A DNA stretch of 49,080 nucleotides from an uncultured Bacteroidota bacterium (lineage in GTDB: Bacteria; Bacteroidota; Bacteroidia; Flavobacteriales_D; Sanyastnellaceae): contig CAIZGX010000041.1 in assembly GCA_903932685.1 (NCBI GenBank), forward strand, positions 1-49,080, in the 5' to 3' direction. This document shows, in pieces, positions 1 through 49,080 of the stretch. Below the pieces are notes generated by a model, which worked only from the letters and a program-made list of their open reading frames with translations, did not search any database and was not told the DNA's origin. How positions within the stretch are numbered: the stretch's first letter is position 1; each line of letters opens with the position of its first letter. The position numbers were made by a program, and so were the translations under genes.

Positions 1-205
1 GGGAAGACAAGAGGGAAGACAAGAGGTAAGAGAAGTTAAGAGAGGGGAAGAAGAGGGAAGACAAGAGGGAAGACAAGAGGTAAGAGAAGTTAAGAGAGGG
101 GAAGAAGAGGGAAGACAAGAGGGAAGACAAGAGGGAAGACAAGAGGGAAGACAAGAGTTAAGAGAAGTTAAGAGAGGGGAAGAAGAGGGAAGACAAGAGG
201 TAAGA
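1..205 (+). repeat. In-frame polypurine tandem repeat (12-bp and 30-bp units)
   Basis: The plus strand is almost entirely G and A, and consists of 12-bp units coding GRQE alternating with 30-bp units coding V/L-REVKRGEEE. The 30-bp units start at 26, 80 and 158, with two, two, four and one GRQE units around them. Every unit is a multiple of 3 and the frame stays open into the downstream gene, so the repeat is coding. Such strand asymmetry is slippage-prone and can form triplex structures (general knowledge). The array begins at base 1, so its true extent is unknown. Confidence 0.9.
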
Positions 206-766
206 GATTTGGATTTTTTAGATAAATCAATTTTAGCGGCAGCTGTTTCGAGTTCTATTTTTCTTGAGGTTAGTGAAAGTGAAGAGGAAGACGTGGAACA
301 AGATGCGGAGCAAGATTCTTCGAAAGGTGCTTCGCAAGACCTTCCGGAGGACCTTTCGAAGAACCTTGAAATAGATGTTAAACAAGATGATGCATTATTC
401 ACTTGGTTGAGGAGTGTGAGTGATGAAGAGGGAATAAAAGAACAGGTAAGAGAAGTTAAGAGAGGGGAAGAAGAGGGAAGAATATCGACTGAGTCTGCTC
501 AGCCTTCGTTGGATTTGATAGAAAAATTCATTGCGACGGAGCCGCGCATTACGCCTGGTAAAGTTGAGCAATACACTGGGGTAAGTTTTGCAAAAGAAAG
601 TTTGGAAGAAAATTTCGATTGGGTTACTGAGACCATGGCAAAATTGTATGCAGCTCAAGGAAAAATAGACCGTGCGAGAAAGGCCTACAAGCGACTAATT
701 GAGCTTCATCCAGAGAAAAAAATTCACTTCGAAAATCAACTAAAAGTCCTAAACCAAAGAAAATAA
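2..766 (+). CDS. TPR-type hypothetical protein, 5'-truncated by the window edge, repeat-rich
   Basis: The frame is open from base 2, so the gene runs off the left edge; a TTG at 209 could be taken as a start but nothing supports it. The first 69 residues are tandem peptides: GRQE units and VREVKRGEEE units. A segment around residues 70-85 (LDFLDKSILAAAVSSSIFLEV) looks non-repetitive and conserved. An acidic/Gln linker with the GASQDLPEDLSKNL element follows, then an FTWL motif, another VREVKRGEEE copy, and a C-terminal TPR-like helical pair (MAKLYAAQGKIDRARKAYKR). From memory, flavobacteria carry a TPR protein with an F-x-x-WL motif and this C-terminus just before secG, which fits the position here. 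Function is unknown; envelope biogenesis is a guess from context. The repeats sit in linkers, so the fold may tolerate them. No signal peptide can be judged because the N-terminus is missing. Confidence 0.75.
   Translation, partial: GRQEGRQEVREVKRGEEEGRQEGRQEVREVKRGEEEGRQEGRQEGRQEGRQELREVKRGEEEGRQEVRDLDFLDKSILAAAVSSSIFLEVSESEEEDVEQDAEQDSSKGASQDLPEDLSKNLEIDVKQDDALFTWLRSVSDEEGIKEQVREVKRGEEEGRISTESAQPSLDLIEKFIATEPRITPGKVEQYTGVSFAKESLEENFDWVTETMAKLYAAQGKIDRARKAYKRLIELHPEKKIHFENQLKVLNQRK
326..366 (+). repeat. 41-bp in-frame palindromic element, copy 1
   Basis: This segment matches 26808-26848 in the glycosyltransferase gene at 40 of 41 positions and is read in the same frame (GASQDLPEDLSKN). Its core 330-361 is an imperfect inverted repeat: 12 of 16 base pairs match around a central TCCGGA. 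The flank to the left (311-325, QDSSK) also resembles the flank of the other copy (QDSAK). Confidence 0.85.
446..481 (+). repeat. Detached 36-bp copy of the polypurine repeat inside the same gene
   Basis: These 36 bases are identical to 26-61 and encode VREVKRGEEEGR in the same frame. The copy lies about 240 bp downstream of the main array, between the FTWL motif and the C-terminal domain. Confidence 0.9.
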
Positions 767-776
767 AGGTTCTTCC

Positions 777-806
777 TTTGTTCCTCCTTGAATTCGTGTA
801 TCTTTG
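777..806 (+). promoter_or_regulatory. Bacteroidota-type promoter for secG
   Basis: TTTG at 777-780 and TATCTTTG at 799-806 are separated by 18 bp, matching the Bacteroidota primary sigma consensus (TTTG and TAnnTTTG). The secG ATG follows at 830. Confidence 0.6.
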
Positions 807-829
807 TGCACTTCAAATTTTAACAGATC

Positions 830-1138
830 ATGGAATTTATTGTAACAGTTTTAATCGTAATCGCAGCACTCCTTCTTGGATTGGTAGTGTTAATTCAAAA
901 TCCAAAAGGTGGCGGGTTGTCAGCTGGCTTCGCAGGTAGCGCACAAATTGGTGGAGTTAAGCGCACAGCAGACTTCTTAGAAAAAGCTACTTGGTACTTA
1001 GGCGTTGCCCTTTTTGTACTTTGTTTAGCTTCAACGAGCCTTTCAACTACTGCGCGTCCAGTTGCAGATGAAGAACAGCAAACAGAACAAACAGACGGCG
1101 GTCAACAACAAAGCGGTGACCAACAACAAGGACAATGA
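830..1138 (+). CDS. secG: Preprotein translocase subunit SecG
   Basis: SecG is the small accessory membrane subunit of the SecYEG channel. The 102-residue product has two predicted membrane segments (about residues 3-23 and 54-72). The loop between them holds the conserved motif beginning QNPKGGGLSAGF. The last 20 or so residues are Gln-, Asp- and Gly-rich, a low-complexity tail often seen in SecG. The ATG at 830 is well placed after its own promoter. It lies between the TPR gene and groES, an arrangement I associate with flavobacteria. A strong terminator follows, so it is probably a separate transcript from groES-groEL. Confidence 0.93.
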   Translation: MEFIVTVLIVIAALLLGLVVLIQNPKGGGLSAGFAGSAQIGGVKRTADFLEKATWYLGVALFVLCLASTSLSTTARPVADEEQQTEQTDGGQQQSGDQQQGQ

Positions 1139-1158
1139 TTGTCATTATAGCATTTTTT

Positions 1159-1193
1159 AAATGTCAGTAATTCAAACTACTGACATTTTTTTT
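1159..1193 (+). terminator. Rho-independent terminator after secG
   Basis: A perfect 11-bp stem (AAATGTCAGTA paired with TACTGACATTT) with an 8-nt loop is followed by a run of T to 1193. Confidence 0.85.
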
Positions 1194-1239
1194 GTCCTTT
1201 ACTGACGAAAGTTCACACATAACAAACAAAATCCTGCTT

Positions 1240-1269
1240 GGCACAAATAGTGACTGCGACGGGCACAAA
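1240..1269 (+). promoter_or_regulatory. Direct repeat upstream of groES (possible regulatory site)
   Basis: The octamer GGCACAAA occurs at 1240-1247 and 1262-1269, spaced 22 bp, within the 94-bp leader of groES. No CIRCE inverted repeat and no clear TAnnTTTG element is present in this gap. A role in heat-shock control is only inferred from position. Confidence 0.3.
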
Positions 1270-1287
1270 CATTAAAAACAAACAAAC

Positions 1288-1563
1288 ATGTCAAATAACG
1301 TTAGACCATTAGGAGATCGCGTTTTGGTAGAGCCCGCTGCGGCTGAAACTACAACACTTTCTGGAATTATCATTCCTGAAACAGCGAAAGAAAAGCCTCA
1401 AAGAGGCACTGTAATCGCTGTCGGTCCTGGAAAAAAAGATGAGCCAACAACGGTTCAGCCGGGCGATACTATTTTATACGGCAAGTATGCCGGAACAGAG
1501 ATTAGCGTTGACGGAAAAGATCTTCTGATCATGCGCGAGTCGGACATTTTTGCAATTGTTTAA
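1288..1563 (+). CDS. groES: Co-chaperonin GroES
   Basis: GroES is the heptameric lid of the GroEL chaperonin. The 91-residue length is typical. The N-terminal [11 protein letters not shown] motif is a family hallmark. The mobile-loop region follows (about residues 18-32, ending [12 protein letters not shown]), then the conserved segment [11 protein letters not shown] and the C-terminal [11 protein letters not shown] part of the beta-barrel. It is followed after 20 bp by groEL, so the two form the usual bicistronic operon. Expression is probably heat-inducible, although no known heat-shock operator is recognisable upstream. Confidence 0.97.
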
Positions 1564-1577
1564 TTACTAAATTTTAG

Positions 1578-3212
<1,635 letters not shown>

Positions 3213-3231
3213 TTCCAAACAGATCGGAACA

Positions 3232-3260
3232 AAAAATGGCGACCAATGGTCGCCATTTTT
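3232..3260. terminator. Bidirectional terminator between groEL and the ABC operon
   Basis: The stem AAAAATGGCGACC pairs with GGTCGCCATTTTT around the loop AAT. Oligo-A on one side and oligo-T on the other let it act for groEL (plus) and for the minus-strand operon ending at 3278. Confidence 0.8.
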
Positions 3261-3277
3261 ATTTCAACATAAAAAAT

Positions 3278-3817
3278 TTATGGCGTGTATTCTGTTGCGC
3301 CTTCCAAGATGTAATTCATTTGATAAACATCATCAGCATTCAATTTCAATTTACCCTTAAACGTCAAGCGTTCGTCAGTTTTGTAATTGCGATGCTTTCC
3401 AACAAAACGCAAATCAACCACAGACTCCGGACCTCCGCCTCCGCAGAAGAAACAGTTTGCGTATGGGTATTTCGATACGACATAAAAACCAGCGTCGTAA
3501 TCGACCGGAATCAAATATCCCGTAATAAAAATATCTTTTTCTGCAACTGCTTTGACGGAAGCTCCGAATGTTGGCTTCCAATAATAAGCATCCAATTCCT
3601 TCACGTAGATGTCTTTGTAGGTAACGTCTGCCAGTGTCTTCCATGTAATTTCAATGGGCCCCTGCCCTTCTGGTAAAAAAGGAACAATGGTGCTTGGAAT
3701 AGTTCCCAAATCAACACGCTTGTAGGCATGCGCCTTCAATTTTTCTGTTCCCTCAGAAGCATTCAAGAATAAAATTCCAGAGAAAATAAAAGCTAAAAAT
3801 TTGATTGATTTAATCAT
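3278..3817 (-). CDS. DUF3299-like secreted protein linked to the ABC transporter
   Basis: The 179-residue product begins with a signal peptide (hydrophobic residues 5-20, then NAS-EG), so it is exported. The central part holds a TGYLIPVDYDAGFY motif followed by NCFFCGGGGPESVVDL, which resembles the core of the DUF3299 family (G-Y-x-x-P ... C ... N-x-x-V). The CxxC and Gly run could bind metal; that is inference. It overlaps the permease gene end by 8 bp, so it is the last gene of a three-gene operon. From memory, DUF3299 genes in Proteobacteria lie beside a MacB-like ATPase/permease pair in zinc-regulated clusters; the histidine-rich permease here fits that. Function is not established. Confidence 0.6.
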   Translation of the reverse strand: MIKSIKFLAFIFSGILFLNASEGTEKLKAHAYKRVDLGTIPSTIVPFLPEGQGPIEITWKTLADVTYKDIYVKELDAYYWKPTFGASVKAVAEKDIFITGYLIPVDYDAGFYVVSKYPYANCFFCGGGGPESVVDLRFVGKHRNYKTDERLTFKGKLKLNADDVYQMNYILEGATEYTP

Positions 3818-5132
3818 TTGAAAGTGTTTTAGAAATGTCCATGAAGAACGCGCGCAAAGCAGGCAACAACGATGCCACCACGCCGAGCCCCAACGTTATT
3901 CCAACTAAATAATATTCTTGAGGAAGGAAGATCATGGCGTTGAACTCATCGTGGAAGCTATCTTTTGCCATGTCTGAGAGCAAGGTAATTCCTACACGAC
4001 TCAATACAAGACCTATGATTAAACCAAGCGCTACCATGAAGAATCCTTCCAACAGAATAAGAATAAACAACTGAATTCTTCTTCCACCCAAGGTGCGAAG
4101 AATAGCTAACTCGTATTGTCTTTCGCGCAACGCGTTGTAGAGTGAAATGAATACGCTTAAGAAAGAAATAATCATGATAAGAATTGCCACTGCTTTCACA
4201 ACGCTCATGCCTATCCCAAAATTCTCGTTTAGGCGATTGATCTCGATTGCGGGCAAGGCCAATTGCATGTTCGTGTTCTTCACCAATTGCGGAAGAATCA
4301 TTGGAGCCATTGGAAGCCGTTTGATAAGCAGATATGCTGTGACCTCATGATCTTCTTCATGCGCATGTTCTTCCTCTGCGTGCTCGTCTTCGTGCGCATG
4401 GTCGTTGTCTAATGTATCCGCTTCATGTGCATGCTCATCTTCATGAGCGTGCTCAGCGTCGTGCTCCTCCGCAGACACGATTCCGGCATGGCCAGATTCT
4501 TCGTGATCGCCGTGATCATGAACTTCCCAAATAGATTCTACCGGTGTTAAAATAAGTCGATCGATAACGGTTCCACTTGCTTCGTAAATTCCAACCACAG
4601 TGAACAATTGATCGTGCCCCTCCTCCTCTTCGCCTTCTTTGTCTAAACCGTGATTGCTCTTGAATGTCTGTCCTAATTTCAATCCCAATTCTTTCGCTGC
4701 GTATGAACCAACCGTGACTTCAAAGGGCGTTTCAAATACTTTTCCTTCCTTCAATTTCACTTCATAAAATTCCGCGTATCTCGGGGTTGTTCCAACGATT
4801 CTCCATCCTTCATAATTGTCTCCGTATGCCAATGGAATGGCTTCTTTCACTGTCGGATTCTTAATGATTTTTTGCGCTTCTGAAACTTTGATATTTCCTG
4901 TTGGAGCATCTATGTGGTAGACATTGGCAAGTATTAACTGAAGAGGACTTCCCTTCGCGCCTAGCACAAAATCGATGTCTTTGATGTTCTTGTTGAATTT
5001 ATCGCTCAGTTGATTTTCAAGCAGAAACATCATAGAAATTATTCCAACCCCAAACGATAAAAGCAAAAGCGTTAGGGTTGTGGCTCCCGCCTTTTGCCAA
5101 CAATTTTTCCATGCTATAAAAATAATTTTCAT
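3810..5132 (-). CDS. FtsX/MacB-type ABC transporter permease with histidine-rich loop
   Basis: The 440-residue protein has an N-terminal membrane helix (about 18-38), a large extracytoplasmic domain (about 40-305), and three C-terminal helices (about 308-335, 355-385, 405-430), the topology of MacB/LolE/FtsX permeases. The signature LRERQYELAILRTLGGRR precedes the second core helix. Residues 205-263 are a His/Asp/Glu-rich insert with 15 histidines in 59 residues, typical of zinc- or other divalent-metal-binding loops. It follows the ATPase gene by 12 bp. Such permeases usually work by mechanotransmission rather than classical transport (family knowledge). A link to metal handling is inferred from the loop; the substrate is unknown. 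Confidence 0.8.
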   Translation of the reverse strand: MKIIFIAWKNCWQKAGATTLTLLLLSFGVGIISMMFLLENQLSDKFNKNIKDIDFVLGAKGSPLQLILANVYHIDAPTGNIKVSEAQKIIKNPTVKEAIPLAYGDNYEGWRIVGTTPRYAEFYEVKLKEGKVFETPFEVTVGSYAAKELGLKLGQTFKSNHGLDKEGEEEEGHDQLFTVVGIYEASGTVIDRLILTPVESIWEVHDHGDHEESGHAGIVSAEEHDAEHAHEDEHAHEADTLDNDHAHEDEHAEEEHAHEEDHEVTAYLLIKRLPMAPMILPQLVKNTNMQLALPAIEINRLNENFGIGMSVVKAVAILIMIISFLSVFISLYNALRERQYELAILRTLGGRRIQLFILILLEGFFMVALGLIIGLVLSRVGITLLSDMAKDSFHDEFNAMIFLPQEYYLVGITLGLGVVASLLPALRAFFMDISKTLSND

Positions 5133-5144
5133 GTCGAATTGTGG

Positions 5145-5792
5145 TTAAGATTTCAATGCGGTTAATTCTATTCGCTGCCTCACTTCCTCTTTCAATCGAT
5201 TGTCGTGTGTCACTATGAGCAGCGCTGCTTTTAGGGCATGCGTCTGTTCGCGCAACAAGTTCAAAACATCTTTTGCATTCTCGTCGTCGAGCGCACTTGT
5301 TGGCTCATCAGCGAGAATCAATGACGGGTTATTTAACAAAGCTCGTGCAATAGCTACCCGTTGCTGTTCACCCACACTCAACGTTGAAGTTTTTTTGTTT
5401 TTCTTAGAAAGTATATTCAAACGGTCCAACATTTTTTCAGCATCGGATTTCGAAACTTTATTGTTCGAAAAATAAGGTGCCAAAAGAATGTTATCGATTA
5501 CTGAAAGCGATTGCACAAAATGTGACGTTTGAAAGACAACCCCGATGTTCTTCCCTCTGAAACGATCTAAGGAAGCACCGCTCAAAGTACTTAAGCGAAT
5601 TCCATTCACTACAACTTCACCTGCGTTTGGTTTTCTTAATCCTGCCAATAGATGAAGTAAAGTTGTCTTACCGGTTCCGCTACTTCCCAAAATCAACAAT
5701 TCGCTATTTTCTTCAGCTTGAAATGAAGGGAATATAAGCTGAGGACCTTTCGAAAAGGTGTATTGAAGATTCGTTGTTTGAATGATTGCCAT
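5145..5792 (-). CDS. ABC transporter ATP-binding protein (MacB/LolD type)
   Basis: This 215-residue ATPase would energise the adjacent FtsX-type permease from the cytoplasmic face. The Walker A motif is GSSGTGKTT (about residues 36-44), the signature motif is LSVGEQQRVAIARAL and the Walker B is ILADEPTSALD, followed by the H-loop VTHD. Length and motifs fit the LolD/MacB group. It is the first gene of the minus-strand operon. Its start at 5792 faces the DUF4258 gene across a 64-bp divergent region containing an inverted repeat. Confidence 0.92.
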   Translation of the reverse strand: MAIIQTTNLQYTFSKGPQLIFPSFQAEENSELLILGSSGTGKTTLLHLLAGLRKPNAGEVVVNGIRLSTLSGASLDRFRGKNIGVVFQTSHFVQSLSVIDNILLAPYFSNNKVSKSDAEKMLDRLNILSKKNKKTSTLSVGEQQRVAIARALLNNPSLILADEPTSALDDENAKDVLNLLREQTHALKAALLIVTHDNRLKEEVRQRIELTALKS

Positions 5793-5794
5793 AA

Positions 5795-5817
5795 TTGGCC
5801 ACTAAGTTAATGGCTAA
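5795..5817. promoter_or_regulatory. Inverted repeat in the divergent region before the ABC operon
   Basis: TTGGCCA (5795-5801) and TGGCTAA (5811-5817) form a 7-bp inverted repeat with one mismatch and a 9-bp spacer. It begins 3 bp upstream of the ATPase start codon. It could be an operator, possibly metal-responsive; no family can be assigned. Confidence 0.3.
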
Positions 5818-5856
5818 CTCGGAAATTTTATGCACTTTTGTGGGAATCTGAATAGC

Positions 5857-6240
5857 ATGAAATTTCGAAGACGACTTTTACTTTTTGCAACTGGCCTAAC
5901 CATTGGTTGTTTGCTTGTATTTATGATGTTTCCTAACTACGATTGGTTGGGATGGTTGCCTGGAAAGCAAATTATGAAACAGATTCAATCTTCAAAAACA
6001 TTAGTCACCAACCACGGAAAATGCCGAATGGATTGTCAAGGTATTTCCATGGAGAATTTCGAAACTGCAAAGTGGCAAGGCGAAGTAGATTTTTCGAAAT
6101 CAGATGCGCAGAATAATCCAAAGCGCTACTTCCTTTCACACAACAATGTTAACTACATTATTTTATGCACAGACTCAACTGTGGCAGTGGCAGAAGCTAG
6201 TCGCGAAGGAGAAAAAACCAAATGCGATTGTGAGCCATGA
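5857..6240 (+). CDS. DUF4258 domain-containing membrane-anchored protein
   Basis: The chosen ATG at 5857 gives a 127-residue protein with one N-terminal membrane segment (about residues 6-25); an ATG at 5830 would add nine residues upstream of a basic membrane anchor and is less likely. The remainder (HGKCRMDCQGISMENFETA, then the segment YFLSHNNVNYIILC and a terminal CDCEP) has the pattern of DUF4258: an early His, a central helix, a beta-pair and a final Cys-rich end. Its role is unknown; DUF4258 proteins resemble small nuclease or toxin-like folds, but no toxin context is present. It overlaps the amidohydrolase start by 4 bp (ATGA), so it heads that operon. Confidence 0.7.
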   Translation: MKFRRRLLLFATGLTIGCLLVFMMFPNYDWLGWLPGKQIMKQIQSSKTLVTNHGKCRMDCQGISMENFETAKWQGEVDFSKSDAQNNPKRYFLSHNNVNYIILCTDSTVAVAEASREGEKTKCDCEP

Positions 6241-7424
6241 AAAAATTAATTCAAGAACTTTCTGAAAAACATTTCGAGGAAATTGTTTCCATTCGTAGAC
6301 ACATTCATGCGCATCCGGAACTTTCTTATCAAGAAAAAAACACGTCGGCGTTTGTTGCTAAACATCTTGCTGAATGGGGAATTCCATTCACTGAAAACAT
6401 CGGTGGATATGGAATTCGTGCAGAAATAACTGGAGAATTAGCTTCCACAAAAACGATTGCTCTGCGCGGAGATATGGATGCTCTTCCCATTTTAGAAGAC
6501 AATGATTTGCCTTTTAAAAGTTCTGTTAATGGCGTTATGCATGCCTGCGGTCATGATGTTCACACTTCGTCTCTGCTTGGTGCTGCGAAAATTCTGAATG
6601 AAACTAAATCGCAATGGGGAGGAGTTGTAACTCTCGTCTTTCAGCCTGCTGAAGAAGTTTTACCTGGAGGAGCCCTGCTCATGATGCAAGACGGCTTGTT
6701 TCAAGATAAAAAACCAAATGGGATTTTTGGACAGCACGTCTTTCCTGAATTACCTGCTGGAAAAGTGGGTTATCGCTCAGGAGCATACATGGCTTCTACT
6801 GACGAGCTTTATGTAACCATTAGAGGAAAAGGCGGTCATGGCGCGAAGCCCGATCAATGCATTGATCCGATTCTCATTGCTTCACACCTGCTTATCGCGT
6901 TGCAACAAGTTGTATCGCGTTGGAGCAATCCGCAAATGCCAACGGTACTTTCTTTCGGGAAAATAATTGGAAACGGCGCGACGAACATTATTCCCAACGA
7001 AGTGAAATTGGAAGGAACCTTTCGCACATTTTCTGAGTCTTGGCGCACATTAGCGCATGAGAAAATTGTTACCCTAGCAAAAGCACTTGTTGAAGGAATG
7101 GGCGGTGAACTAGATTTTCGAATTGAAAGAGGATATCCTGTGGTGTATAACAATCCTGAATTAACTGAACGTGCCATTGCACAAGCGAAAGATTATTTGG
7201 GAGAGGACAATGTGATTGACTTAAACATGCGAACCACTGCAGAGGACTTCGCTTATTATTCACAGCAAATGCCCGGATGCTTCTATCGCTTGGGAACTTC
7301 GAACGAAGATGGTTCTTGGAACGCACCCGTTCATAACAGCAAATTCGCCGTCAACGAAAACGCACTAAAAATTGGAATGGGATTGCTTGCTTGGCATGCC
7401 GTTCAAGAATTAAATAGACTATGA
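6237..7424 (+). CDS. M20D-family amidohydrolase (N-acyl amino acid hydrolase type)
   Basis: The 395-residue cytoplasmic protein matches metal-dependent amidohydrolases of the M20D (IAA-amino acid/hippurate hydrolase) group, which split N-acyl amino acids or similar amides. Metal-site motifs are visible: ALRGDMDALPI (about 81-91), MHACGHDVHTSSLLGAA (about 101-117), QPAEE (about 138-142), GQHVFPELPAGKVGYR, and the C-terminal HNSKFAVNE. The middle part is the dimerisation (lid) domain with the GKGGHGAKP motif. The gene overlaps both neighbours by 4 bp, so it is co-translated with DUF4258 and the NeuB-type synthase. The true substrate is unknown; an N-acetylated sugar-acid or amino acid is possible given the neighbour. 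Confidence 0.88.
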   Translation: MKKLIQELSEKHFEEIVSIRRHIHAHPELSYQEKNTSAFVAKHLAEWGIPFTENIGGYGIRAEITGELASTKTIALRGDMDALPILEDNDLPFKSSVNGVMHACGHDVHTSSLLGAAKILNETKSQWGGVVTLVFQPAEEVLPGGALLMMQDGLFQDKKPNGIFGQHVFPELPAGKVGYRSGAYMASTDELYVTIRGKGGHGAKPDQCIDPILIASHLLIALQQVVSRWSNPQMPTVLSFGKIIGNGATNIIPNEVKLEGTFRTFSESWRTLAHEKIVTLAKALVEGMGGELDFRIERGYPVVYNNPELTERAIAQAKDYLGEDNVIDLNMRTTAEDFAYYSQQMPGCFYRLGTSNEDGSWNAPVHNSKFAVNENALKIGMGLLAWHAVQELNRL

Positions 7425-8473
7425 GTTTAACTGATTTTCTTTACAATTACGATTCGAAAAAAATCGTTCGTCCTTTTATTATTGCTGAAGCTGGTGTTAA
7501 TCACGAAGGTTCTATGGACTTAGCGAAAAGACTCATTGACGAAGCTGCTGAAGGTGGCGCGAATGCGATTAAATTTCAAACTTACAAGGCAGAAACTATT
7601 GCGAGTAAAGACAGTCCGTATTATTGGGACATTACCAAAGAGCCTACCCGCAGTCAGTTTGAATTATTCAAAAAATATGACAAATTTTGGAAAAAAGAAT
7701 TCGAACAACTAGCGCGCTATTGTGAAGAGGTTGGGATAGAATTTATGAGCACCGCATTCGATGTTGAGAGTGCCAATTTCTTGAATGATTTAATGAACGT
7801 ATACAAGATTTCAAGTTCTGATATTACCAATCTTCCCTTCATTGAACACCAATGCAAATTTGGAAAGCCAATTATATTAAGCACCGGAGCTTCTTTCAAA
7901 TGGGAAGTACAACAAGCAGTTGAGACTATTGCGAAATATGAAAACAAACTGTGCTTAATGCACTGCGTATTGAACTATCCAACGCCCGATGCGAATGCTC
8001 ATTTGGGAATGATCAAAGATTTGATTTCGAGCTTTCCTCAAGCGGTTCCTGGATATAGCGATCATACGCTTCCAAACGACATGCATACGCTAGAGGTTGC
8101 AACGCTATTGGGTGCAACAGTGTTAGAAAAACACTTCACCCACGACAAGACCTTGCCAGGTAACGACCATTATCATGCGATGGATAAAGAAGATCTTAAA
8201 GACTTCCATACGCGTATGAATCGCACGGTTGAATTGTTGGGTGGGTTTGAATTGACTGCCATTACTGATGAAGCGCCTGCTCGTGCAAATGCTCGAAGAA
8301 GTTTAGTGGCGGCGAGAGCTATGTCAGCGGGACATGTTGTTACTTTCGAAGATTTAACTTGGAAGCGTCCAGCAAGTGGAATTTCTCCTAAAGATATTTA
8401 TCAATTGATGGGAAAACAAACAGCGCAAGACATCGCTGAAGACGACGTATTGCGCTGGAATATGTTTCGCTAA
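7421..8473 (+). CDS. NeuB-type sialic/nonulosonic acid synthase with SAF domain
   Basis: NeuB enzymes condense phosphoenolpyruvate with an N-acyl-hexosamine to make a nonulosonic acid. The 350-residue protein has the TIM-barrel domain (about 1-270) with IAEAGVNHEGS, AIKFQTYKA, STAFDVES, the segment PGYSDHT and EKHFTHDKTLPGNDH, followed by a C-terminal SAF/antifreeze-like domain (about 283-345, RSLVAARAMSAGHVVTFEDL). Whether the product is N-acetylneuraminate, legionaminate or pseudaminate cannot be read from sequence alone. No CMP-sugar synthetase or epimerase is nearby, so other pathway genes must be elsewhere. It overlaps the amidohydrolase by 4 bp and ends convergently 5 bp from the DUF4956 gene. 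Confidence 0.87.
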   Translation: MSLTDFLYNYDSKKIVRPFIIAEAGVNHEGSMDLAKRLIDEAAEGGANAIKFQTYKAETIASKDSPYYWDITKEPTRSQFELFKKYDKFWKKEFEQLARYCEEVGIEFMSTAFDVESANFLNDLMNVYKISSSDITNLPFIEHQCKFGKPIILSTGASFKWEVQQAVETIAKYENKLCLMHCVLNYPTPDANAHLGMIKDLISSFPQAVPGYSDHTLPNDMHTLEVATLLGATVLEKHFTHDKTLPGNDHYHAMDKEDLKDFHTRMNRTVELLGGFELTAITDEAPARANARRSLVAARAMSAGHVVTFEDLTWKRPASGISPKDIYQLMGKQTAQDIAEDDVLRWNMFR

Positions 8474-8478
8474 AACTT

Positions 8479-9171
8479 TTAGACGTTGATGTTTCCCGAG
8501 AAAGAATCATCTGTTTGATTTCCTTGCTCGTCTTCGAAGAAGTAAATTTTTATTAAAGCGGTATCGCGAAGGAAATCTATTTTTCCAATTTCGAAACGGT
8601 TCACTTTAATTCCAGTTCTTAGTTCAATATCTGCAATCATTTCCTCCTCTCTTCCAACTTTAATCAAATCAATGTTTTCATAGACAATGATTTTTTGTGC
8701 TTCGTGACGCAACAACCAAACCTTTTCTAGACCGTATGTCGCTCCTATAATTACGAGATTGGCGAATGACAATTCTACCAACGATATTTTTTTATTGATT
8801 AGCGCATTCATCACTGACATTCCAATAACAACGAAGAGGTAGGTCATTTCTTTAATTGGAATAGCATCTGTTCTGTAACGAATAATTCCGAAAACCGCGA
8901 ACAAACCCAATGCAAATCCCATTTGAAGCTTCACGCTTTCTAGCATGAAACACATAAGGAAAATGGTTAAACTAAAGAGCAAATAGGTGAATAGAAAATC
9001 CTTTCTTTTTGCTATGGGGTAATAAATACCTCGAACCAAAAGCACCACGAAAAGCATGTGCACAGCTAAACGTATGATTAAACCAAGGAAATCTTCCAAG
9101 TGAATAAATTTCATTCCTCCCATTGGGTCAAAATCTGATTGCAAAAAAATTGCATTGAACGTATCTAACAT
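8479..9171 (-). CDS. DUF4956 membrane protein, partner of the VTC-like protein
   Basis: The 230-residue protein has about four to five hydrophobic segments in its first 160 residues (around 30-48, 60-78, 83-98, 108-128, 132-148), with the conserved loop FGIIRYRTDAIPIKEMTYLF that marks DUF4956. The soluble C-terminus contains a ferredoxin-like pattern (ELRTGIKVNRFEIGKIDFLRD). It lies 4 bp after the VTC-domain gene on the same strand, the usual pairing for this family. A role as the membrane partner of a polymer-forming enzyme is inferred from this pairing. Confidence 0.8.
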   Translation of the reverse strand: MLDTFNAIFLQSDFDPMGGMKFIHLEDFLGLIIRLAVHMLFVVLLVRGIYYPIAKRKDFLFTYLLFSLTIFLMCFMLESVKLQMGFALGLFAVFGIIRYRTDAIPIKEMTYLFVVIGMSVMNALINKKISLVELSFANLVIIGATYGLEKVWLLRHEAQKIIVYENIDLIKVGREEEMIADIELRTGIKVNRFEIGKIDFLRDTALIKIYFFEDEQGNQTDDSFSGNINV

Positions 9172-9175
9172 AATC

Positions 9176-9928
9176 TTATAATATTGATTCTAATTTATTC
9201 ACTTTAATTAACTTCTCTTTGAAATTATTTTTCTTCACGAAAGGTACTAGCATTGCAACTCCCAAACAATACTTACTTATGCTCTCTTCGCGAACATGTC
9301 TCTTTTTTAGAGCTTGCACAAATGGAGAAAGGCGGTTTCTATTCTCCTGCTTTACTTCAACGATAACGATTTGTTTCAGTTCTTTTAGAATTTTATTCCA
9401 TTCGAAAGAAAGTTTTAAATCAATTGTTATTCTTTCAGGCAGGTTTGGCTCTACTAGTGTTACTCGTGTGAAATTATTCTTCATTTGAGGGGACAAGTGG
9501 AAATAAATTCCGGCTTTATGACCGATGAATTTCTCTTCATCACCATTCAATTCCATTCCAATTTCAGGAATTCCTGTGCGCTGTTTTTGAGTTCTTCCCC
9601 GATTTGTTTTGAACTTCAATTCCAGAAAACTTACATCGCTGTCTACATAGGAGCGTTTTCTAATCTTCCATCTGTTTTTCTTTCCGTTATGATGACGAGT
9701 GTAGAAAAGAAACTCATCCGTGTCATAATATAGCGTTTCGTAATGACTGAATCGAATGTCATTCACTTCAAGGATTCGGTAGGTATTTTTGACTTCTTCC
9801 AATATTGAAAGCAACCGATCAAGCGACACCACAAATTTGGTATCGGTTCGATTCATCAATTCCACCCCTTCCATTTCTTTCAAAGAAATTGGGGCGAACT
9901 GCTGCACTATTTGCTCAATTGGGGTCAC
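9176..9928 (-). CDS. VTC-domain polyphosphate polymerase-like protein
   Basis: The 250-residue protein matches the VTC domain of yeast Vtc4, the tunnel-shaped polyphosphate polymerase. Visible motifs are the N-terminal DTKFVV (Lys31), ETLYYDTDEFLFY (about 64-76), the basic strand RWKIRKRSY (about 86-94), LELKFKTNRGRTQK (about 102-115), the strand VIVEVKQE (about 188-195) with paired Glu/Lys, and the terminal SKYCLGVAMLVPF. These match in order the Lys/Arg/Glu residues lining the family's tunnel. Whether the bacterial protein makes polyphosphate is not shown by sequence. Its operon partner is DUF4956. A near-consensus promoter lies just upstream. Confidence 0.85.
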   Translation of the reverse strand: MTPIEQIVQQFAPISLKEMEGVELMNRTDTKFVVSLDRLLSILEEVKNTYRILEVNDIRFSHYETLYYDTDEFLFYTRHHNGKKNRWKIRKRSYVDSDVSFLELKFKTNRGRTQKQRTGIPEIGMELNGDEEKFIGHKAGIYFHLSPQMKNNFTRVTLVEPNLPERITIDLKLSFEWNKILKELKQIVIVEVKQENRNRLSPFVQALKKRHVREESISKYCLGVAMLVPFVKKNNFKEKLIKVNKLESIL

Positions 9929-9954
9929 AAAAATTAATATCTCACGAACTTAAC

Positions 9955-9962
9955 ACAAATTT
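9955..9962 (-). promoter_or_regulatory. Bacteroidota-type -7 element for the VTC/DUF4956 operon
   Basis: On the minus strand the octamer TAAATTTG fits TAnnTTTG and lies 26 bp before the start at 9928. No clear -33 TTTG is seen. Confidence 0.4.
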
Positions 9963-10016
9963 AATGTTGAGACCCTGAAAAAATAGAAAAGTTTAGTTGT
10001 GCAATGAAGCCCAGAA

Positions 10017-13000
10017 TTATTGGCCACCTTGAGGTTGGGCAGTGTTCGAACCGCCTGAACCGTTCAACGTAAATCGAATGGCAAGTCCGGTTGTAATGTT
10101 CGACGTTTGGAAACTTGTCGAAATCGCCGGTTTATTAATCTGATGATCGTAGAAGAAACGCAGCGTTAGCTTGTCGCTAATTGCCATGTCTGCGCTGGAT
10201 TTAACGCTGAACAATGTTTGTCCCGCTGTAACTTGATTCTGCCGTTCTTCTATTTTTCTGATCAAGGTAAAGTTGTCGCGAACGGTGAAATCGACACGTA
10301 AATTCAGCGTTGACTTTTCAAGTAATTTCACGGGAAGTTTACTTCCCTTTTTTCTTCCGAATGGGTTTGGTAGTTCGGTGATTTTATATCCCAAACCAAT
10401 CACAAAACTGTTACTCTTCGTTTCTGTGATCTGATAATTCGCCATTCCTAGAGCAATGGTACGGTCGCGCTTGTACTCCAATTTTATCAGCGGATCGTTC
10501 ACTTTCTTTGTCTTCAAAGTCATGTCGAATCCAACCAAAGGAGACATGGATTCCGTAAGGGTAACGGTTCCTATTTGTTGTCGGGAAATATAATTCTGCT
10601 CTGTGCTTTGATCTATGGCTGTCGGAAGATTATTAAACTCTTCGTACTTCAAGTTTGTTACGTAGGAAGCGGTAGCAGTAGAGCGATAATTATGAGTTAC
10701 GTTGAACTGCTTGAAATACTTCTTCACTGCAGGCAATTTGGTTAACCCATCATACGTGATTTTCCAGTTTGGCTGTGCCTTGGTCGCAAATGGATTCAAT
10801 GCTACTTCACTTGTTGATCGCCCTGTATAAGCTGCAATGAATGAAGGGATAATTACATTTTGAGAAAGTGATCCGAAACCTTCATAATATCCCGAATCAT
10901 TCGGATTAGCTAGTTGATATGTCTCATTGTTCAAACGGCTAGATATTTCCTTTCTATTCGCTAAGAGTTGATCGAAAATTGGGCTCGCATAGTTGTTCTC
11001 TTTGTCGTCCTTAACAAATGCAGTATTCCAAGTTATTAAAGATGCCGAGAAATTCCCTGTTTCCATTGGTGATTGAAACGTGTAATCGTCAATGGTTGGG
11101 TCATACCTGAAAAACGAATTGTAATTTCTACCTTCCTGACGAGTTGCAGAAATTTCAATTTTGCAGTAACGGAAAGGCTCCAAGTTCATCTTCGCATTCC
11201 AAGTTTCCGTAAAGGTCTCGTTGTACTGAATATTCAAAGATTGACGTTGCACCAACCAGTCGTTTCTTGCCGCATCTGTAGCGAAATTACGTCCTGTAGG
11301 ATTGCCCATTAAATCCGTATTCTGCTGTCCGACCAAGAATCCTATTCCAGGGCCGTTGAATTGCTCATCGAGTCCGAGAATACTTGTATTATTCGCATAT
11401 CCCGGAAGCGATAGCCCTTCATTCTTCGTGTAGCTTCCATTCACGGTACGAACCATCATAATGAATCGCAGAGCAACATCTAATGGATCTACTTTTTCCT
11501 TTTTATCTTTCTTCTTCTTTAAGTCGTCTCCAAAGCCATCTTTCTTGGTTGGATCATCTTTTTTTCCAGCATCAGGTTTTTTTCCAGCATCAGGTTTTTT
11601 TCCTGTTAAAGCCTGTTTCAAACGAGGAACATTGTTGTACAGAGTTTCGAAATTCCCTTGCGCATTCAGTTGAATTTGTCGGCTGTTCTGAATGGTATTT
11701 CCGAGTGTATCCTGAGTAAAGGGTGCGCGATCCCATCTGAATGTTCCTCCGTATCGCGCATCTGCGCTCATAAAGTTCAACAAAGGAAATTTATCTAACG
11801 GTAGTTTATAGGTTACTCCTACATTGTGATTGTAGGTCGTTGTTTCTCCAAAATGTTGAATGTTGCTCCATACAGAATCTTTGTAGGACTCGTACCAATC
11901 CACATCGTTCTTATTTATCACTCCACGCGGTTCTCCGACCAACGCAATGTTGCTCGCTGTGAAATCGGTTTTTAAATTCTTAGTCAAGTCATATTTCATG
12001 GAATAGTTTCTAGTCCAATTCCAATTCTTTTGTGCTTGCGTTTGAATGAGCATATCGCTATAAACTCCGGTTAATTCCAGCGAGTTATTGCGAATGCGAC
12101 TTGTTTCATAAGAGCGATTCATTTCCGTTCTGAAGCTCATTTGTCTGATTCCCAAATAGAAGTTGAATTCCTTGAGCCACTTCAGATATTTCGAAGTTTT
12201 AATGACTGGGAAATTTGCTAACGGTTTGAACTCTTTCGGCTTATTCGTGAAGCTATAGTCGAAGGATCCTTGATATTGTTTTTGCAAACGCCAATCGGTG
12301 TTGATGTCACGGAAGTATGTTTCATTGTAGGCGTATGAAACAGAGAAATTATCTATTCCATAAAACTTTGGCTTGTCTGCGTTCGCTGGAGCAGCTTGTG
12401 TTCCTGGTTTGCCTTTGTCTTCAGCAGTTGGCAAACCCTCTCCTTTCTCTGCACCGTCACTCTTTTTTGGAGCAATTTTCACATTGGTAAAATTGATACT
12501 TCTTCGCTTGGTGTATGTTTGAGATTTTTGTTTTAAAGGTTTGCTTAAAGTAGGCAAATCGGTCATTTGAATGTCTGGTTGAAGCGGACTATATCTTGGT
12601 GTTTGGATATTTTCGGAAAAACCTAAATACATTGGCAATTGAATTCCCCAATCTTTCGGGAAGAATTTACCCAATTGCAATGTGCTGCTTGCATCCAATC
12701 CCATCTTAGTTTCTTGTTGCCTTTGCTGCACACGCTGCTCAATGGCTCCCCATCCAGGAGTACTTATATTTCCTGATACCGCCAAATTTCCAAAATCAGC
12801 CAGTTGCGCATTCAAACTCGCTATAGCTGCAGATCCAGATTTTTCATCAAATTCAGATAGGCGTAACTCATTTACCCAAACAGTTGCACATTTCCCCTTT
12901 CCATCGTCGGTTCCTCCGAACGGATTAGTGTCTTTGTCTGGATTCCGAATACCAATCATCATTGTGGTAATGTTGGCCAAGTTCGGATTTCCCTTTACCG

Positions 13001-16000
13001 AAAGGTGAACGTTGTTGTCTAGAATAGTATCTACAACAGACAACACAGAAGTTGAAGAAGGACGATTAATCTTTAGGTTTTGTAAATCGGCAAGTTTAAT
13101 GTCAAAGTTATTTTCCGCTGGCCAAATTTCGTCGTCATTATTGGTGTACCAGGGTGTTACACTCATTGGAACTTCATACTCGTAATAGTTTTCATTGAAG
13201 TCGGAACCTAATCGAATGAATACGGAAACATCTTTGTCTTTTAATTCTGATTGAATACCCGCAGCTTCGGCGTGAGCGAACATGCGAAGGCGTTTGTATT
13301 GGCGCAAATCATACTTTACATTTTTATATGTTGCACGCGCATCTCCATCTTTCAAATTGCAAACGCTTAACGAGAGTGACTGCTCATTCAAATTTCTCAA
13401 GTTAGCAGAAGCTACGTCTTGTTCGCGAATAATTCCTGGAGGCACAGCATAGGGAACAGGCTCGCGATTTCCGTTTTCTTCAATGTTCACTGCGGCAATG
13501 TTGAAGATTGTTTCCGGGTCGTCGTTAATTTCTTGCTCTTGATTTCCCGCTAAAGTGCTCTCGTATTTCCTCCATTCACCACGTACCAATTCCAACCGTG
13601 CAAAGCGCAAAGTAACCGGCTCTTCCCAACCCTTCAAATACATTCTCAGGTAACGAATAGATCTGAAATCTGCAATACTTCCCACGCGTTTTTCAAATTC
13701 TTTAATTGGAATTTTGAATTGGTACCAGCGAATTTGACGCTCCTCGTTGTTCGCTGTAGTTTTCGTCGTAACGAAGGTGTCTGTGATATAATTTCTTCCC
13801 AAATTAGCATCGCCTAAATCATTTGGACGAAGACTTACCTTGTATTGAAAATAACTTTCAATTGTGTTGAGTGTTATATCTTGGTTAATGTCTTCCGAGT
13901 TCGGAATAGTTGTGGCTGCAATGGGATATCCGTCGGGTGTATTAGTATTTGAGTTTCCCTCGTATCTGTTGAAATTTTTGTAGCGTTCAACGGTGTTCAA
14001 GTTAGCTGCATCGGCCTGTGAACTTCGGAAATAACTGAAGTTATCGGCCGAAGGATCCTGCTGATATTTTGCATAGGCATCGGGAGTTAAAAACCCTTGC
14101 AATTGCAATAACCAGTTCGCAAAATAGGATTGTTCCGCCGTTGAATTCAAACCATCTAAACCAATATCTTGTTGCTCGTAATTTCCAGAGGTGTAGTCAA
14201 ATGCGTTTACCACGTTGAAAGTCGTAGGTGAGGGATAGTTACCCCAAGTTCCTTGCTCAATAGGGAGATCGTTGTTTGCCGAGGGGAATCCATTTTCGAA
14301 ACTCATTTGAGAGTCATTCATGATGTCTTCAGAAACGTTTCCTAAATTGAAATAAAGGTCACCCCCTTGGATATTTTCCGAATCTTCGTGGAATGGATCC
14401 ATTACCCAAAACTGTATGAACTGCACGTTGGAAGTTTCGAAATCAGTTGTTGTTAATGCCCGTTGAATTCCTCCCCATCTCGATGCTGGATCTTTCAATG
14501 TTCCGTTGTCATTCAATCCGGAAGTTCGTCCCGAATAGCCGTTCGGTAATTCATAATTGTACATGCCCCTTTCCTCTGGGTAGTACGTTAAATCTAGGCA
14601 GGTAATGTTGGGTGGTGTGCCCGAAGGTAATTGTCTATTTGGGAAAACTTCCGATTCCAATACCTCACGCATGCGGTGATCACTTTGCATGTCTGCTGTG
14701 ATGTTCGGTGGGGTGTATGAACTGTTTCTGTAAAAAAGTGGATCTATTATATACCAAGATAATTGCGCTCGGTTCGCACCATAAACCAGACTGTCTTCGA
14801 AATCTCCTTCAGGAAAAAGCGCAGACTGCAGTTTCGGCGTTGAGGCCAGGAACCATTGATTTAACGAACGAAGATCTATGACGCTTTGACTTCCTTCGAA
14901 ATCATCGACGTATGCATTTCCATCTTTTGAAATTGCCCGAGAGTGACCCGGGAAAATTTTTGCTGCCTCAAGACTAAATGTTACGGTAGACTTCTCTTTG
15001 GTCTGAATTCCCGGAATTCTATCAATCAATTTTGTAATGAGAGGAACTTCTTTTTGAAATTTCATATCGAAACCAATCATTCCATTGTTGACGGGATCGT
15101 CTCCGGCGTTAACTTTTTGTGTAAGGGGTCGTTCCTTTAAATTCATGAAAGTCGCACCCATTGCTAGATTTTCTGAGAATTTGTAATCGAATCGGCTTCC
15201 CAATAAAGTCTTGTATTGCAGATTAAACATAGAGTTACTTTCTACCGCAACCTTGATCGGTTGTCCTGAACTCATGATGCTTTCATTGAGGATGGTAACT
15301 TTTCCCAAATTATAATTCACCGTGAAATCCGTTCCTTCAACAAGTCTCATTCCTCCCGCTGTAACGGTAACCGCCCCTTGCGGAACGTTCAACGCATTCA
15401 ATGAAATTTCAGAACCCGAAGCGCTTTGGTATTCTCCCTTAATTCTGAATCGATTCAATTGAGGGAACCCAATTTGCGCTGCAGTCTTTGTTGAATCGTA
15501 CAGCGCTTGAAAAACAACTTGCGAAACAACTTGCGCAGCTTGAGGGGTATTTCCTAAACCCGCATAAATCTGATCAGACAAATGCGAGCCAAAGGGTTCA
15601 ACCACTGGGAAAAACACCCTTCCGGTAGAAGCGTCAATTAGTCCGCCCGACGTTGACGCGTTCGGAACAAAGTCAAAGAATCCATCACTCCCAGGCATTT
15701 GTTGCGCATCGATTCTATCGAGATTCATGACTTGAAGCAACAGCTTCCCACTTAACGGTTCTCGAGGAATATAATTCATGTTTACACCCGTTGCTGGGTT
15801 GTTGTACCAAACTTCCAATCTGAATTTTTCTGGAGAAATTCCGAATGATTCGAGGTTGTAAACGTTCTTCATCATGTTCTTCCAAAGCGGAGAAGGATCA
15901 CCATTGGTTAGTTTCACCAAGGTGATTGAAGACTTCAGCATTTTCAACATTAAGGCTTGTGGTGCGGCAACTCCATCTTGCGACAGTGTACCTACTTGAT

Positions 16001-17444
16001 AGGTTTGTCCGTTCAATGTGTACTCATACGAAACCCCCAAAACCTCGGCATTATTCAGTGACTGCTTCAAGGAGATGAATCCTAGACGTGCGTTGTAGCT
16101 GTATTCAGACGGAGTCAGTTTTCGGGCGTTTCCTACGCGCTCGTAGTGAATTCCTTGACGCATTCCGTAACCTAAAGCTTGAATGGCGGCATTGGCATTT
16201 GAGAAATCTAAGATGTTCTGGTTATTGCTTAAAACATTGAAGAGGTTGTTGTTCTCATTGTCTGGATTTTGAAGTTGCCCTGGGCTAATCAGAGATGAGT
16301 TATTGTAATCTGTAGCCATGTATTGGGAGTTCTCACCCAAATCAGTAAATGCCATAATATTTCTAACATCTTGCGTGTTGGCTTGTTGATTCACTACCCA
16401 AACCTCAATACGCGTAATGTTCGCACCGCTATTAACAACAGGCAATGAGGCTAGAGCATTGTCGTAATTGTCTCTGAAGAATCCCGAAAGAAAGTAGTGT
16501 CTATTCGCTTCGTAATTGTCAGCTGCAATATCAAATCGTGTGGTTTGCGCACCGCCTTGAACAGTGATTTCTTTTCGTTCACCTTTTTGTTGGGTAAGAA
16601 TTGTGGTGTTCTTTAGCTTTCCCCATTGCGTTTCAATTTTGGCTCCGAACAAACCAAGACTACCGGGCATTAAGCTTCCGGTAAGAGGCAATGCTACGGT
16701 TCCCATTTCAATTTTACGCATGACTTGGTCTTCATCACCGGTGTATTCCACCTTCATATTGTTCTCAAAATCAAATGTGCTTTCGGTGTTGTAATTCACC
16801 TTTAGTTTCATCTTGGTACCGATATTACCAATGACATTCATTTGAATTTTCTGATCGAAATTAAAGTTGGTGTTCTTCCTCTGGCGCTCGGGAATACGAG
16901 GATTTTCGGTACGCTGAGAATTCAAACCGAACGTTAATTCGGCCGAACCTTGAGGACGGATTTCAATCTCATTCGACCCGAAAATATGTTCGAAATTGTC
17001 TCCACCAACTTTAATCACGGGAGCAAATTCTTTGTTCGCAGCAGCCTTGTCGTCTTTGATTTTGTTCCAATACTTGGAAACATTTTTATCAAGTTGAAAA
17101 TTTAAAAAATCCGCTTGATCCATCGTTGTGGCTCTCCGATAATCGAACTTGTCCCCAACTTTCTGAATAACTTCATAACGACCCGTTTCAGGATTGTATT
17201 CAACAGAATAATGAATATTATCGGGGAGTGGAATTTCAATTCCGCCATTGCCTTCACTGGGTGAAGGGCTGTCTTCGTTCGGCCAAATAGGAGTTACGGT
17301 ATCTGGCGCGAATACGAAATTGTGATTTGATTTAGCAATTACTCTCGTTTGAACAGAAGTATTTGCCCAAGCCAACCAACCAGAAACACAAAGGGCCATT
17401 ACGAAAATGGCTCTTGATAGGAGGCGGAGGACAACTTCTTTCAC
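10017..17444 (-). CDS. sprA: T9SS outer-membrane translocon protein SprA
   Basis: SprA is the very large beta-barrel that forms the type IX secretion channel in the outer membrane and is needed for gliding in motile relatives. Size (2475 residues) and content fit: a signal peptide (about 1-28), repeated SprA N-terminal-type blocks such as LTFGLNSQRTENPRIPERQ and GSLGLFGAKIETQWGKL, the VYVDDFEGSQS-like motif (AYVDDFEGSQSVIDLRS), and a long Tyr/Asn-rich barrel. Two low-complexity inserts are present: one near residue 1650 (Lys/Gly/Pro-rich) and one near 1945-1990 with tandem KKPDAG. The gene follows ruvA by 4 bp in a maeB-ruvA-sprA operon. The usual downstream gcvH is not present here. Confidence 0.96.
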   Translation of the reverse strand: MKEVVLRLLSRAIFVMALCVSGWLAWANTSVQTRVIAKSNHNFVFAPDTVTPIWPNEDSPSPSEGNGGIEIPLPDNIHYSVEYNPETGRYEVIQKVGDKFDYRRATTMDQADFLNFQLDKNVSKYWNKIKDDKAAANKEFAPVIKVGGDNFEHIFGSNEIEIRPQGSAELTFGLNSQRTENPRIPERQRKNTNFNFDQKIQMNVIGNIGTKMKLKVNYNTESTFDFENNMKVEYTGDEDQVMRKIEMGTVALPLTGSLMPGSLGLFGAKIETQWGKLKNTTILTQQKGERKEITVQGGAQTTRFDIAADNYEANRHYFLSGFFRDNYDNALASLPVVNSGANITRIEVWVVNQQANTQDVRNIMAFTDLGENSQYMATDYNNSSLISPGQLQNPDNENNNLFNVLSNNQNILDFSNANAAIQALGYGMRQGIHYERVGNARKLTPSEYSYNARLGFISLKQSLNNAEVLGVSYEYTLNGQTYQVGTLSQDGVAAPQALMLKMLKSSITLVKLTNGDPSPLWKNMMKNVYNLESFGISPEKFRLEVWYNNPATGVNMNYIPREPLSGKLLLQVMNLDRIDAQQMPGSDGFFDFVPNASTSGGLIDASTGRVFFPVVEPFGSHLSDQIYAGLGNTPQAAQVVSQVVFQALYDSTKTAAQIGFPQLNRFRIKGEYQSASGSEISLNALNVPQGAVTVTAGGMRLVEGTDFTVNYNLGKVTILNESIMSSGQPIKVAVESNSMFNLQYKTLLGSRFDYKFSENLAMGATFMNLKERPLTQKVNAGDDPVNNGMIGFDMKFQKEVPLITKLIDRIPGIQTKEKSTVTFSLEAAKIFPGHSRAISKDGNAYVDDFEGSQSVIDLRSLNQWFLASTPKLQSALFPEGDFEDSLVYGANRAQLSWYIIDPLFYRNSSYTPPNITADMQSDHRMREVLESEVFPNRQLPSGTPPNITCLDLTYYPEERGMYNYELPNGYSGRTSGLNDNGTLKDPASRWGGIQRALTTTDFETSNVQFIQFWVMDPFHEDSENIQGGDLYFNLGNVSEDIMNDSQMSFENGFPSANNDLPIEQGTWGNYPSPTTFNVVNAFDYTSGNYEQQDIGLDGLNSTAEQSYFANWLLQLQGFLTPDAYAKYQQDPSADNFSYFRSSQADAANLNTVERYKNFNRYEGNSNTNTPDGYPIAATTIPNSEDINQDITLNTIESYFQYKVSLRPNDLGDANLGRNYITDTFVTTKTTANNEERQIRWYQFKIPIKEFEKRVGSIADFRSIRYLRMYLKGWEEPVTLRFARLELVRGEWRKYESTLAGNQEQEINDDPETIFNIAAVNIEENGNREPVPYAVPPGIIREQDVASANLRNLNEQSLSLSVCNLKDGDARATYKNVKYDLRQYKRLRMFAHAEAAGIQSELKDKDVSVFIRLGSDFNENYYEYEVPMSVTPWYTNNDDEIWPAENNFDIKLADLQNLKINRPSSTSVLSVVDTILDNNVHLSVKGNPNLANITTMMIGIRNPDKDTNPFGGTDDGKGKCATVWVNELRLSEFDEKSGSAAIASLNAQLADFGNLAVSGNISTPGWGAIEQRVQQRQQETKMGLDASSTLQLGKFFPKDWGIQLPMYLGFSENIQTPRYSPLQPDIQMTDLPTLSKPLKQKSQTYTKRRSINFTNVKIAPKKSDGAEKGEGLPTAEDKGKPGTQAAPANADKPKFYGIDNFSVSYAYNETYFRDINTDWRLQKQYQGSFDYSFTNKPKEFKPLANFPVIKTSKYLKWLKEFNFYLGIRQMSFRTEMNRSYETSRIRNNSLELTGVYSDMLIQTQAQKNWNWTRNYSMKYDLTKNLKTDFTASNIALVGEPRGVINKNDVDWYESYKDSVWSNIQHFGETTTYNHNVGVTYKLPLDKFPLLNFMSADARYGGTFRWDRAPFTQDTLGNTIQNSRQIQLNAQGNFETLYNNVPRLKQALTGKKPDAGKKPDAGKKDDPTKKDGFGDDLKKKKDKKEKVDPLDVALRFIMMVRTVNGSYTKNEGLSLPGYANNTSILGLDEQFNGPGIGFLVGQQNTDLMGNPTGRNFATDAARNDWLVQRQSLNIQYNETFTETWNAKMNLEPFRYCKIEISATRQEGRNYNSFFRYDPTIDDYTFQSPMETGNFSASLITWNTAFVKDDKENNYASPIFDQLLANRKEISSRLNNETYQLANPNDSGYYEGFGSLSQNVIIPSFIAAYTGRSTSEVALNPFATKAQPNWKITYDGLTKLPAVKKYFKQFNVTHNYRSTATASYVTNLKYEEFNNLPTAIDQSTEQNYISRQQIGTVTLTESMSPLVGFDMTLKTKKVNDPLIKLEYKRDRTIALGMANYQITETKSNSFVIGLGYKITELPNPFGRKKGSKLPVKLLEKSTLNLRVDFTVRDNFTLIRKIEERQNQVTAGQTLFSVKSSADMAISDKLTLRFFYDHQINKPAISTSFQTSNITTGLAIRFTLNGSGGSNTAQPQGGQ
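11566..11601 (-). repeat. 18-bp tandem repeat inside sprA
   Basis: Two perfect 18-bp copies (11566-11583 and 11584-11601) encode KKPDAG repeats in a Lys-rich loop of SprA. A partial third follows. It is in frame and likely surface-exposed or periplasmic. Confidence 0.8.
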
Positions 17445-17448
17445 AATA

Positions 17449-18039
17449 CTATATCTGTTTCAACACCTGTTTAATAAGATCTTCCAATGGCAATTCGCCA
17501 TTTGTCAGAAGAATTTTATCCAACATTTTTTCAGTTTTGGTTTTGTCTAGGCCCAATTGGGACAGTGCCACTAACGCATCTTGACGAGTTGTATTGTGCA
17601 GTTCGCCAACTTTTTCAACAAAAGTTCCATCGGTCTTTCCAACTTTGTTGTGAAGATCAACTAGAATTCTCTCGGCCGTTTTTTCACCAATACCTTTGAT
17701 TCTCTTCAAAGAAGGTAGGTCTTTACTGGCAATGACTTGAATTAGCTCGTTTACATTCAAGCTTGAAAGCACCATTCGTGCGGTATTCGGCCCAACGCCA
17801 CTTACACTGACTAATTTCTTGAAGAGTTCCTTTTCCTGATCGGAATAGAAACCATAAAGCACCAATGAAAAATCGTTTCCGTTGACATGTAAATGCGTGT
17901 AAAGCATGGCCTCTCCATTATTTGGAAGCGCTGAATAAGTAGCCAAACTAATGTTCAGAAAATAACCCACCCCGCTGCAATCAATTACAGCATGCACCGG
18001 CGATTTCTCAATGAGTTGTCCTGTTAACGAGTAAAGCAT
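17449..18039 (-). CDS. ruvA: Holliday junction branch migration protein RuvA
   Basis: RuvA binds four-way DNA junctions and loads the RuvB motor during recombinational repair. The 196-residue protein shows the N-terminal OB-fold (MLYSLTGQLIEKSP ... GVGYFLNIS), the acidic-pin region (YSDQEKELFKKLVSVSGVGP), two helix-hairpin-helix motifs (VSGVGPNTARMVLSSL and IKGIGEKTAERILVDL) and a C-terminal three-helix domain (QDALVALSQLGLDKTKTEKML) that contacts RuvB. It sits 1 bp after maeB and 4 bp before sprA, an order conserved in flavobacteria although the functions are unrelated. Confidence 0.96.
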   Translation of the reverse strand: MLYSLTGQLIEKSPVHAVIDCSGVGYFLNISLATYSALPNNGEAMLYTHLHVNGNDFSLVLYGFYSDQEKELFKKLVSVSGVGPNTARMVLSSLNVNELIQVIASKDLPSLKRIKGIGEKTAERILVDLHNKVGKTDGTFVEKVGELHNTTRQDALVALSQLGLDKTKTEKMLDKILLTNGELPLEDLIKQVLKQI

Positions 18040-18040
18040 A

Positions 18041-20320
18041 TTATCTGTTTAAGGTTCCTTTGGCTTGAGCGTCAACCACTGCAATACGAACCATGTTCAC
18101 AATTTCGCGCACAGAGCAGCCCATCTGCAAGATATGATAACTCCTTTTCATTTCTAATAAAATCGGACCTATAACTTCCATTCCTGCAACTTCTTGAAGA
18201 ATTTTGTAGCTAATATTTCCAGCAGAAAGGTTAGGGAAAATAAGTGTGTTTACTTTCGAGTCGGCCAATTTAGAAAATGGAAAATTCTCTTTTCTCATTT
18301 CAGGATTAAGGGCGAAATTTGCTTGAATTTCCCCATCTACAATAAGATGAGGATGATTGTGATGAAGAATTGAAACCGCTTTGGCTACTTTTTCAGGATC
18401 TGAGCCGTGAGAAGAACCAAAATTTGAATAACTCAACATCGCAATTCTCGGTGCGATTTTCATCTTGGAGACAGCGTCGGCAACCAACAAAGTAATATCA
18501 ACTAATTGTTCTGCAGTTGGTTCCCGATTAACGGTTGTATCGGCGAAAAACATGGGTCCTTTTGGCGTTTGAACAATATACATTCCGCATACTGTTTTAA
18601 CATCTTTCGCGGCACCTATTGTCTCCAACCCGGGACGAATAACTTTAGCGTAATTGCGTGTCATTCCAGAGATCATTGCGTCTGCAACACCTGTTTCTAC
18701 CATCATTGCGCCGAAGTAATTTCTTTCACGCATGATTCGAGTAGCTTCGGTTTTAGTAATACCCTTCCGCATTCTCTTTTGATAGAAAAACTCACCATAT
18801 TTCTCGCGTTCTGCTTTGTGAGAATCTAGACGGGGATCAATGATTTCTACATCTGCCAAATCCAAATCAAACTCATGAATAAGCTCTCGGATTTTAGATT
18901 CTTCACCCAATAAAATTGGAATTGCAATTCCGTCATCTTTGGCTTGTTCCGCAGCTTTCAAAATTTTCGGATTATCTCCTTCTGCAAATACTACACGTTT
19001 TTTATCTTTTCTAGCGCGCTCTGAAATACCTCTAGTCAAGGCATTATCACGTCCCATTCTACCTAACAGTTCACTTGCATAAGCATCCCAATCTGTAATT
19101 GGATTTTTAGCAACTCCACTTTCTATAGCTGCCTTTGCTACGGCTGTTGAGACAGCTACCAATAAACGCGGGTCATTTGGCTTTGGAATTATATAATCTT
19201 TTCCAAAGGATAGACTTGTAATATGATAGGCTTCCATTACCTCTTCTGGAACAGCCGATTTCGCTAAATCTGCCAAAGCCTTGACAGCCGCCAATTTCAT
19301 TGCGTCGTTAATCTTTGTTGCGCGAACATCCAATGCCCCTCTAAAAATAAATGGGAATCCGAGAACGTTATTGACTTGGTTCGGATGATCACTTCTTCCA
19401 GTTGCCATAATAACATCTGGACGAGCAGCCATTGCCTCTTCGTATGGAATCTCCGGATCGGGATTTGCCAAGGCAAAAACAACTGGATTATCTGCCATTG
19501 TGCAGACCATTTCTGCCGTTACAATATTTCCTTGAGATAATCCCAAGAACACATCAGCATTTACCAATGCTTCTGCCAATGACTCTTCATTCGAATCAAC
19601 AGCGAATCGTTTCTTTCTGTGATCAATATCTTCTCGTGAAGTGTTAATGAGTCCTTTTGAGTCGAACATGCGAATATTCACAGGATTCAAGCCCAGTCCA
19701 ATCATGGTGTTCAAGCAACTTAAAGCAGCAGCGCCAGCGCCGCTTACCACAATTTTAATTTCGCTAATTTTTTTTCCAGCGATTTCAAGTGCATTTAACA
19801 AAGCTGCGCTCGAGATAATGGCGGTGCCGTGCTGATCGTCGTGCATAATAGGAATGTCCAAGGCTTCCTTCAATCGTTCTTCGATTTCGAAAGCTTCAGG
19901 TGCCTTAATATCTTCCAAATTAATACCCCCGAACGTAGGACTGATATTGATAACGGTATTTACGAAATCATCAACCTCTGTGGCCTTCATCTCAATGTCA
20001 ATGGAATCAATATCTGCGAAGATTTTGAAGAGCATTCCTTTTCCTTCCATAACTGGCTTACTCGCTTCTGGCCCAAGATTTCCAAGACCTAGAATAGCGG
20101 TTCCATTTGAAATTACCGCCACCAAATTGCCTTTACCGGTGTATTTATATACATCGTCTATGTTTGCTGCTATTGCCTTCACCGGTTCAGCCACTCCCGG
20201 AGAATATGCCATGGCCAAATCTCGCTGCGTACTGTATGGCTTTGTCGGAACTATTTCCAGCTTTCCCTTCCTCCCTAACTCGTGGTAGTCGAGCGCCTCT
20301 TTCCTCTTTATTTGCTTCAT
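18041..20320 (-). CDS. maeB: NADP-dependent malic enzyme with phosphotransacetylase-like domain
   Basis: MaeB decarboxylates malate to pyruvate with NADP+, supplying NADPH. The ATG at 20320 (MKQIKRKEALDYHELG) gives 759 residues, the normal length for the multidomain form; a TTG seven codons upstream is less likely. The malic domain (about 15-150; the motif YSPGVAEPV) is followed by the NAD(P)-binding domain (about 160-400; VVSGAGAAALSCLN, the segment DSKGLI, FALANPDPEI) and a phosphotransacetylase-like domain (about 420-755; RVVFAEGDNPKILKAA ... GPMFFADTTVN), thought to be regulatory. It heads the minus operon with ruvA and sprA. A consensus -7 element lies 19 bp upstream. Confidence 0.96.
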   Translation of the reverse strand: MKQIKRKEALDYHELGRKGKLEIVPTKPYSTQRDLAMAYSPGVAEPVKAIAANIDDVYKYTGKGNLVAVISNGTAILGLGNLGPEASKPVMEGKGMLFKIFADIDSIDIEMKATEVDDFVNTVINISPTFGGINLEDIKAPEAFEIEERLKEALDIPIMHDDQHGTAIISSAALLNALEIAGKKISEIKIVVSGAGAAALSCLNTMIGLGLNPVNIRMFDSKGLINTSREDIDHRKKRFAVDSNEESLAEALVNADVFLGLSQGNIVTAEMVCTMADNPVVFALANPDPEIPYEEAMAARPDVIMATGRSDHPNQVNNVLGFPFIFRGALDVRATKINDAMKLAAVKALADLAKSAVPEEVMEAYHITSLSFGKDYIIPKPNDPRLLVAVSTAVAKAAIESGVAKNPITDWDAYASELLGRMGRDNALTRGISERARKDKKRVVFAEGDNPKILKAAEQAKDDGIAIPILLGEESKIRELIHEFDLDLADVEIIDPRLDSHKAEREKYGEFFYQKRMRKGITKTEATRIMRERNYFGAMMVETGVADAMISGMTRNYAKVIRPGLETIGAAKDVKTVCGMYIVQTPKGPMFFADTTVNREPTAEQLVDITLLVADAVSKMKIAPRIAMLSYSNFGSSHGSDPEKVAKAVSILHHNHPHLIVDGEIQANFALNPEMRKENFPFSKLADSKVNTLIFPNLSAGNISYKILQEVAGMEVIGPILLEMKRSYHILQMGCSVREIVNMVRIAVVDAQAKGTLNR

Positions 20321-20338
20321 TTTCTTTCTTTGAGTTTG

Positions 20339-20346
20339 CAAAAATA
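20339..20346 (-). promoter_or_regulatory. Bacteroidota-type -7 element for maeB
   Basis: On the minus strand TATTTTTG matches TAnnTTTG exactly and lies 19 bp before the ATG at 20320. It directly abuts the terminator of the preceding gene. Confidence 0.5.
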
Positions 20347-20371
20347 AAACAACCTCGAAATTCGAGGTTGT
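20345..20371 (-). terminator. Terminator of the T9SS cargo gene at 20395
   Basis: Read on the minus strand, a 9-bp stem (ACAACCTCG with CGAGGTTGT, 5-nt loop) is followed by a T-rich tract that runs into the maeB promoter. Confidence 0.7.
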
Positions 20372-20394
20372 ACTTGCTTAAAATCTTTATCTAA

Positions 20395-21108
20395 TTATTC
20401 AACAACCACTCGAACGGTTTCTTGCCCTTTCGCAGTCATTAGTGTAAATTGGTATACTCCTGAAGCAAAATCTTCAGCATTCATTAAGATGCTACCCGAG
20501 TTTCCTTTTACTGTAGTTTTTTTCACCAACTTCCCTTGAAGATTCGTAATGATTAGTTGGCCTTCTGTTTCTCCTGTAGGCAGCTTGTAATTCATGAAAC
20601 TCAGTCCCTTCAAAGGGTTGCTTCCAATCAGTTCAAGTTTCGAATTCTCCGTCTCATCAATTGCAAGTGGACAAGTGGACTCGTAGCAAAAGCTAACGGT
20701 CTGACAAGCCTGATCGGCTGGATTCGCTGTATTGAAAAAGCAATAGGTAATTAGCGTTTCGCCTGGGTTTCCTAAAGGCTTGTAGTGAGCGTAAAACGTA
20801 TGATTGGTGTCACTTGCTAATATAGTCTGCGCTAAAAGGGAAACGTTTGTCGTTTCTCCATAGCACACCCCCCAACAGAAATAATTCGAAGTACCTGCAA
20901 CTTCAGAAATTATGCTTCGGCTGCATTTTACAGAAATCTGAACATCCGAGATGTTAGTAACCGGCCATTCGGCAACCATTTCACCTGCCCCTGTAAGTGT
21001 CGCAGCAGTAGCGTTGACCTGAACAACAGGATTTACCAATTCAATGCTTTGCGCTGACAAACCTATAAAAGAGAGCGCGAATCCAAAAAAGAGAAGATTT
21101 TTTTTCAT
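20395..21108 (-). CDS. Secreted protein with T9SS type A sorting domain
   Basis: The 237-residue protein has an N-terminal signal peptide (MKKNLLFFGFALSFIGLSAQ) and a C-terminal type A sorting domain (about 160-237) with the pattern LIITNLQGKLVKKTT ... ASGVYQFTLMTAKGQETVRVVV. The central 130 residues form a beta-rich domain with six cysteines (KCSRS, YFCWGVCYGE, the segment TYCFF, QACQTVSFCYESTC). It resembles a domain often found with Omp28/thioredoxin-type cargo, but I cannot name it. It is predicted to be exported by Sec, moved across the outer membrane by the T9SS, and cleaved. A promoter abuts its start codon. It is divergent from the T9SS thioredoxin gene. Confidence 0.8.
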   Translation of the reverse strand: MKKNLLFFGFALSFIGLSAQSIELVNPVVQVNATAATLTGAGEMVAEWPVTNISDVQISVKCSRSIISEVAGTSNYFCWGVCYGETTNVSLLAQTILASDTNHTFYAHYKPLGNPGETLITYCFFNTANPADQACQTVSFCYESTCPLAIDETENSKLELIGSNPLKGLSFMNYKLPTGETEGQLIITNLQGKLVKKTTVKGNSGSILMNAEDFASGVYQFTLMTAKGQETVRVVVE

Positions 21109-21112
21109 TTTC

Positions 21113-21120
21113 CAAAGATA
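21113..21120 (-). promoter_or_regulatory. Consensus -7 element 4 nt from the start codon (leaderless candidate)
   Basis: On the minus strand TATCTTTG is followed by GAAA and then the ATG at 21108. Transcription starting about 5-7 nt downstream of the element would begin at or near the ATG itself. Confidence 0.5.
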
Positions 21121-21191
21121 TAAAAAGTAATTGGGCGAAATATTTCTTTATATTCGTTGCCCTAAAGTAAACCTATTAATAATTTAATCAC

Positions 21192-22709
21192 ATGAAAAAA
21201 GCTCTACTATTGATGGTTGTTGCCGTAATGTCGTCAACAATGTCTTTCGCTCAGTTGCCTGCAGGATCATTTGGTCAAGATTTCACAATCACTGACCAAT
21301 TTGGTGTTTCGCACAACTTGTACAACTATTTAGATCAAGGATACACTGTATACCTTGACGTATCTGCAACATGGTGCGGACCATGTTGGAACTTCCACTT
21401 GTCTGGTGCTTTGGACGAGTTGTATATCAACCACGGTCCTGCTGGTGCTCCTGGAGTATCTGCTGCTACTACTGATGAGGTTATGGTAATTTGGATTGAC
21501 GGTGATGGTACGACTACTGACGCTGACATGGCTGGTACTGGTGGTTCAACTCAAGGTAACTGGTTAAACCCATCAGGAACTGCAATTGATTTTCCTTTGG
21601 CAAACCCAGCAACTGCTGTAGCCAACGCAATCAATGATGATTATGCTATTGCTTATTACCCAACGGTATACCGCATTTGCCCTAACCGTATTGTAACTGA
21701 AGTTGGTCAATTAGATGGTGCTGGTTTGTATGCTACTCTTCAAGAGTGTCCTCCTCCAGCTTTCCAATCTAACGACCCTTCTATGTTAAGCTACGATGGT
21801 GACTTAGCTACTTGCGGAAACGTTGACGTTGCTGTAACTATTCAAAACAACGGTACTGCTCCTTTAACTGCTTGCACTATCACTGTAACTGGTGGTACTG
21901 CTCCGTTGGTATACAACTGGACTGGTAACTTGTCTACTTATGCTGTAGCAACTGTTAACGTTGGTTCTGTTGCAATCACTGGTGCTACAAATTTGAATGT
22001 GAGCATCACTTCTTCTGATGACAACACTTCAAACAATGCTACTTCAGCTCCTATCGCTTTCGCAGCAGATGGTACAACTCACGTTAAGATTGATATCTTA
22101 TTCGACCGTTATCCTGAAGAGTCTTCATGGTCTATCACTGACGATGCTGGAAACGTTGTAGCTTCTCGTGATTACAGTGCAGCTCCAATGCCTGCTGACA
22201 ACTCAACTAAAATTGAAAACGTTTACCTTCCATCTACTGGTTGTTACACTTTCACTGCAGTTGATGCTTACGGTGATGGTTTCTATGACATGCAATGGGG
22301 TGCTCCTGTAAACGGACATATGTTCGTTACAACTGTAAGCGATGCTGGTGCTACTTTCTCTTCTCTATGGAACTACGATGGATCTTACAACTTCGATGAA
22401 GCTGCTGCTCCCGCTAACGTAAACACTGTAGTAGGTATCGAAGAAGTTAATCTTTCTGCTGGTGTTAGCGTTTATCCTAACCCTGCAAATGATTTCATCA
22501 ATGTTGCGTACGGTTTAACTAACAACAGCGTTGTTACAGTTGACGTTATCAACGTTCTTGGTGAGCGCGTAATGACTGAATACGTAGGTAGCCAAGTTGC
22601 CGGAAACTACACTTCACGTTTAGATGTTTCTAACCTTTCTGCTGGTGTTTACATGTTGAATGTAACGATCAACGGAACTGTGAACACTGTTCGTGTTTCT
22701 GTAAAATAA
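21192..22709 (+). CDS. Secreted thioredoxin-fold protein with T9SS type A sorting domain
   Basis: The 505-residue protein has a signal peptide (about 1-20, ending SFAQ) and a thioredoxin-like domain (about 25-190) with the active site ATWCGPCW, followed by a cis-Pro region (AYYPTVYRICPN). Then come beta-sandwich segments (about 200-300, a CARDB-like AVTIQNNGTAPLTACTITV), another domain (about 300-410), and a C-terminal type A sorting domain (about 425-505; SVYPNPANDFINVAY ... AGVYMLNVTINGTVNTVRVSV). It is presumably displayed on the cell surface or secreted. Codon choice is strongly biased (GCT, GGT, ACT), unlike its neighbours, which suggests high expression. It has its own terminator. Confidence 0.88.
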   Translation: MKKALLLMVVAVMSSTMSFAQLPAGSFGQDFTITDQFGVSHNLYNYLDQGYTVYLDVSATWCGPCWNFHLSGALDELYINHGPAGAPGVSAATTDEVMVIWIDGDGTTTDADMAGTGGSTQGNWLNPSGTAIDFPLANPATAVANAINDDYAIAYYPTVYRICPNRIVTEVGQLDGAGLYATLQECPPPAFQSNDPSMLSYDGDLATCGNVDVAVTIQNNGTAPLTACTITVTGGTAPLVYNWTGNLSTYAVATVNVGSVAITGATNLNVSITSSDDNTSNNATSAPIAFAADGTTHVKIDILFDRYPEESSWSITDDAGNVVASRDYSAAPMPADNSTKIENVYLPSTGCYTFTAVDAYGDGFYDMQWGAPVNGHMFVTTVSDAGATFSSLWNYDGSYNFDEAAAPANVNTVVGIEEVNLSAGVSVYPNPANDFINVAYGLTNNSVVTVDVINVLGERVMTEYVGSQVAGNYTSRLDVSNLSAGVYMLNVTINGTVNTVRVSVK

Positions 22710-22730
22710 TCTTGAATTTTTCAAGGAAGA

Positions 22731-22760
22731 AGAGCCGACGATGCGTCGGCTCTTTTTTTT
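22731..22760 (+). terminator. Strong terminator after the T9SS thioredoxin
   Basis: A perfect 10-bp stem (AGAGCCGACG with CGTCGGCTCT) around the loop ATG is followed by eight T. Confidence 0.9.
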
Positions 22761-22805
22761 GGTACAGTCATTGGCTAAAGTTTTTTACTTTTAAAAAAAA
22801 TATTT

Positions 22806-23291
22806 ATGCGTCTTTCAATTTCAATCCTCTTCTTGTTCGTTTCGCTAGGGCTATCTGCACAAGAAACCTTGCCGAGTATCTCGTTAAAAGATCTCAACGG
22901 CAAAACCATCAACACAGCCAATCTTGCACAAGACGGAAAACCTACGCTCATCTGTTTTTGGGCCACCTGGTGCAGCCCATGCAAAAAAGAATTGAATAAC
23001 TACCTAGATTTATATGAAGAATGGCAAGCGGAAACTGGCGTTAAAATCATTGCAGTTTCTATCGACGATCAACGATCTGTTTTGCGTGTTGCGCCCTATG
23101 TAAGCAGTGTCATGTGGCCATACGAAATCCTTCTCGACAGCAACAAACAGTTCGCGCAAGCTTTGGGCGTAAACAATGTTCCTCACACTTTTTTAGTGGA
23201 TGGAACAGGGAAAATCGTTTGGCAACATAACAACTATGCAGAAGGCGACGAAGCTGAAGTTCACGAGCAACTTTTAAAATTGAAGCACTAA
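22806..23291 (+). CDS. TlpA/ResA-type periplasmic thiol-disulfide oxidoreductase
   Basis: The 161-residue protein has a signal peptide (about 1-19, GLSAQ) and a single redoxin/TlpA domain. The active site FWATWCSPCKKE (about 54-65) is the CxxC of a thioredoxin, and NNVPHTFLVDGTGKIVW carries the cis-Pro loop. It probably works in the periplasm, reducing or oxidising thiols of exported proteins. It precedes DUF6029 and Omp28 genes, an association I recall from other Bacteroidota. The ATG at 22806 has no strong ribosome-binding site, as is normal in this phylum. Confidence 0.9.
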   Translation: MRLSISILFLFVSLGLSAQETLPSISLKDLNGKTINTANLAQDGKPTLICFWATWCSPCKKELNNYLDLYEEWQAETGVKIIAVSIDDQRSVLRVAPYVSSVMWPYEILLDSNKQFAQALGVNNVPHTFLVDGTGKIVWQHNNYAEGDEAEVHEQLLKLKH

Positions 23292-23311
23292 TTCTCTTCA
23301 TTCCTATTTAT

Positions 23312-23334
23312 AAGCCCGAAAGGGCTTTTTTTAT
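23312..23334 (+). terminator. Terminator after the TlpA-like gene
   Basis: The stem AAGCCC / GGGCTT with a GAAA tetraloop is followed by a T run. Confidence 0.75.
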
Positions 23335-23363
23335 TTCCGATTGCGACGTATTTTCGAAGCTCA

Positions 23364-25049
23364 ATGAATAGAATGAAAAAGATACTTATATTTTTAACCT
23401 TGCTCGGTTTTTCTTTTGGAGCTCAGGCACAAGGCGACCCGAAAAAACCTGGTCAATTGCATGGCAATTTCCAGTTTCTTTCGCAACAATACAGTGAAGA
23501 CAGTCTGATTGGAGCTACCGTTCCCCCTGCAACTACCGCAATAAACGGATTTGGAAATCTAATGTACACCCAAGGCGGTTTCAGCGCTGGTATGCGCTTT
23601 GAAACGTATAACAATGCCATTCAAGGATTCAGCGCTCAAAACAGATACAAGGGCACCGGAATTGGAAACCGTTACATTCAATACCAAGACAGTATTTTCA
23701 ATGTTACGATAGGAAATTTCTACGAACAATTTGGAAACGGATTAACCCTTCGCACCTACTGGGAACCAAACTTGGGAATTGACAATGCACTCGATGGTGC
23801 CCGATTAATCATTACTCCTAAAAAAGGGATAACTCTGAAAGGTATATACGGTCGCCAGAGACTTGAATTTGATAGTAAAATCATCAATGCTGATGGAATA
23901 ATTCGCGGAAGCGATGCTGAATTCAACCTGAACTCTATTTTCAAATCGCTTGCAGAAAAACAAACGCAACTGACCTTAGGGGCTAGCTTTGTAAGTCGAT
24001 ACCAGAGCGGAGAAACCCGTTTCGAAGATTCCTTAGTTTTCCTTACTCCAAATAACGTTTCTAACTCTGCTGTTCGATTACAGCTAAATAGAAAAGCTTT
24101 AGCCTTATCGGCTGAATATGCTCAAAAAATCAATGACCCAAGTGCGGATAACGCCTACCTCTACAGAAAAGGTAAAGCATTCTTTTTGAACGCTTCATAC
24201 AGCGGTAGCGGTCTTGGGGTAAATGCAGCTGTGAAATACATAGACAACATGAGTTTCCGTGCAGATCGTAACTTGAAGTTATTTGACGTGCCTACCAACT
24301 ACCTTCCTTCAATTACAAAACAACATACCTACAATCTAGCAGCAACCTTATATCCCTATGCAACACCGCTAACCGGGGAAGTCAGTTTTATGGGCGAAGT
24401 CTTTTATACCTTCAAAAAAGGAACGAAGCTCGGAGGCAAATACGGCACACAGCTCTCCGCAAACTTCGCAGCTGCAAATGGTTTAGATACAACCCGACTT
24501 ACGGGAATTGAAGCATATACAGACGGCTACGAAGTAAATTCATTAAAGTTTGGACCTACCAAATACGTTCGCGATTTCAATTTAGAAGTTAAGAAAAAAC
24601 TGAGCAAAAAATTCTCCGCAGCCTTCACATATTATTATTTCGAATTTAACACCCTAGTTACCCCGGTAACGAATGACTTCAAGGGAATTGTTTATGCGAA
24701 TATTGAAGTTGTAGAGATGAACTACAAGTTCACTCCTAAAGACAATCTTCATCTTGAAATTCAAGGACTTCAAACAGATCAGGACAAAGGCGATTGGGCG
24801 ACCGTGGTTGCCGAATTCTCTCATTCTCCACATTGGAGTGTTGCCTTGATTGACCAATACAATTACGGGAATTCAACAGAAGAAAAGCGGGTTCACTACT
24901 TATTTGGAACAGTCGGTTATATAAACGGTTCGCAGCGAATTACCTTAGGTTATGGAAAGCGCAGAGAAGGTGTATTCTGCATCGGGGGTGTTTGTCGAGC
25001 AGTGCCAGCAACAAATGGATTTGAACTTATGTATACAGCCAGTTTTTAA
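23364..25049 (+). CDS. DUF6029 family outer-membrane beta-barrel protein
   Basis: The 561-residue protein starts with a signal peptide (MKKILIFLTLLGFSFGAQAQ; the ATG at 23373 would be the tighter start, 23364 adds three residues). The rest alternates polar and aromatic strands, with features such as GNRYIQYQDSIFNVTIGNFYEQFGNGLTLRTYWEP and a final phenylalanine (TASF), typical of an outer-membrane barrel. The N-terminal third matches my memory of DUF6029. It is followed after 1 bp by the Omp28 lipoprotein gene, so the two are co-transcribed and may act together. An element TATTTTCG (one mismatch from consensus) at 23349-23356 may be its promoter. Function is unknown. Confidence 0.72.
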   Translation: MNRMKKILIFLTLLGFSFGAQAQGDPKKPGQLHGNFQFLSQQYSEDSLIGATVPPATTAINGFGNLMYTQGGFSAGMRFETYNNAIQGFSAQNRYKGTGIGNRYIQYQDSIFNVTIGNFYEQFGNGLTLRTYWEPNLGIDNALDGARLIITPKKGITLKGIYGRQRLEFDSKIINADGIIRGSDAEFNLNSIFKSLAEKQTQLTLGASFVSRYQSGETRFEDSLVFLTPNNVSNSAVRLQLNRKALALSAEYAQKINDPSADNAYLYRKGKAFFLNASYSGSGLGVNAAVKYIDNMSFRADRNLKLFDVPTNYLPSITKQHTYNLAATLYPYATPLTGEVSFMGEVFYTFKKGTKLGGKYGTQLSANFAAANGLDTTRLTGIEAYTDGYEVNSLKFGPTKYVRDFNLEVKKKLSKKFSAAFTYYYFEFNTLVTPVTNDFKGIVYANIEVVEMNYKFTPKDNLHLEIQGLQTDQDKGDWATVVAEFSHSPHWSVALIDQYNYGNSTEEKRVHYLFGTVGYINGSQRITLGYGKRREGVFCIGGVCRAVPATNGFELMYTASF

Positions 25050-25050
25050 T

Positions 25051-25920
25051 ATGAAAAAGACAATATTATCACTTTTGTTTTTTGCCCTATTGTTTGGGTC
25101 TTGTGACCAAATTGAAAATCCGGTTACAGTAGCGAAAAACAAATATCGCGAAGATTTGTATGGACAAGCACCAACCTTTCCAACAATCACTGTTGCTGAA
25201 AAAAACGTGCTTTTCGAGGAATTTACAGGTCACTTGTGCGGGTTCTGTCCACCTTCTACTTCGCTTGCTTTAGCGCTAGACGCGGAACTTGGCGCGCGAA
25301 TGGTAACGGTTGCCATTCACGCCGGTTCCCTTGCCTCAACCGGTGGTACCTTGTTTCAGACAGATTATACTACTCCTGTAGGAAATCTTTATTGGGCACA
25401 GCTGAACGGCGGATTCAATCCGACTGCGCGCATTGACCGCCTTGGCGGATTAAGCAGCTACGAATATCTAGACCCAGCCAATCCGAGCAACTGGCAAGAC
25501 ATTGTAACGAATCAAATGAATGTTGCTACACCTGTTCAATTGCAAGCCAATTGCGAATATGTGAGCGCTGATAATGTTTTCAATATTCACATGAATTCAC
25601 AATTCCTTCAAGGATATACTGGTAATGTGAATTTGGTAGTTCTTTTAGTTGAAAATCACTTAATAAGTCCCCAAGAAGATTACAGCCAAACGCCATCTGA
25701 AATTGAAGAATACGAGCACGAACATGTGCTTAGAACCAATGTTTCCGAACCTATGGGAAATTTGGTCATAAACAGTCCAAGTGCTGGCTTCACTGCAACG
25801 ACTAGCTTTACTATTCCTGTTGACGCCAGTTGGGAGCCTACAAATATGACTGTTATTGGATATTTAGTTGACGCCAGCACACATGCCGTTTTGAATGCTA
25901 TAGAATATGAAATTAACTAA
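25051..25920 (+). CDS. Omp28-related lipoprotein with thioredoxin-like CxxC
   Basis: The ATG at 25051 gives a 289-residue protein with a lipoprotein signal peptide ending LFGSC, so it is lipid-anchored; an upstream in-frame ATG would remove this and is rejected. The motif EEFTGHLCGFCPPST (about 56-70) is the Omp28-family thioredoxin-like active site, and the segment FNPTARIDRLGG is a second family hallmark. The C-terminal half is a beta-sandwich (about 150-289). It lies 1 bp after DUF6029 and overlaps the next gene by 14 bp. It may exchange thiols with the TlpA-like and T9SS thioredoxin proteins nearby, which is inference. Confidence 0.86.
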   Translation: MKKTILSLLFFALLFGSCDQIENPVTVAKNKYREDLYGQAPTFPTITVAEKNVLFEEFTGHLCGFCPPSTSLALALDAELGARMVTVAIHAGSLASTGGTLFQTDYTTPVGNLYWAQLNGGFNPTARIDRLGGLSSYEYLDPANPSNWQDIVTNQMNVATPVQLQANCEYVSADNVFNIHMNSQFLQGYTGNVNLVVLLVENHLISPQEDYSQTPSEIEEYEHEHVLRTNVSEPMGNLVINSPSAGFTATTSFTIPVDASWEPTNMTVIGYLVDASTHAVLNAIEYEIN

Positions 25921-26503
25921 GCTTGTCTTTCTTCTTCTTCTTTCCTGCGAATTACATGCTCAACAAGCATTCAACGCAGGAATAGCTATAGGCATGACCA
26001 CCTCTCAAATAAGTGGCGATGGCCTTGGCGGATGGGATAAATTCGGAGTAACTGGAGGAGCCTATGTCAACGCTCCATTCAACAAAACAAACGGACTTCG
26101 AATTGGTCTGTATTATTCTCAAAAAGGATCACGAACCAAACGCGACACACTGAACTTCAACACATTTTCTTTTCGACTAAATTATATCGAAGTTCCCGTG
26201 CAGTGGTCCTACCAGAATGGTCCATTCACATTTTTATCAGGACTCTATTACGGACAAATAATAAAACAGGAAATTCTTGCCAATCAGTTGACTTATCCCG
26301 TTTCACCCGCATTTCGAAACTTCGATGTGGGTCTGGGTATAGGAGCGCTCGTTCAATTGGGAGACCATCTCTTTGTGGAAGCAAAATTCTCGTCTAGTAT
26401 ACTTCCAACAAGACCTTCACCAAATTTCGCCAATCCGAATTCTTATTACGAAAAAGGGAACTACAATCAAGTCTTGCATTTTTTAATCGGAAGAAATTTC
26501 TGA
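25907..26503 (+). CDS. PorT-like outer-membrane beta-barrel protein
   Basis: The 198-residue protein has a signal peptide (about 1-18, ELHAQ) and an eight-strand-type barrel with the family motifs GIAIGMTTSQISGDGLGGWDK, RIGLYYSQKGSR and NYIEVPVQWSYQ, ending in NF. These fit the PorT/outer membrane protein beta-barrel family (OMP_b-brl_2). It overlaps Omp28 by 14 bp, so it is the last gene of the DUF6029-Omp28 operon. Its specific role is unknown; PorT itself is a T9SS component but sequence alone does not make this protein PorT. Confidence 0.78.
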   Translation: MKLTKLVFLLLLSCELHAQQAFNAGIAIGMTTSQISGDGLGGWDKFGVTGGAYVNAPFNKTNGLRIGLYYSQKGSRTKRDTLNFNTFSFRLNYIEVPVQWSYQNGPFTFLSGLYYGQIIKQEILANQLTYPVSPAFRNFDVGLGIGALVQLGDHLFVEAKFSSSILPTRPSPNFANPNSYYEKGNYNQVLHFLIGRNF

Positions 26504-26507
26504 TTCC

Positions 26508-27455
26508 ATGAAAGTGAGTATCATAACTGTTAGTTACAACAGTGCGAAAACCATCGGTGATACGATTTCTTCCGTTCGAAAACAATCTTATAAGAACATC
26601 GAATACATTGTTGTTGATGGAAATTCCACTGATGGAACGGTAGAAATTGTGAAGCAATTTATGGATGCTTTGCAAGATTCTGCGAAAGATGCTTCGCAAG
26701 GTCGTTCCGAAGATGCTTCGCAAGGTCGTTCCGAAGGTGCTATGCAAGGTCGTTCCGAAGGTGCTTCGCAAGGTCGTTCCGAAGGTGCTATGCAAGGTCG
26801 TTCCGAAGGCGCTTCGCAAGACCTTCCGGAGGACCTTTCGAAGAACCTATTTAATGTTGCTTCACAAGGGGTAGTGACGAAATTCTTATATGAAAAAGAT
26901 AATGGGATTTATGACGCCATGAACAAAGGGTTGGCCCTTGCAACTGGAGATATTATTGGCGTTTTGAATAGCGATGACTTTTACTGTGCAGATGATGTGA
27001 TTGAACAGGTGGTTCTTGCCTTTCAAAAAAATAACACAGATTGCCTTTATGGTGATTTGAATTATGTAGATCCGATTGACACGGCTAAAATTGTTCGGAA
27101 ATGGCGAAGTGGCTCATATATCAAAGAGAACTTTTTGAAAGGATGGATGCCTCCACACCCTACCTTTTTTGTGAAGAAATCTTGCTATGAAAGCTTCGGA
27201 GCTTTCGAAACTCAATTCAAAAGCGCGGCAGATTACGAGTTGATGCTTCGATTTCTTTTCAAGGAATCGTGCAGTGCACAACACCTTCCGAAAGTAATGA
27301 TTCACATGCGCGCCGGAGGCGTGAGTAATCTTAGTTTGAAAAATCGCCTTCGTGCCAATCGCGAAGATCGAATGGCTTGGAAAATGAATGGTTTAAAACC
27401 AAAGTGGTTCACGCTGCTGCGTAAACCACTTTCTAAATTGACACAATATTTTTAA
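26508..27455 (+). CDS. Family 2 glycosyltransferase with an in-frame repeat insertion
   Basis: The 315-residue protein is a GT-A fold transferase. Motifs are KVSIITVSYNSAKTI (2-16), VVDGNSTDGT (about 36-45), EKDNGIYDAMNKG (about 127-139), GVLNSDD (about 148-154, the DxD-type site), then PHPTFF, and a final basic region. It probably adds a sugar to a surface polysaccharide. Between the DGT motif and EKDNG lies an insertion of about 60 residues (53-115) made of eight-residue repeats such as GASQGRSE, where relatives have a short loop of about 20 residues. No membrane segment is seen. No other sugar genes lie next to it, so the acceptor is unknown. It ends convergently 2 bp from DUF6089. Confidence 0.9.
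   Translation: MKVSIITVSYNSAKTIGDTISSVRKQSYKNIEYIVVDGNSTDGTVEIVKQFMDALQDSAKDASQGRSEDASQGRSEGAMQGRSEGASQGRSEGAMQGRSEGASQDLPEDLSKNLFNVASQGVVTKFLYEKDNGIYDAMNKGLALATGDIIGVLNSDDFYCADDVIEQVVLAFQKNNTDCLYGDLNYVDPIDTAKIVRKWRSGSYIKENFLKGWMPPHPTFFVKKSCYESFGAFETQFKSAADYELMLRFLFKESCSAQHLPKVMIHMRAGGVSNLSLKNRLRANREDRMAWKMNGLKPKWFTLLRKPLSKLTQYF
26664..26807 (+). repeat. 24-bp tandem repeat array in the glycosyltransferase gene
   Basis: Five units start at 26688, 26712, 26736, 26760 and 26784, preceded by a diverged unit at 26664. They encode D/G-A-S/M-Q-G-R-S-E. Units three to six alternate GAM, GAS, GAM, GAS, which shows a 48-bp higher-order period. Each unit contains an imperfect palindrome bounded by CTTCG and CGAAG. 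Confidence 0.9.
26808..26848 (+). repeat. 41-bp in-frame palindromic element, copy 2
   Basis: It differs from 326-366 by one base (C for T at 26810, synonymous). The palindromic core is 26812-26843. It ends the 24-bp array and resembles a diverged unit of it. Confidence 0.85.
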
Positions 27456-27457
27456 GC

Positions 27458-28447
27458 TTAGAACTTCGCTCTTGATTTTCTAACTCCACTCTTTCCTTTC
27501 ATGTAACTGTACTTCGATTTGTAGAAGCTTGATCTTCCACGAACCACGCGCGTTACAGTAAGTTGGGTTGTTAGATAACTGTCGTTGTGCGTAGCGTCAC
27601 CGCGAGGTGATTGATAAGCAGTCGGATTCGGTGAAATTTGAAAGTTTTCAATTGACAAATCACTTGCTGTATACTGAGGGTTTTCAGCAACCAAACCGTC
27701 TAACAAAGCTTGATAGGTTTGATTATTTACAAACTCATATGCTCTACTGTCGTCAGAATTAGGGGTGGTGTATACCGTTGAGATATCGTCTAGATAATCA
27801 GTAAACACAGTTCTCCAACTTAAATCCCATTGCACTCTCCATTTCTTGTTGTAAGTGAAGTATGCCCCAATACCTGCTGGAATTGCCAATCCGTATTTCG
27901 AATAAGCTTCCTTCTGGCCTTCGGTCTTCCAATCGCGCAAGGAGAACCACTCTCCACCGTATTGCAAATCTCCGTTGCTATAAATCTGTCCTTTCGGGTT
28001 AGTTCTGTATCCAGCTAAACCTCCAAATAAAAAGACTTTAAAATCGGGATTGTAATACCCCTTGTTTCCAATATCATTGTCGTACCAAATGGTAAGCTCT
28101 GCCCTTCCGCCTAATTCCAATAAATCGTTTTGAAAATTCGCATTTCTAGCGCGACGCGGAGCGTAAGTGGTGTATGCATCTCTGTCTGTAATACGGATCC
28201 AATCGAAGTTTGCAGAAAACGCAAGGCGCTTATTTACCTTATATCTTCCGTACAATCCAGTGGCAAATCGGGTAGATTCCAAATGCATATCTACAACGAA
28301 ATCTCTTCTTGGAAGATATTTTCCACCAATGTCTCCGAGGTAGTTTGATGCACCTACTTTCAAACCATAATCCCAACGGTACTGAGCCGACGAAACGTTT
28401 GACAGAAGTGCCAAAACCAAGCTAAGAAAGAATATTATTTTTTTCAT
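27458..28447 (-). CDS. DUF6089 outer-membrane beta-barrel protein
   Basis: The 329-residue protein has a signal peptide (about 1-21, VSSAQ) followed by barrel strands. The N-terminal YRWDYGLKVGASNYLGDIGG and the RDFVVDMHLESTRFATGLYGRYKVNKRLAF segment fit the DUF6089 family (surface barrel proteins found across Bacteroidota). The last 30 residues are unusually basic (Lys/Arg/Ser-rich, ending in KF) and probably form a periplasmic tail. Function is unknown. It faces the glycosyltransferase convergently and the NMO/FabK gene divergently. Confidence 0.75.
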   Translation of the reverse strand: MKKIIFFLSLVLALLSNVSSAQYRWDYGLKVGASNYLGDIGGKYLPRRDFVVDMHLESTRFATGLYGRYKVNKRLAFSANFDWIRITDRDAYTTYAPRRARNANFQNDLLELGGRAELTIWYDNDIGNKGYYNPDFKVFLFGGLAGYRTNPKGQIYSNGDLQYGGEWFSLRDWKTEGQKEAYSKYGLAIPAGIGAYFTYNKKWRVQWDLSWRTVFTDYLDDISTVYTTPNSDDSRAYEFVNNQTYQALLDGLVAENPQYTASDLSIENFQISPNPTAYQSPRGDATHNDSYLTTQLTVTRVVRGRSSFYKSKYSYMKGKSGVRKSRAKF

Positions 28448-28528
28448 TTTGGATAAAGTCGTGGGCTAAGATAATCAACAATTACCGAACAGTCAATAGT
28501 TTTTCGCATTTTTGGAGAAAATTTCAAC

Positions 28529-29473
28529 ATGAATTCAGTCAGTCAGCTTTTTGGAATTAAGTACCCCATAATTCAAGGAGGAATGATTTGGTGCACGGGA
28601 GCGAATTTGGTTTCAGCTGTTTCGAATGCAGGAGGATTAGGGCTGCTTGGAGCAGGTTCAATGTATCCAGATCAGCTAGAGGAGGAGATTAAAAACTGTT
28701 TGAAATTGACCGACAAACCCTTTGGAGTCAACCTTCCACTTCTTTATCCGAACATTGAGGAGCATTTAAATCTCATTGAAAAGTATCGCGTTCCCATTGT
28801 CTTCACCTCGGCCGGAAGTCCAAAAAAATATACAGAAAGATTGAAATCTTCGGGAATAAAAGTGGCGCATGTTGTCAGCAGCAGTGCCTTCGCACTAAAA
28901 TCTCAAGAAGCCGGAGTTGACGCGGTAGTGGCTGAAGGTTTTGAAGCTGGTGGACACAATGGGCGCGAAGAAACAACAACACTTTGTTTGATTCCAAGTG
29001 TTGTGGAAGCCGTATCTATTCCTGTGATAGCCGCAGGTGGGATTTCTTGTGGAAAAAGCATGCTCGCGGCCATGTCGCTCGGAGCTCAAGGTGTTCAGAT
29101 GGGATCTAGATTCGTTATGACACATGAATCCGCGGGGCACGATAATTTTAAAAATGCCATTTTGCAAGCCAAGGAAGGTGATACCAAGCTCACTCTTCAC
29201 GAGATAACACCCGTGCGTTTGCTGAACAGCCCATTTTACAAATCGGTTCTTCATGCATACGAAACAGGCGCTAGCCTGGACGAATTGAAAGAATTACTTG
29301 GACGCGGGCGAGCAAAAAAGGGAATGTCATTGGGCAATCTTGAGGAAGGAGAATTGGAGATTGGACAAGTAAGTGCTCGGATCAAAGAAATTGTATCCGC
29401 GAAGGACGTTGTTGAGCAAACCATTTCCGAATTTCATGAGGCACAAAAATTAATAGGCAATATTTCATTTTAA
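28529..29473 (+). CDS. Nitronate monooxygenase / FabK-like flavoprotein
   Basis: The 314-residue protein is a TIM-barrel FMN enzyme of the NMO/2-nitropropane dioxygenase and enoyl-ACP reductase II group. Motifs are IKYPIIQGGMIW (9-20), SNAGGLGLLGAGSM (about 33-46), PFGVNLPL, FTSAGSPK, VVAEGFEAGGHNG (about 133-145), PVIAAGGIS (about 168-176), GAQGVQMGSRFV (about 187-198). The segment QVSARIKEI is near the end. In Bacteroidota both detoxifying NMO and fatty-acid FabK functions exist; sequence reading does not separate them. It is monocistronic or begins the unit that leads to the type B cargo gene. Confidence 0.85.
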   Translation: MNSVSQLFGIKYPIIQGGMIWCTGANLVSAVSNAGGLGLLGAGSMYPDQLEEEIKNCLKLTDKPFGVNLPLLYPNIEEHLNLIEKYRVPIVFTSAGSPKKYTERLKSSGIKVAHVVSSSAFALKSQEAGVDAVVAEGFEAGGHNGREETTTLCLIPSVVEAVSIPVIAAGGISCGKSMLAAMSLGAQGVQMGSRFVMTHESAGHDNFKNAILQAKEGDTKLTLHEITPVRLLNSPFYKSVLHAYETGASLDELKELLGRGRAKKGMSLGNLEEGELEIGQVSARIKEIVSAKDVVEQTISEFHEAQKLIGNISF

Positions 29474-29511
29474 TTACGTTTGATTTTGGCGATTGTATGC
29501 AACCCAAGGCC

Positions 29512-29519
29512 TATTTTTG
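29512..29519 (+). promoter_or_regulatory. Bacteroidota-type -7 element for the T9SS type B gene
   Basis: TATTTTTG matches TAnnTTTG exactly and ends 14 nt before the chosen ATG at 29534. It lies inside the longer open frame from 29480, which supports the downstream start. Confidence 0.5.
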
Positions 29520-29533
29520 CGCTCTTCAAAGAA

Positions 29534-31612
29534 ATGAACAGGTATATTCTATCGTGCTTTTTGGTCTTCGGATTATTCTTTACTCATTCGAGTAATGGAC
29601 AATCTCTTGCAACTATAACTTGCCTTGAAGTGCAGGGATCAAGCGTGTCCATTTCTTGGAATACAGCAACCAATCCAATTACTTTTTCAACGAACCACAT
29701 CTTCGCAACAGATGCAACCGGCGGTATTTCAGAAATAGCTCAATCAACGAATTTATCTGGAACCTATGTCTATTCAAACGTTGACGCAGCAGCAGCATCG
29801 GTTTGTGTTTACATCTCCACAGAAGATATCGTAGGAGGTACTCCCAACTTCACAAATTCAGAGATTTTTTGCAGCACATTTTTAACAGCAACCGCCTCGG
29901 TTTCTCCACCTGGCTTCGTGAATTTGCAATGGAATTCAGCCTCAAGTAATGCATCCTGGTTAGCTGCCGTTAACGCGGAAGTTTGGTTAGAATATCCTTC
30001 CGGTGTTTGGAATAAATTAGCCACCCTACCCAGTACCGCTTCTTCATTTAATTATGAAGTTACAGTCTGCGGTGAGCAACTGAATTTTCAGATTAGATAC
30101 AGTGGTTTGCCGAATTGTGATTTCGCAAGCAACATTGCCGGTGGAATTTTTTCAGACCAAACTGCTCCTGCAATACCAACAATCACAGGAGTAACAGTGA
30201 ATCCTAGCACAGGACAAGCTGAACTGAACTGGGACGTGAATACTTCTGGAGATACGGATGGTTACATTGTTTATTCATGCAATGGAACAACAGTTAATCT
30301 CATCGATACGGTGTTCGGCATTAACAATACACAATTCAGCGATTTGCTTTCAACACCGAGCAGCGGACCTGAATGTTATTTGCTTTCAGCAATTGACACG
30401 TGTTATTCAGGAACACCACCGAGTCCAAATACAAGTCCCACAGGAAGCGTCTGCAATTGCACTATTTTTTTAAGTCCAACAGCATATACCTTGTGCGACA
30501 CCAGTATCGATTTTTCTTGGAGCGCTTATTCGGGTTGGAGTTCAAGCGTGGACTATTACGTCGTTGTGCACAGCGTCGACGGAATAAATTTCACTCCCGT
30601 GGATACCGTTAGTGGCAATAACTTGACAGGCATACACGAATTTACGAGTATCTCATCTGGCATTCATTATTACGGCGTGGTTGCTTATTCAAATTCGGGC
30701 GCAACTTCTACTTCCAACATACAAAGCATTAACGTCACTTATCCCAATCCGCCCAACATCAACTACATTACATCGGTAAGTGTGAATAGTTCGAAAGACA
30801 TTGACATTACCGTGCGAAGTGAGGCGACATTGGTTCCGCATAAGTACATTCTTCAACGAAAGAATTTATACGCTCCCTACAATTGGGAATATCACATGGA
30901 CATCACTCAATCTTCTACAAACATTGTGTTTACAGATTCTCAAGTGAACTCTGATGATGTGATTTATGATTACCGAGTAATCGTTCAAAATCCCTGCGGT
31001 TATTATTTAGACACGACCAACGTCGGACGAAACATTCGTCTACGCGGAGAAAACAACTCTGAATTATTATTGAATAGTTTGAACTGGTCGAAATACGAAG
31101 ATTGGGAGAATGGTGTTCAAGAATATGAGGTTCTTCGTTCGCTAGACGGCGCCGCGGAAACACAAGCTTCAACAGGCTCAGCAAGCTATTTGTCTTTCAG
31201 CGAAGACTTAGAGCCTTTCCTTTCTTCAAAGGGACAATTTTGTTACCGCATTCAAGGCTATTCAGAACCCATTAGTTATTTCCCGAATGAGACATTCTTC
31301 TCTTACAGCAACAAAAAATGCTTGGACCAAGAACCAATCATTTGGATTCCAAACGCGATGATGATCCATGGCGAAAATGATTTGTTTTACCCGGTCATTT
31401 CTTTCGCAGACACCGCACAATACACGATGAATATTTTCAGTCGTTGGGGCGACTATGTATTTGAAACAAACCAACTTTCTGAAAAGTGGGATGGCAAAAT
31501 GAATGGTAGTGACTATGTTCATGAAAACGCTTATGTCTATTACATCACTGTGAAAAACGGAGTGGGCGTTTTATACGAGCGAAGAGGAACCATTACCGTG
31601 CTTAAAAATTAG
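29534..31612 (+). CDS. Large surface protein with FnIII-like domains and CHU_C (T9SS type B) tail
   Basis: The ATG at 29534 gives a 692-residue protein beginning with a signal peptide (MNRYILSCFLVFGLFF ... NGQ); a frame-open ATG at 29480 precedes the promoter and lacks a signal peptide. The body is made of about five beta-sandwich repeats with fibronectin-III-like strands (TGVTVNPSTGQAELNWD; IDITVRSEATL). The C-terminal 85 residues form the gliding-motility-associated C-terminal domain: VWIPNAM ... FYPVISFADTAQYTMNIFSRWGDYVFET ... WDGKMNGSDYVHENAYVYYITVKN, so the T9SS probably secretes it. It probably contributes to adhesion. It ends 8 bp before coaX. Confidence 0.85.
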   Translation: MNRYILSCFLVFGLFFTHSSNGQSLATITCLEVQGSSVSISWNTATNPITFSTNHIFATDATGGISEIAQSTNLSGTYVYSNVDAAAASVCVYISTEDIVGGTPNFTNSEIFCSTFLTATASVSPPGFVNLQWNSASSNASWLAAVNAEVWLEYPSGVWNKLATLPSTASSFNYEVTVCGEQLNFQIRYSGLPNCDFASNIAGGIFSDQTAPAIPTITGVTVNPSTGQAELNWDVNTSGDTDGYIVYSCNGTTVNLIDTVFGINNTQFSDLLSTPSSGPECYLLSAIDTCYSGTPPSPNTSPTGSVCNCTIFLSPTAYTLCDTSIDFSWSAYSGWSSSVDYYVVVHSVDGINFTPVDTVSGNNLTGIHEFTSISSGIHYYGVVAYSNSGATSTSNIQSINVTYPNPPNINYITSVSVNSSKDIDITVRSEATLVPHKYILQRKNLYAPYNWEYHMDITQSSTNIVFTDSQVNSDDVIYDYRVIVQNPCGYYLDTTNVGRNIRLRGENNSELLLNSLNWSKYEDWENGVQEYEVLRSLDGAAETQASTGSASYLSFSEDLEPFLSSKGQFCYRIQGYSEPISYFPNETFFSYSNKKCLDQEPIIWIPNAMMIHGENDLFYPVISFADTAQYTMNIFSRWGDYVFETNQLSEKWDGKMNGSDYVHENAYVYYITVKNGVGVLYERRGTITVLKN

Positions 31613-31620
31613 CCTTCCCT

Positions 31621-32331
31621 ATGAATTGCATTGTATTGGATCAAGGGAACACCTCTTTAAAATGGGGGTTATTCGTTAACAATGGTTTGGTCGAATCGGG
31701 AAGAATTCTTGATGAAAATCTTAGCATTGAATTGAATCAGTTGCATTCAAAACACAACCTTCCATTTTTCTATTCTTCCGTAAGAAGTGCATCTGAACAA
31801 ACTCAATTTTTAAATCGATTTTCTTTTTGCCGAATTGTTCCAGAAGCGAATTTTCCGATCTGCCGTTACACCTCAGGTGCAGCAGGAAAGGACCGACTTG
31901 CGAATGTTGCAGGTGCCTCGAGAATTTTTGAAAGCACCGTATCACTTATCGTTGATTTCGGAACTTGCATTACCTACTCCATTGGTAAATCGAACGAGTT
32001 AATTTCAGGCGTTATTTCGTTAGGTGCTCAATCGCGCTTGCGCGCCATGCATGAATTCACCGGGCAGTTGCCCCTCTTAGAATTTGTAGAATCTTCCGAA
32101 ATTTTTCAAAACTCAACTGAAGGAGCCATGCTCAGCGGCGTTAATTTTGGAATTGAAGCGGAATTGAAGGGATATATTGAACAAGCGCTGGAGCAGCACC
32201 CTCAACTCCAAGTGATATTTACGGGTGCAGATTCGATGCATTTTGCTAAACAGCTTAATTACCGCATCTTTGTAGAATTGAATTTAACTTTAATTGGACT
32301 GTATGCCATCTTGTGTGCGAATGAATCTTAA
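31621..32331 (+). CDS. coaX: Type III pantothenate kinase
   Basis: CoaX phosphorylates pantothenate, the first step of coenzyme A synthesis, and is the usual bacterial enzyme in this phylum. The 236-residue protein shows the ASKHA-fold motifs DQGNTSLKWG (about 6-15), the segment YTSGAAGKDRLANVAGA (pantothenate region), DFGTCITYSI (about 118-127) and SGVISLGAQSRLRAMHEFTG. The final VIFTGAD strand also fits. It overlaps the next gene by 11 bp. The chain coaX, outer-membrane protein, lptC, CNNM, PpiD is a conserved flavobacterial order in my memory. Confidence 0.93.
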   Translation: MNCIVLDQGNTSLKWGLFVNNGLVESGRILDENLSIELNQLHSKHNLPFFYSSVRSASEQTQFLNRFSFCRIVPEANFPICRYTSGAAGKDRLANVAGASRIFESTVSLIVDFGTCITYSIGKSNELISGVISLGAQSRLRAMHEFTGQLPLLEFVESSEIFQNSTEGAMLSGVNFGIEAELKGYIEQALEQHPQLQVIFTGADSMHFAKQLNYRIFVELNLTLIGLYAILCANES

Positions 32332-33682
32332 ATACGTTTTTCTTGTTTTGATTTCGGCCATGTGCATGTGCGTGCAAGCTCAAATTCCAGTTAATTCACC
32401 TTACTCACGTTTTGGAATTGGATTGACCGACATTGGATTTAATGCGCGATACTCCTCCATGGGTAACGCATCTATTGCTTTGCCTGACTTGTCAGGAGTG
32501 AATTTATCGAATCCGGCTTCGTTTGCCTTGTTTACTGAAACGACTTTTCAAGGAAGTGTTTTCGCTAAGAGTTCGCAACTGCTTTCGTCTAACACCGAAA
32601 CCAATTACCTCGGCGGACAAGTTGGAGAAATTGCCTTTGGATTTAAGCGCACAGGAAGCAAATGGGGTTTCGCTATGGGCATTACTCCTGAAAGCATTGT
32701 TGGCTATCAATTCTCGAACACTTCGGCTGTTAACGATAGCCTAAACGCCAATTACAGCTATACAGGTGAGGGCGGTATAAATAAAATTCAAATGGGGTTT
32801 GCACGAACGTTCATCCTGTTTTCAGATAGCACTCACTCACGCATTCATTCTCTATCATTAGGAAGTAATTTGAATTTCCGTTTTGGCTCCATTCTTCAAG
32901 TGGATCGCATTGTTTTCGACAACACTTCAATTTACAACAGTAAGATTACCAATCGCAAGTCTTTTTCAGATGCGAATTTCACCTTTGGCGCACATTACTC
33001 ATTTCCTCTTCACCAAAGAAAAACAGCCGGAAAAGTGAGTCGGTCAACTTGGTTTCATGTAGCAGGAACCTATGAATTGGAAAACAACGTAAACCCGAAG
33101 GTGCAAGACATTCGTCAGTCAACGCGCTCTGTTTCTGGTGTTGAATTGGCCGTACTTACCGTTTTGGACACGACCTATACGAATCTCTCATTTGTCATTC
33201 CTCAACGCATTCAATTCGGTGCAGCTATTACGCACGAATTTAAAAAAGCTGGCACACTTTCCTTTAGCGCATCTTACCGCCAACAAGATTGGAAATCTGT
33301 TGAGAATTTCAATTCGTTGATTCAAGTTTCCAATCAAAGTTTTCACAACTCTAAAAGCGTTGGCCTCGGATTGGAATTCATTCCAAACGCCAATGGCGGA
33401 GAAAATAATTATTTCGGAGCATGCACCTACCGCGTGGGAATGAAGAGTGCTGAGACATCCGTTGGTCTGAACGGGAATAATATTGTTCAAGAGGCCTTTA
33501 CATGTGGATTGCAATTGCCGATGCGCTCTTCCAAAACGACTAGCAGTCTTTGTCTATCAGCTGAGTTTGGAACATATGGCAATGCCACTGAAACCTCAAC
33601 GAAAGAGAACTACGCGTCATTCCTGATTGGATTTAAACTTCATCCGTTCGAGCGATGGTTCGTGCAGAGAAAGTATGATTAA
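32321..33682 (+). CDS. Outer-membrane beta-barrel protein of the coaX-lptC cluster
   Basis: The ATG at 32321 gives 453 residues with a signal peptide (about 1-21, CVQAQ). The motif PVNSPYSRFGIGLTDIGFNARYSSMGNASIAL followed by NLSNPASFA is shared by FadL/TodX-like and related barrels in Bacteroidota. Beta strands continue to the end (SFLIGFKLHP), although the extreme C-terminus is not the usual aromatic residue. The role is unknown; a transport or envelope-structure role is likely from its place between coaX and lptC. It overlaps both neighbours by about 8-11 bp. Confidence 0.75.
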   Translation: MNLKYVFLVLISAMCMCVQAQIPVNSPYSRFGIGLTDIGFNARYSSMGNASIALPDLSGVNLSNPASFALFTETTFQGSVFAKSSQLLSSNTETNYLGGQVGEIAFGFKRTGSKWGFAMGITPESIVGYQFSNTSAVNDSLNANYSYTGEGGINKIQMGFARTFILFSDSTHSRIHSLSLGSNLNFRFGSILQVDRIVFDNTSIYNSKITNRKSFSDANFTFGAHYSFPLHQRKTAGKVSRSTWFHVAGTYELENNVNPKVQDIRQSTRSVSGVELAVLTVLDTTYTNLSFVIPQRIQFGAAITHEFKKAGTLSFSASYRQQDWKSVENFNSLIQVSNQSFHNSKSVGLGLEFIPNANGGENNYFGACTYRVGMKSAETSVGLNGNNIVQEAFTCGLQLPMRSSKTTSSLCLSAEFGTYGNATETSTKENYASFLIGFKLHPFERWFVQRKYD

Positions 33683-34226
33683 CCCCAGACTGAAAATAGC
33701 AGCTGTGTTTGCAGTGGTGTTCATTTTGGCTGGATGTCAAAATGAAATTTCTGAAATTAAGGCTATTACTGACCCTAAGCTTGTTCCTGCACAAAGCACC
33801 TTCAATTCTACCTTTTGTTACTCCATTGACGGCGTTGTTCGCACCAAGATCTATGCGGTGCAATTGGATCAATACGTTAGCGACAGTTCTTATTTAATTG
33901 CACCGAAAACATTTCACATTGAGTTCTTTGATTCACTTGGGCAATACACAGGTAACATGGACGGAAACGAAGCTATTTTCTCTCAGAAAAGTAACATCTT
34001 GTGGACGAAAGGCAATTTGGTTTTAGCCAATTGGAAGAAGGAAAAGCTTGAAACCAATTCACTGGTTTTTTATCTCGACTCTGATTTAGTTTACACACCC
34101 GATTTTGTAAAAATAAGTTCCGAAAACAGTGTGCTTGAGGGTACGGGGCTCCGAAGCAACGGATCTTTTTCCAATTACGAAATCAATCAGACTTCAGGTA
34201 ATTTCAATACAGAAAACAATGAATAA
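33675..34226 (+). CDS. lptC: LPS export ABC transporter periplasmic protein LptC
   Basis: LptC passes lipopolysaccharide from the inner-membrane LptBFG complex to LptA. The ATG at 33675 gives 183 residues; an open frame begins 48 bp upstream but lies inside the previous gene. The N-terminus has a hydrophobic segment ending ILAGCQNE, which is a lipobox, so this LptC is probably a lipoprotein, as in other Bacteroidota. The remainder is a beta-jellyroll with IEFFDSLGQYTGNMDGNEAIFSQKSNILWTKGNLVL, the family core. The position upstream of CNNM and PpiD supports the call. Confidence 0.85.
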   Translation: MINPRLKIAAVFAVVFILAGCQNEISEIKAITDPKLVPAQSTFNSTFCYSIDGVVRTKIYAVQLDQYVSDSSYLIAPKTFHIEFFDSLGQYTGNMDGNEAIFSQKSNILWTKGNLVLANWKKEKLETNSLVFYLDSDLVYTPDFVKISSENSVLEGTGLRSNGSFSNYEINQTSGNFNTENNE

Positions 34227-34413
34227 TCTAAATAAAATCGTGCTTATCGCTTGGGCGATTGTGGTTGTAGCTTCGCTCGGCTATGCGGTGTATATGATAT
34301 CTATGGTGGGTTGGGACAAAGGCGCAAATAATTTATTTATACCGGGGATAGCCTTAATGTGGTTCCTTTTTCGTTTTGGAATGTATCGTAGAATGAACAA
34401 CAACAATGGGTAA
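34219..34413 (+). CDS. Small two-helix membrane protein
   Basis: The ATG at 34219 gives 64 residues; the start overlaps the lptC stop by 8 bp and the stop overlaps the CNNM start by 8 bp, so coupling is tight. Two hydrophobic segments are visible (about residues 5-28 and 38-54), separated by a short SMVGWDKGANN loop. The C-terminus is Asn-rich and positively charged. No function is recognised; the coupling suggests a role linked to lptC or CNNM. Confidence 0.75.
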   Translation: MNNLNKIVLIAWAIVVVASLGYAVYMISMVGWDKGANNLFIPGIALMWFLFRFGMYRRMNNNNG

Positions 34414-35710
34414 CATAGAAGTTTCTCAAATATTCATTATTCTCGGAACACTGCTCGGCTGTGCCTTTTATTCTGGAGTTGAAATTGCCTTTCTCACTTC
34501 TAACAAATTAAAAATTGAGTTAGACAAAAAGCAAGGCGTATTCGGAGCTTCTATTCTCTCTTCGTTGGTTGGAAAGCCGAAAATTTTCCTTGCGATGCTT
34601 TTAGTTGGAAATAACATCTCCTTGGTTATTTATGGAATTGTCTTCGGTGATATTCTTACCTCCATTATTGAATCCAATTTTCCTTTTCTTCAAGAAGCAA
34701 TAGGCGCCTACGGTTTGTTGATTCTTCAAACAATTATTTCTACACTGGTGGTTTTGATATTCGGTGAGTTCATTCCTAAAGCACTTCTTTCTTCACAGCC
34801 GAACAAATGGTTACTGCGACTTTCTCCACTTATTGCTATTTGGTATGCTGTCTTGTTTGTGTTTGCCTATAGCGTAACGAAAGTAAGCGAATGGATTATC
34901 TCTGTGCTTTTTCGGAACTCTCCGAAAGAGCAAGACATCGTTTTCGGAAGAACAGATCTGAATCATTATCTGGAAGGTTTCACTGGTGGTAATTCACAAC
35001 AAAAGGAATTGGATTTAGAAATTCAATTCTTTCAAAACGCGTTAGATTTTTCTTTGTTGAAAGCGCGTGACTGCATGCTTCCACGCAATGAAATTGTTGC
35101 TATTGATATTGATGAAAGCATTGCGAAAGCAAAAGACCTTTTCATTGAAACCAAATTATCGAAGATTATCGTTTACCGCGAAAACATTGATCAGCTGATT
35201 GGCTATGTTCACTTCAGTGACTTCTTCAAGAACCCGAAGGAAATCAAAGAAATTCTTCGTCCAATTGCCATTGTCCCTGAACCAATGGCCGCGAATGAGA
35301 TTTTAAAAATCTTCCGCAGTCAGAAAAAAAGTGTGGCCGCCGTTGTTGACGAATTTGGAGGGACCAGCGGATTAATCACGTTCGAAGATATTATTGAAGA
35401 GATTTTCGGAGAGATTGAAGACGAGCACGACACCATTGATAATGTAGAGCGTGAGGTTAAAAAAGGCTGGTATGAATTCTCTGGAAGACTTGATGTTCAC
35501 TACATCAATGAAAAATACAAGTTGGAACTCCCTGAAAATGAAGAACAGTACGATACGCTTGGTGGACTCATTTTAAACTTCCACCAAGATTTTCCGGAAG
35601 TGAACCAGGAATTCGTCATGGATCGTTATCGGTTCACCATTCTTGCAGTAAATGAGCGACAAATTAAGCTTGTCCAACTTCAAAACATTGAAGAATTAAC
35701 AAATAGCTAG
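34406..35710 (+). CDS. CNNM/CorC (hemolysin-type) transmembrane protein
   Basis: The 434-residue protein has an N-terminal DUF21 membrane domain (about 1-180; four helices with GCAFYSGVEIAFLTSN and LVGNNISLVIYG), a central CBS pair (about 205-335; MLPRNEIVAIDIDESI ... KSVAAVVDEFGGTSGLITFEDIIEEIFG), and a C-terminal CorC/HlyC transporter-associated domain (about 350-430). The family moves Mg2+ or Co2+ or controls such transport, and includes GldE in gliding bacteria; the position here favours the general HlyC/CorC type. It lies downstream of lptC and upstream of the PpiD-like foldase. Confidence 0.88.
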   Translation: MGNIEVSQIFIILGTLLGCAFYSGVEIAFLTSNKLKIELDKKQGVFGASILSSLVGKPKIFLAMLLVGNNISLVIYGIVFGDILTSIIESNFPFLQEAIGAYGLLILQTIISTLVVLIFGEFIPKALLSSQPNKWLLRLSPLIAIWYAVLFVFAYSVTKVSEWIISVLFRNSPKEQDIVFGRTDLNHYLEGFTGGNSQQKELDLEIQFFQNALDFSLLKARDCMLPRNEIVAIDIDESIAKAKDLFIETKLSKIIVYRENIDQLIGYVHFSDFFKNPKEIKEILRPIAIVPEPMAANEILKIFRSQKKSVAAVVDEFGGTSGLITFEDIIEEIFGEIEDEHDTIDNVEREVKKGWYEFSGRLDVHYINEKYKLELPENEEQYDTLGGLILNFHQDFPEVNQEFVMDRYRFTILAVNERQIKLVQLQNIEELTNS

Positions 35711-35784
35711 TTCGTTAAAAAAAAACAAGGAATTTCCGAGCAAATTTCCGATATTCGCAATCCTAAATTTTACAGTCCATAACT

Positions 35785-37860
35785 ATGGCAATGATTTCAA
35801 CCCTTCGTAAACAAGGATGGCTAGTACTAGCCCTAGTCGGCATTGGTATTGTCGGCTTCCTAATCCCGTATGACGCCGTAATGGCAATGTTCGGTGGCGC
35901 TTCAGATAAAGTTGGTGTTATTAATGGCGAAAGCGTTAAGCAAGACCAATGGAGAGCTATGCTTCAAGAGCAATCTGAATTGTTCAGCTATAACAACAGC
36001 CAAACCCACGGTTTGGAAAACGATGTATGGAACAATTTAATTGAAACTACCCTTCTTCAACCAGAATACCAAAGTCTTGGGCTAATGGTTACTGACGAAG
36101 AGTTAGACGAAATTCTTTTCGGGAAATACTTGAGTTCTTACGTGAAGAGCACCTTCTACCAAGGTCAAGACTCTTTGCCATTCAAAGAGCAAATGCGCGA
36201 GAGTTTCAAGAAAATGGAAACTGAGAAGCCAAATCTTTTCACTGGTTACAAAAGAATGGTTGTTGAAAAGCGTTTGAAAGAAAAGTACGACGCATTGGTT
36301 GGTGCAGGATCATACGTAAACTCGTTAGACGCTAAGAGTTTGTTCCATCAGTCGAACGACAAAGCTTCTATCGTATACGTTGTTAAGCCTTACTCTCAAA
36401 TTATGGAGAGTGAAATCTCATTCTCGAATGAGGACATTGAAACGTATTACAACGAGCACAAAAACGATCGCGATTTCAAGCAAGAAAGAAGTCGTACCGT
36501 TGCATATGTTCGCATTCCTTTGTTGACGAGCGCTGCCGACAGTTCTGCGACGCTTGAAAGCCTTCAAACAATTGCGGCTTCGTTCAAAGCGAACAAGACT
36601 TCAAAAGAAGATTCAACATTTGCTGTTTTGAATTCAGGTAATCCTGCAAACGGAAAAGTAAAATATGCTTTGGGAAGTTTCCCTGAGCCTTTCAATTCAC
36701 AAGCACTTTCAGACAGCATTGGTCGCGTAATGGGACCATTCGTTTCTGGCGGAATTGCTCGAGTTGCGAAAATTACTTCTCGCGGAACTGAAGTTGACTC
36801 TGTTCAAGCTCGTCACATTCTCTTCAAAGAGAAAGGCGCTGCAGGCAAAGCGAAAGCAGATTCTTTGAAGAAGGTTATTCAGTCTAAAAAGAACTTTGCT
36901 GAAATGGCAACGAAGTACAGCACTGACCCAGGTTCTGCTGTGAAAGGTGGTGACCTAGGCATGTTCGGAAGAGGCGCAATGGTTGCTGAATTCGATGCGG
37001 CTTGTTTCAACGGAAAAGTAGGAGATCTTCAAATTGTAGAAACGCAATTCGGAACTCACTTGATTGAGGTAACTAAGAAAGGTGCAGCGAAAGCAGTAAC
37101 CTATTACGCGCAAGTTGAAAGACCTATTTCTCCAAGTGCTGCTACCAAAAAAGAGACTTATCAAAAAGCAGTTGATTTCATTCAGAACCACGGCGACAGC
37201 GCAAGCTTCCGAGCTGGTGCTGTAGAGAGCTACGGTGGATTAACTTACTCTCCGAACGTTCGTCCGGATGCTACTGCGGTGAGCGGCGTTCAGAATGCAT
37301 CTGAAATCATTGTTTGGACTTACAATGAGGATACTGAAGAAGGTGCTATTTCGCAACCTATTTCAGTTGATGATGGAATCGTAGTTGTTTGTTTGATGGA
37401 AATCAAAGAAAAAGGAGTTCCTTCATTGCGCAACGTATACGATCGCGTGAAGCAAGAAGTGATTAAAGAAAAGAAAGCTGAAAAGTACATGGCTATGATG
37501 ACTGGCGGTTCTATGGAAGAAATCGCTGGTAAAGTTTCAGGTCAAGTAATGACATTCGAAGCGCTTTCAATGGCAATGCGTAACATTCCTTCAAGCGGTG
37601 TTCAAGAAACTGAAAGTGCTGCCATTGGTGCTGCCTTTGGTTTGCCAACTGGAAACATCTCTGCTCCTATTAAAGGAAAAGGTGGAGTTTACGTTATTCA
37701 ACGTGTCGCTGATGTGACTAACGTTGAAAGCCCAGACAATTACGTTTCTTTCAGAAAGGATAAAATACGCGGACAAAAAGCGAGTGCTCCAGCAACGTTG
37801 TTTAATTCACTTCGTGAAGCAGCTGAAATTGAAGACTACCGTTTCTTCCCTGAAGATTAA
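35785..37860 (+). CDS. PpiD/SurA-type periplasmic peptidyl-prolyl isomerase
   Basis: The 691-residue protein has one N-terminal membrane anchor (about 12-32) and a SurA_N-like helical domain (about 45-230), followed by a parvulin PpiC domain at about 338-432: SVQARHILFKEK, FAEMATKYSTDPGSAVKGGDLGMFGRGAMVAEFDAACF, and the segment FGTHLIEV. The second half holds helical linkers and a degenerate parvulin-like repeat. It acts as a foldase for exported proteins at the periplasmic face, like PpiD. It ends the long plus-strand run and has a strong terminator. A 74-bp gap from the CNNM gene may hold its own promoter. Confidence 0.88.
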   Translation: MAMISTLRKQGWLVLALVGIGIVGFLIPYDAVMAMFGGASDKVGVINGESVKQDQWRAMLQEQSELFSYNNSQTHGLENDVWNNLIETTLLQPEYQSLGLMVTDEELDEILFGKYLSSYVKSTFYQGQDSLPFKEQMRESFKKMETEKPNLFTGYKRMVVEKRLKEKYDALVGAGSYVNSLDAKSLFHQSNDKASIVYVVKPYSQIMESEISFSNEDIETYYNEHKNDRDFKQERSRTVAYVRIPLLTSAADSSATLESLQTIAASFKANKTSKEDSTFAVLNSGNPANGKVKYALGSFPEPFNSQALSDSIGRVMGPFVSGGIARVAKITSRGTEVDSVQARHILFKEKGAAGKAKADSLKKVIQSKKNFAEMATKYSTDPGSAVKGGDLGMFGRGAMVAEFDAACFNGKVGDLQIVETQFGTHLIEVTKKGAAKAVTYYAQVERPISPSAATKKETYQKAVDFIQNHGDSASFRAGAVESYGGLTYSPNVRPDATAVSGVQNASEIIVWTYNEDTEEGAISQPISVDDGIVVVCLMEIKEKGVPSLRNVYDRVKQEVIKEKKAEKYMAMMTGGSMEEIAGKVSGQVMTFEALSMAMRNIPSSGVQETESAAIGAAFGLPTGNISAPIKGKGGVYVIQRVADVTNVESPDNYVSFRKDKIRGQKASAPATLFNSLREAAEIEDYRFFPED

Positions 37861-37880
37861 TTTGAAAATTGAAAATTTTG

Positions 37881-37905
37881 AAAAGGATGCTTCGGCATCC
37901 TTTTT
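37881..37905. terminator. Bidirectional terminator between ppiD-like and queA
   Basis: The stem AAAAGGATGC / GCATCCTTTT with a TTCG tetraloop serves both converging genes. Confidence 0.85.
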
Positions 37906-37911
37906 CATTTC

Positions 37912-39108
37912 TTAGAACCACAGCAACATGGTGTCGCCGTAACTCAAGAGCATGTATTCATGGTTCATTGCGTGCGAGTAAATACGCTTCCACTCTTCAC
38001 CAACTGTTGCTGCAATGAGCAATAACAATGTGCTTTTCGGCTGATGGTAATTCGTTTGAAGACCAGAACAAATCTTAAATGAATATCCGGGAGCAATGCA
38101 AATACTCGATGACGCACAAATACTGTTTCTATTCATTGCATCGAGATGGTTCAACAATGCCATAAGCGCCTCTTCCTTCGAATAAATTGCATCTGAAGTA
38201 TAGGCATCCCACTGATGAACAGAATCTGTCTCTTTTCCCTCTAAAGCGCGAACGCCGAGCCAATATAAACTTTCAAGTGTTCGCATGGAAGTTGTCCCCG
38301 CGGCAACGACCCTTCCTTCGCAATTCAAAATGGCTTGAATACATTCTCGCGTCACTTCAAAAAATTCAGCATGCATTTCATGATCTTCAATGCGCTCTGC
38401 TGAGACGGGTTTGAAAGTTCCTGCTCCGACGTGGAGACAAACTTGCTCTTGCTTAACGCCTGCACTCGCGATGGCCTGAAGAACTTCTTGTGTGTAATGC
38501 AAACCGGCGGTGGGTGCGGCAACAGATCCTTCTGTCTTCGCGAAGACGGTTTGATATCTGCCAATATCGTTGGCCACGGGCTTGCGCTGGAAATAGGGTG
38601 GCAATGGAACTTGTCCGATGGCCTCTATGACTTCGGAGAAGACAGCATTGAAGTTCCAAGTGAAAGCAACAACGAAGGCATCTTTCTCAATTCCTGTTCT
38701 TTCGATGAAAACACTTTCGGGGGAATTGTTCCAATTGATTTTCAATTCTAATTTTCCTTCTTTCCATCGTTTTGAATTTCCGATGTACGCGGTGAAGGAA
38801 ACGCTATCATGTGCCGAAAAGGCTTCTGTGTATGAGTATCCGAAGGGTGCTAGGCACATGATTTCTATGAAGGCACCGGACTCTTTTTGAAAAATAATTC
38901 GGGCAGGAATAACTTTCGAATTGTTCGAGATTAACAAATCTCCTTCCATCAAAAAATTCGGCAATTCAGAAAAAACCGAATCAGTAATTGTTCCGTTTTC
39001 ATAGACCAACAATTTGGCTGCCGATCGGTCTTCGAGTGGAGTAACACGAATACGATCGTCGGGAAGTGAATAATCGAAATCTTCTATTTCAATTTGAGGA
39101 ATTGCCAT
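37912..39108 (-). CDS. queA: S-adenosylmethionine:tRNA ribosyltransferase-isomerase QueA
   Basis: QueA transfers the ribosyl moiety of SAM to preQ1 in tRNA to make epoxyqueuosine. The ATG at 39108 gives 398 residues (an upstream ATG at 39144 would overlap the divergent promoter). Motifs include FDYSLPDDRIRVTPLEDRSAAKLL, LLISNNSKVIPAR, the segment YQTVFAKTEGSVAAPTAGLHYT, VCLHVGAGTFKPV and VAAGTTSMRTLES. An insertion between about residues 90 and 160 is diverged compared with the classical enzyme, as I recall for Bacteroidota forms. The end (NYHQPKSTLLLLIAA) is typical. The gene is divergent from the threonine dehydrogenase. Confidence 0.93.
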   Translation of the reverse strand: MAIPQIEIEDFDYSLPDDRIRVTPLEDRSAAKLLVYENGTITDSVFSELPNFLMEGDLLISNNSKVIPARIIFQKESGAFIEIMCLAPFGYSYTEAFSAHDSVSFTAYIGNSKRWKEGKLELKINWNNSPESVFIERTGIEKDAFVVAFTWNFNAVFSEVIEAIGQVPLPPYFQRKPVANDIGRYQTVFAKTEGSVAAPTAGLHYTQEVLQAIASAGVKQEQVCLHVGAGTFKPVSAERIEDHEMHAEFFEVTRECIQAILNCEGRVVAAGTTSMRTLESLYWLGVRALEGKETDSVHQWDAYTSDAIYSKEEALMALLNHLDAMNRNSICASSSICIAPGYSFKICSGLQTNYHQPKSTLLLLIAATVGEEWKRIYSHAMNHEYMLLSYGDTMLLWF

Positions 39109-39122
39109 GGCGCGAAAATACC

Positions 39123-39130
39123 TATTTTTG
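39123..39130 (+). promoter_or_regulatory. Bacteroidota-type -7 element for the threonine dehydrogenase gene
   Basis: TATTTTTG matches the consensus and lies 16 nt before the ATG at 39147. Confidence 0.5.
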
Positions 39131-39146
39131 AAAACATTTTTCAACT

Positions 39147-40097
39147 ATGGGCATGAATAGAAAAGCATTGGTTATTGGCTGCAGAGGACAAATAGGCATT
39201 GAGCTTGTGATGGCCCTTCGTTCGAAGTTGGGACAAGACAACGTTATTGGGGCCGATATTCAAGCAGCAGAAAGCGTTTCTTCGGAAAATCGACCTTATG
39301 TTCAGCTGAACGTACTGGACGCTGAAGCTTTGCGCGCATGCGTTCAAGACCATGCTGTAACTGAGGTTTATCAGCTTGCTGCGCTATTGAGTGCTACTGG
39401 AGAAAAAAATCCGATGTACGCTTGGAAGTTAAATATGGAAGGGCTTTTAAATATTCTTGAGCTTGCCAAAGAATTTAAGTTCCGTTTGTTTTGGCCAAGC
39501 TCCATTGCTGCTTTCGGCCCAACTACTCCGCCGAATCTAACGCCCCAGACCACAGTGATGGAGCCCTCCTCCGTTTATGGAATTTCTAAGTTAGCTGGCG
39601 AAAGATGGTGCGAATATTATTTCATGAAGTACGATGTAGACGTTCGCAGTCTTCGTTATCCAGGATTAATTGGACATCGCTCTGCTCCAGGCGGAGGGAC
39701 AACAGACTACGCAGTAGATATATTTTATTCTGCGTTGAAGGAAAATAAATACACATCGTTTCTTTCGGAAAACACGGAGCTTCCGATGATGATGATGGAA
39801 GACGCCATTCGAGCGACTATTCAATTGATGGAATCTGATGCTGAGAATATTAAAATTCGAAGCGCATACAACCTAGCAGGAATAAGCTTCACACCGAAAC
39901 AATTGGCTGAAGAAATTCAGAAACATTTACCTGGCTTCGAAATTAGTTACGCACCAGACTTCCGTCAAGGCCTGGCCGATTCATGGCCGAACAGCATCGA
40001 CGATTCTTCTGCGAAGAACGATTGGGGTTGGGAGATTGAATACCCCATGCCTCGATTAGTTTCAACCATGTTGGAAGAAATTGCGAAGAAAGTCTAG
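39147..40097 (+). CDS. L-threonine 3-dehydrogenase (short-chain epimerase-like type)
   Basis: The 316-residue protein is an extended short-chain dehydrogenase. The NAD-binding motif is VIGCRGQIGIEL, the catalytic triad segment is SSIAAFGPTTPPNLTP ... VYGISKLAGERW (Ser, Tyr, Lys), and the RSLRYPGLIGHRSAPGGGTTDYAVDIF motif is a signature I associate with the GalE-like threonine dehydrogenases of flavobacteria. It oxidises threonine to 2-amino-3-ketobutyrate. ATGs at 39147 and 39153 are both possible. A terminator follows. Confidence 0.85.
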   Translation: MGMNRKALVIGCRGQIGIELVMALRSKLGQDNVIGADIQAAESVSSENRPYVQLNVLDAEALRACVQDHAVTEVYQLAALLSATGEKNPMYAWKLNMEGLLNILELAKEFKFRLFWPSSIAAFGPTTPPNLTPQTTVMEPSSVYGISKLAGERWCEYYFMKYDVDVRSLRYPGLIGHRSAPGGGTTDYAVDIFYSALKENKYTSFLSENTELPMMMMEDAIRATIQLMESDAENIKIRSAYNLAGISFTPKQLAEEIQKHLPGFEISYAPDFRQGLADSWPNSIDDSSAKNDWGWEIEYPMPRLVSTMLEEIAKKV

Positions 40098-40123
40098 TAA
40101 CTCTTTTCAATAGTCTTATAAAA

Positions 40124-40150
40124 AGCCTCGGTGAATGGGGCTTTTTTTAT
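40124..40150 (+). terminator. Terminator between threonine dehydrogenase and cysS
   Basis: AAAAGCC pairs with GGCTTTT across an imperfect loop, then a T run. Only about 22 nt separate it from the cysS ATG. Confidence 0.65.
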
Positions 40151-40160
40151 TGCGTCTTCG

Positions 40161-40168
40161 TTTCTTTG
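40161..40168 (+). promoter_or_regulatory. Probable -7 element just before cysS
   Basis: TTTCTTTG differs from TAnnTTTG at one position and lies 4 nt before the ATG at 40173, so the transcript may be leaderless. Confidence 0.35.
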
Positions 40169-40172
40169 CAGT

Positions 40173-41639
40173 ATGGTTGATTTGTTCATTTACAATAGTC
40201 TTACGCGAACGAAAGAAAAGTTCACTCCCCTTCACAAACAATTCGTTGGAATGTATGTGTGCGGACCTACTGTTTACAATTACGCGCACTTAGGAAATTG
40301 TAGAACGTTCGTGACGTTCGATACGGTCTATCGTTATTTGACTTTTCTCGGATACAAAGTTCGTTATGTGAGAAACATAACTGACGTAGGACATATCACT
40401 ACAGAGTTCGATGAAGGTGTTGATCGCATTGGTGCACAAGCGAAATTAGAGCAAGTTGAACCCATGGAAATTGTACAGAAATACACGACGTATTTCCACG
40501 ACATGATGCGTGAATTCAACAACCATCCACCGAGCATTGAGCCTAGCGCAACCGGACACATCATGGAACAGATTGCCATGATTGAAGAGATCATTAAAAA
40601 CGGATATGCATACGAAGTAAACGGAAGTGTTTACTTCGATGTGAAGAAATACAAAGACGTTTTCCCCTATGGTGAATTAAGTGGAAGGAACGTAGATGAA
40701 TTGTTAGAGAATACACGTGAATTAGACGGACAAGAAGAGAAACGATTCTTCGCCGATTTTGCTTTATGGAAAGCCGCTTCTTCGGAACATATTATGCGTT
40801 GGTCTTCGCCATGGGGAGAAGGCTTCCCAGGATGGCATTTGGAGTGTTCTGCGATGAGCACAAAATATTTGGGTGAAGAGTTCGACATTCACGGCGGTGG
40901 AATGGATTTGAAATTTCCACACCACGAATCGGAAGTTGCGCAAAATTCTGCGTGTTGCGGAAAGGCCCCTGTTCGTTATTGGATGCATGCAAACATGCTT
41001 ACTGTAAACGGACAGAAGATGTCGAAGTCTTTAGGGAATTCATTCCTTCCACACGAATTGTTTTCTGGAACACATACACTTTTAGAAAAAGGATTTACGC
41101 CCATGGTCGTTCGCTTCTTCATGCAGCAAGCACATTACCGAAGCACATTAGATTTCAGCAATGAGGCACTGAAGGCTTCTGAGAAAGGATTCGAAAGGTT
41201 AATGCAAGCAGTAGAAAAAGCAGGTTCATTAACTGCCAGCGATTCGAGTAGCTATGATATTGCCGCGTTGGAAAAGAATTGCTTCGAAGCCATGAGCGAT
41301 GACTTCAATACTCCTATTCTTATTGCGCATTTGTTCGAAGCCGTGAAAGTGATTAACTCTTGCTTGGATAATAAGATTCAATTGACGCTAGCAGACATTG
41401 AACGTCTTCAAAAATTGGTAAACGGATTTGTATTCGAAGTACTTGGACTTCAAGCGGAAGTTAGTGGCGCATCGAATGATATTTCAAACGACCTCATGCA
41501 AGTAATCATACGTTTGCGTGCAGAAGCAAAAACCAAAAAAGATTTCGCAACATCTGACTTAATTCGCGATGAATTAAAAGCAATAAACATCCAACTTCAA
41601 GATTCGAAAGAAGGAACAACCTGGACACATGAAAAATAA
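40173..41639 (+). CDS. cysS: Cysteinyl-tRNA synthetase
   Basis: CysRS charges tRNA-Cys. The ATG at 40173 gives 488 residues; the open frame from 40131 includes the terminator and is rejected. Motifs are MYVCGPTVYNYAHLGNCRTF (HIGH-type, zinc-ligand Cys), GFPGWHLECSAMSTKYLG and FPHHESEVAQ (further zinc ligands), and MSKSLGNS (KMSKS loop). The C-terminal helical anticodon-binding region (about 360-485) includes RAEAKTKKDFATSDLIRDEL. It overlaps the M28 gene by 11 bp. Confidence 0.96.
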   Translation: MVDLFIYNSLTRTKEKFTPLHKQFVGMYVCGPTVYNYAHLGNCRTFVTFDTVYRYLTFLGYKVRYVRNITDVGHITTEFDEGVDRIGAQAKLEQVEPMEIVQKYTTYFHDMMREFNNHPPSIEPSATGHIMEQIAMIEEIIKNGYAYEVNGSVYFDVKKYKDVFPYGELSGRNVDELLENTRELDGQEEKRFFADFALWKAASSEHIMRWSSPWGEGFPGWHLECSAMSTKYLGEEFDIHGGGMDLKFPHHESEVAQNSACCGKAPVRYWMHANMLTVNGQKMSKSLGNSFLPHELFSGTHTLLEKGFTPMVVRFFMQQAHYRSTLDFSNEALKASEKGFERLMQAVEKAGSLTASDSSSYDIAALEKNCFEAMSDDFNTPILIAHLFEAVKVINSCLDNKIQLTLADIERLQKLVNGFVFEVLGLQAEVSGASNDISNDLMQVIIRLRAEAKTKKDFATSDLIRDELKAINIQLQDSKEGTTWTHEK

Positions 41640-42654
41640 TAAGAAGGTCATAGCCATTGTGCTTGTTGTATTCGTTGTGGGCGGATTTTTATTCAAGACT
41701 TTTGCTCCATATTTCAAAAATTCAAAAGGCATAGAAAACAACGCCACTGAGAATGGAGCTGTGTTAGAACCAGCCGATTTCATGACCGACAGTTGTTACG
41801 CTTTTATTCAAAAACAAGTGGCTTTCGGTCCGCGTGTTCCGGGAAATGCAAACCATGCCGCTTGTGGAAATTGGCTAATCTCAAAATTCAAAAGTTACAA
41901 TTGCAGCGTTAAGGAACAACTAGGTTCCATGCCGAATTGGGAAGGTGGAATCACTCCTGTTCGCAACATAATTGCTTCTGTTCATGCAGGTGTCACGAAG
42001 CGCATTGTATTAGCTGCGCATTGGGACAGTCGTCCATACGGAGACAAGGATCCCGATCCGAGCAAACACAAACAACCCATTGACGGTGCGAATGACGGCG
42101 CCAGTGGTGTTGGTGTATTGTTGGAATTGGCGCGCATTTCAAAAAATTTACCTGAAGACATTGGTGTTGATTTCATTCTTTTCGACAGTGAAGACGGAGG
42201 AAAACCTGAGTGGGCTCCCGATGGAGAAAACGATGCTTACTCTTGGTGTTTAGGTTCACAATTTTGGGCGAAACAAAAACCTCAGCGCACCATGCGTTAT
42301 GCTGTGTTGCTCGATATGGTTGGTGCTGAAGGAGCGCGATTTCACAAGGAGGGGTATTCGATGCAATCGGCAGGAAATGCAGTGAATCGCATTTGGGGCC
42401 ATGCTGCGAAACTTGGTTACGGCGAATATTTTCCAAATGAAGAAACTGCTGGAATCGTTGATGACCATTTGTTCATGATTCAAGCAAATGTTCCTTCACT
42501 AGACATTGTAGATATGCGACCAAATTTCATGGGAACTCAGTTTGAATTCGGAGGATCGCATCACACGCATTCAGACAACATGAGCGTGATTAGCAAACCC
42601 ACTTTAAAAGCGGTTGGACACACGTTGGCATACACTGTTTGGAATTTGAAATAA
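41629..42654 (+). CDS. M28-family, glutaminyl cyclase-like membrane-anchored protein
   Basis: The 341-residue protein starts with a signal anchor (about 5-24) and then has the M28 fold of the glutaminyl-peptide cyclotransferase group. Zinc-site motifs are RIVLAAHWDSRPYGDKD, GANDGASGVGVLLE, FILFDSEDGGKPEW, and the terminal GSHHTHSDN. The family in Bacteroidota includes enzymes forming N-terminal pyroglutamate on exported proteins, many of which begin with Gln after signal cleavage, as several here do (NGQ, SAQ, QAQ). That role is inferred. It overlaps cysS, and its stop lies inside a palindrome shared with the converging gene. Confidence 0.85.
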   Translation: MKNNKKVIAIVLVVFVVGGFLFKTFAPYFKNSKGIENNATENGAVLEPADFMTDSCYAFIQKQVAFGPRVPGNANHAACGNWLISKFKSYNCSVKEQLGSMPNWEGGITPVRNIIASVHAGVTKRIVLAAHWDSRPYGDKDPDPSKHKQPIDGANDGASGVGVLLELARISKNLPEDIGVDFILFDSEDGGKPEWAPDGENDAYSWCLGSQFWAKQKPQRTMRYAVLLDMVGAEGARFHKEGYSMQSAGNAVNRIWGHAAKLGYGEYFPNEETAGIVDDHLFMIQANVPSLDIVDMRPNFMGTQFEFGGSHHTHSDNMSVISKPTLKAVGHTLAYTVWNLK

Positions 42655-42670
42655 CTTAGAAATCTAAGTT
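42653..42670. other. Perfect inverted repeat over two convergent stop codons
   Basis: AACTTAGA and TCTAAGTT pair around a 2-nt centre. The stop codon of the M28 gene and that of the converging propeller gene both fall in it. It lacks a T run, so it is at most a weak terminator. Confidence 0.5.
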
Positions 42671-45600
42671 CAACGACAAGTAAAATACCCGCGGCAACAC
42701 TGTGTGATCATCTACGCCCCACGCCCAATCGGCCCGCATGTGGTAACCTAAAACTTTCGAACGCATTCCGAATCCATATCCGTAAATGATGGGCTCTTTG
42801 TTGCTTCTCAATTGCACCGTTACTGGAGTCTGTGTTACGGTAATTGTATTGAAGTCATTCGCATCGTCGTAGGGACTCTTGCCTGTCCATGCACTTCCAA
42901 TATCGAAGAATCCAATGACTTGAAAATTATCGGCGAAATCTGATTTGATCGAACGATTACTTAAGTACCGGAAGAGCGGAAGACGTAATTCTGAATTACT
43001 TAAAACGAAATTGTTTCCGTTCCGTGCATTCACGTAGAAGCCTCTCAACGGTCCGGCAAACGCCTGAAACGTGTAACCTTGGTTAGCAGAGACTAGAACG
43101 GAATTATCTACTTTCTGACCCAGCCAATTGTCTACTCCACCCAAATAATTTACCACTTTGTAATCGCCGAAGGAACTGCTTCCACACAAGCGAAACGCAA
43201 AAATTAAATCGCGATGAATGGATTGATAATGACGGAAATCAAAACCAGCAACGTAGATAGAATTTTGTTCTTTCAGCTTGTTCGGCTGACGGAAGTGTTC
43301 ACCCCAAGCTTTAAAGCGGGTACCCGTTCTGTAATTCAAACCTTTGATGTACGTGTTATCGAAAATGTATTCAACCTTTCCACCAATGTTCCACTCGTTC
43401 TGATTCTTATACGCTGCCGTATATGGATCACTCGACAGAACGACCATTCGGTCGTTACGACCGATAGCAGTCAATTTAACGGCACTTGTCTCTGTGAATG
43501 GGTATTTCCATTCATGAGTAAGATTATACGTCTGAACACGTATGGTGGCATACTGCTGCGTGACCTCTTGTCCTTGTCGTTGCAGAGACACTTTCTTGTC
43601 CCAACGGTTTTTCAAATTTTCAAAAGACAATCCGAAATCACTGTTGTTGAAGTTGGCTGCTATGCGAACACCAGCGGTTAACTTATAGTCTTCCATTAAG
43701 TCCGAAATTCCAACTTTAAAGAATCCTGAAAAACCAGGTGAGATACTTGTGGGTCCCGTGTAATTCTGATAAAATGAACTCGCGAACTGATTGTCGACGG
43801 AAGATTGTACATAACTCGTGGTGTAATTCACCATGTAATTCTTTGTCTTCGGAATTTCTATTTTCGTCAATTTGGTTAGTACCTCTGCCTGCTTCAAACT
43901 TTCTTGCTGGCGTTTTTTATCTCCTGGAAATGCAAAGTTTTCGGTGTCGATTCGCGTTGCATCTTTCTTCTTGGGAAACCAAATCATTTCGGAATAAGGA
44001 GCCTTTTCTTCTTCCGGTTGACTCTCATCACCTTCAATTTCTATAGCCCTATCATTCACCAAATTCAGATCTGTTGCATAGGGAACTCCCAACTCATCGG
44101 TAATCCAAATTCCTTCTTGAAGATTGGAACCTATGAAAAAACCCGTGGTTTGACGATTCGATTTTTGCAACACTTCGGTCACATTAAAATAACGGTAATG
44201 TATGGTCGTGTCAATGCTCGCAATAGCACTGTCTCTGTATACCGAGCAACGTTCATCATACAACACCTTGCTTCGAATAAATTGAATTTTATTGTCCTTC
44301 GCCAAAGCCAACTTGCGATCAGAATAATTCGCATTCGTTAGTTGAATGAGGTCCTCATTTTTATAATCGTCGGTTAATTTCAATTTATAAATGTGGAAAT
44401 TCGAATCCTCCGAACGAATGCTGTCGTGATAATTCAAGGCGAGGTTACTGCCTCTGTTCGAACTGAAGTAAATTGTATTTCCATCTACGGAAAAAACTGG
44501 ATCTGTATCATCGAAATTATCGTCTGTTAATTTCTGGGGAATATTTGCAGTAATAGGCAATAGACAGATATTTGTCTTACCGTTAACAGTTGCACTTATA
44601 ACCACCTTCTTTCCATCGGGAGCATATTTCATGCTCTGTATTTTTTCAACCTGAAATAATTCTTTTGAAGACTTTTGTTCGGTTTCAAGTTGATAGGTAT
44701 TCCAAAATAGTTTGCCGTTTTTCTCGGTAACGTATGAAAGCACTTCTCCGTTCGGGTGCCAGGCCAATTGCGGTGTGCTCGCGTCTGGAATACGATCACT
44801 TTTGAAATCTCCGCGAGCTACTTTCGTTTTTTCCTTCGTCTCTGTATCGTAAATATAGACCGTGTATTCGCCTTTGTTGTGCATGGTATAGGCCCATTTC
44901 AGAAGATCATTCGATGGCGTAACGTGCAAGTATTCGTTCTTGAATTTCCCAACCTGTTCGGGTTCCAGTAATTGGAACTTCTTTCGTTTGACATGAAGAT
45001 TAGACAATTCCTCTTCCACTTTCACCAGGTCTCTTCCTTGTTCTAAAAAGCGCTGATAGTCGCCCACAACAGTCTCTGTGTTTCTTCCAATGACATACTG
45101 AAATCCCCCGTCGGTGCCATGAAACAACTGTGTCATATTTAGAATTCCAAGTACAACATTTTCACCGTAGATGTTTCCAATGTATGACCAGAAGCTGTGT
45201 CCAACCAATTCCGCTTGTCTTCCCGTTAATCTATGAATGTTCGGATAGCGTGCGTTCGCGAACCAATCTTCCGCGGTGCGCTCACTTTCGCGTTGGTCTT
45301 TCAATGCTGCATAGCGAATTACACCCTCCGAAAACCAAGTGGGAATGGCTATGCGATTGTTTCCGCGAACCACGCTTTTCCAATCGCCTCCGTACATCAA
45401 TTGCAAATACATGATTCGTGAAAGACCCAAGGCTATTTGCTCACGCAATTCTAAATCTGTTCCTTCGAAATACACGAACATCTTATTTCCTAATATATTC
45501 GTGGAGCCGCCAATACTCGCGGTTTCTTCGTCTGACAATCCTAAATTACTTTGACGAAATTCACTTTGTTTGTTGAAACAAACCACTTGAATTTTATCGT

Positions 45601-45868
45601 CGAGCTGCACATTGAAAAACTTTTGAAGGCGCGTTTTTTCTTGTTCGCAATACAACAACGATCGCTCGGCTATCTGCTGTCCCCCTTGGTAATAGTACAC
45701 TTCAAAGTGCTCACCTGGAAAAAACGACCAATCGAAAGGCTTGTGTTGTATTCTGTTTTTTCCAAAAGAAACATTGGAACCTCTGTAAAATTGACATTGC
45801 CCTGCAATTGAATTCAACACCAGCAGAACAAATAGAAAATAAAATGCTGGCTCCTTTCCGCGAATCAT
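42656..45868 (-). CDS. TolB-like propeller fused to an outer-membrane barrel, with degenerate peptidase-like N-domain
   Basis: The ATG at 45868 gives 1070 residues with a signal peptide (about 5-24). Residues about 40-270 resemble peptidase MA-type domains (FEVYYYQGGQQIAE ... PTWFSEGVIRYAA ... HSFWSYIGNIYGENV), but the expected HExxH helix reads EQIALGLS, so the zinc site is missing. Residues about 300-560 hold PD40/WD-like blades (LAWHPNGEVLSYV, MKYAPDGKKVVIS, DPVFSVDGNTIYFSSNRG). The C-terminal 350 residues look like an Omp85-type barrel ending in F (FFDIGSAWTG ... YGYGFGMRSKVLGYHMRADWAWG). Such a layout suggests an outer-membrane assembly or secretion factor; function is unknown. Confidence 0.72.
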   Translation of the reverse strand: MIRGKEPAFYFLFVLLVLNSIAGQCQFYRGSNVSFGKNRIQHKPFDWSFFPGEHFEVYYYQGGQQIAERSLLYCEQEKTRLQKFFNVQLDDKIQVVCFNKQSEFRQSNLGLSDEETASIGGSTNILGNKMFVYFEGTDLELREQIALGLSRIMYLQLMYGGDWKSVVRGNNRIAIPTWFSEGVIRYAALKDQRESERTAEDWFANARYPNIHRLTGRQAELVGHSFWSYIGNIYGENVVLGILNMTQLFHGTDGGFQYVIGRNTETVVGDYQRFLEQGRDLVKVEEELSNLHVKRKKFQLLEPEQVGKFKNEYLHVTPSNDLLKWAYTMHNKGEYTVYIYDTETKEKTKVARGDFKSDRIPDASTPQLAWHPNGEVLSYVTEKNGKLFWNTYQLETEQKSSKELFQVEKIQSMKYAPDGKKVVISATVNGKTNICLLPITANIPQKLTDDNFDDTDPVFSVDGNTIYFSSNRGSNLALNYHDSIRSEDSNFHIYKLKLTDDYKNEDLIQLTNANYSDRKLALAKDNKIQFIRSKVLYDERCSVYRDSAIASIDTTIHYRYFNVTEVLQKSNRQTTGFFIGSNLQEGIWITDELGVPYATDLNLVNDRAIEIEGDESQPEEEKAPYSEMIWFPKKKDATRIDTENFAFPGDKKRQQESLKQAEVLTKLTKIEIPKTKNYMVNYTTSYVQSSVDNQFASSFYQNYTGPTSISPGFSGFFKVGISDLMEDYKLTAGVRIAANFNNSDFGLSFENLKNRWDKKVSLQRQGQEVTQQYATIRVQTYNLTHEWKYPFTETSAVKLTAIGRNDRMVVLSSDPYTAAYKNQNEWNIGGKVEYIFDNTYIKGLNYRTGTRFKAWGEHFRQPNKLKEQNSIYVAGFDFRHYQSIHRDLIFAFRLCGSSSFGDYKVVNYLGGVDNWLGQKVDNSVLVSANQGYTFQAFAGPLRGFYVNARNGNNFVLSNSELRLPLFRYLSNRSIKSDFADNFQVIGFFDIGSAWTGKSPYDDANDFNTITVTQTPVTVQLRSNKEPIIYGYGFGMRSKVLGYHMRADWAWGVDDHTVLPRVFYLSLNLDF

Positions 45869-45892
45869 ACAACCAAAGTACGCGTATTTTCG

Positions 45893-45900
45893 CAAACATA
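45893..45900 (-). promoter_or_regulatory. Bacteroidota-type -7 element for the propeller-barrel gene
   Basis: On the minus strand TATGTTTG matches TAnnTTTG and lies 24 bp before the ATG at 45868. Confidence 0.45.
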
Positions 45901-45915
45901 AAATACCACGTCGCA

Positions 45916-46554
45916 ATGAATATTCAATCTTTTCAATTCAACGCCTTTTCTGAGAATACCCATGTCATTTGGAACCGCGAAAAACAAGCGGTTATCGTTG
46001 ACCCCGGTATGAGCAATCGTATTGAGGAATCTGAGTTTCTTTCTTGGTTGAAATCGGAAGAATTAACCGTTGTTGATGTTTGGCTCACGCACTGCCACAT
46101 AGACCACATTATGGGATTGGATTTTTGTTTTCGTGAATTTGGGTTGAAGGGAATTGCGCATGAATTAGACCAAGTGAATATTGAACGAAGCGAATTGGTC
46201 GCTGGCATGTATGGCATTCCCTACACCGCAGGACCCGAGCCTGAATATCTTCTTCAAGAAGGAAAAATGATTCGACATCATTTCGAAACGGAAGTGTTGT
46301 TTGTACCCGGACACAGTCCCGGACATGTCGCATTTTACTTCAAAGAAACCGGAGTTGTTTTTAGCGGAGATGTGTTGTTCGAAAGAAGCATTGGACGAAC
46401 AGATTTACCGGGTGGCGATTTCGAAACGCTTGCGCATTCCATTCGAACAAAAATGTATTTACTTCCTGAAGAGACTGTTATTTACAGCGGGCATGGAGAC
46501 ACGACCACCATTGGGGAAGAGAAGAATGAAAATCCTTTTGTGAAGGGGATTTAA
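45916..46554 (+). CDS. Metallo-beta-lactamase fold hydrolase (glyoxalase II-like)
   Basis: The ATG at 45916 gives 212 residues; an upstream open frame overlaps the divergent gene and is rejected. The dinuclear metal-site motifs are THCHIDHIMGLD (about 58-69), the segment VPGHSPGHVAFYF (about 135-147), SGDVLFERSIGRTDLPGGDFETL (about 154-176) and YSGHGDTTTIGEEKNENPF (about 192-210). The pattern is that of cytoplasmic hydrolases related to glyoxalase II (YcbL type). The substrate is not readable from the sequence. Confidence 0.9.
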   Translation: MNIQSFQFNAFSENTHVIWNREKQAVIVDPGMSNRIEESEFLSWLKSEELTVVDVWLTHCHIDHIMGLDFCFREFGLKGIAHELDQVNIERSELVAGMYGIPYTAGPEPEYLLQEGKMIRHHFETEVLFVPGHSPGHVAFYFKETGVVFSGDVLFERSIGRTDLPGGDFETLAHSIRTKMYLLPEETVIYSGHGDTTTIGEEKNENPFVKGI

Positions 46555-46555
46555 A

Positions 46556-46999
46556 CTACTTCTTGTAATTTTTTTCGTAGACGGAAATCCAATCTTGCAC
46601 CGTCATTTTCGTCACCAATTCTGCAATTAAATCGTAGGGAATATCTTCCATTTTCTTGAAACGAATACATGACTTTCCCATGTCTAATTTCGACTTGCAA
46701 TGCTTGGGGTATTCTGCAACAAACCAATCGTACAATTCAGGTTTCGCATACACGCCCATGTGATACAATGCAATGAAATTTTTCTGTGAGGCGAGTGCTA
46801 AAAATGGAAGCGGCAACTTCGGATCGCAATGGTAACCGTCTGGGTAAATCTTGTGCGGAACAACATATCCAATCATCCCGTAGCTCATCTGTTCATCGAA
46901 ACCCTTCGGAATATTCTTCTTAATGAGAGATTGCAATTTCTGAACAACAGCCTGTCTCTCTTCTGGCAATGCATTGACATATTCTTGAACGGAACTCAT
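46556..46999 (-). CDS. DUF1801 domain protein (last gene of the ars operon)
   Basis: The ATG at 46999 gives 147 residues; an upstream ATG at 47032 would overlap arsC. The protein has the DUF1801 pattern: VQEYVNALPEERQAVVQKLQSLIKKNIP at the start, MSYGMIGYVVP in the middle (about 37-47), and LALASQKNFIALYHMG, ending in CIRFKKMEDIPYDLIAELV. Relatives include YdhG and the B. subtilis Fra/YdhG-type protein; some bind iron or other ligands, but the role is unclear. It follows arsC by 29 bp on the same strand. Whether it belongs to arsenic resistance is inferred from position only. Confidence 0.8.
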   Translation of the reverse strand: MSSVQEYVNALPEERQAVVQKLQSLIKKNIPKGFDEQMSYGMIGYVVPHKIYPDGYHCDPKLPLPFLALASQKNFIALYHMGVYAKPELYDWFVAEYPKHCKSKLDMGKSCIRFKKMEDIPYDLIAELVTKMTVQDWISVYEKNYKK

Positions 47000-47028
47000 G
47001 ATTATAGTTTTGATCAAAAATAATTGAA

Positions 47029-47445
47029 TCAATTCAGATTGAAAGAAACAAAATCTTTGCAGTACTCATCTATGAGTAAGCGAACTCTTCTAAACTCATT
47101 CAAAACTTCTTCTTCCGAGCCTGTTGCTTTAGCCGGATCGGGAAAGTTGTAATGAAATCTTTCTGCCTTCGAAGGGAAATACGGACAACGTTCTTTGGCG
47201 TTATCACAAACGGTAATGATAAAATCAAAATCGATGTTCGCGTATTCGTCGACGTGATTCGACGTGTGATTGGAAATGTCAATTCCCGCTTCTTTCATGA
47301 TTGAAATGGCGCGTGGATTTACGCCATGTGTTTCAACTCCTGCGCTGTATACGTTTGCGTTTTCACCTGCATAATGACGCAAGTAACCTTCTGCAATCTG
47401 ACTTCTGCAACTGTTTCCAGTGCAGAGAACAAGTATGTTTTTCAT
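47029..47445 (-). CDS. arsC: Arsenate reductase, thioredoxin-coupled LMW-phosphatase type
   Basis: The 138-residue protein reduces arsenate to arsenite. The P-loop CTGNSCR (Cys8 to Arg14) begins the low-molecular-weight phosphatase fold, and [14 protein letters not shown] provides Cys80 and Cys87; this Cys triple is the hallmark of the pI258-type, thioredoxin-dependent ArsC. The segment FPDPAKATG carries the DP motif of the family. It overlaps acr3 by 4 bp and is translated after it. The product arsenite is then exported by Acr3. Confidence 0.95.
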
Positions 47446-48476
47446 CGTGTATAATATTTTTTCTTGAGGAATAAACTGGCTTTTACCAATAGAATAAGAA
47501 CGGGCACTTCCACCAACGGACCAATCACACCCACAAACGCTTCTGCTGAATGAATTCCGAAAACAGAGATTGCAACTGCGATAGCTAACTCGAAATTATT
47601 TCCCGTTGCGGTAAACGAGATGGCGGCGTTTTTCGCGTAGTCTACTCCCATGGATTTGTTCACGAAAAAACTCACGAAAAACATGAGTACGAAATACACC
47701 ACCAAAGGAATAGCTATACGCAACACATCGAAGGGCAATTCCAAAATTTTATCTCCCTTCAAACTAAACATTAACACAATGGTGAAGAGCAGAGCGTAAA
47801 GCGTGATTGGAGAAATTCTAGGAACAAAAACTCTATTGTACCATTCTTCTCCCTTTGATTTAATCAGGAATGTGCGCGTTAAAAATCCGGCAAGAAATGG
47901 AATTCCCAAATAGATCAAAACGCTTTGTGTAACCTCTCCCATTGGAACTGAAACTTGGAAGTTCCCGAATCCCAATTGATTTGGAAGTACGTTTATGAAA
48001 AGCCATGCGTAGAACGAATACGACAGCACCTGAAACACGCTGTTCAACGCAATAAGCAAGGCGCCGTATTCTCTGTTTCCTCCGGCCAAGTCGTTCCAAA
48101 CAATAACCATAGCAATGCATCGGGCAAGACCAATGAGTATAAGTCCGACCATGTAATGCGGCTCATCTTTTAGAAATAAGATGGCCAACACAAACATGAG
48201 TATGGGACCAACAATCCAGTTCAAGAATAGCGAAAGCGTCATGACTTTTTTATCTTGAAAAGCCTTCGGCAATAAGCTGTAGTTCACCTTTGCTAAGGGA
48301 GGGAACATCATTAGAATTAATCCAATGGCGAGCGGAATGTTTGTGGTTCCAACTGAAAGGCTGTTGGTGATATTCGCTATACCTGGAAAGAAATAACCCA
48401 ACCCCACACCAATAAGCATGGCTAGGAATATCCAAAGGGTTAGGAAGCGATCGAGGAATTTGAGTTTCGGTTGCAT
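47442..48476 (-). CDS. arsB: Arsenite efflux transporter Acr3
   Basis: The 344-residue protein has about ten hydrophobic segments and exports arsenite. The motif [32 protein letters not shown] contains the conserved Cys of the Acr3 family, and [20 protein letters not shown] is its second signature; [16 protein letters not shown] lies near the end. The symbol arsB is used here in the loose sense; acr3 is more exact. It lies 10 bp after arsR. Together with arsR and arsC it forms a complete arsenic resistance unit. Confidence 0.94.
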
Positions 48477-48486
48477 AGAAAAAAGT

Positions 48487-48816
48487 TTAGCAGCATTTAT
48501 TTTGTTTCGAAATTTTGTTCTCTATTGTTTCAAAATAGACCTTTAATTTTTGAATGGTCTTTTCATTCAGGCAGTAGCAGATGGTATTTCCTTCTATGGA
48601 TCCTTGAATGATTCCAGCTGACTTCAGTTCTTTCAGATGCTGTGAGACCGTGGGCTGCGCAAGTGGAAGTTTATTCACGATATCACCGCATATACAAGAC
48701 TCTACGTTCATTAGATATTCAACAATGGCGATACGTGCAGGATGCGCAATGGCCTTCAACAATGAAGCAGTTTCGTTTTGTTTTTTGTTGAATAGATCTG
48801 ATTTCGTGGTTCCCAT
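48487..48816 (-). CDS. arsR: ArsR-family arsenite-responsive repressor
   Basis: The 109-residue protein is a winged-helix repressor that leaves DNA when arsenite binds. The recognition helix is [18 protein letters not shown] (about 53-70). Two Cys in the classic alpha-3 position (SCICGD, Cys41 and Cys43) are present, with further pairs at 80/82 and at the extreme C-terminus (108/109). The C-terminal pair resembles sites in ArsR proteins that bind arsenite with C-terminal cysteines, so the site may be hybrid. It heads the operon arsR, acr3, arsC, DUF1801. A palindrome is found just upstream. Confidence 0.93.
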
Positions 48817-48827
48817 TTCGTATTTGT

Positions 48828-48839
48828 ATATTGCAATAT
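48828..48839. promoter_or_regulatory. Perfect 12-bp palindrome upstream of arsR, likely ArsR operator
   Basis: ATATTGCAATAT lies 11 bp upstream of the arsR start. On the minus strand TAATATTG, one mismatch from the -7 consensus, overlaps it, so a bound repressor would block the promoter. Autoregulation is inferred. Confidence 0.5.
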
Positions 48840-48848
48840 TACGATAAA

Positions 48849-48878
48849 TATTTCAACAAAGTTGAAATACGCTTTGCG
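48849..48878. repeat. Two hairpins adjoining the 64-bp array
   Basis: A 9-bp stem with an AAA loop (48849-48869) and a 3-bp stem CGC/GCG with a TTT loop (48870-48878) directly precede the 64-bp array. Confidence 0.7.
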
Positions 48879-49080
48879 ATGACACAACAAAGTTGTGATG
48901 ACAATCTGCGATTGATGACAGCGGAGCTGATGACCCTGCGGGATGACACAACAAAGTTGTGATGACAATCTGCGATTGATGACAGCGGAGCTGATGACCC
49001 TGCGGGATGACACAACAAAGTTGTGATGACAATCTGCGATTGATGACAGCGGAGCTGATGACCCTGCGGGATGACACAAC
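48878..49080. repeat. 64-bp tandem repeat made of four nested-size hairpins
   Basis: Three identical units (48878-48941, 48942-49005, 49006-49069) and an 11-bp partial unit run to the window edge. In each unit the hexamer GATGAC separates four perfect inverted repeats of 13, 11, 9 and 7 nt, each with a 3-nt loop: ACAAC/GTTGT, AATC/GATT, AGC/GCT, CC/GG. The flanking C and G add one more pair to each stem. Open frames in this array are repeat artefacts, not genes. Confidence 0.93.

Follow-up and report, generated by a model that had tools for sequence, protein, structure and literature searches.

Why should two genes whose proteins are otherwise unlike carry nearly the same 41 bp, palindromic and read in the same frame? 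The question is raised by a stretch of 49,080 nucleotides (hereafter the window), which forms contig C41 in a draft genome (G000) of 2.37 Mb and 84 contigs. The segments were found where the preliminary description had placed them (326-366 and 26808-26848). They agree at 40 of 41 bases, the sole mismatch being T/C at base 3, each encodes, in the frame of its own ORF, the peptide GASQDLPEDLSKN, and the likeness of their left flanks (QDSSK and QDSAK) is genuine. By Pfam, one host has weak TPR matches and the other is a family 2 glycosyltransferase; on this basis the hosts are unrelated, as had been claimed, and common ancestry of the two proteins was rejected as the source of the match. Neither is the match an isolated pair. 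A search of the full genome with a 32-bp core, at most 3 mismatches being allowed, returned 13 copies including the two reported ones and 0 in the reversed-pattern control, which is more than chance; together with the 100 three-linker matches and the linker-free search given below, this led us to reject a lone pair of copies or a coincidence.

The segment had been described as a palindromic element of 41 bp. The palindrome is real, yet the repeated unit is a 12-bp module composed of a linker and a micro-hairpin. Both copies are embedded in longer arrays of 12-bp periodicity (288-386 and 26661-26867, Table 1), and the 41-bp palindrome is the point at which the array turns from forward modules (linker AAGRT) to reverse modules (AYCTT). 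With its flanks, the segment in the TPR gene forms one long hairpin, and the single-stranded DNA fold of positions 300-372 was better than that of shuffled sequences (z -4.53 on the plus and -4.76 on the minus strand), none of 200 shuffles being as good on either strand. Two unlinked head-to-head arrays (C49:15381-15562 and C64:131046-131117) carry the same larger central hairpin CGCTTCGCGTAGCG at their forward-to-reverse switch.

Table 1. Positions in the window of the arrays, the two 41-bp segments and their host genes.
Feature	Position	Strand	Description
Host 1, TPR protein gene	209..766	+	ORF open at contig start (2-766); TPR matches weak, below Pfam cut-offs
AAGRT array in TPR gene	288..386	+	Forward modules, then reverse modules, then one forward module
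41-bp segment, copy 1	326..366		Forward run ends here; head-to-head junction AAGACCTT, then reverse modules
Host 2, family 2 glycosyltransferase gene	26508..27455	+	PF00535, E 9.9e-28; 315 aa with insert
Glycosyltransferase insert	26661..26867	+	207 bp = 3 + 17 x 12 bp; TCTGCGA, GCTTCGC, CGTTCCG, GCTATGC and others, then reverse modules
41-bp segment, copy 2	26808..26848		Again a forward-to-reverse junction, 40/41
Second-family array	48878..49080	+	GATGAC linker; cores ACAACaaaGTTGT, AATCtgcGATT, AGCggaGCT, CCtgcGG; runs into contig end

In the first family, the 12-bp unit is formed of the linker AAG-R-T and a 7-nt micro-hairpin of the form x y N N N y' x', the stem of which has two variable pairs and one constant pair. 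The pattern AAGRTN7AAGRTN7AAGRT was matched 100 times in the own genome (57 forward, 43 reverse; reversed control 0), and these matches yielded 144 modules, among which 51 cores are distinct. In 130 of the 144 modules the two pairs of the stem were both complementary, against a mean of 24 and a maximum of 41 in 2000 shufflings of the right halves, and in 41 of the 51 distinct cores (shuffle mean 7.6, maximum 16); the fully paired stem types were GC, TC, CC, GT, CG, AC, CA and TT. Over the 51 distinct modules the stem covariation score was 0.656 versus 0.183 +/- 0.036, a value reached by 0 of 500 shuffles, and 94.1% of the stem cells paired, versus 31-61% when the partner was slid. Stem changes in distinct modules were two-sided in 41 cases and one-sided in 3, with 9 unpaired and 4 G-U cells among 153; the two-sided changes and the few G-U cells point to Watson-Crick pairing of DNA. 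When the linker was left free, in a search of contig C1 of a congener (G008) and of G000 stretches partly picked for arrays, AAGAT and AAGGT led with 31 and 27 distinct spacers that are palindromic, against 11 for the linkers next in rank and 4 for the best one in shuffled sequence.

Preferences are seen for the closing pair and, less strictly, for the loop. The closing pair was C-G in 91 of the 130 palindromic modules (28/41 distinct), and a GNA loop was read on one or the other strand in 99 of the 130; with 22 of 41 distinct cores, GNA/TNC loops are the majority and not the rule. A full stem was missing in 14 of the 144 modules, and one of these imperfect cores, GTTTTTC, is shared by three species. 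In contig C1 of G008 the bare pattern AAGRTN7AAG was not enriched (146 versus 156 in the complemented control), and its palindromic subset was (51 versus 3-6 shuffled). The long forward run at 26674-26809 folded no better than shuffles (z +0.54 and -1.14) in an energy model for which a 3-bp stem counts as weak. Five contigs (C11, C41, C49, C64 and C68) end in arrays or within about 250 bp of them, hence array counts are lower bounds.

A second family, with GATGAC as its linker, closes the window. The first 76 bases of this end array (48878-48953) fold as a string of hairpins in single-stranded DNA (z -2.15 and -2.30), each lengthened by the C and G of the linker. The corresponding three-linker pattern was matched 102 times in the own genome, with 0 matches for its control; among nine genomes, control matches appeared only in G008 (3, versus 153 real ones). 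The lines listed for G000 and G006 supplied 80 distinct spacers. Micro-palindromes made up 70 of these, built on 28 stems 2-5 bp long, where shuffling gave a mean of 17.3 and at most 30. Loops of 3 nt were found in 56 of these 70, closed by C-G in 49/56 and of the GNA or TNC type in 37/56. The signal was weaker in the fetched stretches alone, with 25 of 31 distinct spacers in G000 (shuffle maximum 19) and, in contig C1 of G008, 9 of 11 distinct spacers palindromic (shuffle maximum 9). DNA hairpins with GNA loops and at least two G-C pairs have been described as extraordinarily stable, with a Tm of 78 C for GCGAAGC (PMC4686876).

How far do these arrays reach? Among 114 family genomes scanned, the AAGRT three-linker pattern had 39-171 matches in each of eight out of nine genus members (controls 0-5) and 0 in the ninth, G005, which is 95% complete. 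The other 105 family genomes, from 20 genera, had 0-3 matches with controls up to 7, and in the 21 positives outside the genus, of one locus each, no match had both spacers palindromic. Across 399 genomes of the order, a four-linker AAGRT pattern was positive in 13, the same eight and five others, whose listed matches were either simple repeats or coding ones; a single spacer, in one of the five genomes, was palindromic. The GATGAC pattern was positive in 31 of the 399, again the same eight and 23 others, and the 30 listed lines checked for these 23 held no palindromic spacer. Both families occur in the same eight of the nine genus genomes, and the matches listed elsewhere among the 399 are without such arrays. 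A wide distribution was rejected, as just three of the 116 stretches among the matches listed (L173, L192 and L218) had at least three distinct palindromic cores; these belong to the Flavobacteriales MAGs ZE-3nov15-71 and Jr-28aug17-172, so the named records with such arrays do lie in the Bacteroidota, a phylum for which the preliminary description knew of no family of this kind. A phage origin was likewise rejected, since among the matches listed in two viral scans, at least 120 stretches in each, none of 239 loci had at least three distinct palindromic AAGRT spacers or at least two GATGAC ones. In G033, G034 and G036, of another genus in the same family, short non-palindromic tandem repeats around GATGACAGATTACAG / GATGACGG were seen at several sites; perhaps this is another repeat expansion which shares the GATGAC word.

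Within the genus the arrays differ from species to species. In an alignment of eight glycosyltransferase orthologues, the insert between fixed flanks measures 3 + 12n bp, with 1 module in G006, 9 in G007, 11 in G012, 12 in G010, 17 in G000 and 22 in G011. The insert of G008, given as 54 bp by the script because a flanking codon differs, reads as 3 + 4 x 12 bp against the alignment. The orthologue of G005 has no modules and does not carry the shared peptide; it is the most divergent, with 54% identity to the window's protein versus 75-87% for the others. Neither outcome that the preliminary description had named as speaking against its reading was thus observed, the copies being far more than two and the peptide being missing from this most distant congener. 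No orthologue was obtained from G009 (71% complete). The TPR orthologue of G008 has an array at the same site, made of other modules. Over orthologous arrays, 30 of 45 compared modules differ. Twelve of them have a single change, which falls on one of the four stem positions in 0 cases and on the central base of the loop (loop position 2) in 6.

Stretches of G000 were also compared with contig C1 of G008. At C8:7036-7098 and at 13849-13930 of C70, an array is found in G000, while G008 is without a three-linker run and is shorter by 60 bp and 95 bp, respectively, with both flanks aligned in each case. At C53b, inside a GNAT gene, G000 is 42 bp longer across the aligned block; at C27 the two genomes differ as well, and both have modules. 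The site C53:31,700-31,738 was discarded as a clean insertion, as its match to G008 is limited to the left flank and about 9 bases to the right. Beside the same arsR gene, G000 carries a GATGAC array and G008 an AAGRT array, one flank being comparable because the window's contig ends. The preliminary description had suggested a mobile or copying element, and its mobility is something that we only infer, from sites with modules in one congener and none in the other, where either a gain or a loss could have taken place.

The preliminary description had further presented an in-frame coding element. The in-frame position in unrelated genes stands, yet this is not a coding element as such, for in the stretches that were analysed intergenic copies were no rarer than intragenic copies. 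In stretches partly picked as array-rich, and with ORFs called by a simple script, 38 arrays were divided into 11 intragenic, 9 gene-edge and 18 intergenic; the array of the TPR gene sits among these 18 because its ORF runs off the contig, and it counts as intragenic, while the arsR-linked array of G008, one of the 11, probably lies upstream of the true start. Modules of the AC..GT type, which give a stop in the usual frame, were found in 0 of 69 intragenic and 3 of 67 intergenic modules, which is the expected direction with too few cases to count. Among 10 array-host ORFs, Pfam matches included a glycosyltransferase, a phosphoglucomutase/phosphomannomutase, a GNAT acetyltransferase, DUF6150, a shikimate dehydrogenase-like protein, a Pmp3-like protein and, weakly, TPR, with 2 of the 10 ORFs without a match. 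The array of the phosphoglucomutase/phosphomannomutase occupies residues 196-223, between domains I and II. The predicted structure of the glycosyltransferase was too poor to use (mean pLDDT 52), residues 63-119, most of the insert, being among the stretches below 50.

Other coding repeats were noticed in the window. The TPR gene has another in-frame tandem repeat (GRQE / VREVKRGEEE) at positions 1-205 and about 446-493, purine-rich and not hairpin-like, and it is present with a different copy number in the TPR orthologue of G008. A perfect 18-bp coding repeat (GKKPDA) is found at 11559-11603 within the gene of a 2475-aa giant protein (10017-17444), presumably SprA-like, and histidine/glutamate-rich coding repeats at 4346-4455 lie within ORF 3810-5132, which we take to be ABC-transporter-permease-like.

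Do the arrays belong to a system already known? A feature-by-feature comparison was made with REPs, RPEs, BrickBuilt and PARCEL, on the passages available from the sources (PMC3733652, PMC2229807, PMC4596501, PMC2996958, PMC8266576, PMC12306157, PMC5771137). The micro-hairpin arrays work like the in-frame RPEs of Rickettsia and have the organisation of REP/BIMEs, yet they depart from each of these in defining features. The palindromes of Rickettsia, Wolbachia and Methanocaldococcus are described, for particular lineages, as lying in frame in conserved protein genes; at least one enzyme that hosts such an insert remains active, and RPEs are found between genes too (PMC2229807, PMC2996958). In-frame insertion in conserved genes is shared by our arrays (the glycosyltransferase orthologues; the PGM/PMM and GNAT ORFs). 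However, an RPE is a palindrome of 105-146 bp with terminal inverted repeats (PMC2229807, PMC2996958), whereas the present unit is a 12-bp tandem module with constant linker and covarying stems, with 1-22 modules at the one glycosyltransferase site.

REPs consist of a short palindrome and an unpaired tag, are organised head-to-head and have some intragenic copies, and Bacteroidetes are among the hosts of CGTC REPs (PMC3733652). All three traits are seen in our arrays as well, although head-to-tail runs are the main arrangement here. Unlike GTAG REPs, the linkers are AAGRT and GATGAC, the palindrome has no GTAG tag at its foot, and the Y1 transposase gene is not associated with the repeats (4 of 9 draft genomes, 6 loci, no modules nearby). 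Against the 5-13 bp given for GTAG REP stems in Table 1 of PMC3733652, the AAGRT stem has two variable pairs plus one constant pair, and the GATGAC stems have 2-5 bp plus the constant C-G, just the longest reaching 5-6 bp. The complement of GATGAC, GTCATC, resembles a shortened CGTC-AT of the CGTC REPs, but the base before GTC belongs to the variable stem. For CGTC REPs, a stem of 8-9 bp, a loop of 4-5 nt, an unpaired motif (CGTC/TGTC/CCTC) and negligible head-to-tail dimers are described (PMC3733652); the GATGAC family, in contrast, has stems of 2-5 bp, 3-nt loops in 56/70 and abundant three-linker head-to-tail matches.

BrickBuilt, a MITE minisatellite of Porphyromonas gingivalis, has a 23-nt unit without spacers, a leader and a tail, and is described as always intergenic (PMC4596501). 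It resembles the present arrays as a short tandem repeat at many sites of a Bacteroidota genome and differs from their 12-bp unit and intragenic copies, and the available passages describe no covarying hairpins for it. PARCEL comprises tandem coding repeats with dyad symmetry in their DNA, as here, built on a 25-residue amphipathic motif (DUF285) in genes without assigned function (PMC2996958). Our repeat is of 4 residues and has intergenic copies, of which the passages on PARCEL describe none, and DUF285 had no Pfam match in the 10 host ORFs scanned. Among the open-licence papers listed, as covered by titles, abstract starts and passages, no description was found of arrays with a constant linker and covarying micro-hairpins.

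The likeliest reading, in our view somewhat more probable than not, is that both families represent genus-specific, DNA-level repeat DNA, preserved in the form of single-strand mini-hairpins, with whole modules being gained or lost. The sequences themselves show constant linkers, covarying stems, a preference for C-G closure, less strict GNA/TNC loops, forward-to-reverse switches, 12-bp differences by whole modules at one coding site, sites with modules in one congener and without them in another, and a location both intergenic and in frame. Under such a mechanism the sequence would be copied and maintained at the DNA level via a folded single strand, which could be the lagging or a displaced strand or a repair intermediate. 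The complementary variable stems, the near-exclusive Watson-Crick pairing, the C-G closure and the many GNA loops argue for a folded single DNA strand being copied or kept. Arrays would lengthen and shorten through slippage or recombination at identical linkers, for which the 12-bp steps at a fixed site argue. New sites could be seeded by template switching or by a single-strand-specific enzyme reading linker and hairpin, as RAYT transposases do for REPs. Host proteins would tolerate the insert, with no need of a benefit to the protein, and in-frame copies would survive because 12 bp equal four codons and long array stretches are open on both strands. The search for an enzyme that moves the modules identified none, so the step that makes new complementary stems is one that we infer. 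For repetitive DNA in vitro, it has been proposed that polymerases elongate hairpins (PMC10853772).

Two sources of such a process were searched for and rejected. A retro-element (DGR, retron or group II intron) was rejected as the PF00078 reverse transcriptase was unmatched in all nine draft genomes of the genus. The hairpin nuclease subunit SbcD (TIGR00619) had no match in the nine genus members; loss of SbcCD as the specific cause was dismissed, as SbcD is likewise unmatched in the array-free G005 and in most of the family. With SbcD above the cut-off in only 5 of 114 family genomes, its loss is at most a permissive background, and palindromes may be tolerated family-wide.

Rather unlikely, in our opinion, are arrays of binding sites for a host protein of nucleoid organisation, replication or DNA uptake, in which the stems would keep the strand unstructured between constant linkers. 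Such a role would agree with the constant linkers and variable cores of both families, as well as with neighbouring linkers tending to be alike (104/144 versus 76 expected) and neighbouring stems tending to differ (10/100 the same versus 17 expected). Yet copy number varies several-fold among species, G005 has no arrays at all, and the glycosyltransferase arrays are unconserved in length and content.

We regard as distinctly unlikely that the modules are REP-type elements moved by a RAYT (Y1) transposase, with the linker as tag or guide and the micro-hairpin as the recognised palindrome. TnpA-REP proteins do bind single-stranded hairpins together with a flanking tetranucleotide (PMC8266576), the head-to-head organisation is like that of BIMEs, and Y1_Tnp genes are present in 4 of the 9 genus genomes, which are drafts of 71-99% completeness. 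However, none of the 6 Y1 loci, of 2.1-3.3 kb, has a module, and G010, 96% complete and with 171 matches, is without a Y1 match; the missing GTAG tag and stems far below REP length add to this.

A function at the RNA level, where strings of mRNA hairpins would act on termination, stability or translation, seems very improbable. Although 14 of the 18 'intergenic' arrays are no more than 42 bp away from the boundary of a called ORF (weak, as intergenic gaps are short) and the GATGAC array folds as a hairpin string under DNA parameters, the arrays occur in both orientations, some within genes, and G-U, which RNA would accept, fills just the 4 of 153 cells counted above. Hardly credible, finally, is a coding minisatellite of the ordinary kind, under selection for a repeated hydrophilic tetrapeptide (DASQ/GRSE/DLSK). 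Despite the 4-residue periodicity, the in-frame cases and growth by unit duplication visible as higher-order repeats of 48, 36 and 24 bp, the same modules stand between genes and reversed, with other peptides, which largely refutes it, and the covariation of stems at the DNA level links positions that belong to different codons.

Returning to repeat DNA kept as single-strand mini-hairpins, it is possible, and we advance it with considerable doubt, that self-complementarity beside a fixed linker is inherited in place of a sequence. A process of the genus would then write or renew the changing mini-hairpins next to constant linkers of 5-6 nt; it would serve both families, which would have arisen together after the split from G005.

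The C-G-closed and often GNA loops suggest that the structure of single-stranded DNA is what is kept. The genomes of this genus group hold hundreds of self-pairing units in which self-pairing stays while the letters change. In-frame palindromes known earlier, from Rickettsia, Wolbachia and Methanocaldococcus, are longer as far as the available passages describe them; here the unit is minimal and its number varies between congeners. As linker and stem can be separated and the congener G005 is free of arrays, the spread of selfish palindromes becomes directly testable in this genus, and so does the way in which coding genes gain low-complexity segments.
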